38,402 bases of DNA. Origin: Deltaproteobacteria bacterium (GTDB lineage Bacteria > Desulfobacterota > Desulfobulbia > Desulfobulbales > Desulfurivibrionaceae). Below the pieces are notes generated by a model. That model was not told the origin of the DNA, made no database searches, and worked only from the letters and a program-made list of their open reading frames with translations. This document shows, in pieces, positions 1 through 38,402 of this stretch (position 1 is the first letter of the stretch; every line of letters begins with the position of its first letter). The stretch spans positions 1 through 38,402 of the forward strand of contig JAJZRF010000030.1 of the NCBI GenBank assembly GCA_021847425.1, read 5' to 3'. A program made the position numbers and the translations under genes.

Positions 1-548
1 CCCTGTCCCAGATGCAGGACAAGGTGGTGGAGAGCCAGCGGATTTTGCAGCGGACCATGATCCTGCCGGAGTTCGGGCAGCTTCCCGGCGGCATCCCTTA
101 TACGGTCAATTCCGTTATCGAGACCGAAGTTGAGTTCATGTCCGCCGATGCGACCTTCAAGCACAAGGTGCGCAAGGTAATGACCCTGGCCGAGATGCTG
201 CCGCCCCTGGAGCGGTTTCAGCTGGAGCTGCACCAGAGCATGCATATTCTGTTGGTCAATGCCCTGGAAGCCTTGCAGGGGATGGAAGGGGCGGAGATCG
301 TCATCGAGTCCGCCAGGGAAGGCGAGGGAATCGGCGTGCGGGTGCAGGACAACGGCCCTGGGCTTACGCCTGAAGCTGCGGCGCATCTCTGCGAGCCGTT
401 TTATTCCACGAAACAAGGACATCCCGGCCTTGGGCTGTATCTGGCCAGAAAGCTCATTACCCGGTGCGGCGGCGTGATTTCCTGCGAGAGCAGCCCCGGT
501 TGCACCAGCTTTCGGCTGTTTGTTCCCCCGGAGGCCATGCAGAGATGA
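1..548 (+). CDS. Sensor histidine kinase, C-terminal ATP-binding part (cut by window edge)
   Basis: The frame is already open at the left edge (first full codon at base 3), so only the C-terminal part of about 181 residues is visible. It carries a GHKL/HATPase_c domain: an N-box around HILLVNALEAL, the G1 motif DNGPGL, the F-box region LCEPFYSTK and the G2 motif GLGLYLARKL, close to the end. The phospho-acceptor histidine and any sensor domain lie outside the window. Such proteins autophosphorylate from ATP and pass phosphate to a response regulator. The stop overlaps the start of rsmI (ATGA at 545-548), so the two are probably translationally coupled. The kinase domain assignment is secure; signal and partner are unknown. 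Confidence 0.85.
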   Translation, partial: LSQMQDKVVESQRILQRTMILPEFGQLPGGIPYTVNSVIETEVEFMSADATFKHKVRKVMTLAEMLPPLERFQLELHQSMHILLVNALEALQGMEGAEIVIESAREGEGIGVRVQDNGPGLTPEAAAHLCEPFYSTKQGHPGLGLYLARKLITRCGGVISCESSPGCTSFRLFVPPEAMQR

Positions 549-1432
549 GGCAGACCCGCGTTACAGAGAATAAGCCTGTCACCGGAGGCAGCGGCAAGGC
601 CGGAACCCTCTTCGTGGTGGCCACCCCCATCGGCAATCTGGAAGACATAACCCTCCGGGCCCTGCGCATCCTCCGGGAGGTGGACCTGATCGCCGCCGAG
701 GATACCCGGCACACCAGAAAGCTCCTCAGCCATTTCGATATCCATACCCCGCTCATGAGTTACTATAAGGAAAAGGAGGCGAGCCGGGCCCAGGAGATTG
801 TGGCCCGGCTGCTTTCCGGGGCGCAGGTGGCCCTGGTTTCCGATGCCGGAACGCCGGGGATCTCCGATCCGGGCGGGATTCTGGTGCAACGCGCCTGTGA
901 ACAGAACATTGCCGTGGTGCCGGTTCCCGGGGTTTCCGCCCTGGCGGCCATCCTCAGCGTTGCCGGGTTGACCGAGCCCTCCCATCTTTTTCTGGGATTT
1001 CTGCCCTCCAAGGGGAGCGAGCGGCGCAAACTGCTGCGGGGGCTCAAAAATGATCCTCACCCCATGGTGTTTTACGAGTCGCCCCGGCGGATAACCGCAA
1101 GCCTTGGTGATTGCCTGGCGGAGCTGGGGAAGAGGCGGGCGGTAATCGGCCGGGAACTGACCAAGGTGCATGAGGAGATTACCTCGGGGGAGCTGGCGGT
1201 GCTTTTGGCCGGGCTCCAGGCAAGGGAGTCCGTCAAGGGGGAATTCGTGGTGCTCATCGCAGGAGTGCGCACCTTGGCCCCGGTGCGGCCGGATAATCTT
1301 GAGGATCTGCTGCGCTGGCATCGGGAGCAGCCCGGGGTCAGCCTGAAAGACGCAGTGGCGAGCATTGCCCGGGATCTGGACCTCTCCCGCTCCGAGGTGT
1401 ATCAGAAAGCGCTGGCGGTGTGGAAGGAGTAA
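545..1432 (+). CDS. rsmI: 16S rRNA (cytidine-1402-2'-O)-methyltransferase RsmI
   Basis: RsmI methylates the 2'-hydroxyl of C1402 in the 16S rRNA decoding centre with S-adenosylmethionine. The 295-residue product has the tetrapyrrole-methylase-like fold: TPIGNLED at about residues 27-34, AEDTRHTRKLL just after, and the SAM-binding loop SDAGTPGISDPG. FYESPRR and a short C-terminal helical domain complete the usual length. An ATG at 464 is also in frame, but it would add residues from inside the kinase gene; the ATG at 545 overlaps the kinase stop by four bases and gives the normal N-terminus. No promoter is visible between the two genes. Family assignment is very secure. Confidence 0.96.
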   Translation: MRQTRVTENKPVTGGSGKAGTLFVVATPIGNLEDITLRALRILREVDLIAAEDTRHTRKLLSHFDIHTPLMSYYKEKEASRAQEIVARLLSGAQVALVSDAGTPGISDPGGILVQRACEQNIAVVPVPGVSALAAILSVAGLTEPSHLFLGFLPSKGSERRKLLRGLKNDPHPMVFYESPRRITASLGDCLAELGKRRAVIGRELTKVHEEITSGELAVLLAGLQARESVKGEFVVLIAGVRTLAPVRPDNLEDLLRWHREQPGVSLKDAVASIARDLDLSRSEVYQKALAVWKE

Positions 1433-1479
1433 GAGCGGTTCCGGCGAAAGGGGCCGGCTGGCCTGGGTCTCTTTTCTCC

Positions 1480-1509
1480 TTGATTTGAACGGGCACCTCT
1501 TGGTAGGAT
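1480..1509 (+). promoter_or_regulatory. Predicted sigma-70 promoter of the fluoride unit
   Basis: A -35 box TTGATT at 1480-1485 and a -10 box TAGGAT at 1504-1509 are separated by 18 bases. Transcription would start near 1515-1517, a few bases before the first helix of the riboswitch. Called by eye from consensus. Confidence 0.55.
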
Positions 1510-1523
1510 AACAAAAAAGAGAT

Positions 1524-1602
1524 GGGGATGGAGTTCCCCGTAACCGCCCTGATAGGGCTGATGACTCCTGCGTGAACCTTAGTGTTGCGTGGGAGTTTTT
1601 TT
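1524..1602 (+). promoter_or_regulatory. Fluoride riboswitch (crcB motif) with expression platform
   Basis: The sequence follows the fluoride aptamer consensus closely. P1 is GGGG (1524-1527) with CCCC (1536-1539). The joining strand GTAACC is followed by a second helix GCCC (1546-1549) with GGGC (1555-1558), then the conserved CTGATGA. The pseudoknot pairs GGAGT (1530-1534) with ACTCC (1564-1568). The same ACTCC is the 5' arm of a terminator, so fluoride binding should stabilise the pseudoknot, block the terminator and turn the genes on. Downstream genes are enolase, whose product is inhibited by fluoride, and the fluoride channel, which fits established targets of this class. The structure was drawn by hand. 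Confidence 0.95.
1564..1602 (+). terminator. Riboswitch-controlled intrinsic terminator
   Basis: ACTCCTGCG (1564-1572) pairs with CGTGGGAGT (1588-1596) over nine pairs, two of them G-T. A T-run at 1596-1602 follows. The first five bases are shared with the aptamer pseudoknot, so the two structures exclude each other. It lies 75 bases ahead of the enolase start. Confidence 0.85.
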
Positions 1603-1677
1603 GTTTATGGCGCGGCACGGGGCAAGCCGGTTTTGTCCGTCTGGAAGCCAAAAGACAACGTAAGAGGAGAGACAACT

Positions 1678-2958
<1,281 letters not shown>

Positions 2959-3017
2959 TTTTTGGTATCGGCATAACCGGCCCTGTTCGGGGCGTTGGAA
3001 AGGCAGGAGCAGAGCAG

Positions 3018-3395
3018 ATGTGGCAGAAATTGTTGTATATCGCCGTGGCCGGGGCCTGCGGCACCCTGGCCCGGTACGGGTTGGCCGGGCTGGTGCAGCG
3101 GGTGGCCGGTATCGGTTTCCCCTGGGGGACTGTTTCGGTGAATGCGCTGGGCTGTCTGCTTTTCGGCTTGGTCTGGACCCTGACCAGCGAGCGGTTCCCC
3201 GGCACCGGCGAGCTGCGGCTTATCCTGCTCACCGGCTTCATGGGCGCCTTCACCACCTTTTCCACCTTTGTCGCCGAAAGCGGCCATCTTCTGGCAGACG
3301 GCGAATATTTGTACGGGCTTGGCAATATTCTGCTGCAAAACGGGGTGGGGCTGGTGCTTTTCTTTCTGGGCATGGCATTGGGCAGGCTGATTTAA
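3018..3395 (+). CDS. crcB: Fluoride ion channel CrcB/Fluc
   Basis: Fluc proteins form dual-topology dimers in the inner membrane that export fluoride. The 125-residue product has four hydrophobic segments and the family signatures: GTLARYGL at residues 15-22, the conserved Asn at 42 in NALGCLLFG, and the Phe/Thr-rich GFMGAFTTFSTF at 73-84, which lines the pore and binds the central sodium. The frame is open from 2955, overlapping the enolase stop, but the ATG at 3018 follows a good AGGAG site and gives the usual N-terminus. The gene is in one unit with enolase under the fluoride riboswitch. No key residue is missing. Confidence 0.96.
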   Translation: MWQKLLYIAVAGACGTLARYGLAGLVQRVAGIGFPWGTVSVNALGCLLFGLVWTLTSERFPGTGELRLILLTGFMGAFTTFSTFVAESGHLLADGEYLYGLGNILLQNGVGLVLFFLGMALGRLI

Positions 3396-3404
3396 GAAAA
3401 AAGG

Positions 3405-3508
3405 TAACTGTCCAGCAGCACCGCATCTGCTTTGTCATCGGCTTGCTCATGTGCAAAAGTACATTTCGCAAGCCTCTTTCGTGCATCTGCGGCACTGCTG
3501 AACAGTTA
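3405..3508. repeat. Long nested palindromic element, possible MITE/REP-like repeat or structured RNA
   Basis: The outer arms are 3405-3424 and 3489-3508, which match in 17 of 20 positions as an inverted repeat. Inside is a perfect 7-bp stem, GGCTTGC (3440-3446) with GCAAGCC (3468-3474), capped by ATGT (3449-3452) with ACAT (3461-3464) and an AAAA loop. The whole 104 bases therefore fold into one long hairpin. It fills the gap between crcB and the DUF190 gene. It has no T-run, so it is not a plain terminator. I see no second copy in this window, so the repeat status is inference. Confidence 0.6.
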
Positions 3509-3574
3509 CAGGTCGGGGGGTATCCTTAGTTTTTCGCCCTGAGCTGGATAGTTACGAAAAAAGGAGACAGAGAC

Positions 3575-3919
3575 ATGGACATGGAACTCCCCTCGGAAGC
3601 GGAGCTGCTTCGCATCTTTATCGGCGAAACCACCAAGCTCGGCCAGCGGCCGCTGTACGAGATAATCGTCGAAGAGGCCCGGAAGCGCGGCCTGGCCGGA
3701 GCCACGGTCACTCGGGGGATCATGGGGTTTGGCAAGAACAGTCTCATCCACACCGCCAAGATCCTGCGGCTCTCGGAAGATCTGCCGCTGGTCATCGAGA
3801 TCGTCGACCGGCCCGACCGGATCGCCGCCTTTCTCCCGGACCTGGACGCCATGATCGGCGAGGGGCTGGTCACCCTGGAAAAGGTCCGGGTGATCGCCTA
3901 CCGGAACAAGGCGAAATAG
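3575..3919 (+). CDS. DUF190 family protein (PII-like), fluoride-operon partner
   Basis: The 114-residue product matches DUF190: an N-terminal strand ELLRIFIGETTKLGQRPLYE, then ARKRGLAGATVTRGIMGFG and LPLVIEIVD, typical of the ferredoxin-like, PII-like fold. DUF190 genes are commonly found beside crcB, sometimes fused to it, and are presumed to act in fluoride homeostasis; the biochemical role is not established. The ATG at 3575 follows AAAGGAG with good spacing. It is separated from crcB by 179 bases that hold the palindromic element, so it may be partly uncoupled from the upstream genes. It ends 35 bases from the convergent MFS gene. Confidence 0.88.
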   Translation: MDMELPSEAELLRIFIGETTKLGQRPLYEIIVEEARKRGLAGATVTRGIMGFGKNSLIHTAKILRLSEDLPLVIEIVDRPDRIAAFLPDLDAMIGEGLVTLEKVRVIAYRNKAK

Positions 3920-3953
3920 GGGCGGCCTGAAAGAAAGTCTGTTTTGGCAAGAC

Positions 3954-5156
3954 TCAGGCGGTGGTCAATCGTTCCGAATGGTTGATTGCGGCAATCAGCG
4001 CCAGGAAGAGGAGCGCCGACACCGCCGCTGTTGCCGCGCCGAAATAGAAGGTGGCCGCAGGGGAAACATGATCCCAGAGCCAGCCACCGATGAGGCTGGC
4101 CGGGAACATGGCCAGCCCCACGATCGCGGCGTAGACCCCGAAGGCTGTGGCCTTGAAGTCAGGGGGAATGATGGTGGCCAGAAACGCCTTCTGAATCCCT
4201 TCGGTCAATCCCATGAACAGCCCGTACAGGCTGAACAATACCCAGATGGCCGCACTGTTTTTGGCCACCGCAAAGCCGTAATACAGTCCGGCGAAGAGCA
4301 CGAATCCCAGCAGGATGATGCGTTTCTTGCCGAACCGGTCCGCTGCCATCCCTGCGGGAAAAGAGGTGAGGGAGTAGACGAGATTGAATGCCAGGTAGAC
4401 GGCGGGGATCATCACCGTCGGGATGCCGACCTGCTCCGCCCGCAGGATCAGGAAGGCGTCGCTGGAATTGCCCAGCGCGAACAGGGTTGCGATGGCGATA
4501 AAGCATTTCATCCGCCAGTCAAAATGGCTGAAGCTCAGCCGAGGCAGCGCCGTTTGGGAGGTTGGCTGTTTTTTCTTCTCCTGGATGAAGAGGATAATCA
4601 GGATGACCGCAATCACGCCCGGCACCATGGAGAGCCAGAAGAGCAAGCGGTAGTCGTTGTTGAAGATCCCGAGGAGAAAGATGGTCATGGCCGGTCCGGC
4701 CACGGCGCCCATGGTGTCCATGGCCCGGTGGAAGCTGAAGGCCCGGCCCAGATGGGTTGCCTGGGTGGCTTCGGCAATGATCGCATCCCGGGGGGCGGTG
4801 CGGATGCCCTTGCCCAGCCGGTCGGTGAAGCGGGAACCCAGAACCTGCTGCCAGACGGCAGCGGTGGCCATGATTGGCCGGCTCAGGGTGGAGATGGCAT
4901 AACCGGCGAGCATCAGGTTTTTGCGCTGCCCGATCCGGTCGGAAAACCAGCCGGAAAAGACCTTGAGCAGACTGGCCGTTGATTCGGCCGTCCCCTCGAT
5001 CAGGCCGATCATGGACATGTTGACCCCCAGCACGTTGGCCAGAAAGAGGGGAATGAGCGGGTAGATCATTTCCGAACTCACGTCCATGAAAAAGCTGACA
5101 AGCCCCGAGAAGAAGACGTTCTTGCCGAAGCCGAAAAAGGTTTTTTCTTTTTTCAA
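3954..5156 (-). CDS. MFS transporter
   Basis: An inner-membrane permease of about 400 residues with roughly 12 hydrophobic segments. The MFS motif A appears twice, as SDRIGQRKNLM between segments 2 and 3 and as ADRFGKKRIIL in the second half. SRFTDRLGKGIRTAPRDAI is characteristic of a subfamily common in deltaproteobacteria. The substrate is unknown. The frame is open to 5255, but that stretch is the mRNA leader with an intrinsic terminator. The TTG at 5156 follows AAGGA at good spacing and gives a normal N-terminus, so I start there. Own promoter and leader (5182-5299) imply control separate from the convergent fluoride genes. Confidence 0.85.
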   Translation of the reverse strand: MKKEKTFFGFGKNVFFSGLVSFFMDVSSEMIYPLIPLFLANVLGVNMSMIGLIEGTAESTASLLKVFSGWFSDRIGQRKNLMLAGYAISTLSRPIMATAAVWQQVLGSRFTDRLGKGIRTAPRDAIIAEATQATHLGRAFSFHRAMDTMGAVAGPAMTIFLLGIFNNDYRLLFWLSMVPGVIAVILIILFIQEKKKQPTSQTALPRLSFSHFDWRMKCFIAIATLFALGNSSDAFLILRAEQVGIPTVMIPAVYLAFNLVYSLTSFPAGMAADRFGKKRIILLGFVLFAGLYYGFAVAKNSAAIWVLFSLYGLFMGLTEGIQKAFLATIIPPDFKATAFGVYAAIVGLAMFPASLIGGWLWDHVSPAATFYFGAATAAVSALLFLALIAAINHSERLTTA

Positions 5157-5181
5157 GGGGTATCCTTCTGCATGGCGAAAT

Positions 5182-5216
5182 AAAAAAACTCCCACCCCCT
5201 GTGCAAGGGCAGAAGT
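5182..5216 (-). terminator. Intrinsic terminator in the MFS leader
   Basis: Read on the minus strand, ACUUCUGCCC pairs with GGGGGUGGGAGU over ten pairs including several G-U, and a run of seven U follows (5182-5188). It lies upstream of the MFS ribosome-binding site, so it acts before the gene, not after it. Confidence 0.7.
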
Positions 5217-5264
5217 CGTCATCCTTGCGGGCAAGGCGTTCAACAGCGGACACAAGCCGTCTTG
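5182..5264 (-). promoter_or_regulatory. Attenuator-like leader of the MFS gene, class unknown
   Basis: The leader between the promoter and the MFS start holds two alternative foldings. The RNA segment GCAAGG (5223-5228) can pair with an upstream CCUUGC (5231-5236) or with a downstream CCUUGC (5203-5208). The downstream copy lies in the terminator hairpin, so the second pairing would prevent termination. A short hairpin CAAG-ACGG-CUUG sits near the 5' end. I compared it by eye with fluoride, guanidine, preQ1 and nickel/cobalt aptamers and found no convincing match. It could be a riboswitch, a protein-binding attenuator or a translated leader. Confidence 0.5.
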
Positions 5265-5270
5265 AGGGTA

Positions 5271-5299
5271 AGTGTAGACCAGGATCCCAGCCTTGTCAA
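5271..5299 (-). promoter_or_regulatory. Strong sigma-70 promoter for the MFS gene
   Basis: On the minus strand, TTGACA (5294-5299) and TACACT (5271-5276) are separated by exactly 17 bases. This is one of the best promoters in the window. The start would be near 5264. Confidence 0.75.
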
Positions 5300-5379
5300 T
5301 CGTTGAGAATCTCCTCTTTTTTGCGACCGGAAATTGGTATGCTGGATAAGGAGAGAAATTCTGCCAACGCGGAGGGAAG

Positions 5380-6219
5380 ATGATGCCCCGTCAGGTTGAT
5401 CATGCCGCACTCATGGAGTTCGTGCAAAAGCGGCGCAAGGGTACGGGCGGCTATGGCGCCACGCCACGATTGCCCGCCACCATCGAAGACACCTTTCAGG
5501 CCCTGGCCATCACTCTGGTGCTGGGCGAGGAGTCGCCCGCTCCCCGGTCAGATCCCGCCCTGGCCGGATATCTTACCCGCAGGTTGGCCGCTCCCTGGCT
5601 GGGGATCGGCACCACCTTCCGCCTGCTGATTACCTGCCGCATCTGCGGGCTTGCCGTGGATGTCGAGCGGGTGCGCTCCCATCTCGCGGCCTGCCTGGCC
5701 TGGGACGCTTCCCTTGCCGCCGACTATTATGTGGGCAGGATAGCCAGGGAGATCCTTGGTGCGGATCCTGCCGCCCTCGGGTTTGCGCGGCCGGTGGCGC
5801 TGCCTGCCCGGTGTGCGGTGGAAGACGCGGCCAGGTATCTGGCTGTGAAAGCAGAGGCCGGGCAGCGGATCGAGGAGGCGGAGGAGCTGCGCGGCTGGCT
5901 CCAGCGCTCACAGAACGGCGACGGCGGCTTCGGTTTTTTTCCGGGAACCACCTCGTTTATCGAAAATTGTCATGCCGCCCTTGCGGCCCTGAGCCTTTTG
6001 GGGGCACGGCCCCTTGCTCCGGCCAATGCCTGGGCATTTATCGTCAGCTGCCAGACCGGAGGCGGCGGTTTTGGCCGGAGCCCGAGTGCAGCCCCCTTTC
6101 TCGACGCCTCCTGGTATGGCGTTGCCAGCCTCCGGTTGCTGGAGGAGATGGAGCGGCAGCCAACAGGGGTCTTGCCGGAAACCTCAAACCGGCAGAGCCG
6201 TCTGATTTTTTCCGTTTAA
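5380..6219 (+). CDS. Prenyltransferase/squalene-oxidase-repeat (alpha-alpha toroid) protein
   Basis: The 279-residue product holds QW-like repeats of the terpene cyclase and protein prenyltransferase superfamily. SQNGDGGFGFFPG followed by SFIENCHAALAALSLLGA, and CQTGGGGFGRSP followed by DASWYGVASLRLL, are the clearest; the N-terminal RRKGTGGYGATPRLPATIEDT is a diverged third. The protein is much shorter than squalene-hopene cyclases (over 600 residues), and the cyclase DxDD motif is absent. CRICGLAVDVERVRSHLAACL could bind metal or be incidental. GGAGG precedes the tandem ATG codons at 5380 and 5383. It stands alone, and its function cannot be told from context. Confidence 0.7.
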   Translation: MMPRQVDHAALMEFVQKRRKGTGGYGATPRLPATIEDTFQALAITLVLGEESPAPRSDPALAGYLTRRLAAPWLGIGTTFRLLITCRICGLAVDVERVRSHLAACLAWDASLAADYYVGRIAREILGADPAALGFARPVALPARCAVEDAARYLAVKAEAGQRIEEAEELRGWLQRSQNGDGGFGFFPGTTSFIENCHAALAALSLLGARPLAPANAWAFIVSCQTGGGGFGRSPSAAPFLDASWYGVASLRLLEEMERQPTGVLPETSNRQSRLIFSV

Positions 6220-6282
6220 CACGGAAGAACATTGTTTTTGCCGAAGCCCTCCCACTTGAGCATGTCACCATGAATTTTTTCA

Positions 6283-6330
6283 TTGACCCGATGGGAAAAC
6301 GCAGTTAACATATGCGTGTTAGCTCATATG
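6283..6330 (+). promoter_or_regulatory. Promoter and ArsR-type operator of the accessory island
   Basis: TTGACC (6283-6288) and TAACAT (6306-6311) are spaced by 17 bases. Overlapping the -10 box is a dyad of two CATATG half-sites (6309-6314 and 6325-6330) ten bases apart. The arrangement resembles, from memory, the ars operator of E. coli plasmid R773. The next gene encodes an ArsR-type repressor, which suggests autoregulation. Confidence 0.65.
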
Positions 6331-6359
6331 AATATTAATAAATATCAACCGTGCCACCC

Positions 6360-6692
6360 ATGCAAAAACTAGCCCAATTCATCAAGATTCTCGGAGACAC
6401 AAGCCGACTATCGATTATTCGATCAATTGGCGAGGGGGCTCTGTCGGTAACCGAAATTATCAATGATACAGGACTGTCCCAGACCTTGGTATCTTTTCAT
6501 CTCCGCAACTTGCGTGATGCGAGGGTTGTCACCACCCGCAGGGACGGTCCCTTTATTTATTACAGCCTCAAGGATCTCTCACTGATTGATATTCTCGACA
6601 AACTCGCCTTTTTTGCCGACTTGGAATACGATTTTTCCCGTGTGTCAGCGACGTTGAAGCCAGACGAGATCGTTTCCGCTAAAAGGAGGTAA
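6360..6692 (+). CDS. ArsR/SmtB-type winged-helix regulator
   Basis: A 110-residue winged-helix DNA-binding protein. The recognition part is SVTEIINDTGLSQTLVSFHL followed by LRDARVVTTRRDGPFIYYSL, a typical ArsR wing. The protein contains no cysteine and no CVC motif, so it does not sense arsenite or cadmium in the usual alpha-3 site; the alpha-5 region lacks a clear His/Asp metal set too. Inducer is unknown. A GTG at 6351 is an alternative start; neither start has a clear ribosome-binding site. It heads a run of same-strand genes with the operator just upstream, so it probably represses the whole island. Confidence 0.85.
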   Translation: MQKLAQFIKILGDTSRLSIIRSIGEGALSVTEIINDTGLSQTLVSFHLRNLRDARVVTTRRDGPFIYYSLKDLSLIDILDKLAFFADLEYDFSRVSATLKPDEIVSAKRR

Positions 6693-6697
6693 CTGCT

Positions 6698-6952
6698 ATG
6701 TGGTGTAACGGACCAGTATGGGGACCTGGGTATGGTTGGTGGTTTATGCCTCTTTTCGGCATGGTCTTTATGGTGATTTTCCTTTATGTCATCAGCAGGA
6801 TCTTCGGCAACAGCGGTGCCCACGGCTCTTTTCCCTGCGGGAGGCACGCAAGTAGAAAAGATCAAGACGATATCGTTGAATTGAAGGAGGAAATTCGTGA
6901 ATTGCGCACGGAGATACGGTCATTGAAGGAGAACAAAAAATCAAAGCAGTAA
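6698..6952 (+). CDS. Small membrane protein with C-terminal coiled coil
   Basis: An 84-residue protein starting five bases after the regulator stop, with a near-perfect AAGGAGGT site. Residues 1-15 are rich in Trp, Gly and Pro with one Cys. Residues 16-36 (FMPLFGMVFMVIFLYVISRIF) form one membrane helix. The C-terminal 30 residues are strongly charged (DDIVELKEEIRELRTEIRSL) and predict a coiled coil. The layout recalls small SHOCT-like or envelope-stress proteins, but I do not recognise the family. Probably inner-membrane anchored, with the coiled coil in the cytoplasm. Confidence 0.75.
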   Translation: MWCNGPVWGPGYGWWFMPLFGMVFMVIFLYVISRIFGNSGAHGSFPCGRHASRKDQDDIVELKEEIRELRTEIRSLKENKKSKQ

Positions 6953-7106
6953 AGCTCATGAGAGAAAAGGCGTCGTTGGTACTTCCGCCGTTGAGAAAAA
7001 ATTCAACGAGCGGCGTGTGGGAAGTCAAATATCAAAGAAATTATGCACAATGACTTAAGGCGCTATGTATAGCCGACAGTCTATTCAAAACTCAGGAGGT
7101 AACGCG

Positions 7107-7412
7107 GTGAAGAATATGATGGAAGGCCCGATGAATCCGCAAGAAATGATGCAAAATATGATGGGCGGAATGTCATCCGCCGACAAAATGGCCTGTATGC
7201 GGGAGATGATGCCTAAATGCATGAGCATGATGTTCTCTCAATTGCCGCCTCATGAACGAGTTCAATTTGCCAAGGAGATGATAGGCAGGATGTTCGAAGA
7301 GGTTAAGGGACATGCCGCCGAAACCCCGGATACTGATTCAGGAGGGAGCACGAAAAAGACGGGGCAAGAAAATTCGGAAGCGGCAAGCAAAGGCCGAGGG
7401 AAAAACAAGTAA
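7107..7412 (+). CDS. Methionine-rich small protein
   Basis: A 101-residue protein from a GTG at 7107, chosen because AGGAGGT lies just before it; an ATG at 7065 has no such site. The first half is extremely rich in Met with many MM pairs (for example NPQEMMQNMMGGM) and has two Cys in MACMREMMPKCMSMM. The C-terminal third is polar and probably disordered. Met- and Cys-rich stretches of this kind can bind soft metals such as copper or silver, but nothing here proves it. No signal peptide is visible. Not a family I recognise. Confidence 0.65.
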   Translation: MKNMMEGPMNPQEMMQNMMGGMSSADKMACMREMMPKCMSMMFSQLPPHERVQFAKEMIGRMFEEVKGHAAETPDTDSGGSTKKTGQENSEAASKGRGKNK

Positions 7413-7455
7413 AAACGGCAGGTCTGACCGTTCCTGGCCACGATAAGGTGACTTG

Positions 7456-7641
7456 ATGGATACTATTATTGACAAAGCCGGGTTGGAAAGACTCAACCAT
7501 GCGCAGAAGAAAGAACTTCTCAACGGCCTTGCAGCATCCCTGCTCCAGGAGCTTACCGAAAAAGAGAAAAAGGATCTCTTGCAGAAGATCGTCTCCTGTG
7601 GGGGAGATACGTGGCAGGTCATTGATATGGTGGAGCATTGA
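7456..7641 (+). CDS. Small helical protein of unknown function (may continue through TGA)
   Basis: A 61-residue reading frame from the ATG at 7456, preceded by AAGGTG. It is mostly charged helix (LERLNHAQKKELLNGLAASLLQELTEKEKKDLLQKIVS) and ends with GGDTWQVIDMVEH. The TGA at 7639-7641 is in the same frame as the next coding stretch (7666-7977), and a perfect hairpin follows at 21 bases. Translation may therefore pass the TGA with selenocysteine, giving one protein with a Sec-x3-Cys stretch. The plain reading is two separate small proteins. I do not recognise the family. Confidence 0.55.
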   Translation: MDTIIDKAGLERLNHAQKKELLNGLAASLLQELTEKEKKDLLQKIVSCGGDTWQVIDMVEH

Positions 7642-7655
7642 ATTAAAGAATGCAC

Positions 7656-7673
7656 GGATTCAGGCGTGAATCC
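7656..7673 (+). promoter_or_regulatory. SECIS-like hairpin after the TGA at 7639
   Basis: GGATTCA (7656-7662) and TGAATCC (7667-7673) form a perfect 7-bp stem with loop GGCG. The distance from the TGA to the loop is 21 bases and the loop begins with G, which meets published bacterial SECIS rules. It also overlaps the possible GTG start at 7666 of the next gene, so it may instead control that start. Confidence 0.35.
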
Positions 7674-7977
7674 CCTTGAAATGAGCAAAGAGGTTATATC
7701 GGCCATCAGTCACACCTACGAACTGGCCTCCTATTCCACCTCGGAACTGCGCAGCCTGTTTGATGACTGGCTGGGTGTGATTGAGCAGCTTGTGGTCGAT
7801 TTTGTCAACCAGCAAAAAAAGGCAGACCCCGACGAAATCGCCACCCATCTCAATTTGCAACGCACCAGTGCTATCTTTGTTCTCAGCAAGCTTGCCCGTG
7901 AAGGGAAAGTCACCATGCAGGCCTCCGGCAATGGTGAGCGTAAAAGTAATATCAAACAGTTGCGGCCCAAAAAATGA
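7666..7977 (+). CDS. Winged-helix-like small protein
   Basis: About 103 residues if started at the GTG 7666, or 98 from the ATG at 7681. The C-terminal half (ADPDEIATHLNLQRTSAIFVL then KLAREGKVTMQASGNGE) looks like a winged helix: helix-turn-helix plus wing. The N-terminal half is acidic and helical. Neither start has a Shine-Dalgarno site, unlike most neighbours, which supports coupling to, or fusion with, the frame that starts at 7456. The TGA at 7975 seems to be a true stop. It may bind DNA or act as a protein adaptor; the function is unknown. Confidence 0.55.
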   Translation: MNPLEMSKEVISAISHTYELASYSTSELRSLFDDWLGVIEQLVVDFVNQQKKADPDEIATHLNLQRTSAIFVLSKLAREGKVTMQASGNGERKSNIKQLRPKK

Positions 7978-8065
7978 AAGAGAAACTTGCCAGCGGGCGG
8001 CGCCACAGTATTGGGCGTGGGATTGATTGTCTATGCCTTGCTGCATTCTTGACGGGAGGAAATGT

Positions 8066-8959
8066 ATGTTGGAGCAGAAGAAAAACACCACGGAAAATTT
8101 CAGTTGCTGAGCCCCCGAAGAAGATACTGGCGGTCGCCAGGAAAAAGGGGGCGGTTTTTTGTCCAAGTTGTCGGAAAAGTTGTTGAAATCAGACAAAACT
8201 CAAGCCCAGCCAGCCACTCCTTCGGGGAAGCCTGATCTCGCAAGCAACCGGCAGACCGAACATTGCATGGTCTGTGGCGAAGCCCTTCAATATCAGGACA
8301 AATCGGCCGAGGTTTCCTGCAGTTATTGCAAGAGATCAGACTCCGGCCATATTGTCTGTCCAAACGGCCATTATATCTGCGAACAGTGTCACAACCAAGA
8401 CGCCATGCGGGTAATCGAAGATATCATGTTTACCGCGGAATCGATTGACCCCAACGAAATTGCCGAATTAGCCTTTAGTTTTTCAGGTCTTCCCATGCTT
8501 GGTTGCCAACACGCCTATATTGCCGGCGGCGCGCTCATGGCCGCTTTGAAAAACCAGGGCACAGCACACGTCACCAATGACGACATCAAGGAAGTGTTCA
8601 AGCGGACCCGCAAGCAGGCACATGGCGGATACTGCGGTCTTTCCGGAGTGTGCGGCATTGTTCCGGCCCTAGGCACCTGTATCAGCGTGCTTACTGGCGC
8701 CCAATGCGGCAAAGACCGCGAGCAGCGTATCACCATGGAGGCTGTAACCAGGGTAACAAGGGTGATAACCGATTTGACCGGGCCTAGCTGCTGCAAGGCC
8801 TATGTACGGGCCTCGCTTAAGGCTGCGGTGGAATTTCTTGAAGAACACTTTGCGATCAGTTTGCCGAGTGCGGGGGAGGCGTCCTGCCAATTCAGCCCTA
8901 AACATCCCCACGGTTGCCGGGAGATGAACTGCCCATATTTCGGACTAAAAAAGAATTAG
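8066..8959 (+). CDS. DUF5714 protein, predicted selenoprotein (Sec15 at TGA 8108-8110)
   Basis: The conserved part is DUF5714: Cys-pair motifs CMVCGE and CSYCKR, then PNGHYICEQCH, GLPMLGCQHAYI, GGYCGLSGVCGIVPALG, GPSCCKAYV and a C-terminal CREMNCPYF. These suggest metal or Fe-S binding; its role is not established, though it often occurs near radical SAM genes. A plain reading needs a TTG at 8159. The same frame is open further up to an ATG at 8066 behind GGGAGGAAATGT, broken only by one TGA in the context Ser-Cys-TGA-Ala. A SECIS-type hairpin follows at once (8111-8152). I read 297 residues with a Cys-Sec pair at 14-15. If wrong, the gene is 8159-8959 with 266 residues. Confidence 0.65.
8111..8152 (+). 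promoter_or_regulatory. Candidate bacterial SECIS element for the DUF5714 gene
   Basis: Lower stem GCCCCC (8111-8116) with GGGGGC (8147-8152). After an internal loop comes the upper stem CTGGC (8127-8131) with GCCAG (8136-8140) and apical loop GGTC. The loop begins 21 bases after the TGA. GGUC is also found in the apical loop of the E. coli fdhF SECIS. The T-run at 8155-8160 means a terminator is the main alternative. Confidence 0.6.
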
Positions 8960-9019
8960 GCTCCGGCAGTAAGCGGCAGCCAGGTATCGATTCACAGATT
9001 GAATAATTAGGGGGGAACG

Positions 9020-9331
9020 ATGACAAATAATCTCAAAAAATATCAGGATTTTTTTGATTCTGTCTATGAAGGCGGGGTGATCGACACCAAGACCAAGCAC
9101 CTGATTGCCCTGGGAGCCTCGCTTGCGGCAGGGTGCCAACCCTGAACTCAGTATTGTCTTGCAGTTGCAAGAAAACATGGGGCATCTGACGACGAGCTGC
9201 ATGAAACCATGCAAATTGCCATGACCGTCGGTGCAACAAAAGTACAGATTATCCAGGAAAGTACCTTGGCCATCATGGGGCAAAAGGACTTGGGACAAGA
9301 GCCGCCAGACGACTCAACTTGTAAACCGTGA
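9020..9331 (+). CDS. AhpD-like (carboxymuconolactone decarboxylase family) selenoprotein, Sec42 at TGA 9143-9145
   Basis: From the ATG at 9020 the frame encodes a clear AhpD/CMD-type protein if the TGA at 9143-9145 is read as Sec. Before it comes KTKHLIALGASLAAGCQP; after it TQYCLAVARKHGASDDELHE and MQIAMTVGATKVQI, with no other stop until 9329. Total 103 residues, normal for the family. AhpD-like proteins use CxxC as a thiol-disulfide centre; here it is CxxU. The residue four after Sec, usually His, is Cys. AhpD-like selenoproteins are known from other bacteria. GGGGGGAA precedes the start, 60 bases after the DUF5714 stop, so both belong to one transcript. Presumed role: peroxide or thiol redox chemistry. 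Confidence 0.85.
9157..9172 (+). promoter_or_regulatory. Candidate SECIS element of the AhpD-like gene
   Basis: TCTTGC (9157-9162) pairs perfectly with GCAAGA (9167-9172); the loop is AGTT. Seventeen bases lie between the TGA and the loop, and there is a G in the first two loop positions. Both fit bacterial SECIS rules. Confidence 0.75.
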
Positions 9332-9369
9332 GCTCTCTCTGACCGCTCTGGATGAGTGGCATAGAGGCA

Positions 9370-9550
9370 GGCGGGGTGATCGACAACAAGATCAAGTACC
9401 TCTGATTGCCTTGGGAGCTTCAGTGGCGTCAGGGTAACAACCCTGAACTCAGTCTTGCCTTGCAGTTGCAAGACAACATGGGGCATCTGACGAAGACACT
9501 GCAAAACCATGCAGCAAATTGCCATGGTCGGCAGCGCCACAAAAAAATAT
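9370..9550 (+). pseudogene. Decayed second copy of the AhpD-like selenoprotein gene
   Basis: The DNA is plainly homologous to 9069-9240. It can be followed as GGVIDNKIKYL, LIALGAS and the QP-TGA-TQ junction with the SECIS-like stem CTTGC-AGTT-GCAAG, but it is broken. There is a two-base insertion near 9394, the first active-site Cys codon is replaced by TAAC, and further single-base indels follow after the hairpin. The 5' end and start codon cannot be found. It is a tandem duplication that has lost function, although the TGA and its hairpin are kept. It does not appear to encode a usable protein. Confidence 0.75.
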
Positions 9551-9573
9551 AGTTTTCTTGAGGAGCCATTGAT

Positions 9574-9699
9574 ATGTACAAGCGATTTTTCGTTTTTGGT
9601 AGCGCACTCCTTCAGGTGCTTGCCATGGGCCTGCTGACCCCGGTTATGGCCGCGGACCAGCAATTTGTGAATCTGGAAAACTCAAAGGAGACGCTATGA
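9574..9699 (+). CDS. Small secreted peptide (41 residues)
   Basis: A 41-residue reading frame with GAGGAG a few bases before the ATG at 9574. The first 26 residues are a standard Sec signal peptide: MYKRFF, a hydrophobic stretch SALLQVLAMGLL, and a cleavage site VMA followed by ADQQF. The mature part would be only about 15 residues (ADQQFVNLENSKETL). The stop overlaps the ATG of the lipoprotein gene (ATGA at 9696-9699), so the two are coupled. It may be the remains of a longer exported protein or a leader for the lipoprotein. Unknown function. Confidence 0.55.
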   Translation: MYKRFFVFGSALLQVLAMGLLTPVMAADQQFVNLENSKETL

Positions 9700-10064
9700 A
9701 TATTTCAATGCAACCAAGCAAACCGTCCAACGTGATCCTCATTGTGCTGCTGACCCTGCTGATCCTGCTCAGCGGCTGCGCCTCGACTAAGACCTCTGCA
9801 GGCCCTGCAGCTGATGGCACCCTTTTTGTCAAAGGCCGGGCTATCAAAATCAGTACCCATGGCGATCTCACCACCATCAATATCAAATCAGCGAAGGGTG
9901 ATGTTGTCATTGTTCAGGTAACGCCGGCAACCAAGCTCACAGATTTGAAGTCCATCGCGGAACTCAGCAAAGATACACCGGTTGAAGTGCGTTACCGAGT
10001 TGAAGGTGGGCACAACATCGCCGTTCAGTTTACCAAACTGGCGGAAGGATCATGCGATAGCTGA
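9696..10064 (+). CDS. Small lipoprotein of unknown function
   Basis: 122 residues with a lipoprotein signal: charged start, hydrophobic VILIVLLTLLILL and lipobox LSGC, so Cys is lipidated after signal peptidase II. The mature part has a small beta-rich domain (GTLFVKGRAIKISTHGDLTTI, GDVVIVQVTPATKLTDL, VEVRYRVEGGHNIAVQ), resembling single-domain OB- or DUF5666-like periplasmic proteins, and ends SCDS. Probably anchored in the outer or inner membrane facing the periplasm. Last intact gene of the island, coupled to the 41-residue peptide. Family not recognised. Confidence 0.75.
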   Translation: MNISMQPSKPSNVILIVLLTLLILLSGCASTKTSAGPAADGTLFVKGRAIKISTHGDLTTINIKSAKGDVVIVQVTPATKLTDLKSIAELSKDTPVEVRYRVEGGHNIAVQFTKLAEGSCDS

Positions 10065-10213
10065 TTTTCCGCCATGAGGGCTGGCGGCGGGGGCCTTATC
10101 GTTGCACCCCGCTGTCTGCCTTCTGGGAAGTTAGTTTAGTGCGATTTAGAAACCCTTGCCCTGATGGCAAAGGTACAGGTTCAGAGGCTATGCCCTCTGA
10201 ACAACTCAGTGGT

Positions 10214-10255
10214 ACTCCTAGGCGAGGTTGTCCCCACAACTTCAAGTCTAGGAGT
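10214..10255 (+). promoter_or_regulatory. Hairpin hiding the tnpA ribosome-binding site
   Basis: ACTCCTAG (10214-10221) pairs perfectly with CTAGGAGT (10248-10255), and inside GTTGT (10227-10231) pairs with ACAAC (10236-10240). The only Shine-Dalgarno site (TAGGAG) is buried in the stem. IS200 elements are known to keep transposase synthesis low in this way. Confidence 0.65.
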
Positions 10256-10260
10256 ATCCA

Positions 10261-10527
10261 ATGAGTCGATTTAGAAAGCTATCACAAACAATCTGGCATT
10301 GCCAATATCATGTTGTAGGGGTACCCAAATACAGGTTTCGGATACTGACAGGCGAGATCGCCGAAGAGGTATCAAGATGTATCAGGGTGTTTTCGGAACG
10401 AGCGGAAGTAGAAGTGGTTGAGTTGAGCATCGGGGGCAAGGGGGATGTTGTCCCCGGCATAGGGGTGACCAAAGCCAAGAAGCCAATCCGCCCCAAAAGC
10501 CGCCGGTCCCGAATGCCAGTAGTTTAA
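10261..10527 (+). pseudogene. tnpA: Truncated IS200-type transposase TnpA (Y1 HUH family)
   Basis: The first 60 or so residues are typical IS200 TnpA: SRFRKLSQTIWHCQYHVVGV, PKYRFRILTGE and IRVFSERAEVEVVEL. At the place of the HUH metal-binding motif (normally DHVHLL) the frame reads GDVVPG, and from there similarity ends; the rest (GVTKAKKPIRPKSRRS) is unrelated low-complexity sequence running up to the convergent chrA gene. Full-length TnpA is about 130-150 residues and needs the HUH pair and a later tyrosine, all missing here. It cannot be active. Confidence 0.85.
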
Positions 10528-10542
10528 GCGACGGAGGGGGCA

Positions 10543-11058
10543 TCAATATACCAGCGCCCCTGCTACTCCGGCCCCCAGGATGATAAGCGTCGGGTCTGCC
10601 TTGGTAAAGGCAATGATCGCGAAGCTGCCCAATGCGATTGCTCCTGTCGGGATGTCCACAATGGAGGTCTTGCCCAGGGTTATTGCCACCGCCGCGAGCA
10701 GGCCGATTACGGCCGGCCTGATGCCCTTGAAACTCGCATTGACTATCCAGGAGTTCTTGAACTGCAGGTAATAGTGGCTGATGATCGTCACAATGACGAT
10801 CGAGGGCAGATAGGTGCAGACGGCAGCGCCCAGCGCGCCCCAAAATCCGAAGATTTTATAGCCGATAAATACGTTCATGATGGTCAACGGCCCCGGCGTG
10901 ACCTGACCGATGGCGACGCTGTCGATGAATTCCTTGCTGGTGAGCCAGTGATAATGGTCGACGATTTCGCGTTGCAGGAGCGGCAGCATGACGAAGCCGC
11001 CACCGATCGTAAAGAGATTGATATACAAAAGCGCCCAGAAGAATTTCAGGATTTCCAC
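10543..11058 (-). CDS. Chromate transporter, short ChrA-type subunit (second half)
   Basis: 171 residues of the CHR family (half-size). Family motifs are NLFTIGGGFVMLPLLQREIV, the region SKEFIDSVAIGQVTPGPL and GYKIFGFWGALGAAVCTYLP; four to six hydrophobic segments follow. Half-size CHR proteins are encoded in pairs with opposite membrane topology and together correspond to one full-length ChrA, exporting chromate and probably other oxyanions. The GTG at 11058 follows GGAGGAGG. It overlaps the end of the partner gene by 13 bases. The assigned family is sure; chromate as substrate is by family only. Confidence 0.88.
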   Translation of the reverse strand: MEILKFFWALLYINLFTIGGGFVMLPLLQREIVDHYHWLTSKEFIDSVAIGQVTPGPLTIMNVFIGYKIFGFWGALGAAVCTYLPSIVIVTIISHYYLQFKNSWIVNASFKGIRPAVIGLLAAVAITLGKTSIVDIPTGAIALGSFAIIAFTKADPTLIILGAGVAGALVY

Positions 11059-11603
11059 TCTGTCCTCCTCCCGTGCAAAAATACGCCGGCAAGGGCTGCG
11101 GCAACGATCAGGACAATCGGATTGAACTTGAACACCGCCAGGCATATCAAGGCGGTCAGGGCGAAGGCGATGCTCTGGTAGTCCTTGAGGATTTTTCTGC
11201 TCATGGAGTAGACAACCGAGGCAATAAGCCCGACAACCGCCGCGCCGACCCCTTTCAGGATGGCCTTTAAGAGCGCAATCTCCTTGTACCTGACGTAGAT
11301 AAAAGCGAGGATCAGAATCAGGACAAAGGAGGGAAGGACCTGACCGAGAACCGTGGCAAGCGCGCCCCGCCATTTTCTGAGGGTATAGCCTATGAATATG
11401 CCGGTATTGACAATGGGGGCGCCGGGGGTTAGCTGTCCTATGACGACGCTTTCGGCGAACTCTTCATGGCTGAGCCATTTTCTTTTGTGCACGAGTTCCC
11501 GCTCAAAAAAGGCGAGCATGGAATACACTCCGCCAAAGGCAAAGGCGCCCATCTTAAGAAAGACCGTAAAGATGTCTTTTGCTTTCACCTTTGGGGAAGA
11601 CAT
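11046..11603 (-). CDS. Chromate transporter, short ChrA-type subunit (first half)
   Basis: 185 residues, CHR family: FLKMGAFAFGGVYSMLAFFE near the N-terminus, then SHEEFAESVVIGQLTPGAPI and GYTLRKWRGALATVLGQVLP. Half-size partner of the gene at 10543-11058. The ATG at 11603 (AAGGAAAA before it) overlaps the stop of the Fe-S protein gene as TGATG, so translation of the three genes is chained. The frame is open further up, but that stretch is the Fe-S gene in another frame. The PGAP in place of the usual PGP of the paralogues is a small difference in the conserved loop. Confidence 0.88.
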   Translation of the reverse strand: MSSPKVKAKDIFTVFLKMGAFAFGGVYSMLAFFERELVHKRKWLSHEEFAESVVIGQLTPGAPIVNTGIFIGYTLRKWRGALATVLGQVLPSFVLILILAFIYVRYKEIALLKAILKGVGAAVVGLIASVVYSMSRKILKDYQSIAFALTALICLAVFKFNPIVLIVAAALAGVFLHGRRTEWKS

Positions 11604-11827
11604 CAGCGGTTTTCCTTGCTGGAACTGTTTTTTAAGCACGCGTCCACCACCTGGCGGACCTCGGCCAGGCATCAGCGGCCGGCGGGGTTTTTCTCCGCGC
11701 ATCGGCATCGGCCGCCTTTCTTCTCCGAGACAATGCGCTCCATGATCAACGAACGGCCGTGTTCCAGGACGTCCTGCTGTAAATCCTCTTCGCTGTAACC
11801 AAAACAGTAACAAATCAGGCGTGGCAT
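11603..11827 (-). CDS. Predicted Sec-containing [2Fe-2S] protein, CopZ-N/BFD-like (Sec52 at TGA 11674-11672)
   Basis: Read on the minus strand from the ATG at 11827 (GGAGGG before it), the frame gives a 74-residue protein if one TGA is read as Sec. Cysteines are at 6 and 8 (LICYCFGYSEEDL), 41 and 43 (RCRCAEKNPAGR), then Sec52-Cys53 (UCLAEVRQVV). This matches the [2Fe-2S] domain of CopZ-type proteins, in which the NPxG motif is followed by CC and a leucine; here the first of the two is Sec. Similarity continues on both sides of the TGA in one frame. The true stop overlaps the chrA start (TGATG). A SECIS-type hairpin follows the TGA. Probable role: redox or metal delivery beside the oxyanion transporter. 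Confidence 0.8.
11642..11659 (-). promoter_or_regulatory. Candidate SECIS element of the Fe-S protein gene
   Basis: On the minus strand GTCCGCC (11659-11653) pairs with GGTGGAC (11648-11642), seven pairs with one G-T, and the loop is AGGT (11652-11649). Nineteen bases separate the TGA from the loop. The loop resembles that of the E. coli fdhF SECIS. A competing hairpin CCTGGC/GCCAGG with GGTC in its loop lies nearer the TGA (8 bases). Confidence 0.7.
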
Positions 11828-11898
11828 GTTAGCCCTCCAATGGGAGATGGTGCAGGCAATGGCGCCGGGCGCGGATATCCCGGCAAGATGATGTTCTT

Positions 11899-11928
11899 TC
11901 TATACCTTTTGGGGAATGACTTTGTCCA
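11899..11928 (-). promoter_or_regulatory. Predicted promoter of the Fe-S/chrA operon
   Basis: On the minus strand TGGACA (11923-11928) and TATAGA (11899-11904) are spaced by 18 bases. This would make the Fe-S protein and two half-size chrA genes an operon of their own, separate from the full-length chrA upstream. Confidence 0.5.
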
Positions 11929-11951
11929 GAGCGGAAGCGCATAGGTTTTTC

Positions 11952-13130
11952 CTAAAAAAGGAAGATGGCCACCGTGCCGCCGGCAAGGACCACCCAGAGG
12001 AGATCGATCTTTTTGAACAAGGCCCCGAAGGCTGCGGCGCCAAGAAGCAGATGGAGCCAGTCCCAGTGGACATGCAGGGCAAGGCGGATGCTGACCGTGC
12101 AGAGCAGGCCGACAAAGGAGCAGAGAACTCCGTCAATGGCCCGATTGAACCAGCAGGAGGCGCGCAGCCTGGCAAAATAGGGGGCGGTGCCGATCACCAG
12201 CAGCAGGGAAGGGAGGAACATGGCCGTCGTGGCGACGAAGGCGCCGGCAAGGCCGTGGAGCAGGTAGCCGACAAAAGTCGCCGTGATCACGATGGGGCCG
12301 GGGGTGAGCTGGCCCAGGGCGATGCCGTCCAGAAAAGTCGGGGCAGCCAGCCAGGCGTGGGTCTCAACGATTTCATGGAACAGGAGGGGCACCGAGGCAA
12401 AGCCGCCGCCAAAGGCCATGAGGTCGACTCTGGTCATGATCAGGGCCAGCTGTGCGAGGCCGGAGCGGAAAAAAACGAGCAGCCCGAAGCCCGCGCCAGC
12501 CGCGGCCAGCAGGAAGAGAAGCGGCAGGGTGGTGGAGGGCATGGGGGTCCGGGGCTCTGTCTGCGGTGGAATTGGTTGCCCGTTGTGCAGCGCCAGGCTC
12601 AGCAGTGCGGCAAGGATCAGAATGAGGACCGGATGCACTGCAAGCCCGAACAACCCCGCCGCCATGAGGGCCACAAGGCCATGTTGCCAGCGGGTAAGGG
12701 AATTCCGGCCAAAGGAGATGGCGGCACTGGCGACAATGGCGACAATAATGGCTTGCAACCCGCTGAAAACCGCAACCACGGCGGGCAGCGAATGCGTACG
12801 GGCGTAAAGAACTGAAAGCAGTGTCATGAGGAGGAAGGCAGGCAGACCGAAGCCAAGATAGCTTGCGATGGCCCCCCGCACTCCTTGGAGCCGCAGGCCG
12901 ACGTAGGCGGCCATCTGCATGGCGGTCGCCCCTGGAATTGTCTGGCAGAGGGCCACGCCATCCCGGAAGGCTTCCTGGTCGAGCCATCGTTTCCGCCCGA
13001 CCGCAAGTTCGCGGATGTGGGCGATCATGGCCGGACCTCCGAAGGCAGTGGTTCCCAGGCGCAGGAAGGAGAAGAACAACCGGCGTGGTGATGGGGGTGG
13101 CAGAAGTGGTTTTTCCTGGACATCTTGCAT
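11952..13130 (-). CDS. chrA: Chromate transporter ChrA, full-length (two-domain)
   Basis: 392 residues with two tandem CHR domains. The first has FLRLGTTAFGGPAMIAHIRE, FRDGVALCQTIPGATAMQMA and GYLG-like turns; the second has RVDLMAFGGGFASVPLLFHEIV, FLDGIALGQLTPGPIVITATF and GYLLHGLAGAF. About ten hydrophobic segments. Long CHR proteins export chromate driven by the membrane potential, lowering its cellular level. The ATG at 13130 follows AAAAGGA; the seven residues before it (from a TTG at 13151) lack such a site. It ends 124 bases from the Fe-S protein gene. Three CHR genes side by side is uncommon. Confidence 0.9.
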   Translation of the reverse strand: MQDVQEKPLLPPPSPRRLFFSFLRLGTTAFGGPAMIAHIRELAVGRKRWLDQEAFRDGVALCQTIPGATAMQMAAYVGLRLQGVRGAIASYLGFGLPAFLLMTLLSVLYARTHSLPAVVAVFSGLQAIIVAIVASAAISFGRNSLTRWQHGLVALMAAGLFGLAVHPVLILILAALLSLALHNGQPIPPQTEPRTPMPSTTLPLLFLLAAAGAGFGLLVFFRSGLAQLALIMTRVDLMAFGGGFASVPLLFHEIVETHAWLAAPTFLDGIALGQLTPGPIVITATFVGYLLHGLAGAFVATTAMFLPSLLLVIGTAPYFARLRASCWFNRAIDGVLCSFVGLLCTVSIRLALHVHWDWLHLLLGAAAFGALFKKIDLLWVVLAGGTVAIFLF

Positions 13131-13208
13131 GTTGCGGGTCCTTTTGCCCAAGAAGATATGGCATGCCGCCCTTTTTTTGGGAAGGATGCGGGGGAATGGC
13201 CGCCTTGC

Positions 13209-15788
13209 TCAACGATGGGGCGGTAAAATCCGGGACAGGGCCAGGGAAAAGTCCGCAAGGGAGACCGGCTTGGCCAGAAATTCGCGGATACCCATGGCCT
13301 TGGCCTTTTCGGCATCCACGCTCTCGCTGAAGCCGGTGGTAAGAATAACCGGCAGCTCGGGCCGGATGGCCAAAATCTTGGCGGCCAGCTGCATGCCGGA
13401 GAGTCCAGGCATGGTCTGATCGGTTACCAGGGCGTCGAAACTTTCCGGGGCAGCGCTGAAGGCGGCAAGAGCCGCGCTGCTGTCGGTAAAGGGTGAAACC
13501 TCGCAGCCGATGGCGGTAAGTTCGTTGATGCCGAGCTGCACCAGCATCTCCTCGTCGTCAACAAAGAGCACCCTGCCGCTGAGCTGGTGGAGGGAATTTC
13601 CGGTTCCCTCGGCCGGTTCCGTTGGCGCTGCTTTCTGGACGATGGGAAAGTAAATGCTGAATTCCGCGCCCTGGCCGGGGCTGCTCCGCACGGTGATGGC
13701 GCCCAGGTTGGCCTTGACAATGCCATGCACCGTGGAAAGACCAAGGCCGGTGCCCTGGCCGATACCCTTGGTGGTAAAGTAGGGCTCAAAGATCCGGGTC
13801 TGGGTGAGGCTGTCCATTCCCTGCCCGGTATCCCGGACAATGAGCCGCGCCTGCGGTCCGGCCTGCAGTCCGGAAACAGTCTTGGCAAAGACATGGTCGA
13901 GAGCCACCTCTTCCAGCTCGATCTCAAGGGTGCCGCCGCTGTCAAGCATGGCATACCGGGCATTGGCGCAAAGATTCATGATCACCTGATGGATATGCGT
14001 GGGATTGGCAAGGACAGGGCCGCATTGGCCGTTGATTCTCTGATGAACGGTGATGGTGGCCGGCAGGGTGCTGCGCAGAAAGGCCAGGGACTCCTTGATC
14101 AGGGGTTGCAGGAGCAGGGGTTGCCGCTGTTGCTCGTTCTTCCGGCTGAAGGTGAGAATCTGCTGTACCAGATCGGCCGCCCGCAGGCCAGCCTTGATGA
14201 TCTGCTGAAGATTTTCCCGCAGCGAGTCCTGCACGCCCTGTTCACGCAGCGAGATCTGGGCATAGCCCAGGATGGCGTTGAGCATGTTGTTGAAATCATG
14301 GGCAATGCCGCCCGCCAGAGTGCCGATGGCCTCCATCTTCTGGGACTGGAGCAGATTTTCCTGGAGCTGCTTCAGTTCGGTCATGTCGTGCAGCACGAGA
14401 ACCTGACCGGCTTTCCCCTGGCTGGCTTTGGAGATCTCGGAAATGGAAGGGATGACGGAATATTCGCGCCCCGATCTGGCAATGAGAATGGGGCAAAGCG
14501 TATTCAGCTGAGCCTGGTCGTAAAACAGCTCGGCAATGTTCTGCGGCATGATCCGTTGCCCTTTGTCGTGGGGATGGACAAGGTGTACTATCTCCTCCAC
14601 GTTGCGGCCGATTGCTTCATCGTTCGGCCAACCCGTCATTTTTTCGGCAATGCTGTTCAAGAGCAAAACCCTGTCCCGTCCGTCCAGGGTGACGATGCCG
14701 TCGCCTATGCTGCGCAGGGTCACGGCAAGCAGCCCTTTTTCCTCCTGGAGCTGTGCATGGAGCTTGTTGAACACCAGGTGGTTGAGCCCGGCCTGGCCCA
14801 GCATTTTTGTGAGCAAAACCAGGAATTCGGCCAGTTTCTCCATCTTGGCCATGGGCATGCGCGTTTGTTTCTTGAGGGCGGCAAGGTAGGCGTCCGGCTC
14901 CAGGCCGATATCCTCGGCAAAGGCGCGGAAACGGTTTTCGTCGTCTTCGCCGTCGATCATGACCTGGCCCAAGGCCCAGGTACCCAACCGCTTGCCTTCG
15001 ATAACAATCGGGGCGACAGCATCCATCAGTCCGGCGCTGATGCATTGCCGGGTGGAGGGTTTGTTCTCCAGCGCAGACTGCAACAGCCGTTCGTCCGACT
15101 GGAGGCATCTGGCCAGACCTTCCTCCCTGCCCCTGACCATGAGGCAGGATTCGGAAAAATTATAAACATCGGTCACCATCTCCATCCGCTCGTCGAAGAT
15201 GGCGGAGGTTATGCCGTGGATTTCGGCAAAGACGGAAACCATCCGTTCCAGGTCGGCAAGATTGAAAATATCCCGCAGCCCGGCGTTGCGAATTGTCTCC
15301 CTGAGGAGTTGTTGCGGGTTTTCCTCCTGGCGGGCGAGGGGATCGCCACCGAGGTCCGGCGCTCGTGTTTGCAGGAAAATGAGGGTGCCTGCGATCTTCC
15401 CTTCCTTGATAAAGGGACGGGCTTCAAAAAAAAAGGTCAGCTCCGGACCCTGCTTGGGCTGCAGCGTGACCCGGTGGTTGACATTGCGTTGGGGGGAGTG
15501 GATGATTCGGTTGATGGGGCAGCGGTCCAGGCAGCCAGCGCCCCGGCCGAACAGTTCGAAGCATTTTCGTCCCAGCGCCTCGCTGTTTGAAAAGCCCAGT
15601 AGCTGTTCCGTCTGGCTGTTAAGGAAGAGAAGATTTTGTTCCGGATCAATGAGGTAAACGGCCTCGCGCATCAGGTTGAGGATGTTCGCCTCGTCGGCGC
15701 TTATATGATATGTCCGGTGATCAGGCATGGCGAAAAAGGATCGTGATGGTAAAGAGGGCAGGTGCCGGGTAGGAGTTTTCTTTACCAT
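13209..15788 (-). CDS. Hybrid sensor histidine kinase (PAS-PocR-PAS-HisKA-HATPase-REC)
   Basis: About 860 residues, no membrane segment, so cytoplasmic. Domains in order: PAS (about 30-145, with CPINRII and following Cys); PocR sensory domain (about 170-345: [45 protein letters not shown]); PAS (about 350-470); HisKA with [18 protein letters not shown]; HATPase with [16 protein letters not shown] and [11 protein letters not shown]; receiver with VDDEEML, acceptor Asp in [11 protein letters not shown] and Lys in LAKPV. PocR domains are known to bind small ligands such as hydrocarbon derivatives. The start is uncertain (ATG 15788, TTG 15794 or ATG 15728). No separate response regulator is adjacent; the membrane kinase upstream is on the same strand. 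Confidence 0.9.
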
Positions 15789-15909
15789 ATTCAAAACAAA
15801 ATCAACATGTTTTTCCGTCTTGATGGCACTGGGCTGGGAGCGGATTTTTTCGTCATCCCTGGGAGGTGGAGGAGAATTGAGCCGGGCAGGGACCAGTTAG
15901 GGGGCATGT

Positions 15910-17364
15910 TCAACTATTCCTGTGATCGCCAGGGTCTGTGACGGCTGTGTGGTCATGACCCGGTTGCGGAGCAGGGGCATGGTTGAGGGGCAGTTTCACC
16001 GTCACGGTGGTCCCTGTCCCGAGCTGGCTGCTGATGGAGATGCTGCCGCCGTGGCCGCTGACAATCTTTCGGGCGGAAAAAAGGCCGAGTCCGGTGCCCT
16101 TGGCCATGGACCGGGTATGCTCCAGCCGGCGAAAAGGCTCGAAAAGTCTGGGGATCTCCGATGCCGGGATACCCACCCCGGCGTCGGTTACGGTAAGCAC
16201 GCCCCAATCTTCCTGGCGTTGCAGCCGGATGTGGATCGGGGTGCCTGCCGCGCTGTACTTGACCGCGTTTGAGATGAGATTGGTCGCGATCCGCCCCAGG
16301 CGGCTGGCATCGCCCCGCACCGGACAGGGAGATCCCTCGTAGTGGAGCCGATGGCTGGTGATGAGCGGTGCCTGCCTGGCATGTAATGTTTTCAGCAACT
16401 CGTGGAGATCCACGTCCGTCATTTCCTGGGGTTGGGGCGTCTCCTCCTGCCGTACCGTCTCCACCAGTTCACCGATCAGCTCTTCCATCGCTTCTGTCTG
16501 GCCGATGATGCTGTCAAGGAGCGGCAGCTGGTTTTGCGCCACGGCCTCCTTTCTTTTCAGGCGCCGGGCCGCGCCACCGATGAGTACCAGCGGGTTTTTC
16601 AGATCATGGGCCAAGGCGGCGATGAGATGGCCCCGTTCCTGATGCAGGGCGGCGATGTTATCGGCCATTTCGTTGAATGAGCGGCTGAGCAGCCCCATTT
16701 CATCGTTGAAGTATACCGTTGCCCGGGCCATTGTCTCGCCCTCGCCGAAACGGGTCGCGGTTTGGCTCAGGGAGCGGGCGGGCCGGACAATGCGCCGGAG
16801 CAAGAGGACGGAGCCGAGCCCCGAGGCGAGGACGACGGAGATGATCACTCCCAGCGACCAGCGGTCCACCAGGGTATCGAGGTGTTTGCTCCGGGCCAGG
16901 GTCTCGGTCATTTGGGCCCGTTTATCTTCCCTGTATTTTTCCACCGCCGCGAGCAGCCGGTCGGCGGTTTTGTTTATGGCCGGCAAGGGCTGGGGAGGGA
17001 GGGAGAGGGCTCCGGTCCGGTATTCCTGGAAGAGAGCGAAAATATCGTTTACCTGCGGCCGGTCCTTCGCCGGCCGGTCGGCCATTGAGAGCTCTTCGAT
17101 CAGGGACCGGGATTGCTCCATCAGCACTTTTTCCTTGCGGCTAAAAGCAGGATCGCCGGTATCATGCAGGAGGAGTGCCATGCGACGCTCCTCAAGAAGC
17201 CCGTTTTCCAGGCGATGGGCCATCTCGACGGCCCCGGCATCCTTGAGGGTTTCAGCGTTCATGGATCGCAGCGCACTGGTGCTCAGCACCATGGCCGAGG
17301 CCATGGTCAGGAAACAGCAGACGAGTCCGCCCAGCCAGAAGTAGATAAATTTTTTTATGCTCAC
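15910..17364 (-). CDS. Membrane sensor histidine kinase with HAMP domain
   Basis: About 484 residues. The first membrane helix (FIYFWLGGLVCCFLTMASAM) is at the N-terminus and the second (LGVIISVVLASGLGSVLLL) near residue 170, bounding a helical periplasmic sensor of about 130 residues. HAMP follows (RRIVRPARSLSQTATRFGEG), then HisKA with ALAHDLKNPL, N-box NLISNAVKYS, G1 DAGVGIP and G2 GTGLGLFSA. I choose the GTG at 17364 because AGGAAAGG precedes it; the ATG at 17376 has no site. Signal unknown. It could feed a shared regulator together with the hybrid kinase downstream, 115 bases away. Confidence 0.9.
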   Translation of the reverse strand: MSIKKFIYFWLGGLVCCFLTMASAMVLSTSALRSMNAETLKDAGAVEMAHRLENGLLEERRMALLLHDTGDPAFSRKEKVLMEQSRSLIEELSMADRPAKDRPQVNDIFALFQEYRTGALSLPPQPLPAINKTADRLLAAVEKYREDKRAQMTETLARSKHLDTLVDRWSLGVIISVVLASGLGSVLLLRRIVRPARSLSQTATRFGEGETMARATVYFNDEMGLLSRSFNEMADNIAALHQERGHLIAALAHDLKNPLVLIGGAARRLKRKEAVAQNQLPLLDSIIGQTEAMEELIGELVETVRQEETPQPQEMTDVDLHELLKTLHARQAPLITSHRLHYEGSPCPVRGDASRLGRIATNLISNAVKYSAAGTPIHIRLQRQEDWGVLTVTDAGVGIPASEIPRLFEPFRRLEHTRSMAKGTGLGLFSARKIVSGHGGSISISSQLGTGTTVTVKLPLNHAPAPQPGHDHTAVTDPGDHRNS

Positions 17365-17506
17365 GCCTTTCCTCATTTTGCTGCCGTGTTCCGGTCGCGC
17401 ACCGTTAACAGTATAGTCACTTCGCAGCGGAAAAGGTTCCGGAAAAGGTGGGTCGGGTCTGGAAATTCAGGGGCGAAGGGCAGATCCTTGGAGCAGGTCC
17501 GGCACA

Positions 17507-17537
17507 GCCCATGCCGCCGGGGGTAGGCGGCATGGGC
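17507..17537. repeat. Perfect 12-bp inverted repeat between the PEBP gene and the kinase
   Basis: GCCCATGCCGCC (17507-17518) and GGCGGCATGGGC (17526-17537) around a 7-base G-rich loop. A T6 run lies after it on the plus strand (17544-17549); on the minus strand, where the neighbouring genes run, no T-run follows. It probably marks the 3' end of the PEBP transcript, as a stem without U-tract. Confidence 0.55.
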
Positions 17538-17548
17538 CGGAAGTTTTT

Positions 17549-18112
17549 TCAGCGGCCATAATAGGAGATCAGCGAGGCCTTGGCCAGGGCGTTCTGGTTG
17601 AGGTAGTAGCCCACCATGGCCGGGGGAGAGGCGCTGTCCAGATCCAGCTTCTCCACCTTGAGTGCATAGACGGTGAAGACATAGCGGTGCGGTTTGTCGC
17701 CCATCGGCGGGCAGGCGCCGCCAAAGCCGGACTTGCCGTAGTCGGTGATACTTTGGACGCTGCCCTTGGGCGCGAGGGATTTTAAGGGATTGCCGGCGTC
17801 GGCGGTCAGCTGGTTGACCGATGCCGGGATATTGAATACCACCCAGTGCCACCAGCCGCTGCCGGTGGGGGCGTCAGGGTCATAGACGGTGACGGCAAAA
17901 CTTTTTGTCTCCGACGGTGCATTCTGCCACCGCAGCTCGGGGGAAATGTTCTTGCCGGTGCAGCCAAAGCCGGAAAAGACCTGCCGGTCCGAGAGCTGGC
18001 CGCCGAGATCCTTGCTGAACAGGGTGAAATTTGCCGCCTGGCCGAAGGTGGCGGTCAACATAACAGCGAGGAACGCGAAAGCTATCTGGCAATGCAAGGT
18101 GTGTTGTTTCAT
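17549..18112 (-). CDS. Secreted PEBP-like protein (YbhB/YbcL family)
   Basis: 187 residues with a Sec signal peptide (MKQHTLHCQIAFAFLAVMLTA, cut after GQA). The PEBP fold shows in FSGFGCTGKNISPELRWQNAP, VTVYDPDAPTGSGWWHWVVF (the DPDAP ligand-site motif), GGACPPMGDKPHRYVFTVYAL and a C-terminal helix. Bacterial YbhB/YbcL proteins are small, often periplasmic; their biochemical role is not settled. The ATG at 18112 follows AAGGAG; the frame is open 19 codons higher but with no site there. It stands alone on the minus strand between dapL and the kinase. Confidence 0.93.
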   Translation of the reverse strand: MKQHTLHCQIAFAFLAVMLTATFGQAANFTLFSKDLGGQLSDRQVFSGFGCTGKNISPELRWQNAPSETKSFAVTVYDPDAPTGSGWWHWVVFNIPASVNQLTADAGNPLKSLAPKGSVQSITDYGKSGFGGACPPMGDKPHRYVFTVYALKVEKLDLDSASPPAMVGYYLNQNALAKASLISYYGR

Positions 18113-18246
18113 GCGAATCTCCTTATCTGTGTTGTTGGTGATTATGCCGATCAGGGCGAACCTGATCACTCTACACTTTGCGGCAGATTTTGCCGGATAA
18201 CAAACTGAATTTATTTAATATTTAACCTGGCACCCGTGGGCGGGCT

Positions 18247-19485
18247 TCAGCTTTTACCCCATTTCCCTTGGATACGGCGCACCGCCTCCTGAACATTTTC
18301 TTTGGAGCCAAACGCGGAAAGCCGGAAATAACCCTCGCCGCTGGGACCGAAACCGCTGCCCGGCGTGCCGACCACATGGCATTCAGTGAGCAGTTTGTCG
18401 AAGAAATCCCAGCTTGCCATTCCCCCCGGCGTTTTTAGCCAGATATAAGGGGCGTTGATCCCACCGTAGCAGGTGATGCCAGCCGCTTTAAGCCCCTCCA
18501 AGATAAGGCGGGCGTTGTCCAGGTAAAAAGAGAGGGTTTCCTGTACTTGGGCCCAGCCAGCCTCCGAATAGACAGCAGCCGCAGCACGCTGGACCGGATA
18601 GGAAACCCCGTTGAACTTGGTGCATTGCCTGCGGTTCCAGAGTTTGTTTAAACCCACTTTCTCACCGCCCGCGGTAAGGGCCATGAGCTGCTCGGGGACC
18701 ACGGTCAGGCCGCAACGTACCCCGGTAAAGCCTGCGGTTTTAGAAAAGGAGCGGAATTCGATGGCGCAATTCTTCGCGCCCTCAATTTCGTAGATGGAGT
18801 GGGGTATCCCCGGTTCGGTGATGAATGCCTCGTAGGCAGCGTCAAAAAAGATGATTGAGCCGCAGGCGTTGGCATAGTCCACCCAGGCCTTCAGCTCTGC
18901 CCTGGTGGCCACCATGCCGGTGGGGTTGTTGGGGTAGCAGAGATAGATGATGTCAACTTTTTCCGTGGGAATGGCCGGGGCAAAGTTGTTTTCTTCGGTG
19001 CAGGGCAGATAGACCAGCCCTTCGTAGTAGCCCCTGGCGTCCGCCTCACCACTCCGGCCGATCATGACATTGGTGTCATTGTACACCGGGTATACAGGAT
19101 CACAGATGGCGACCTTGTTTGCCAGGGCAAAAATATCAAGGATATTGGCGCTGTCGCATTTGGAGCCGTCCGAAATAAAGACCTCCGAGGGCAGAAGATC
19201 CACGCCCAGCGGCTTGTACGATTTTTCAATGATGATCTTGCTCAGCCAGTCGTACCCCTGTTCCGGTCCGTAGCCGTGAAAGGTCGCCCCCCTGGCCAGA
19301 TCGTCAACCCCGTCGTGAAAGGCCTTGATAACCGCCGGGGCAAGCGGTTGTGTTACATCGCCGATGCCAAGGCGGATAACCTTGGCATCGGGATTGGCGT
19401 CGGTAAAACCCCTTACCCGGCGGCCGATTTCCGGAAAGAGATAGCCCGCTTTGAGCTTGAGATAGTTTTCGTTTATTAAGGTCAT
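18247..19485 (-). CDS. dapL: LL-diaminopimelate aminotransferase
   Basis: DapL converts tetrahydrodipicolinate directly to LL-diaminopimelate with glutamate as amino donor, a one-step route to lysine and peptidoglycan found in deltaproteobacteria, chlamydiae, clostridia and plants. The 412-residue product is a class I/II PLP aminotransferase: [40 protein letters not shown], the PLP lysine in [10 protein letters not shown] and [12 protein letters not shown] at the end. These are diagnostic of DapL. The ATG at 19485 follows GGAGGGA. It lies 110 bases after the pyruvate:ferredoxin oxidoreductase, with a terminator between them and no promoter that I can see, so it may depend on read-through. Confidence 0.96.
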
Positions 19486-19532
19486 GTTCCCTCCTCGTAT
19501 TTCAAGACCAGGCATTCCAGTGTCCCTGCATC

Positions 19533-19568
19533 AAAAAAAATCCTGCCTTGCAAGGCAAGGCAGGATTT
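19533..19568 (-). terminator. Intrinsic terminator after the pyruvate:ferredoxin oxidoreductase gene
   Basis: A perfect 13-bp inverted repeat (19538-19550 with 19556-19568; CAAGGCAGG arm) followed on the minus strand by eight T (19533-19540). It lies 27 bases beyond the oxidoreductase stop and 48 bases before dapL. Confidence 0.92.
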
Positions 19569-19595
19569 CCCAAACAAGACTTGGTCAAGCCATGT

Positions 19596-22500
19596 TTATT
19601 TCTTTTCCGGCTCCAGGGCCTTGGCCCGGCCTTCCAGGAATTTCCAGGATTTTTCCACATCCTTCTGGGATTGGGCCATGAGTTCCTCCGCATGCTCCGG
19701 ATTCATCATTTTCAGGGCGCGGTAGCGGTTTTCGTTCAAGGCATATTCCGCAAAAGGAATGGACGGGGCCTTGCTGTCGATCTGGAGGGGGTTTTTCCCT
19801 TGTGCCTCCAGCTCTGGGTTATAGCGGTACAGAGGCCAGTGTCCGCAATTCACCGCCTTTCTCTGCTGGTCAAAGCCCTTGGCCATGTTGATGCCGTGGT
19901 TGATGCAGTGGGCGTAAGCAATGATCAGGGAAGGACCCTCATACGCCTCGGCCTCGGCAAATGCCTTGACCACCTGGGTCGGGTTGGCGCCCAGAGCGAT
20001 CTTGGCCACATAGACGTTGCCGTAAGTGGAGAAGATCATGCCGATGTCCTTTTTCGGCATTTTCTTGCCGCCTGCGGCGAACTGGGCCGTGGCTGCACGC
20101 GGAGTGGACTTGGACATCTGGCCGCCGGTGTTGGAGTACACCTCGGTGTCGAGGATTAAAACGTTGACGTTTTCTCCGGAAGCGAGAACATGGTCCAGGC
20201 CGCCGTAACCGATATCATAGGCCCAGCCGTCACCGCCGAAGATCCAGACGGATTTTTTGACCAGATAGTCTGCCACAGGCAGGAGCCGCTTGGCGATCAC
20301 AGACTTACTCTTGGCAAGGGTTTCCTTCAGCTTCTCCACCCGGCCGCGCTGGGCTTCGATCTCGTCCTGGGTTTTCTGGGGTGCGCTGGTGATCTCGCCA
20401 GCCATTTTCTTGGTGATGAGTTTTTCAGTCACCGCCTTGTCCAGCAACTCGGTGGCCTGGGCAGCAAATTTGTTCGCGGTGTTGCGCATGCCAAGGCCGA
20501 ATTCGGCATTGTCTTCAAACAGGGAGTTTGACCAGACCGGCCCGCGGCCATCGGCCCGTTTGCAGTAAGGGGTGGTGGGCAGGTTGCCGCCGTAGATCGA
20601 GGAGCAGCCCGTGGCGTTGGCAATCATCATCCGGTCGCCGAACATCTGGGTGGCAAGCTTGATATAGGGGGTCTCGCCGCAACCGGCGCAGGCGCCGGAA
20701 AACTCGAACAGGGGCCGGATCAACTGGCTGCCCTTGACGGTGGAAGGATCGATTTCCTTGTTCGCGACCTCGGGCAGGTTCAGGAAATATTTGACATTGG
20801 GGATTTCCTGGGTGCGGAGCGTCTCGTTGTTTTCGATCATCTTCAGGGCTTTCTCCTTGGCCGGGCAGGCATCGACACAGAGTGTGCAGCCGCAGCAGTC
20901 TTCGGTGAAGACCTGAATGATGGTTTTGCTTCCCTTGAACTGGGTGCCGACAGCATCGACACTCTTCATGCTCTTGGGCTGTTTTTTGAGGTCTCCAGCC
21001 TTGACAATCTTCATCCGGATGGCGGCGTGGGGGCAGACCAGCGAGCAGCGGCCGCACTGGATGCAGTTGGCCGGAATCCACTCGGGCACATGCACCGCGA
21101 TGTTGCGCTTCTCGTACTGGGTGGTGCCGGTGGGCCAGGTGCCGTCGCAGGGCATCTGGGAGACCTTGATCTGGTCGCCCTTGCCCTCGATCATCTTGGC
21201 GGTGACTTCCTTGACAAAGTCCGGGGCGTCAGCAGAAACAACAGAGGGCTTTTCGTGGCCCCCCGCGGTCTTGGGGATTTTAACCTCGACGATGTTGTTT
21301 ACCGCCGTGTCAACCGCGCCGTAGTTCATGTTGACGACCTTGTCGCCCTTCTTGCCGTAGGTCTTCTTGATCGCGTCCTTGATGGCCTTGATGGCTTCGG
21401 CCTTGGTGAGAATGCCGGAGATCAGGAAAAAGGCGGTCTGCATGATCATGTTGATCCTGGCGCCCAGGCCGATGGCCTCGGCCAGGGTGATGGCGTCGAT
21501 GATGTAGAACTTGGCCTTCTTCTCGATCAGATCCTTCTGGACCACGGAGGGCAGCTGCTTCCAGACCTGATCCTTGTTGAAGGTGGTGGTGAGCAGAAAG
21601 GTGCCGCCGGTCTCCAAGTTGCCGACCATATCGTACTTGTCGAGGAAGGTGAAGTTGTGGCAGGCCACGAAGTTCGCCTTGTTGATCAGGTAGGGGGCAA
21701 CGATTTTGTTTTTACCGAAACGCAGGTGGCTGGTGGTGATGGAGCCGGATTTCTTGGAGTCGTAAACAAAGTATCCTTGGGCGTTGTTGGGGGTTTCGGT
21801 GCCGATGATCTTGATGGTGTTCTTGTTGGCGCCCACGGTGCCGTCCGCGCCCAAGCCGTAGAACATGGCACGATAAACCTCCTTGCCCTCGATGTTGAAG
21901 GAGGGGTTGTACTTGAGGCTGGTGCGGGCCACATCGTCGTCAGGGCCGACGCAAAAATGGTTTTTGGTTTTCTTGGCGGCCATGTTGTCGAATACCGCCT
22001 TGACCATGGCCGGGGTGAATTCGGCGGAGCCTAAGCCGTAACGGCCGCCCAAGATTGCCGGAGACTTCTTGAGGATGCCTGCCTCAACCGCCTCGCCCAC
22101 TGCGGTGCGAATGTCGAGGTAGAGGGGGTCGCCTGCGCTGCCAGGCTCCTTGGTGCGGTCGAGTACGGTGATGCGCTTTACCTTCTTGGGCAGGGCCTTG
22201 ACCAGGGCGGCTGAGTCAAAGGGCCGGAACAACCGGACGATGACCAGGCCAACCTTCTTGCCTTTCTTGGCCAGATGTTCGATGGTGGCGGCAACGGTCT
22301 CGGCGCCGGAACCCATCATGATGACGACATCCTCGGCATCCGGGGCGCCGTAGTAATCAAAGAGGTGGTACTTGCGGCCGGTGAGCTTGGCGAACTTGTC
22401 CATGGTTTTCTGGACGATGGCCGGGGTGGCGTTGTAGAATTTGTTCACCGTCTCGCGGCCGGTGAAGTACACGTCGGGATTCTGGGCGGTGCCGCGCATC

Positions 22501-23141
22501 ATGGGCCGGTCCGGGGAGAGGCCGCGCTTGCGGTGGGCAATGACCAGATCCTCGTCGATCATCTTGCCCATGTCGTCGAAGGTGAGCTGCTCGATCTTCT
22601 GAATTTCGTGGGAGGTGCGGAAGCCGTCGAAGAAGTGCATGAAGGGAATGCGGCTTGCGAGCGCGGCCTGGGTGGAGATCAAGGCCATGTCCTGGCATTC
22701 CTGGACGTTCTGGGAGCAAAGCATGGCCCAGCCTGTCTGGCGGGCAGCCATGACATCGCCGTGGTCGCCGAAGATGGAAAGACCCTGGCAGGCAAGGGAG
22801 CGGGCGGTGATATGGAAAACGGTCGGGGTCAGCTCGCCGGCCAGTTTGTACATGTTGGGAAGCATCAGAAGCAACCCCTGGGAAGCGGTAAAGGTGGTGC
22901 AGAGCGCGCCGGTGGTGAGGCTGCCGTGCAGGGCACCGGCCACGCCGCCCTCGGACTGCATCTGGGTGACAACCGGAATGGAGCCCCAGATGTTCTCCTG
23001 CTTGGCGGTTGCCTTGGTGTCGGACTCCGCCGCCATGGGAGTAGAGGGGGTGATGGGATAGATCGTGATTATCTCGCTGGTGGCGTAGGCCACATGGGTG
23101 CAGGCCTGATTGCCATCAATGGTGACCATTTTCCGGGACAT
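19596..23141 (-). CDS. nifJ: Pyruvate:ferredoxin (flavodoxin) oxidoreductase, single-chain
   Basis: The enzyme oxidises pyruvate with CoA to acetyl-CoA and CO2, reducing ferredoxin; a central enzyme of anaerobes. The 1181-residue chain has all fused domains: N-terminal pyruvate-binding part (ITIYPITPSTPMAAESD), TQMQSEGGVAGALHG, the CoA and gamma-type domain (VVNMNYGAVDTAVNNI), two [4Fe-4S] motifs (CIQCGRCSLVCP near 691 and CCGCTLCVDACP near 745), CAGCGETPY near 815 with the proximal cluster, and the TPP part GDGWAYDIGYGGLDH near 967. The ATG at 23141 is preceded by GGAAGGAG; the ATG six codons up is less likely. Upstream lies a dyad ATAAC-N3-GTTAT (23235-23247), a possible operator. Confidence 0.97.
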   Translation of the reverse strand: MSRKMVTIDGNQACTHVAYATSEIITIYPITPSTPMAAESDTKATAKQENIWGSIPVVTQMQSEGGVAGALHGSLTTGALCTTFTASQGLLLMLPNMYKLAGELTPTVFHITARSLACQGLSIFGDHGDVMAARQTGWAMLCSQNVQECQDMALISTQAALASRIPFMHFFDGFRTSHEIQKIEQLTFDDMGKMIDEDLVIAHRKRGLSPDRPMMRGTAQNPDVYFTGRETVNKFYNATPAIVQKTMDKFAKLTGRKYHLFDYYGAPDAEDVVIMMGSGAETVAATIEHLAKKGKKVGLVIVRLFRPFDSAALVKALPKKVKRITVLDRTKEPGSAGDPLYLDIRTAVGEAVEAGILKKSPAILGGRYGLGSAEFTPAMVKAVFDNMAAKKTKNHFCVGPDDDVARTSLKYNPSFNIEGKEVYRAMFYGLGADGTVGANKNTIKIIGTETPNNAQGYFVYDSKKSGSITTSHLRFGKNKIVAPYLINKANFVACHNFTFLDKYDMVGNLETGGTFLLTTTFNKDQVWKQLPSVVQKDLIEKKAKFYIIDAITLAEAIGLGARINMIMQTAFFLISGILTKAEAIKAIKDAIKKTYGKKGDKVVNMNYGAVDTAVNNIVEVKIPKTAGGHEKPSVVSADAPDFVKEVTAKMIEGKGDQIKVSQMPCDGTWPTGTTQYEKRNIAVHVPEWIPANCIQCGRCSLVCPHAAIRMKIVKAGDLKKQPKSMKSVDAVGTQFKGSKTIIQVFTEDCCGCTLCVDACPAKEKALKMIENNETLRTQEIPNVKYFLNLPEVANKEIDPSTVKGSQLIRPLFEFSGACAGCGETPYIKLATQMFGDRMMIANATGCSSIYGGNLPTTPYCKRADGRGPVWSNSLFEDNAEFGLGMRNTANKFAAQATELLDKAVTEKLITKKMAGEITSAPQKTQDEIEAQRGRVEKLKETLAKSKSVIAKRLLPVADYLVKKSVWIFGGDGWAYDIGYGGLDHVLASGENVNVLILDTEVYSNTGGQMSKSTPRAATAQFAAGGKKMPKKDIGMIFSTYGNVYVAKIALGANPTQVVKAFAEAEAYEGPSLIIAYAHCINHGINMAKGFDQQRKAVNCGHWPLYRYNPELEAQGKNPLQIDSKAPSIPFAEYALNENRYRALKMMNPEHAEELMAQSQKDVEKSWKFLEGRAKALEPEKK

Positions 23142-23374
23142 AAACTCATCTCCTTCCATTCTGATTGGGTTGATAATGGTGTAAGCTTTCAGGGTCGCAC
23201 CCCGTTGCGCGGGGCAGAAAGGGGGGCGGCCAAAATAACGTTGTTATCGACAGGAAAAAACCAAGATTACAGACAGCTCTTTACGTATAAATACGGGGGG
23301 TTAAAAGTGTCCGTCCGTATGTCGTTCATGCTGAACTTAATAATCTAAACGAAGTTTTCAAGAATATCCAGTTT

Positions 23375-24361
23375 TTATTTTATAGGCTGGTTTTGCGTGG
23401 TTTTTATGATCAGTTCCTGGGATTTGAGCAAGACTTTGGTGTCGGGGGGGACAGACTGGGTCAGCCAGGTGTTGCCGCCGATGACCGATCTGGCGCCGAT
23501 GATGGTGTCGCCGCCCAGGATGGTGCTGCCGGCATAGACCGTGACATCGTCTTCAATGGTTGGATGGCGCTTGCTTTGCCGGTCAAGAGCGCCGGAATCG
23601 TCCCGTTTGAACGACAGGGCGCCCAAGGTCACGCCCTGATAGAGTTTGACGCGCTGGCCGAGGATACTGGTCTGGCCGATAACCACGCCGGTGCCGTGGT
23701 CGATGAAAAACGAACCGCCGATGGTGGCGCCCGGGTGGATATCGATGCCGGTAATACTATGGGCGTACTCGCCCATGATGCGGGGCAGGACGGGTACTCC
23801 CAGGATGTACAGCTCGTGGGCAACCCGGTAGACCATGATGGCGTATATGCCGGGATAGCTGAAGATGATTTCGTCAAAACTGCCGGCAGCAGGGTCGCCT
23901 TCATAGGCCGCCCGTACGTCCGTGGCCAGAATGGCCCGCAGGGCCGGCAATGCGTTGATGAATGTGAAGGCGTTTTCCTTGCCCTTGTCTTCGCAGTGCT
24001 GGCAGCTTGTGCCATGGCGGAGGCATTCGTGCCGGATGGCGTTGGAGATTTCCCTGGTCAGTTTTTCGTAGAGGCCGGAAATCTCAAGGCCAAGCTGGTA
24101 CTTGAGATTGACCCGGTCGATGCCCTGGTTGCGGAAATAACCGGGGAAGATGACGTCCCGGCAGGATTCCAGGATGTCGATGACGTGCTGGCGGCTGGGC
24201 AGGGGCTCCGCTTCGACGTGCTCAAAGCAGGCGTTGTTGTAGCAGGTGTCCACTACCGCATCAACTATCCGTGGAAGACGGCTCCGGAAGTCGGCGTTGG
24301 CCGGATGTTCCTTTGGGCAGGCTTCATTTTGGGAAAGGGGAATTTTTTTTGTCTGGGTCAC
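23375..24361 (-). CDS. cysE: Serine O-acetyltransferase (EpsC type)
   Basis: Transfers acetyl from acetyl-CoA to L-serine, giving O-acetylserine for cysteine synthesis. The 328-residue product has a helical N-terminal domain and a left-handed beta-helix of hexapeptide repeats: GIDIHPGATIGGSFFIDHGT, GVVIGQTSILGQRVKLYQGV, HPTIEDDVTVYAGSTILGG. Catalytic His in the HGTG loop is present. It is longer at the N-terminus than E. coli CysE (273), as in the EpsC subfamily, and carries CRHGTSCQHCEDKG-like cysteines near residue 115 of unknown use. Start GTG at 24361 behind GGAGGA. A promoter with an embedded dyad lies 64 bases upstream. Confidence 0.93.
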   Translation of the reverse strand: MTQTKKIPLSQNEACPKEHPANADFRSRLPRIVDAVVDTCYNNACFEHVEAEPLPSRQHVIDILESCRDVIFPGYFRNQGIDRVNLKYQLGLEISGLYEKLTREISNAIRHECLRHGTSCQHCEDKGKENAFTFINALPALRAILATDVRAAYEGDPAAGSFDEIIFSYPGIYAIMVYRVAHELYILGVPVLPRIMGEYAHSITGIDIHPGATIGGSFFIDHGTGVVIGQTSILGQRVKLYQGVTLGALSFKRDDSGALDRQSKRHPTIEDDVTVYAGSTILGGDTIIGARSVIGGNTWLTQSVPPDTKVLLKSQELIIKTTQNQPIK

Positions 24362-24424
24362 GGTGTGTCCTCCGGTTTTTTTACAAAAACAGGAAAAGAA
24401 TCAAACAGCGGAATATGGATTGAA

Positions 24425-24453
24425 ATAGTAACAACCATTTGTTGTTCTCTCAA
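24425..24453 (-). promoter_or_regulatory. Promoter of the serine acetyltransferase gene with embedded operator-like dyad
   Basis: On the minus strand TTGAGA (24448-24453) and TACTAT (24425-24430) are spaced by 17 bases. Between them sits a dyad, AACAAC-N5-GTTGTT (24430-24446). A repressor bound there would shut the promoter. The rest of 24454-24689 shows no gene. Confidence 0.6.
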
Positions 24454-24689
24454 GAATTCCCTGAAATTATCTGGTGTTTTTGGGGAGGCGGGAGGGTACT
24501 TAAGACGGGCAGGGCAACAAAGTAAGCGGCTATTGTGAAAAAAGCGACTCAGATGCCAGCCATAACCGCGCTGAAGAAAAATTTTCTTGGGGCCACCGGT
24601 CAGTTTTGCCGGGGTGATGGTGATGCCCGGATGCCGGTAGACACAGGGAATGGTGGCGGGAACAGCCGGGCATCGGGTATAGTGGCGGG

Positions 24690-25655
24690 ATGATCCCGCA
24701 AATCCCACAACAGGAATCAATTCCAGCCACCCCCGGCAGTCAGCCCGTTGTTTCCGTAACCGGCCTTACCAAGCGGTTTGGCAATCGGCTCGCGGTGGAC
24801 AACATCTCTTTTGCCATTCAGCGGGGTCAGTGTGCCGGCTTTCTTGGGCCCAACGGGGCAGGGAAAACCACCTGTATCAATATGCTCCTGGGGTTGGTGG
24901 AAAAAAGCGCAGGCGAGATTCGGATTTTTGATCTGGAGGCGCCTCTGTTCCACCGGGAGATCAAGGCCCGGATCGGCGTTGTCCCCCAGGCGGACAGTCT
25001 TGATCCGGACCTGAGCGTGGAAGAGAACCTGCTCACCTATGCCGGGTATTTCAGGATTCCGCGCCGGATTGCCCGTGGCCGGGTTGAAGAGCTCCTTCAT
25101 TTCTTCGCCCTGCACAACCGGCGGGATGAGATCATCGAACATCTATCAGGCGGGCAGCGGCGTCGACTGTTGCTGGCCCGTGCCCTGATCAACGAACCGG
25201 AACTGCTTATTCTCGACGAGCCGACCATCGGCCTTGACCCCCAAGCCCGCCATCTGATCTGGGAACGTCTCGCGATTCTTCAGGAGCAGGGAACCACCAT
25301 GCTCCTGACCAGCCATTATCTCGACGAGGTGGCCCGCCTCAGTCAGCAGGTGCTGATCCTTGATCACGGCCATATCGTGGTGCAGGGCGAGCCGCGGCAG
25401 CTCATTACGGATTTTGTCGGGCTGGAGGTTTTCGAGGTGGATGGAACGGCCGCCGAGCTTGATGTCCTGGAGGCTTCGTTCAGGCAGTGCAATGCCACGC
25501 TGGAACGGGTGGGAGACAAGCTGTACGTCTATGCCCGGGAAGACTGCTCCCGTCTGGTGAAGGTGTTGGGTAACGCGGGCAGTTGGGTGCGGCGTCCGGC
25601 CAACCTGGAGGATCTTTTTATTCAACTCACCGGCCGGTCATTGAGAGAGTCATGA
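24690..25655 (+). CDS. ABC transporter ATP-binding protein (NodI-like)
   Basis: 321 residues. Walker A GPNGAGKTT near residue 54, signature LSGGQRRRL, Walker B LLILDEPTIGLDP and the switch histidine in LTSHYLDE are all intact. The C-terminal extension of about 90 residues (VGLEVFEVDG ... LEDLFIQLTGR) is typical of DrrA/NodI-type exporters. It energises the permease encoded next; the stop overlaps that start (ATGA at 25652-25655). Substrate unknown: related systems export lipo-oligosaccharides, drugs or lipids. The ATG at 24690 gives a short extra N-terminus; no strong ribosome-binding site is visible there. Confidence 0.92.
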   Translation: MIPQIPQQESIPATPGSQPVVSVTGLTKRFGNRLAVDNISFAIQRGQCAGFLGPNGAGKTTCINMLLGLVEKSAGEIRIFDLEAPLFHREIKARIGVVPQADSLDPDLSVEENLLTYAGYFRIPRRIARGRVEELLHFFALHNRRDEIIEHLSGGQRRRLLLARALINEPELLILDEPTIGLDPQARHLIWERLAILQEQGTTMLLTSHYLDEVARLSQQVLILDHGHIVVQGEPRQLITDFVGLEVFEVDGTAAELDVLEASFRQCNATLERVGDKLYVYAREDCSRLVKVLGNAGSWVRRPANLEDLFIQLTGRSLRES

Positions 25656-26410
25656 ACGGATTTTCTTTTCTTACAATCTGGCGGCGCAACGGCCGGGTCT
25701 GGAAAAAGCACATCCTGGCCGCCCTGATCGGCAATCTGGGTCAGCCCCTGCTCTTTCTTTTGGCTCTGGGCTATGGTCTTGGCCGGGATATGGCGCCGAT
25801 GGATGGCTTGACCTACCTGCAGTTCATCGCCCCAGGTCTGGTTGCCTCCGCGGTGATGTACGGCGCCGCTCTCGAAACGACCTACGGTTCCTACACCCGG
25901 CTCACCGTGCAGAAAACCTACGAGGCCATCTTGATGACCCCCCTCGGCGTTGTCGATCTGGTCCTTGGGGAAATTGTCTGGGGGGCCAGCAAGGGGGTGC
26001 TTTCTGCCCTCATCATGCTGCTTATCTTGCCTCTTTTCGGCGTGGTTCCCTCTTCCTGGGTTGTTGCCCTGCTGCCGGTGCTGTTTATCTCCGGCATGTT
26101 TTTCTCCGCCTGTGGCCTTATCATGACGGCGCTGGCGAAAAATTATGATTTTTTCAACTACTTCACCTCGCTGATCATTACCCCGCTCTTTCTCTTCTCC
26201 GGGATTTTCTTTCCGGTGCAGACCATGGCGCCGCCCGTCAGGCGCGTTCTTGAAGTGCTGCCCCTGACCCCCATTGTCAGTCTGGCCCGGATCTTCTGTT
26301 ATGGCCGTCTCGGCGAACCGGTCCTGTTGAAAATTCTCGGGTCTTTCCTGGCCACCGGGTGCGCTGTCTGGCTGGCCGGGTATCTTGTCAGGCGGCGGTT
26401 GATTCAGTAA
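25652..26410 (+). CDS. ABC-2 type permease (NodJ-like)
   Basis: 252 residues with six hydrophobic segments, matching the ABC-2 permease family. Typical stretches are FIAPGLVASAVMYGAALETT, the EAILMTPL motif following the coupling region, and SGIFFPVQTMAPPVRRVLEVLPLTP near the end, shared with NodJ and other exporters. It overlaps the ATPase gene by four bases. A longer frame (from 25583) exists, but the overlap ATG is the natural start. Together the pair forms a complete exporter, with two copies of each subunit. Convergent with the thioredoxin-like gene 15 bases away. Confidence 0.92.
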   Translation: MNGFSFLTIWRRNGRVWKKHILAALIGNLGQPLLFLLALGYGLGRDMAPMDGLTYLQFIAPGLVASAVMYGAALETTYGSYTRLTVQKTYEAILMTPLGVVDLVLGEIVWGASKGVLSALIMLLILPLFGVVPSSWVVALLPVLFISGMFFSACGLIMTALAKNYDFFNYFTSLIITPLFLFSGIFFPVQTMAPPVRRVLEVLPLTPIVSLARIFCYGRLGEPVLLKILGSFLATGCAVWLAGYLVRRRLIQ

Positions 26411-26424
26411 TCGGGGGGGTGTTT

Positions 26425-26682
26425 TCAAGCATCATCCGGTTGGTGTCGCTCGATAAAACAGCGGATCATCCGCGGGGTGAGAATGATCCCGGTGAGAACA
26501 TCGTTGCCGATCTTGATCGCGGGCACGGTTTTGATTCCTGCCTGGTGGGTCCGCGCCAGATTGGTGACAACCTCGATGATCTCAAGTTCGATCCGCGGGG
26601 ATGCGGCCGCAATTTTTTTGAGCGTCGCGGCCACATACAGACAGCGCGGACAGAGGATGGTGCGGTAGAGTTCTATCTTCAT
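26425..26682 (-). CDS. Thioredoxin/glutaredoxin-like protein with CPRC motif
   Basis: 85 residues from the ATG at 26682: MKIELYRTILCPRCLYVAAT, then ELEIIEVVTNLARTHQAGIK, the cis-Pro strand TVPAIKIGNDVL and TPRMIRCFIE. This is the compact glutaredoxin-like thioredoxin fold. The active-site CPRC differs from the usual CPYC or CGPC. The frame is open 13 codons upstream from a TTG at 26721, overlapping the cyclase stop, but no site supports it. The gene follows the class I adenylate cyclase directly and is probably co-transcribed. Role: thiol-disulfide exchange, target unknown. Confidence 0.8.
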   Translation of the reverse strand: MKIELYRTILCPRCLYVAATLKKIAAASPRIELEIIEVVTNLARTHQAGIKTVPAIKIGNDVLTGIILTPRMIRCFIERHQPDDA

Positions 26683-26710
26683 GGCGTTCACCGGTTGTTC
26701 GGGACGGGGG

Positions 26711-28711
26711 TCATCGTTCAATGAGGGTTTTTATATAGCTCTGTTCATCCTGCGCCGGGATGAAAATCTCCAGGTTGTTGTTCCAGCGGCTCACATAATG
26801 CTGGGTGAGCAGGGTGCGCATTGCGTTTTTGAGCTGGATTGGTGTGGTGTATTCCTGAATGAAGTATTCGCCGTAGCTGTTTTCCGTAACCATGGTCGAT
26901 TTCAGGGTTTTCGACCCCTTTGCCGGTTCTTTTTCAAAATTGACAATTGCCAGCGCCCGCAGCACGGTTTCCCGCTTGAGCAGGTTTGCCGGGGAGATGC
27001 GGGAAAAATGGATGATGGGAAAGGTTTTAATCAGAACCTCGGTGAGCTTCTGGATATCCACCAGGTCGATGGGCAGGAAATTTTTTGTCAGATGGAGCTG
27101 GGTTTTGGTGGAGAGGATGCCGTTGACCAGGAGCCAGACAATAAGCCGGACCAAGTTGTCCTCCCGTTTTATCACCGATTCCACATTGCTTTTCACCGTT
27201 TCGTGGTCATGTTGCCCCTGAAAGGCATAGTAGTGAAACACGCCTTCGTATTTGGTGATATGGATGGTTATATGATGTTGTGCCATCAGATCGCGGGAAA
27301 CGCTGCGAATATAGTCGATCTTGTTTTCCTTCTGCTCATAGAAGGTGAACAGCTTGCGGCCTAAAATGGAGATGTCCCGTTCGGTAATGGTCAAGCCCGT
27401 GTCCACGCCAAAACTTTTAAATATCCAGCGCAGCCTTTTGTAGGTTTCGATGAGATAATCGTGAACCTTGGCGCCAAAGGCAATGAGTTCTTTGTACTTC
27501 CAGTCGCGGAAGCGCAGGAAGTGGCTGAAATTTTCTGGGAGGAGATGCCAGGCCTGCATCATGCCCATGGTTGCCTTCAGGTGGCTGGTCTGGCCGAATT
27601 TTGTATTTTTTTGCGACTCAACCCCTTCAAGCGTTTTGAGAAAAAGGCACTCCTGGATCAGGGAAGCCCGTTTTTGTTCGGACTTTTCCTGCTTGTAAAA
27701 GGCGATGATGTCACGGGCCAGCAAGATGTATGGATCAATCTCGGCCAAGTCCATGGCGCCCTGTTCCGCGGCTGGAAGTTTTTCCGGATAGGTCACCAGG
27801 CATTTTACCCGGTCGGAGAACAGCGGGAGGGTTGTCGATTCCCCGCGCAGGAGGAGTTCGAGATAGGCAAATTTGATGACCGACTTGAACGGACTGTCCA
27901 GTGCCTTGTTCATCTGCCAGAGGCATGCCCCGAAGATTTCCGCCTTGGGGATGTCGGAGAGGTAGCCGAGATCGACAAAGTCATTGGCGCGGATCTTGTT
28001 GCGGGAAATAAGGTTTTGGACAAAATTCAGGTATTCGCCTTCGGTGAGGCCGGGTGGGATAAACCACCAGAGGAGCATCTTGCCGGCCACCAGAATATGG
28101 GTACGGAAAAGCTCATCCTTGAGCAGAAGTTTGATGGCGGAGCCTGCCGACTCCTCATCTGTTTCTGACTCGAAGTTGTTTTTCTTGGTCTGGTCAATGT
28201 CCACCAGGAAGAAATGGACTTCCGACCCCCGTTTCAGCGTCCACTCTTCGATGCCCCTGCATTTTTCCAGCAAAAGCTGCAGCCTTTTTTCGCCAAGCTC
28301 TTCCTTGCGGATGCTGACCCAATAATCGCAGTCGGAAATCGCCGACTGCGCGATGGTGCCGATGCTGCCGATGGTTTTTAAGGAGTGGATGCAGGGTTTG
28401 TCGGTAAAGGGGGAAGGTCTGTCGACCCGCATGGCCGAGGAGTTGGGAAAATAGCGGCGGAAGAGTTCATGGGGCAATTCTTCCGCCGGGTTGAAGAGGT
28501 GAATGCCATGCGGACAGTCCGCATCATCGATAAAGCCGGGGAGGTCCGGGTAGTTGCTGTGGAGCAGATAGGGGAGAACCTTGAGCAGAAGATTGCCCTG
28601 GTGGGCGTTGAACAGCATCGCCTTGGCTTTGCGTTCCTCATTATACTTGAGGTAGCGGGTAAGCTTGTGCTGGAAGGAGTTTGCGGCGGGTTCCGGTTTT
28701 TTGGGATCCAT
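26711..28711 (-). CDS. cyaA: Adenylate cyclase, class I
   Basis: Makes cAMP from ATP. The 666-residue product matches the class I family: the nucleotidyltransferase-like catalytic motif GSIGTIAQSAISDCDYWV near residue 115-130, followed by EVHFFLVDID, then AGKMLLWWFIPPG and LLRGESTTLP, which are hallmark stretches in enterobacterial CyaA. It is shorter than E. coli CyaA (848), and the C-terminal part differs, so the glucose-PTS regulatory region may be reduced or absent. The ATG at 28711 is 16 bases beyond folP. Class I cyclases are mostly gammaproteobacterial but occur in some deltaproteobacteria. Confidence 0.88.
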   Translation of the reverse strand: MDPKKPEPAANSFQHKLTRYLKYNEERKAKAMLFNAHQGNLLLKVLPYLLHSNYPDLPGFIDDADCPHGIHLFNPAEELPHELFRRYFPNSSAMRVDRPSPFTDKPCIHSLKTIGSIGTIAQSAISDCDYWVSIRKEELGEKRLQLLLEKCRGIEEWTLKRGSEVHFFLVDIDQTKKNNFESETDEESAGSAIKLLLKDELFRTHILVAGKMLLWWFIPPGLTEGEYLNFVQNLISRNKIRANDFVDLGYLSDIPKAEIFGACLWQMNKALDSPFKSVIKFAYLELLLRGESTTLPLFSDRVKCLVTYPEKLPAAEQGAMDLAEIDPYILLARDIIAFYKQEKSEQKRASLIQECLFLKTLEGVESQKNTKFGQTSHLKATMGMMQAWHLLPENFSHFLRFRDWKYKELIAFGAKVHDYLIETYKRLRWIFKSFGVDTGLTITERDISILGRKLFTFYEQKENKIDYIRSVSRDLMAQHHITIHITKYEGVFHYYAFQGQHDHETVKSNVESVIKREDNLVRLIVWLLVNGILSTKTQLHLTKNFLPIDLVDIQKLTEVLIKTFPIIHFSRISPANLLKRETVLRALAIVNFEKEPAKGSKTLKSTMVTENSYGEYFIQEYTTPIQLKNAMRTLLTQHYVSRWNNNLEIFIPAQDEQSYIKTLIER

Positions 28712-28727
28712 GGAGCGTCGTTTCCTT

Positions 28728-29651
28728 TTAGAGCGCCTGGACTATGGCCTCATGCAGGCGGACCGCCTGCATGGTTGTTGGTACGTCATGGACGCGGACA
28801 ATATCCGCTCCTTGCGTGGCGCAATAGGCTGAAATCAGCGCTGTTGCCAGATCCCGTTCCCGGGTTTCCAGGTTAAGAATCTTGCCGATGAACGCCTTGC
28901 GGGAATGCCCGACAAGGAGCGGGCACCCCAGACTTTTAAATGCACGGAGATGCTTGAGGATCGTCAGGTTGTGCGCTGCGGTTTTGCCGAAACCGAGCCC
29001 GGGGTCAACAATAATTTGCTTCCGGTCAAGCCCCTGTCCCGTGGCCCAGGAAATCCGTTTATTCAGAAAGTCCGTGATCTCTTTAACAACATCATCGTAC
29101 ACCGGTTCGTCCTGCATGTCTTTGGGAGTTTTGCGCATATGCATGAGGATGACCGGCGCCATATAATCAATGGCGACCCGAACCATGTCCGGATCGAAGC
29201 GCAATCCGCTCACATCATTGATGATATCCGCGCCTGCTTCCAGTCCCTGGCGCGCCACTTCCGCCTTGGTCGTATCAATGGAAATGGGGATGCTGCCATG
29301 CCTCGCGCGGATGCAGGCAATGGCAGGAAGAACCCGGTGCAGCTCCTCCTGTTCCGAGACCGGTTCGGCATAGGGTCTGGTGGATTCGCCACCCACATCA
29401 ATAAGATCCGCCCCGCTGTCCAGCATGATCTTGATCTGGGCGGAGAGGGGTTCTTCCTGCGTAAAGCGGCCGCCATCGGAAAAAGAATCCGGGGTGAGAT
29501 TGAGAATGCCCATGACCAGAGGGCGGGGGCCAAAGACTATGGTTGTGTGTTTGGTTGTGATCTGCAAGGGGTGGCCTGAAAATGGGCAAGCCCTTTGGGC
29601 GGGTGGACCGCCAAAGGGCTCAATTTGTTGGAAGGTGCGCGCAGGGGGCAT
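28728..29651 (-). CDS. folP: Dihydropteroate synthase
   Basis: Joins p-aminobenzoate to dihydropterin pyrophosphate in folate synthesis. Key motifs are MGILNLTPDSFSDGG, DLIDVGGESTRP, ISIDTTKAEVA, INDVSGLR, MHMRKTPKDMQ, IIVDPGLGFGKT and LLVGHSRKAFIG, all intact. With the ATG at 29651 there are 307 residues, including a 28-residue stretch not usual for the family that overlaps a strong hairpin (29589-29620). A TTG at 29567 would begin two residues nearer the conserved part and leave the hairpin outside the gene; I cannot decide. Directly downstream of ftsH, as in many bacteria. Confidence 0.94.
   Translation of the reverse strand: MPPARTFQQIEPFGGPPAQRACPFSGHPLQITTKHTTIVFGPRPLVMGILNLTPDSFSDGGRFTQEEPLSAQIKIMLDSGADLIDVGGESTRPYAEPVSEQEELHRVLPAIACIRARHGSIPISIDTTKAEVARQGLEAGADIINDVSGLRFDPDMVRVAIDYMAPVILMHMRKTPKDMQDEPVYDDVVKEITDFLNKRISWATGQGLDRKQIIVDPGLGFGKTAAHNLTILKHLRAFKSLGCPLLVGHSRKAFIGKILNLETRERDLATALISAYCATQGADIVRVHDVPTTMQAVRLHEAIVQAL
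29589..29620 (-). repeat. GC-rich hairpin between ftsH and the folP core
   Basis: On the minus strand AGCCCTTTGGCGG pairs with CCGCCCAAAGGGCT with one bulged base. A short T4 follows after nine bases. It may be the ftsH terminator or attenuator, in which case folP starts at 29567, or it may lie inside the first folP codons. Confidence 0.5.
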
Positions 29652-29667
29652 CGGTCATCCGGTGCAG

Positions 29668-31497
29668 TTATTGCTGGGCTGGGATCTCCGCCGGAGGTGC
29701 CGTTTTGCCGTCACGCCCCATGATTGTATTGATATCCTCAAGGCCGATGGTCTCCTTTTCAAGGAGAGCCTGGGCAATGGCTTTCAAAACGGCAATGTTT
29801 TCCGAAAGCAGCTGGTGGACCGTTTTGTTGGCTGTCAGGACAATGCCTTTGACCTCGTCGTCAATCCGGACCGCGGTTGATTCGCTGTAATCACGGTGTT
29901 GCGCGATTTCCCGGCCCAGGAATATCTGCTCTTCCTTCTTGCCGTAGGACATGGGGCCCATTTCCTCGCTCATGCCCCATTCGCACACCATCTTCCGTGC
30001 CAGCTGGGTGCAGCGTTCAATATCATTGCCGCTGCCGGTGGTGATTTCGCCAAAGATCAGCTCTTCCGCCACCCTGCCGCTGAGCAGGATGCAGAGGTTG
30101 TTCTGGAGAAAGGATTTGGCGTAGGTATGTTTTTCATCCACCGGCAACTGCTGGGTGAGGCCAAGGGCCCGGCCCCTGGGGATAATGGTCACTTTGTGGA
30201 TGGGGTCGGTGCCGGGCAGGAGCATGGCCACCAGAGCGTGTCCTGCTTCGTGATAAGCGGTGATCTCCTTTTCCTTCTCGGTGATGATCATGCTGCGGCG
30301 TTCGGCTCCCATCATCACTTTGTCCTTGGCATGCTCCATGTGAACCATGGTGATTTTTTCCGCATCGGCCCGGGCTGCGAGCAGCGCGGCCTCGTTTACC
30401 ATGTTTTCCAGATCGGCCCCGGAAAAGCCGGGGGTGCCACGGGCGATGACCTCCCAGTTGACATCCTCGGCAATAGCCTTTTTCTGGCCATGGACTTCCA
30501 GAATTTTTTCCCTTCCCTTAACGTCCGGCACCGGCACCACGACCTGCCGGTCAAAGCGGCCGGGGCGGAGCAGGGCAGGATCAAGCACATCCGGGCGGTT
30601 GGTGGCGGAGATGATGATGACGCCTTCGTTGGATTCAAAACCGTCCATCTCGACCAGCAGCTGGTTCAGGGTTTGTTCCCGTTCGTCATGCCCACCGCCC
30701 AACCCTGCGCCACGGTGGCGACCCACCGCGTCGATTTCGTCGATGAAAATGATGCAGGGGGCGTTTTTTTTGCCCTGGATGAACAGATCACGCACCCGGG
30801 AAGCGCCAACACCTACAAACATCTCGACAAAATCAGAGCCGCTGATGGAATAGAAGGGCACCTCAGCCTCGCCGGCCACGGCCTTGGCCAGAAGGGTTTT
30901 TCCGGTTCCCGGCGCCCCGGCGAGTAAAACCCCTTTGGGGATGCGACCGCCCAGCCGGGTAAATTTCTTGGGATCTTTCAGGAAATCGATGATCTCGGAA
31001 AGCTCTTCCTTGGCCTCTTCAATGCCCGCGACATCGGCAAAAGTGACCTTGGTCTGATCCTTGTCCAGAAGGCGGGCCCGGCTTTTGCCGAAGCTCATGG
31101 CTTTGCCGCCGCCTCCCTGCATCTGGCGCATGAAGAAGATCCAGACGCCAATGAGGAGGAGCATGGGAAACCAGGAGATCAGGACGGTGACGTACCAGGG
31201 TGATTCTTCCTTCTGTTTGACCAGGATATTGACCTTGGCCTTGCGCAGGACGGGGATAAGCGCTGCGTCGGCAGGAGGGGTGACCACCTTGAAGTCCTTG
31301 CCGCCGCTGCCCTTGCCCGTAACCTCATCCCCTTGAATGTTTACCGAGGAAATCTGGCCGGATTCAACGCTGGTCAGGAAATCGCTGTAGCTCATTTCCA
31401 CCACGGACTGTTGCGGCTTGTTGAACAGGTTGAAAAGCAGGATCATGGTGAGACCGATCACCAGCCACATGGCCAAATTTTTATAAAAACTATTCAA
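29668..31497 (-). CDS. ftsH: ATP-dependent zinc metalloprotease FtsH
   Basis: A membrane-anchored hexameric AAA+ protease that degrades misfolded membrane proteins and regulators such as LpxC and sigma-32. The 609-residue product has two membrane helices (about 8-26 and 103-122), a short periplasmic loop, Walker A GAPGTGKT near 194, Walker [19 protein letters not shown] region [20 protein letters not shown] and the zinc site HEAGH near 415. The start is a TTG at 31497 behind GGGAGG with six bases between; no ATG fits. A 242-base leader with palindromes lies upstream. Gene order ftsH-folP is classical. Confidence 0.97.
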
Positions 31498-31524
31498 GCA
31501 AAACCTCCCTCATTATGTGCAAAT

Positions 31525-31647
31525 CGCAGGAGACTCCTGCGAAACGTGGCGGGCATCTTTGGTTTAGGCGCCGTCCTGGTCATGCAGGGGCCGATATTGT
31601 TTCATGCCAACGGCGCAACCGCATGGCGCCGATTATGGGCCATGCGG
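31525..31647 (-). promoter_or_regulatory. Palindromes in the ftsH leader
   Basis: Close to the start codon is a perfect 17-base palindrome, CGCAGGAG-A-CTCCTGCG (31525-31541). Farther up is an 8-bp inverted repeat, CCGCATGG (31619-31626) with CCATGCGG (31640-31647), whose inner arm can alternatively pair with GCGCCG-type sequence next to it. They could form an RNA switch or protein sites. The remainder of 31498-31739 shows no gene. Confidence 0.35.
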
Positions 31648-31739
31648 AAATTTAATGTTCTCACACCATAAGTCAGACGTACGAGAAAGTCCAGAGGGGG
31701 GCGGCGGCAAACCTCTCTTTTTTGCGCGACTCCGGCGGA

Positions 31740-34700
31740 TCATTCGAAATATTCCTGCACCGACTTGGGTTCCATGGACTCCTGCTGCATGGTGCCGATG
31801 GCCTTGACCATGGACTCGGCCCCGGCAATGGTGGTCGTGTAGGGCAGGTGGTAGTTCAGGGCTGCCCTGCGAATGGTATAGGCGTCTTCCGTGGTTCTGG
31901 TGCCAAGCGAGGTATTGACAATCCATTGGATCTGCTTGTCCTGGATCTTGTCAAGGATATGCGGCCTGCCCTCTGACACCTTGTGGACACTGGTGCAGGC
32001 AACGCCGTTTTCGGCAAGAATCCTGGCGGTTCCTGGGGTAGCGAGAATCTTGAGGCCCAGGGCGATGATCTTCTTGGCGATGGGCACGATGGCCGGTTTG
32101 TCATTGTGCCGCACGCTTAGGAGAACATTGCCTTCGGTGGGGATTTTCTGGCCGGCGGCCAGCTGTGATTTGGCAAAGGCAAGGCCGAGGCAGACATCCA
32201 TGCCCATGACCTCGCCGGTGGATTTCATCTCCGGCCCCAACAGGGTGTCCACGTTGTCAAAGCGATCAAAGGGGAAGACCGCCTCCTTGACCGCATAATG
32301 CGCCACCACGACTTCTTCGGTGAGACCGAGCTCCGGCAAGGTCTTGCCGAGCATGACCTTGGTGGCCAGCTTGGCAAGGGGAACGCCCGTTGCCTTGCTG
32401 ACAAAGGGGACGGTCCGCGAGGCGCGGGGGTTCACTTCAAGGATGTAAAGCATATTCTCCTTGACGGCATACTGGACATTCATGAGGCCTTTGACCTTGA
32501 GCTCGGCGGCCATGGCCCTGGTCGCACTTTTGATGGTCTCGATCATCTCCTTGGAAATGGAGTGCGGCGGGAGAACGCAGGCGGAATCGCCGGAATGGAT
32601 GCCCGCTTCCTCGATATGCTGCATGATCCCGCCGATGATGGTGTTTTCCCCGTCGGAGATGGCATCCACATCGATTTCCACCGCATCCTTGAGGAATTTG
32701 TCGATCAGGATGGGCCGGTCGGGCGAAACGTCAATGGCCGAATTCATGTAGGAGGCCAGATCTTTTTCGTTGTAGACGATCCGCATGGCCCGGCCGCCAA
32801 GGACGTATGAGGGGCGAACCACCACCGGATAGCCGATCTTCACGGCGATCGCCAGGGCCTCCTCCGCGGTTTGGGCCGTGCCGTTCTCCGGCTGCAACAG
32901 GTTCAGCTTGTGCAGGAACTGCTGGAAGCGTTTGCGATCCTCCGCCCGATCAATGGAGTCCGGCGAGGTGCCGAGGATGGGCACGCCTGCCTTGGCTAGG
33001 GGAACAGCCAGATTCAAGGGGGTCTGCCCGCCGAACTGCACGATAACCCCATCGGGCCTCTCCTTCTTGATGATGTGCAACACATCTTCCCTGGTCAGCG
33101 GCTCAAAGTACAGCTTGTCCGAGGTGTCATAATCGGTGCTCACCGTTTCCGGGTTGGAGTTGACCATGATGGACTCAATGCCCATTTCCTTAAGGGCAAA
33201 AGAGGCATGGACGCAGCAGTAGTCGAATTCGATGCCCTGGCCGATCCGGTTGGGGCCGCCGCCTAAAATCATGACCTTGGGGCCCGTGGTTTTCCTTGCC
33301 TCGTCCTCAACCTCGTAGGTGGAATAATAGTAGGGGGTGTAGGCCTCGAACTCGGCGGCGCAGGTGTCGACCAGTTTGTACACCGGCTGAACGCCAAGCT
33401 TTTCCCGCAGCTCCCAGACATCCTCTTCCGAGGTGCCGGTAAGATACGCAAGCTGGCGGTCAGAGTACCCGAGCTGTTTGATCTCCCTAAGAAAATCGTG
33501 GCCCAACCCGTTAAAGCCTTTTTCCCGGATGCGGGTTTGCATTTCGACAATCTGCTTGAAGTTATGCAGAAACCACGGGTCGATAAAGGAGATTTCGTAA
33601 ATCTTTTCAACGCTCATGCCCCGGCGCAAGGCCTCGAACACCTGGAAATACCGTTTGGAGTTCGGTTTGCGCAACCCTTTTTCAAGATCCTCTTGTTCCA
33701 TGGACTCCAGGTTGAACTTAGGGTCCGCGCCAAAGCCGCTCACCCCGATTTCCAGGGAGCGCATCCCTTTCTGGAAGGCTTCCTTGAAGGTGCGGCCAAT
33801 GGCCATGGTTTCGCCCACCGATTTCATGGCCGTGGTGAGAAAGTCATCGGCCTCGGGGAATTTCTCAAAGGTAAAGCGGGGAATCTTGACCACGCAGTAA
33901 TCGATGGTCGGTTCAAAGGCGGCCATGGTTTCCCGGGTGATGTCGTTGGGGATTTCGTCCAGGGTGTAGCCCACGGCCAGCTTGGCCGCGATCTTGGCAA
34001 TGGGAAAGCCGGTGGCCTTGGAGGCCAGGGCGGAACTCCGGGAAACCCGGGGGTTCATCTCGATGATCATCAGCTCGCCGTCTTTGGGATTCACGGCAAA
34101 CTGGACATTGGAGCCGCCGGTTTCCACGCCGATCTCCCGCATGATGGCGATGGCTGCATTGCGCATGAGCTGATATTCGCGGTCGGTCAGGGTCTGGGCC
34201 GGGGCCACGGTGATGGAGTCTCCGGTATGCACCCCCATGGCGTCAACGTTTTCGATGGAGCAGATGATCACCACGTTGTCTGCCTTGTCGCGCATCACCT
34301 CAAGCTCATACTCCTTCCAGCCCAGCAGGCTTCTTTCCAGCATGACCTCGGAATTCATGCTCAGATCGAGGCCGGCCTTGCAGAATTCGTCGAGTTCCTG
34401 GGAGTTGTAGGCGATGCCGCCGCCGGTGCCGCCCAGGGTAAAGCTGGGCCGGACAATGATGGGGAAGCCGATCCGGTCGCTGGCCCCCTTGGTCTCTTCA
34501 ATGGTGTGGATAATGGCGCTTTCCGGAACCTTGAGGCCGATCTTGCGCATGGCATCCCGGAAGGAATCACGGCCTTCCGCCTTTTTGATGACCGCGATAT
34601 TGGCGCCGAGCAATTCCACCCCGTATTTGTCCAACACGCCCATCTCGGCAACCTTGATGGCGGTATTGAGGGCGGTCTGTCCTCCCAGGGTGGGCAGCAG

Positions 34701-34955
34701 CGCGTCCGGGCGTTCCCGCTCGATGATCTTGGCGACCATCTCCGGGGTAATGGGCTCGATGTAGGTCCGGTCGGCAATCTCGGGATCGGTCATGATGGTG
34801 GCCGGATTGGAATTGATGAGGATGACCTCGTAGCCTTCCTCCTTCAGGGCCTTCACCGCCTGGGTGCCGGAATAGTCGAACTCGCAGGCCTGGCTGATGA
34901 TGATGGGGCCGGAGCCGATAATCAGAATCTTTTTAATGTCGGTTCTTTTAGGCAT
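31740..34955 (-). CDS. carB: Carbamoyl-phosphate synthase large chain
   Basis: Makes carbamoyl phosphate from bicarbonate, ATP and ammonia delivered by CarA, for pyrimidine and arginine synthesis. At 1071 residues it has the expected length. Two homologous ATP-grasp halves are visible: [19 protein letters not shown] at the N-terminus and [17 protein letters not shown] near residue 560; [10 protein letters not shown] and [18 protein letters not shown] are conserved stretches of the two halves. The C-terminal 140 residues are the MGS allosteric domain ([16 protein letters not shown]). ATG at 34955. Lies 140 bases after carA; the spacer holds hairpins. Confidence 0.98.
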
Positions 34956-34992
34956 CGGATTTTCTTACCTGCTTGTGGTTATGTCAATTTAG

Positions 34993-35053
34993 GAGCCGTT
35001 GCGAAAGGATCAGTTCCTTTTCTTACGGCTCTTTATGCCGTTGTTGCAACGGC
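34993..35053. repeat. Two hairpins in the carA-carB spacer
   Basis: First: GAGCCGT (34993-34999) with ACGGCTC (35025-35031), and inside AAAGGA (35004-35009) with TCCTTT (35015-35020). Second: GCCGTTG (35037-35043) with CAACGGC (35047-35053). No T-run follows on the minus strand, so they are more likely mRNA-stability or processing structures than terminators. Confidence 0.5.
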
Positions 35054-35094
35054 GAATGGTCGTTCGTTGTTGCTTGCCGGCGCTGATCCCGCGG

Positions 35095-36207
35095 CTACGC
35101 CTGCATCATGTCGATGAATCTGTCAAAAAGATAGAGCGAGTCGTGCGGGCCCGGGGCGTTTTCCGGATGATACTGCACGGAGAAGATCGGGTATTTCCGG
35201 TGCCGCATGCCTTCGACACTGTTGTCGTTGAGGTTGATATGGGTCAGTTCGATATCCTCTGGATTCAGGGTGGTGGAGTCCACGCAGAATCCGTGATTTT
35301 GCGAGGTTATTTCAATATTTCCGGTGGTGAGATCCTTGACCGGCTGGTTGACGCCGCGGTGGCCGAATTTGAGCTTGTAGGTGGTGCCGCCAAAGGCGAG
35401 CCCGAGCAGCTGGTTGCCCAGGCAGATGCCGAAAATGGGCGTTTTGCCGAAAAGCGCCCGGATATTGTCGACAATCCCCGGAATACCTGCGGGATCGCCC
35501 GGGCCATTGGAAAGAAAGACCCCGTCCGGTTTCATGGCCAGGATCTCATCGGCAGTGGCGGTGCAGGGGACAACCTGCACGGAGCAGTTCCGCTCGGTCA
35601 GGAGTCTGAGCTGATTGTATTTCAGGCCGAAATCATAGGCGACAACCTTGTATTTTCCCGGTGCGGCCGTGCTGAAATTAGTGCCGGGAACGGGGTGGTT
35701 GTCGCGCCAGCCATAGGACTCGGCGCAGGTCACTTCCCGGACCAGATCACGGCCGACAAGACCGGGGGAATTCTTGGCCTTTCGGACGAGGGATTTCGGG
35801 TCGAGATCCTCGGTGGAGACAATACCCTTTAGGGCCCCGGCATTACGGATGTGGCGGGTGAGTGCCCGGGTGTCGATGCCCTCGATCCCGAGGATGTTGT
35901 CCTTTTTGAGGAAATCGGCTAGCGTCCCGGTTGAACGGAAGTTGCTGGGGAAGGCATTGTATTCCTTGATGAGGAACGCCTCGACCTGCACCCTGTCCGA
36001 CTCCATATCCTCGGGATTGACGCCGTAGTTGCCGATAAGCGGGTAGGTCATGGTTACGATCTGCCCCTTGTAGGAAGGGTCGGTAAGCACTTCCTGGTAG
36101 CCGCTCATCCCGGTGTTGAATACGATCTCGCCGCTGGTTTCTCCGGAGCCGGTGAAGGATCTCCCTTCAAAAATAGTGCCGTCTTCAAGGGCGATAAGTG
36201 CTTTCAT
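35095..36207 (-). CDS. carA: Carbamoyl-phosphate synthase small chain
   Basis: The glutaminase subunit: releases ammonia from glutamine and channels it to CarB. 370 residues. The N-terminal domain starts KALIALEDGTIFEGRSFTG and has EIVFNTGMSGYQEVLTDPSY. The class I glutamine amidotransferase part has FLSNGPGDPAG, the nucleophilic Cys in GICLGNQLLGLA and the His-Glu pair in YHPENAPGP, the usual arrangement. ATG at 36207, 17 bases after waaA, so probably in one transcript with it. Together with CarB it forms the heterodimer. Confidence 0.98.
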   Translation of the reverse strand: MKALIALEDGTIFEGRSFTGSGETSGEIVFNTGMSGYQEVLTDPSYKGQIVTMTYPLIGNYGVNPEDMESDRVQVEAFLIKEYNAFPSNFRSTGTLADFLKKDNILGIEGIDTRALTRHIRNAGALKGIVSTEDLDPKSLVRKAKNSPGLVGRDLVREVTCAESYGWRDNHPVPGTNFSTAAPGKYKVVAYDFGLKYNQLRLLTERNCSVQVVPCTATADEILAMKPDGVFLSNGPGDPAGIPGIVDNIRALFGKTPIFGICLGNQLLGLAFGGTTYKLKFGHRGVNQPVKDLTTGNIEITSQNHGFCVDSTTLNPEDIELTHINLNDNSVEGMRHRKYPIFSVQYHPENAPGPHDSLYLFDRFIDMMQA

Positions 36208-36224
36208 AGAAATTTCCTAAACCA

Positions 36225-37544
36225 TTAAGTTGTGGAATGTGCGCAAGATGATTGCGTTACGGAATGCAGAACCTCTTTGATGAGCTCGACCTGTTTCCGG
36301 GCCGACCCCTGTTGTCTGGCCGCGACCTTCAGGGCGCCTCGCCCCGCCACGGCATATTCTTCTGGTCTTTCAACAAAGTAGAGGAGCCTGTTGGTGAGTT
36401 CTTGTGGGTTTTTTACACAGAAACCGGCGTGTTCAGCCTCAAGCAGCGCCTTGGCATCGGAGAAATCCGTCATGTGGGGCCCGTAAAAAACAGGGGTCCC
36501 CCAGGCTGCCGCCTCTAACACATTATGGCCGCCGCGTTCTGTCAGGCTTCCTCCGCAGAAAACATAAGTGGCCATTGAGTAAAGACCCGCCAGCTCACCC
36601 ATGGTGTCAAGAAGAACCACGTCGGTGCTGCGGCCTTGCTCCTGAACCTGGCGCAACCGCATGGTGGGTATCCCCTGGTCCTCGAAGAGTTTTTCAATCT
36701 CGGTGAGCCGCCGGAGATGTCGGGGGGCAATTACCCAAACAAGATCAGGAAGCCGTTGTTGCAGGGCGCGAAACACCTCTATCAGCATTGCCTCCTCGCC
36801 GGTATGGGTGCTGCCGGTAACCAGCACCGGTTGTTGACGGTGAATATCCAGCATCTGCCGGTAGCGTTTCGCCAGATTCGGGTCTGAAAGGGTGATTGAC
36901 TGGTCGTATTTGGCGTTACCCAGAATTCGTATGTGGGCCGGGTCCGCGCCCAAAGCCCTGAATCGTTTCGCGTCACCACCCTGGATGACGGAGATCTTGG
37001 TGAAACAGGAGAGCAGGTCCTGCATGAAGCCCTTTATTTTCCTGTAGCCGACATACGAACTTTCAGAAAGGCGGCCGTTCAGCAGAAACAGCTTTGCGCC
37101 ATGGTGTTGGGCCTGGCGGATGATGTTCGGCCACAGTTCTGTTTCCAGGCAGACATATATAGTAGGCCGGATCGTTTTCAGGGTTCGGTTGACGATGCCG
37201 ATGAGATCCAGTGGGGCGAAAAAGCAGGGGACATCGTCAGGAAGCTGGTTTGCCGCCATGATCAGTCCTTGCCGATGTCCGGTTGAGACAACGATGGACG
37301 CCTCGGGCAACTGTTTTTTGATTTCGGAAATCAGCGCCCTGGCGACCTGGATTTCGCCGACAGATGAAGCATGCAACCAGATGCGGACGGGTTTGTTTTC
37401 ATCAAGTGGCACATCTTCCACATGGCCAAAGCGTTGCCGGAGACCTTGGCGATGTTTGCCCGAGAGGCCAAGATACACACAGGCAAAAGGGAAAACGACA
37501 ATGAAAAGGAGCCAGCCGAAAAGTTGATACAGAGTATATAGCAA
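36225..37544 (-). CDS. waaA: 3-deoxy-D-manno-octulosonic acid (Kdo) transferase
   Basis: Adds Kdo from CMP-Kdo to lipid A precursors at the cytoplasmic face of the inner membrane (GT30 family), proof of an LPS-bearing outer membrane. 439 residues: N-terminal membrane anchor LFGWLLFIVVFPFACVYL, then HASSVGEIQVARALI with the catalytic Glu region, LETELWPNIIRQA, GSTHTGEEAMLIE and the C-terminal donor site FCGGSLTERGGHNVLEAA and YGPHMTDF. The start is a TTG at 37544, as no ATG or GTG suits; the ribosome-binding site is weak. Upstream 37545-37712 shows no gene. Confidence 0.95.
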   Translation of the reverse strand: MLYTLYQLFGWLLFIVVFPFACVYLGLSGKHRQGLRQRFGHVEDVPLDENKPVRIWLHASSVGEIQVARALISEIKKQLPEASIVVSTGHRQGLIMAANQLPDDVPCFFAPLDLIGIVNRTLKTIRPTIYVCLETELWPNIIRQAQHHGAKLFLLNGRLSESSYVGYRKIKGFMQDLLSCFTKISVIQGGDAKRFRALGADPAHIRILGNAKYDQSITLSDPNLAKRYRQMLDIHRQQPVLVTGSTHTGEEAMLIEVFRALQQRLPDLVWVIAPRHLRRLTEIEKLFEDQGIPTMRLRQVQEQGRSTDVVLLDTMGELAGLYSMATYVFCGGSLTERGGHNVLEAAAWGTPVFYGPHMTDFSDAKALLEAEHAGFCVKNPQELTNRLLYFVERPEEYAVAGRGALKVAARQQGSARKQVELIKEVLHSVTQSSCAHSTT

Positions 37545-37712
37545 GGATAAAGGGGCCCTTTCTGTGCGAGAAAATATGCTGATTATATGCCGGTTGCAAC
37601 CCTCAGGTAAAAATCAAAGTATTAAAACTGATTACGGCTTTTTCGTCAACAGGAATTACGGGAGTGAGCCGCAGGGAGAGGGGGGATTTACTGAGTCTGT
37701 CTGCAGGCATGG

Positions 37713-38402
37713 CTAAAAAATACCAGCGATGGTTTTTTGGCAATGGTTGCATTTTTTCCCGGTCATCTGTTGCTGTCTTACCGTGAAGCCAGTTCGTTCT
37801 ATGACCAGCTTTCCGCAGTGTGGGCAGAGGGTGTTTTCTCCACTGTCGCCTGGGATATTTCCGACATAGACATAACGCAACCCCTCGGCCAGTCCGATCT
37901 CTCTGGCGCGGATCAGCGTGTGACGCGGGGTGGGGGCGCGGTCGGTCATCTTGTAGGTGGGCCAGAAGCGGGTGACATGCCAGGGGATATCCTCGGAAAC
38001 GTCTTTGATAAAACGGGCAATGTCGGTGAGCTCCCCGTCCGAATCGTTCCAGCCCGGAATCACCAGGGTGGTGACCTCCACCCATACCCCCAGCTCTTTC
38101 ATGAGCCGGATCGTGTCAAGGACAGGCTGCAGTCTGGCGCCGCACACCTCCTTGTAGAACTTGTCGGTGAAGGCTTTGAGATCAATATTGTTGGCATCAA
38201 GATACGGGGCCAGTTCCCTGGTGGCTTCCGGGCCGGTGTAGCCGTTGCTGACGAAGATGTTTTTCAACCCTGCCGTACGCGCCAGCCTGGCGGTATCGAG
38301 GGCGAATTCATAGAAGATGGTGGGCTCAACATAGGTGTAGCTGATGGACTGGCATCCGGACCGCTGTGCAGCTTCGACCACTTCTATCGGGGTGCGCAGG
38401 TT
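37713..38402 (-). CDS. amrS: AmmeMemoRadiSam-system radical SAM enzyme, C-terminal part (cut by window edge)
   Basis: The frame is open to the right edge, so the N-terminus with the CxxxCxxC cluster motif is outside. The visible 229 residues fit AmrS-type radical SAM proteins: TYVEPTIFYEFALDTARLAR, VSNGYTGPEATRELAPYLDA, NIDLKAFTDKFYKEVCGARL, VTTLVIPGWNDSDGEL, IPWHVTRFWPTYKM, and a C-terminal zinc-ribbon-like region with CPHCGKLVIERTGF and CNHC. The partner AMMECR1 and Memo-like proteins are often encoded nearby or fused, but no partner is within the window. The in-frame GTG at 38381 is internal, not the start. Exact reaction unknown. Confidence 0.88.
   Translation of the reverse strand, partial: NLRTPIEVVEAAQRSGCQSISYTYVEPTIFYEFALDTARLARTAGLKNIFVSNGYTGPEATRELAPYLDANNIDLKAFTDKFYKEVCGARLQPVLDTIRLMKELGVWVEVTTLVIPGWNDSDGELTDIARFIKDVSEDIPWHVTRFWPTYKMTDRAPTPRHTLIRAREIGLAEGLRYVYVGNIPGDSGENTLCPHCGKLVIERTGFTVRQQQMTGKKCNHCQKTIAGIF

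Follow-up and report, generated by a model that had tools for sequence, protein, structure and literature searches.

Why should a bacterium build selenocysteine (Sec) into a small, probably iron-sulfur protein and place its gene immediately in front of two transporter genes of the chromate family? The question is raised by the window, a stretch of 38,402 nucleotides (contig JAJZRF010000030.1) from a bacterium related to the sulfur-cycling Desulfobulbaceae. A sequence-only reading of this DNA had proposed a Sec-containing CopZ-N/BFD-like protein, in which the conserved CC after NPxG reads TGA-Cys, coupled to two half-size CHR transporters. The features concerned are collected in Table 1.

Table 1. 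Features at and around the Sec gene; positions are those of the window
Feature	Position	Strand	Description
Sec gene	11603..11827	-	74 aa; UGA at 11674-11672 read as Sec52; BFD/CopZ-N-like, cluster presumed
SECIS-type hairpin	11642..11659	-	7-bp stem, AGGU loop, inside coding sequence; position and pairing conserved across 154 distinct sequences
chrN, half-size CHR (chromate transporter family)	11046..11603	-	185 aa; PF02417 3e-49
chrC, half-size CHR	10543..11058	-	171 aa; PF02417 3.3e-47; GTG start overlapping chrN end
Full-length two-domain ChrA-like transporter	11952..13151	-	PF02417 in two stretches, 1.8e-79; TIGR00937 3e-91
Promoter-like motif TGGACAAA-N-GGTATAG	11900..11928	-	Conserved, upstream of Sec gene
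IS200-like transposase fragment	10261..10470	+	PF01797 2e-8, profile positions 2-48 of 121; adjoins 3' end of chrC

Translated with TGA as U, the Sec gene reads MPRLICYCFGYSEEDLQQDVLEHGRSLIMERIVSEKKGGRCRCAEKNPAGRUCLAEVRQVVDACLKNSSSKENR and ends in a TGA stop; the in-frame TGA is codon 52 and is followed by Cys53, inside NPAGRUC (GRUC). A TGA stands at this codon in 163 of 165 distinct homologous loci and a Cys codon in the other two (one TGT, one TGC); Cys43 and Cys53 are kept in all 165, Cys41 in 164 (Ser in L250), and Cys6 and Cys8 in 163 each (the losses being truncated rows, two and one, and Gly8 in L238), positions 52 and 53 being fixed in these counts by the rule that selected the loci. 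Among 57 aligned homologs C6, C8, S26, C41, C43, N47, P48, U52 and C53 are invariant. The sequence-only reading had allowed that Cys homologs might lack a residue at the TGA, or that the part beyond it might be unconserved; both Cys-form homologs align a Cys to the TGA, and the region 3' of it is strongly conserved. The proposal of a CC motif read as TGA-Cys is thus upheld by the translation and by the recurrence of the TGA. No export signal is visible by eye in the Sec protein, which is presumably cytosolic.

The loci were gathered starting from the window's protein, so the sample leans to its phylum. The 165 are those that remain after merging duplicates and leaving out, by the position rule, L115, whose domain is interrupted by an insertion, and the partial L239, each of which has the TGA. 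L117-L121, L234-L237 and L240-L246, being broken, partial or distant, do not enter the codon and neighbour counts; L122 is the window locus again; L179, L181, L228 and L230 do not match the regular expression of one hairpin comparison and are included in the 165-locus codon count and in later counts. Single-linkage clustering at 70% reduces the 165 loci to 59 clusters, with 88 loci in one of them. The Sec protein is matched at E <= 0.001 in 67 of 116 relatives searched, and there are matches in 84 of 395 genomes drawn from the phylum, the weaker of which include other families, such as long ORFs aligned over the first half only. In some relatives the Sec gene is incomplete or looks degraded (L117, L118, L119, L120).

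The hairpin of 7 bp with an AGGT loop 19 bases past the TGA is present as first described: it starts 12 nt after the TGA, with GTCCGCC as one arm and GGTGGAC as the other, and the loop begins after 19 nt. A single-sequence fold of the region is unremarkable against shuffles (z -0.30), and an Rfam search over 11500-12000 at E up to 10 gives four matches only, all far below gathering scores. Comparison across homologs is more informative. In 154 distinct 36-mers, 999 of 1078 stem cells are paired, whereas redrawing synonymous codons by family usage gives 703.5 +/- 12.3 and the stricter control, in which synonymous codons are shuffled within columns, gives 967.6 +/- 2.6, with 0 of 1000 shuffles reaching 999. 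The full seven-pair stem is possible in 85 of the 154 sequences, against means of 4.3 for the redraw and 68.0 for the within-column shuffle; none of the 1000 shuffles equalled either the observed cell value or the full-stem value. Sliding the stem partner lowers pairing to 30-63%. L149 has its outermost and sixth pairs altered on both sides with the stem retained, L080 and L095 pair GTTAACC with GGTTAAC, and the loop is AGGT, GGGT or GTGT in 136 of the 154 sequences. The window's genome also has a tRNA-Sec above the gathering score and encodes SelA, SelB and SelD, the SelD gene (G000:C81:11093-12016) itself having an in-frame TGA. Three marks of a bacterial selenoprotein gene are present, namely a UGA aligned with Cys, a SECIS hairpin and the genomic machinery for Sec, and these comparisons confirm what was first observed in the window's ORF. 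A reading of the TGA as a plain stop is ruled out by its conservation (163 of 165 loci) and by the SECIS pairing.

Downstream, the stop of the Sec gene overlaps the start of chrN (TGATG) and a second half-size CHR gene follows, both as had been proposed, with PF02417 found once in each. Directly upstream lies a gene that the sequence-only reading did not include, a full-length chrA (13151-11952) on the same strand, which ends 124 nt before the Sec gene; here PF02417 is found twice, and all CHR matches, this one included, are above the cut-off. The arrangement resembles the half-size pairs of the CHR family and differs in that the first half gene overlaps a selenoprotein gene. Full-length chrA is also found beside the Sec gene in L053, L058, L062, L063, L064 and L169, with fragments in L168. 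A hybrid histidine kinase with PocR, PAS and receiver domains is encoded upstream of full-length chrA on the same strand (13212-15794, -).

Upstream of the Sec gene, the motif at 11900-11928 looks like a separate promoter for the Sec gene and permease. Of 14 same-genus loci, 10 have its loose form (nine the strict form) in the 200 nt that precede the Sec gene, with 0 occurrences elsewhere in 2.63 Mb of strand searched; a stock sigma-70 promoter scan did not report it.

The partnership with CHR holds for the window's genome and fails as the typical arrangement. A TauE/SafE permease (PF01925) lies directly behind the Sec gene in 13 of 13 other same-genus genomes that have it. The close tie of selenoprotein to permease, also part of the sequence-only reading, is by contrast borne out, since the Sec gene and tauE share the TGATG overlap in 12 of these 13 loci, as the Sec gene and chrN do in the window. 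Seventeen genomes of the genus were searched: in 13 the Sec gene adjoins TauE, three lack both, and in the window's genome the Sec gene is accompanied by the CHR pair, so that the gene and one or other permease are both present or both absent in 17 of 17. No TauE is found at E <= 1e-60 in the window's genome, which is 81% complete. TauE of this subfamily occurs in 63 of 116 relatives; it is next to the Sec gene in 13 genomes of the window's genus and in six of genus g25, and in 0 of 44 other TauE carriers.

Judged by these gene orders, the CHR pair in the window is a local replacement of TauE. The likely route can be seen in L063 (genome G111, of another family), where tauE is interrupted by a CHR pair, its residues 1-27 and 283-318 flanking the insert. 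The window's chrN and chrC proteins are 91% and 94% identical to their L063 counterparts. The pair looks like a recently moved cassette, because the CHR block is more alike in DNA between the two loci (89.7% over 1051 bp) than are the flanking upstream chrA (75.7%) and Sec gene (74.0%). Matches to chrN at E <= 1e-40 occur in five of 116 relatives, and only the window's and that of G111 lie beside the Sec gene; the other three do not. CHR as the ancestral partner, and as the rule for the family, is ruled out by the TauE of the 13 genus relatives and by the tauE remnants in L063. The locus offers a natural permease swap, from TauE to CHR, behind one conserved translational junction.

A wider view of what these permeases may serve comes from the neighbours of the 165 loci. 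These were classed by tblastn searches, with Pfam and NCBIfam used to name the seeds, for ten families (ChrA, TauE, ArsP, ArsC, ArsE, ArsG, MerT, MerC, MerP and MerA); the classes derive from the seeds alone, with 118 singleton up- or downstream ORFs left out. At least one of the ten lies within 1.5 kb on the same strand in 69 of the 165 loci (ChrA 8, TauE 28, ArsP 22, ArsC 21, ArsE 13, ArsG 5, MerT 9, MerA 7, MerP 5, MerC 2). In the other 96 the seed search finds none of them on the same strand, some of these loci being on short contigs. Where at least 4.5 kb is available on both sides (69 loci, either strand counted), a family gene is found within 1.5 kb in 37 and at 2.5-4.5 kb in 3. The neighbour-positive loci are confined to 17 of the 59 sequence clusters, and TauE to a single cluster. 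Gene orders include arsR-arsP-Sec-arsE (L145), arsP-Sec-tauE-arsE (L225), arsP-arsC-Sec (L068) and merR-merT-merP-Sec (L264). The frequent occurrence of relatives in arsenic and mercury detoxification gene clusters suggests that the Sec protein is a selenium-based helper for expelling toxic elements. To go by the families named, the common thread of the neighbouring genes is the export of soft or oxidising toxicants; the names TauE and CHR do not fix what is moved.

The Cys relatives are found in similar company. It had been asked whether Cys homologs also precede chrA, and they do not: both Cys-form homologs (L232, L233) are in mer clusters. Among 18 plasmid matches, eight Cys relatives were examined; seven are annotated at the site, six of them with mer genes and the seventh with an ArsR/cation-transporter pair. 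The CopZ-family proteins of plasmid mer operons (Stanieria, Deinococcus, Peribacillus, Methylomonas), which have mercury-resistance neighbours, align with the Sec protein in their BFD part, with the pattern CxC ... CxC ... NPxGxCC. They differ in their length of 150-153 aa, in an N-terminal Cys-rich part and in having Cys rather than Sec, and no CHR or TauE gene is annotated within 4 kb on either side of them. In a distant BFD subfamily of the NPRGRUCSREI type (L240-L246, some 3-4 kb into each locus), the equivalent codon is again an in-frame TGA. Six of these seven loci have ars genes on the fetched stretch, and in L245 and L246 the candidate Sec gene lies between ars genes. With both lineages counted, a TGA turns up twice at this codon in BFD genes within or close to ars operons, which could mean that Sec was selected there on two occasions.

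What kind of protein is placed in these operons? The nearest NCBIfam models are CopZ_Nterm_CC (NF047645; 1.5e-14, 54.4 bits of a cut-off of 100) and CopZ_Nterm_CU (NF045877; 8.1e-8, 32.4 of 190), both below cut-off and both matched in part, over profile positions 86-137 of 138 and 97-160 of 161 respectively, the Sec protein being without the N-terminal part. No Pfam family matches it at E 0.001, and a search of the window's genome with PF04324 (Fer2_BFD) finds another gene and not this one. A phmmer alignment to the N-terminal domain of Archaeoglobus fulgidus CopZ (AfCopZ, 2hu9) at E 0.01 places C75 and C77 on C6 and C8, C109 on C43, C118 on U52 and C119 on C53. The pattern CxC ... C ... NPxGRCC is common to the two proteins. 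An AlphaFold (AF2) model from 57 sequences has a mean pLDDT of 88.6. With this model Foldseek ranks the CopZ domain first (E 0.45), with Bfd taking the next two places; TM values normalised by query length are 0.53-0.58, and the E values, 0.45 to 1.6, are weak. Together the nearest models and the AfCopZ alignment support the assignment to a CopZ-N/BFD-type domain that the sequence-only reading had made.

The archaeal protein has Cys where the window's protein has Sec, and it has an extra N-terminal part, which we take to be a zinc domain; in full-length CopZ the whole N-terminal domain is presumably joined to a domain that binds copper. Its cluster ligand in the CC motif is, we assume, C119 and not C118. 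On the strength of the alignment and of this presumed AfCopZ ligand, the [2Fe-2S] ligands of the Sec protein are most likely C6, C8, C43 and C53, which are kept in 15 of 15 rows of an alignment that includes distant homologs.

These observations can be joined in a mechanism. A BFD/CopZ-N-type [2Fe-2S] cluster would be held by C6, C8, C43 and C53, with Sec52 beside the fourth ligand, and the protein would serve operons for the export of toxic metal(loid)s or oxyanions. The selenol of Sec52 may be redox-active or may bind soft metals, perhaps in partnership with Cys41, which is nearly invariant, and it may take electrons from the neighbouring cluster or pass electrons to it. The pairing with Cys41 is a guess, and AfCopZ has no Cys aligned to Cys41 yet keeps the CC. 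The Sec protein would thereby reduce or capture the toxicant, or recharge a partner reductase such as ArsC, and the co-translated permease would then export the toxicant. That permease would be interchangeable: TauE/SafE in the window's genus, the CHR pair in the window, ArsP with ArsC/ArsE in ars clusters and MerT/MerP in mer clusters. Stated generally, as a Sec-dependent [2Fe-2S] redox or metal-handling adaptor for the efflux of toxic metal(loid)s or anions through interchangeable permeases, this proposal has about an even chance of being right. A bolder form can be offered tentatively, in which a widespread selenium-dependent efflux adaptor uses its [2Fe-2S] cluster and a selenol/selenenylsulfide (Sec52, Cys41) to reduce arsenic, mercury, chromate or sulfur oxyanions, or to present them to the operon's own permease, with permeases swapped behind the same stop-start junction.

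The alternative that survives best, though it is unlikely, is a selenol metallochaperone, in which Sec52-Cys53 and Cys41 would bind a soft ion (As(III), Hg(II) or Cu(I)) and hand it to a pump, the cluster being structural or tuning affinity. The nearest named families are CopZ N-terminal metallochaperones, the Cys relatives sit with merR, merT, merF and merP, and MerP/HMA proteins immediately adjoin the Sec gene in L249, L264 and L267. However, both CHR and TauE belong among the anion permeases, and it is not obvious what a cation chaperone would do next to them. Moreover, the Sec protein is without the extra N-terminal part of the CopZ_Nterm models and, at 74 aa, is without an HMA copper domain.

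It is more doubtful still that the protein is a general electron carrier, a Bfd-like ferredoxin using Sec for fast electron transfer, with the efflux genes as passengers or as genes co-regulated under stress. The weak BFD matches among the top structural hits, and the 96 of 165 loci where recognised metal genes are wanting, would fit such a role. A passenger relationship does not readily account for the contrast between near and far neighbours (37 against 3 of 69 loci), for a TGATG coupling kept across two permease types, or for the finding that the gene and either TauE or the CHR pair are jointly present or jointly absent in all 17 genus genomes.

The coupling itself could have another purpose. 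The UGA might tie translation of the coupled permease to selenium supply, the peptide's own activity being secondary; such a switch could make use of the stop-start overlap seen in the genus, as a ribosome that terminated at the UGA would still be 69 nt away from where the permease gene begins. This is improbable, since the Sec protein is conserved in many loci that lack the overlap (128 of 162 loci with enough flank show neither stop-start overlap form), and an AAGGA sequence precedes the chrN start, so that independent initiation is possible.

The least probable alternative, that Sec52 itself ligates the [2Fe-2S] cluster, has in its favour that the CC motif adjoins the presumed cluster and that selenolate ligation is chemically possible, but at position 52 L236 has Ser and L237 has Gly (both are weak homologs, at E 5.5e-5 and 2.1e-4) though C6, C8, C43 and C53 remain there, and U52 aligns to AfCopZ C118, the neighbour of C119. 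Because these weak, distant homologs keep the four Cys, Sec52 is probably a non-ligand neighbour of the presumed cluster, beside the fourth ligand. The sequence-only reading had left two roles for Sec, replacement of a cluster ligand or a redox-active neighbour, and the second fits better. The protein would thus be a natural case of Sec next to, and not in, an iron-sulfur cluster.

Some close counterparts of the Sec protein are on record. The table of a 2026 review (PMC13188914) includes a (2Fe-2S)-binding protein (copper chaperone CopZ family) form 1, with cd10141, GxUC and WP_245779778.1, and the same CopZ-family selenoprotein entry is found in PMC9312934. The window's protein has the same domain label and the same G-x-U-C motif as the PMC13188914 entry, which is given in that table without function or operon context. 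Judged by label and motif as tabulated, the family of the Sec gene is probably this catalogued GxUC selenoprotein and is not new. The main text of PMC2398784, the source cited for the GxUC entry, does not contain 2Fe-2S, copper chaperone, CopZ or cd10141, and a keyword search of the searchable text of the deep-Sep paper (PMC12013277) gave no match for the protein. The NCBIfam family NF045877 (CopZ_Nterm_CU, Csac_0668 family (seleno)protein) is likewise a 2Fe-2S domain of the CopZ N-terminal kind whose CC motif includes Sec; by its name Sec comes second there (CU), whereas in the window's protein it comes first (UC). Among the matches listed in full-text literature, a scope that leaves most subscription journals outside, no paper places the Sec protein in ars, mer, chr or tauE operons. 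Within the reach of these searches, what is new is the setting in operons, the replacement of the permease and the evidence for a non-ligand Sec.

Sulfate reducers and their kin matter for the cycling of arsenic and mercury. The neighbour evidence gives the GxUC selenoprotein a testable job in them, the selenium-dependent handling of toxic metal(loid)s or anions.

Elsewhere in the window, a fluoride riboswitch (RF01734, 65.2 bits) at 1515-1577 on the + strand lies directly 5' of an enolase gene, a position that suggests fluoride-responsive enolase expression.
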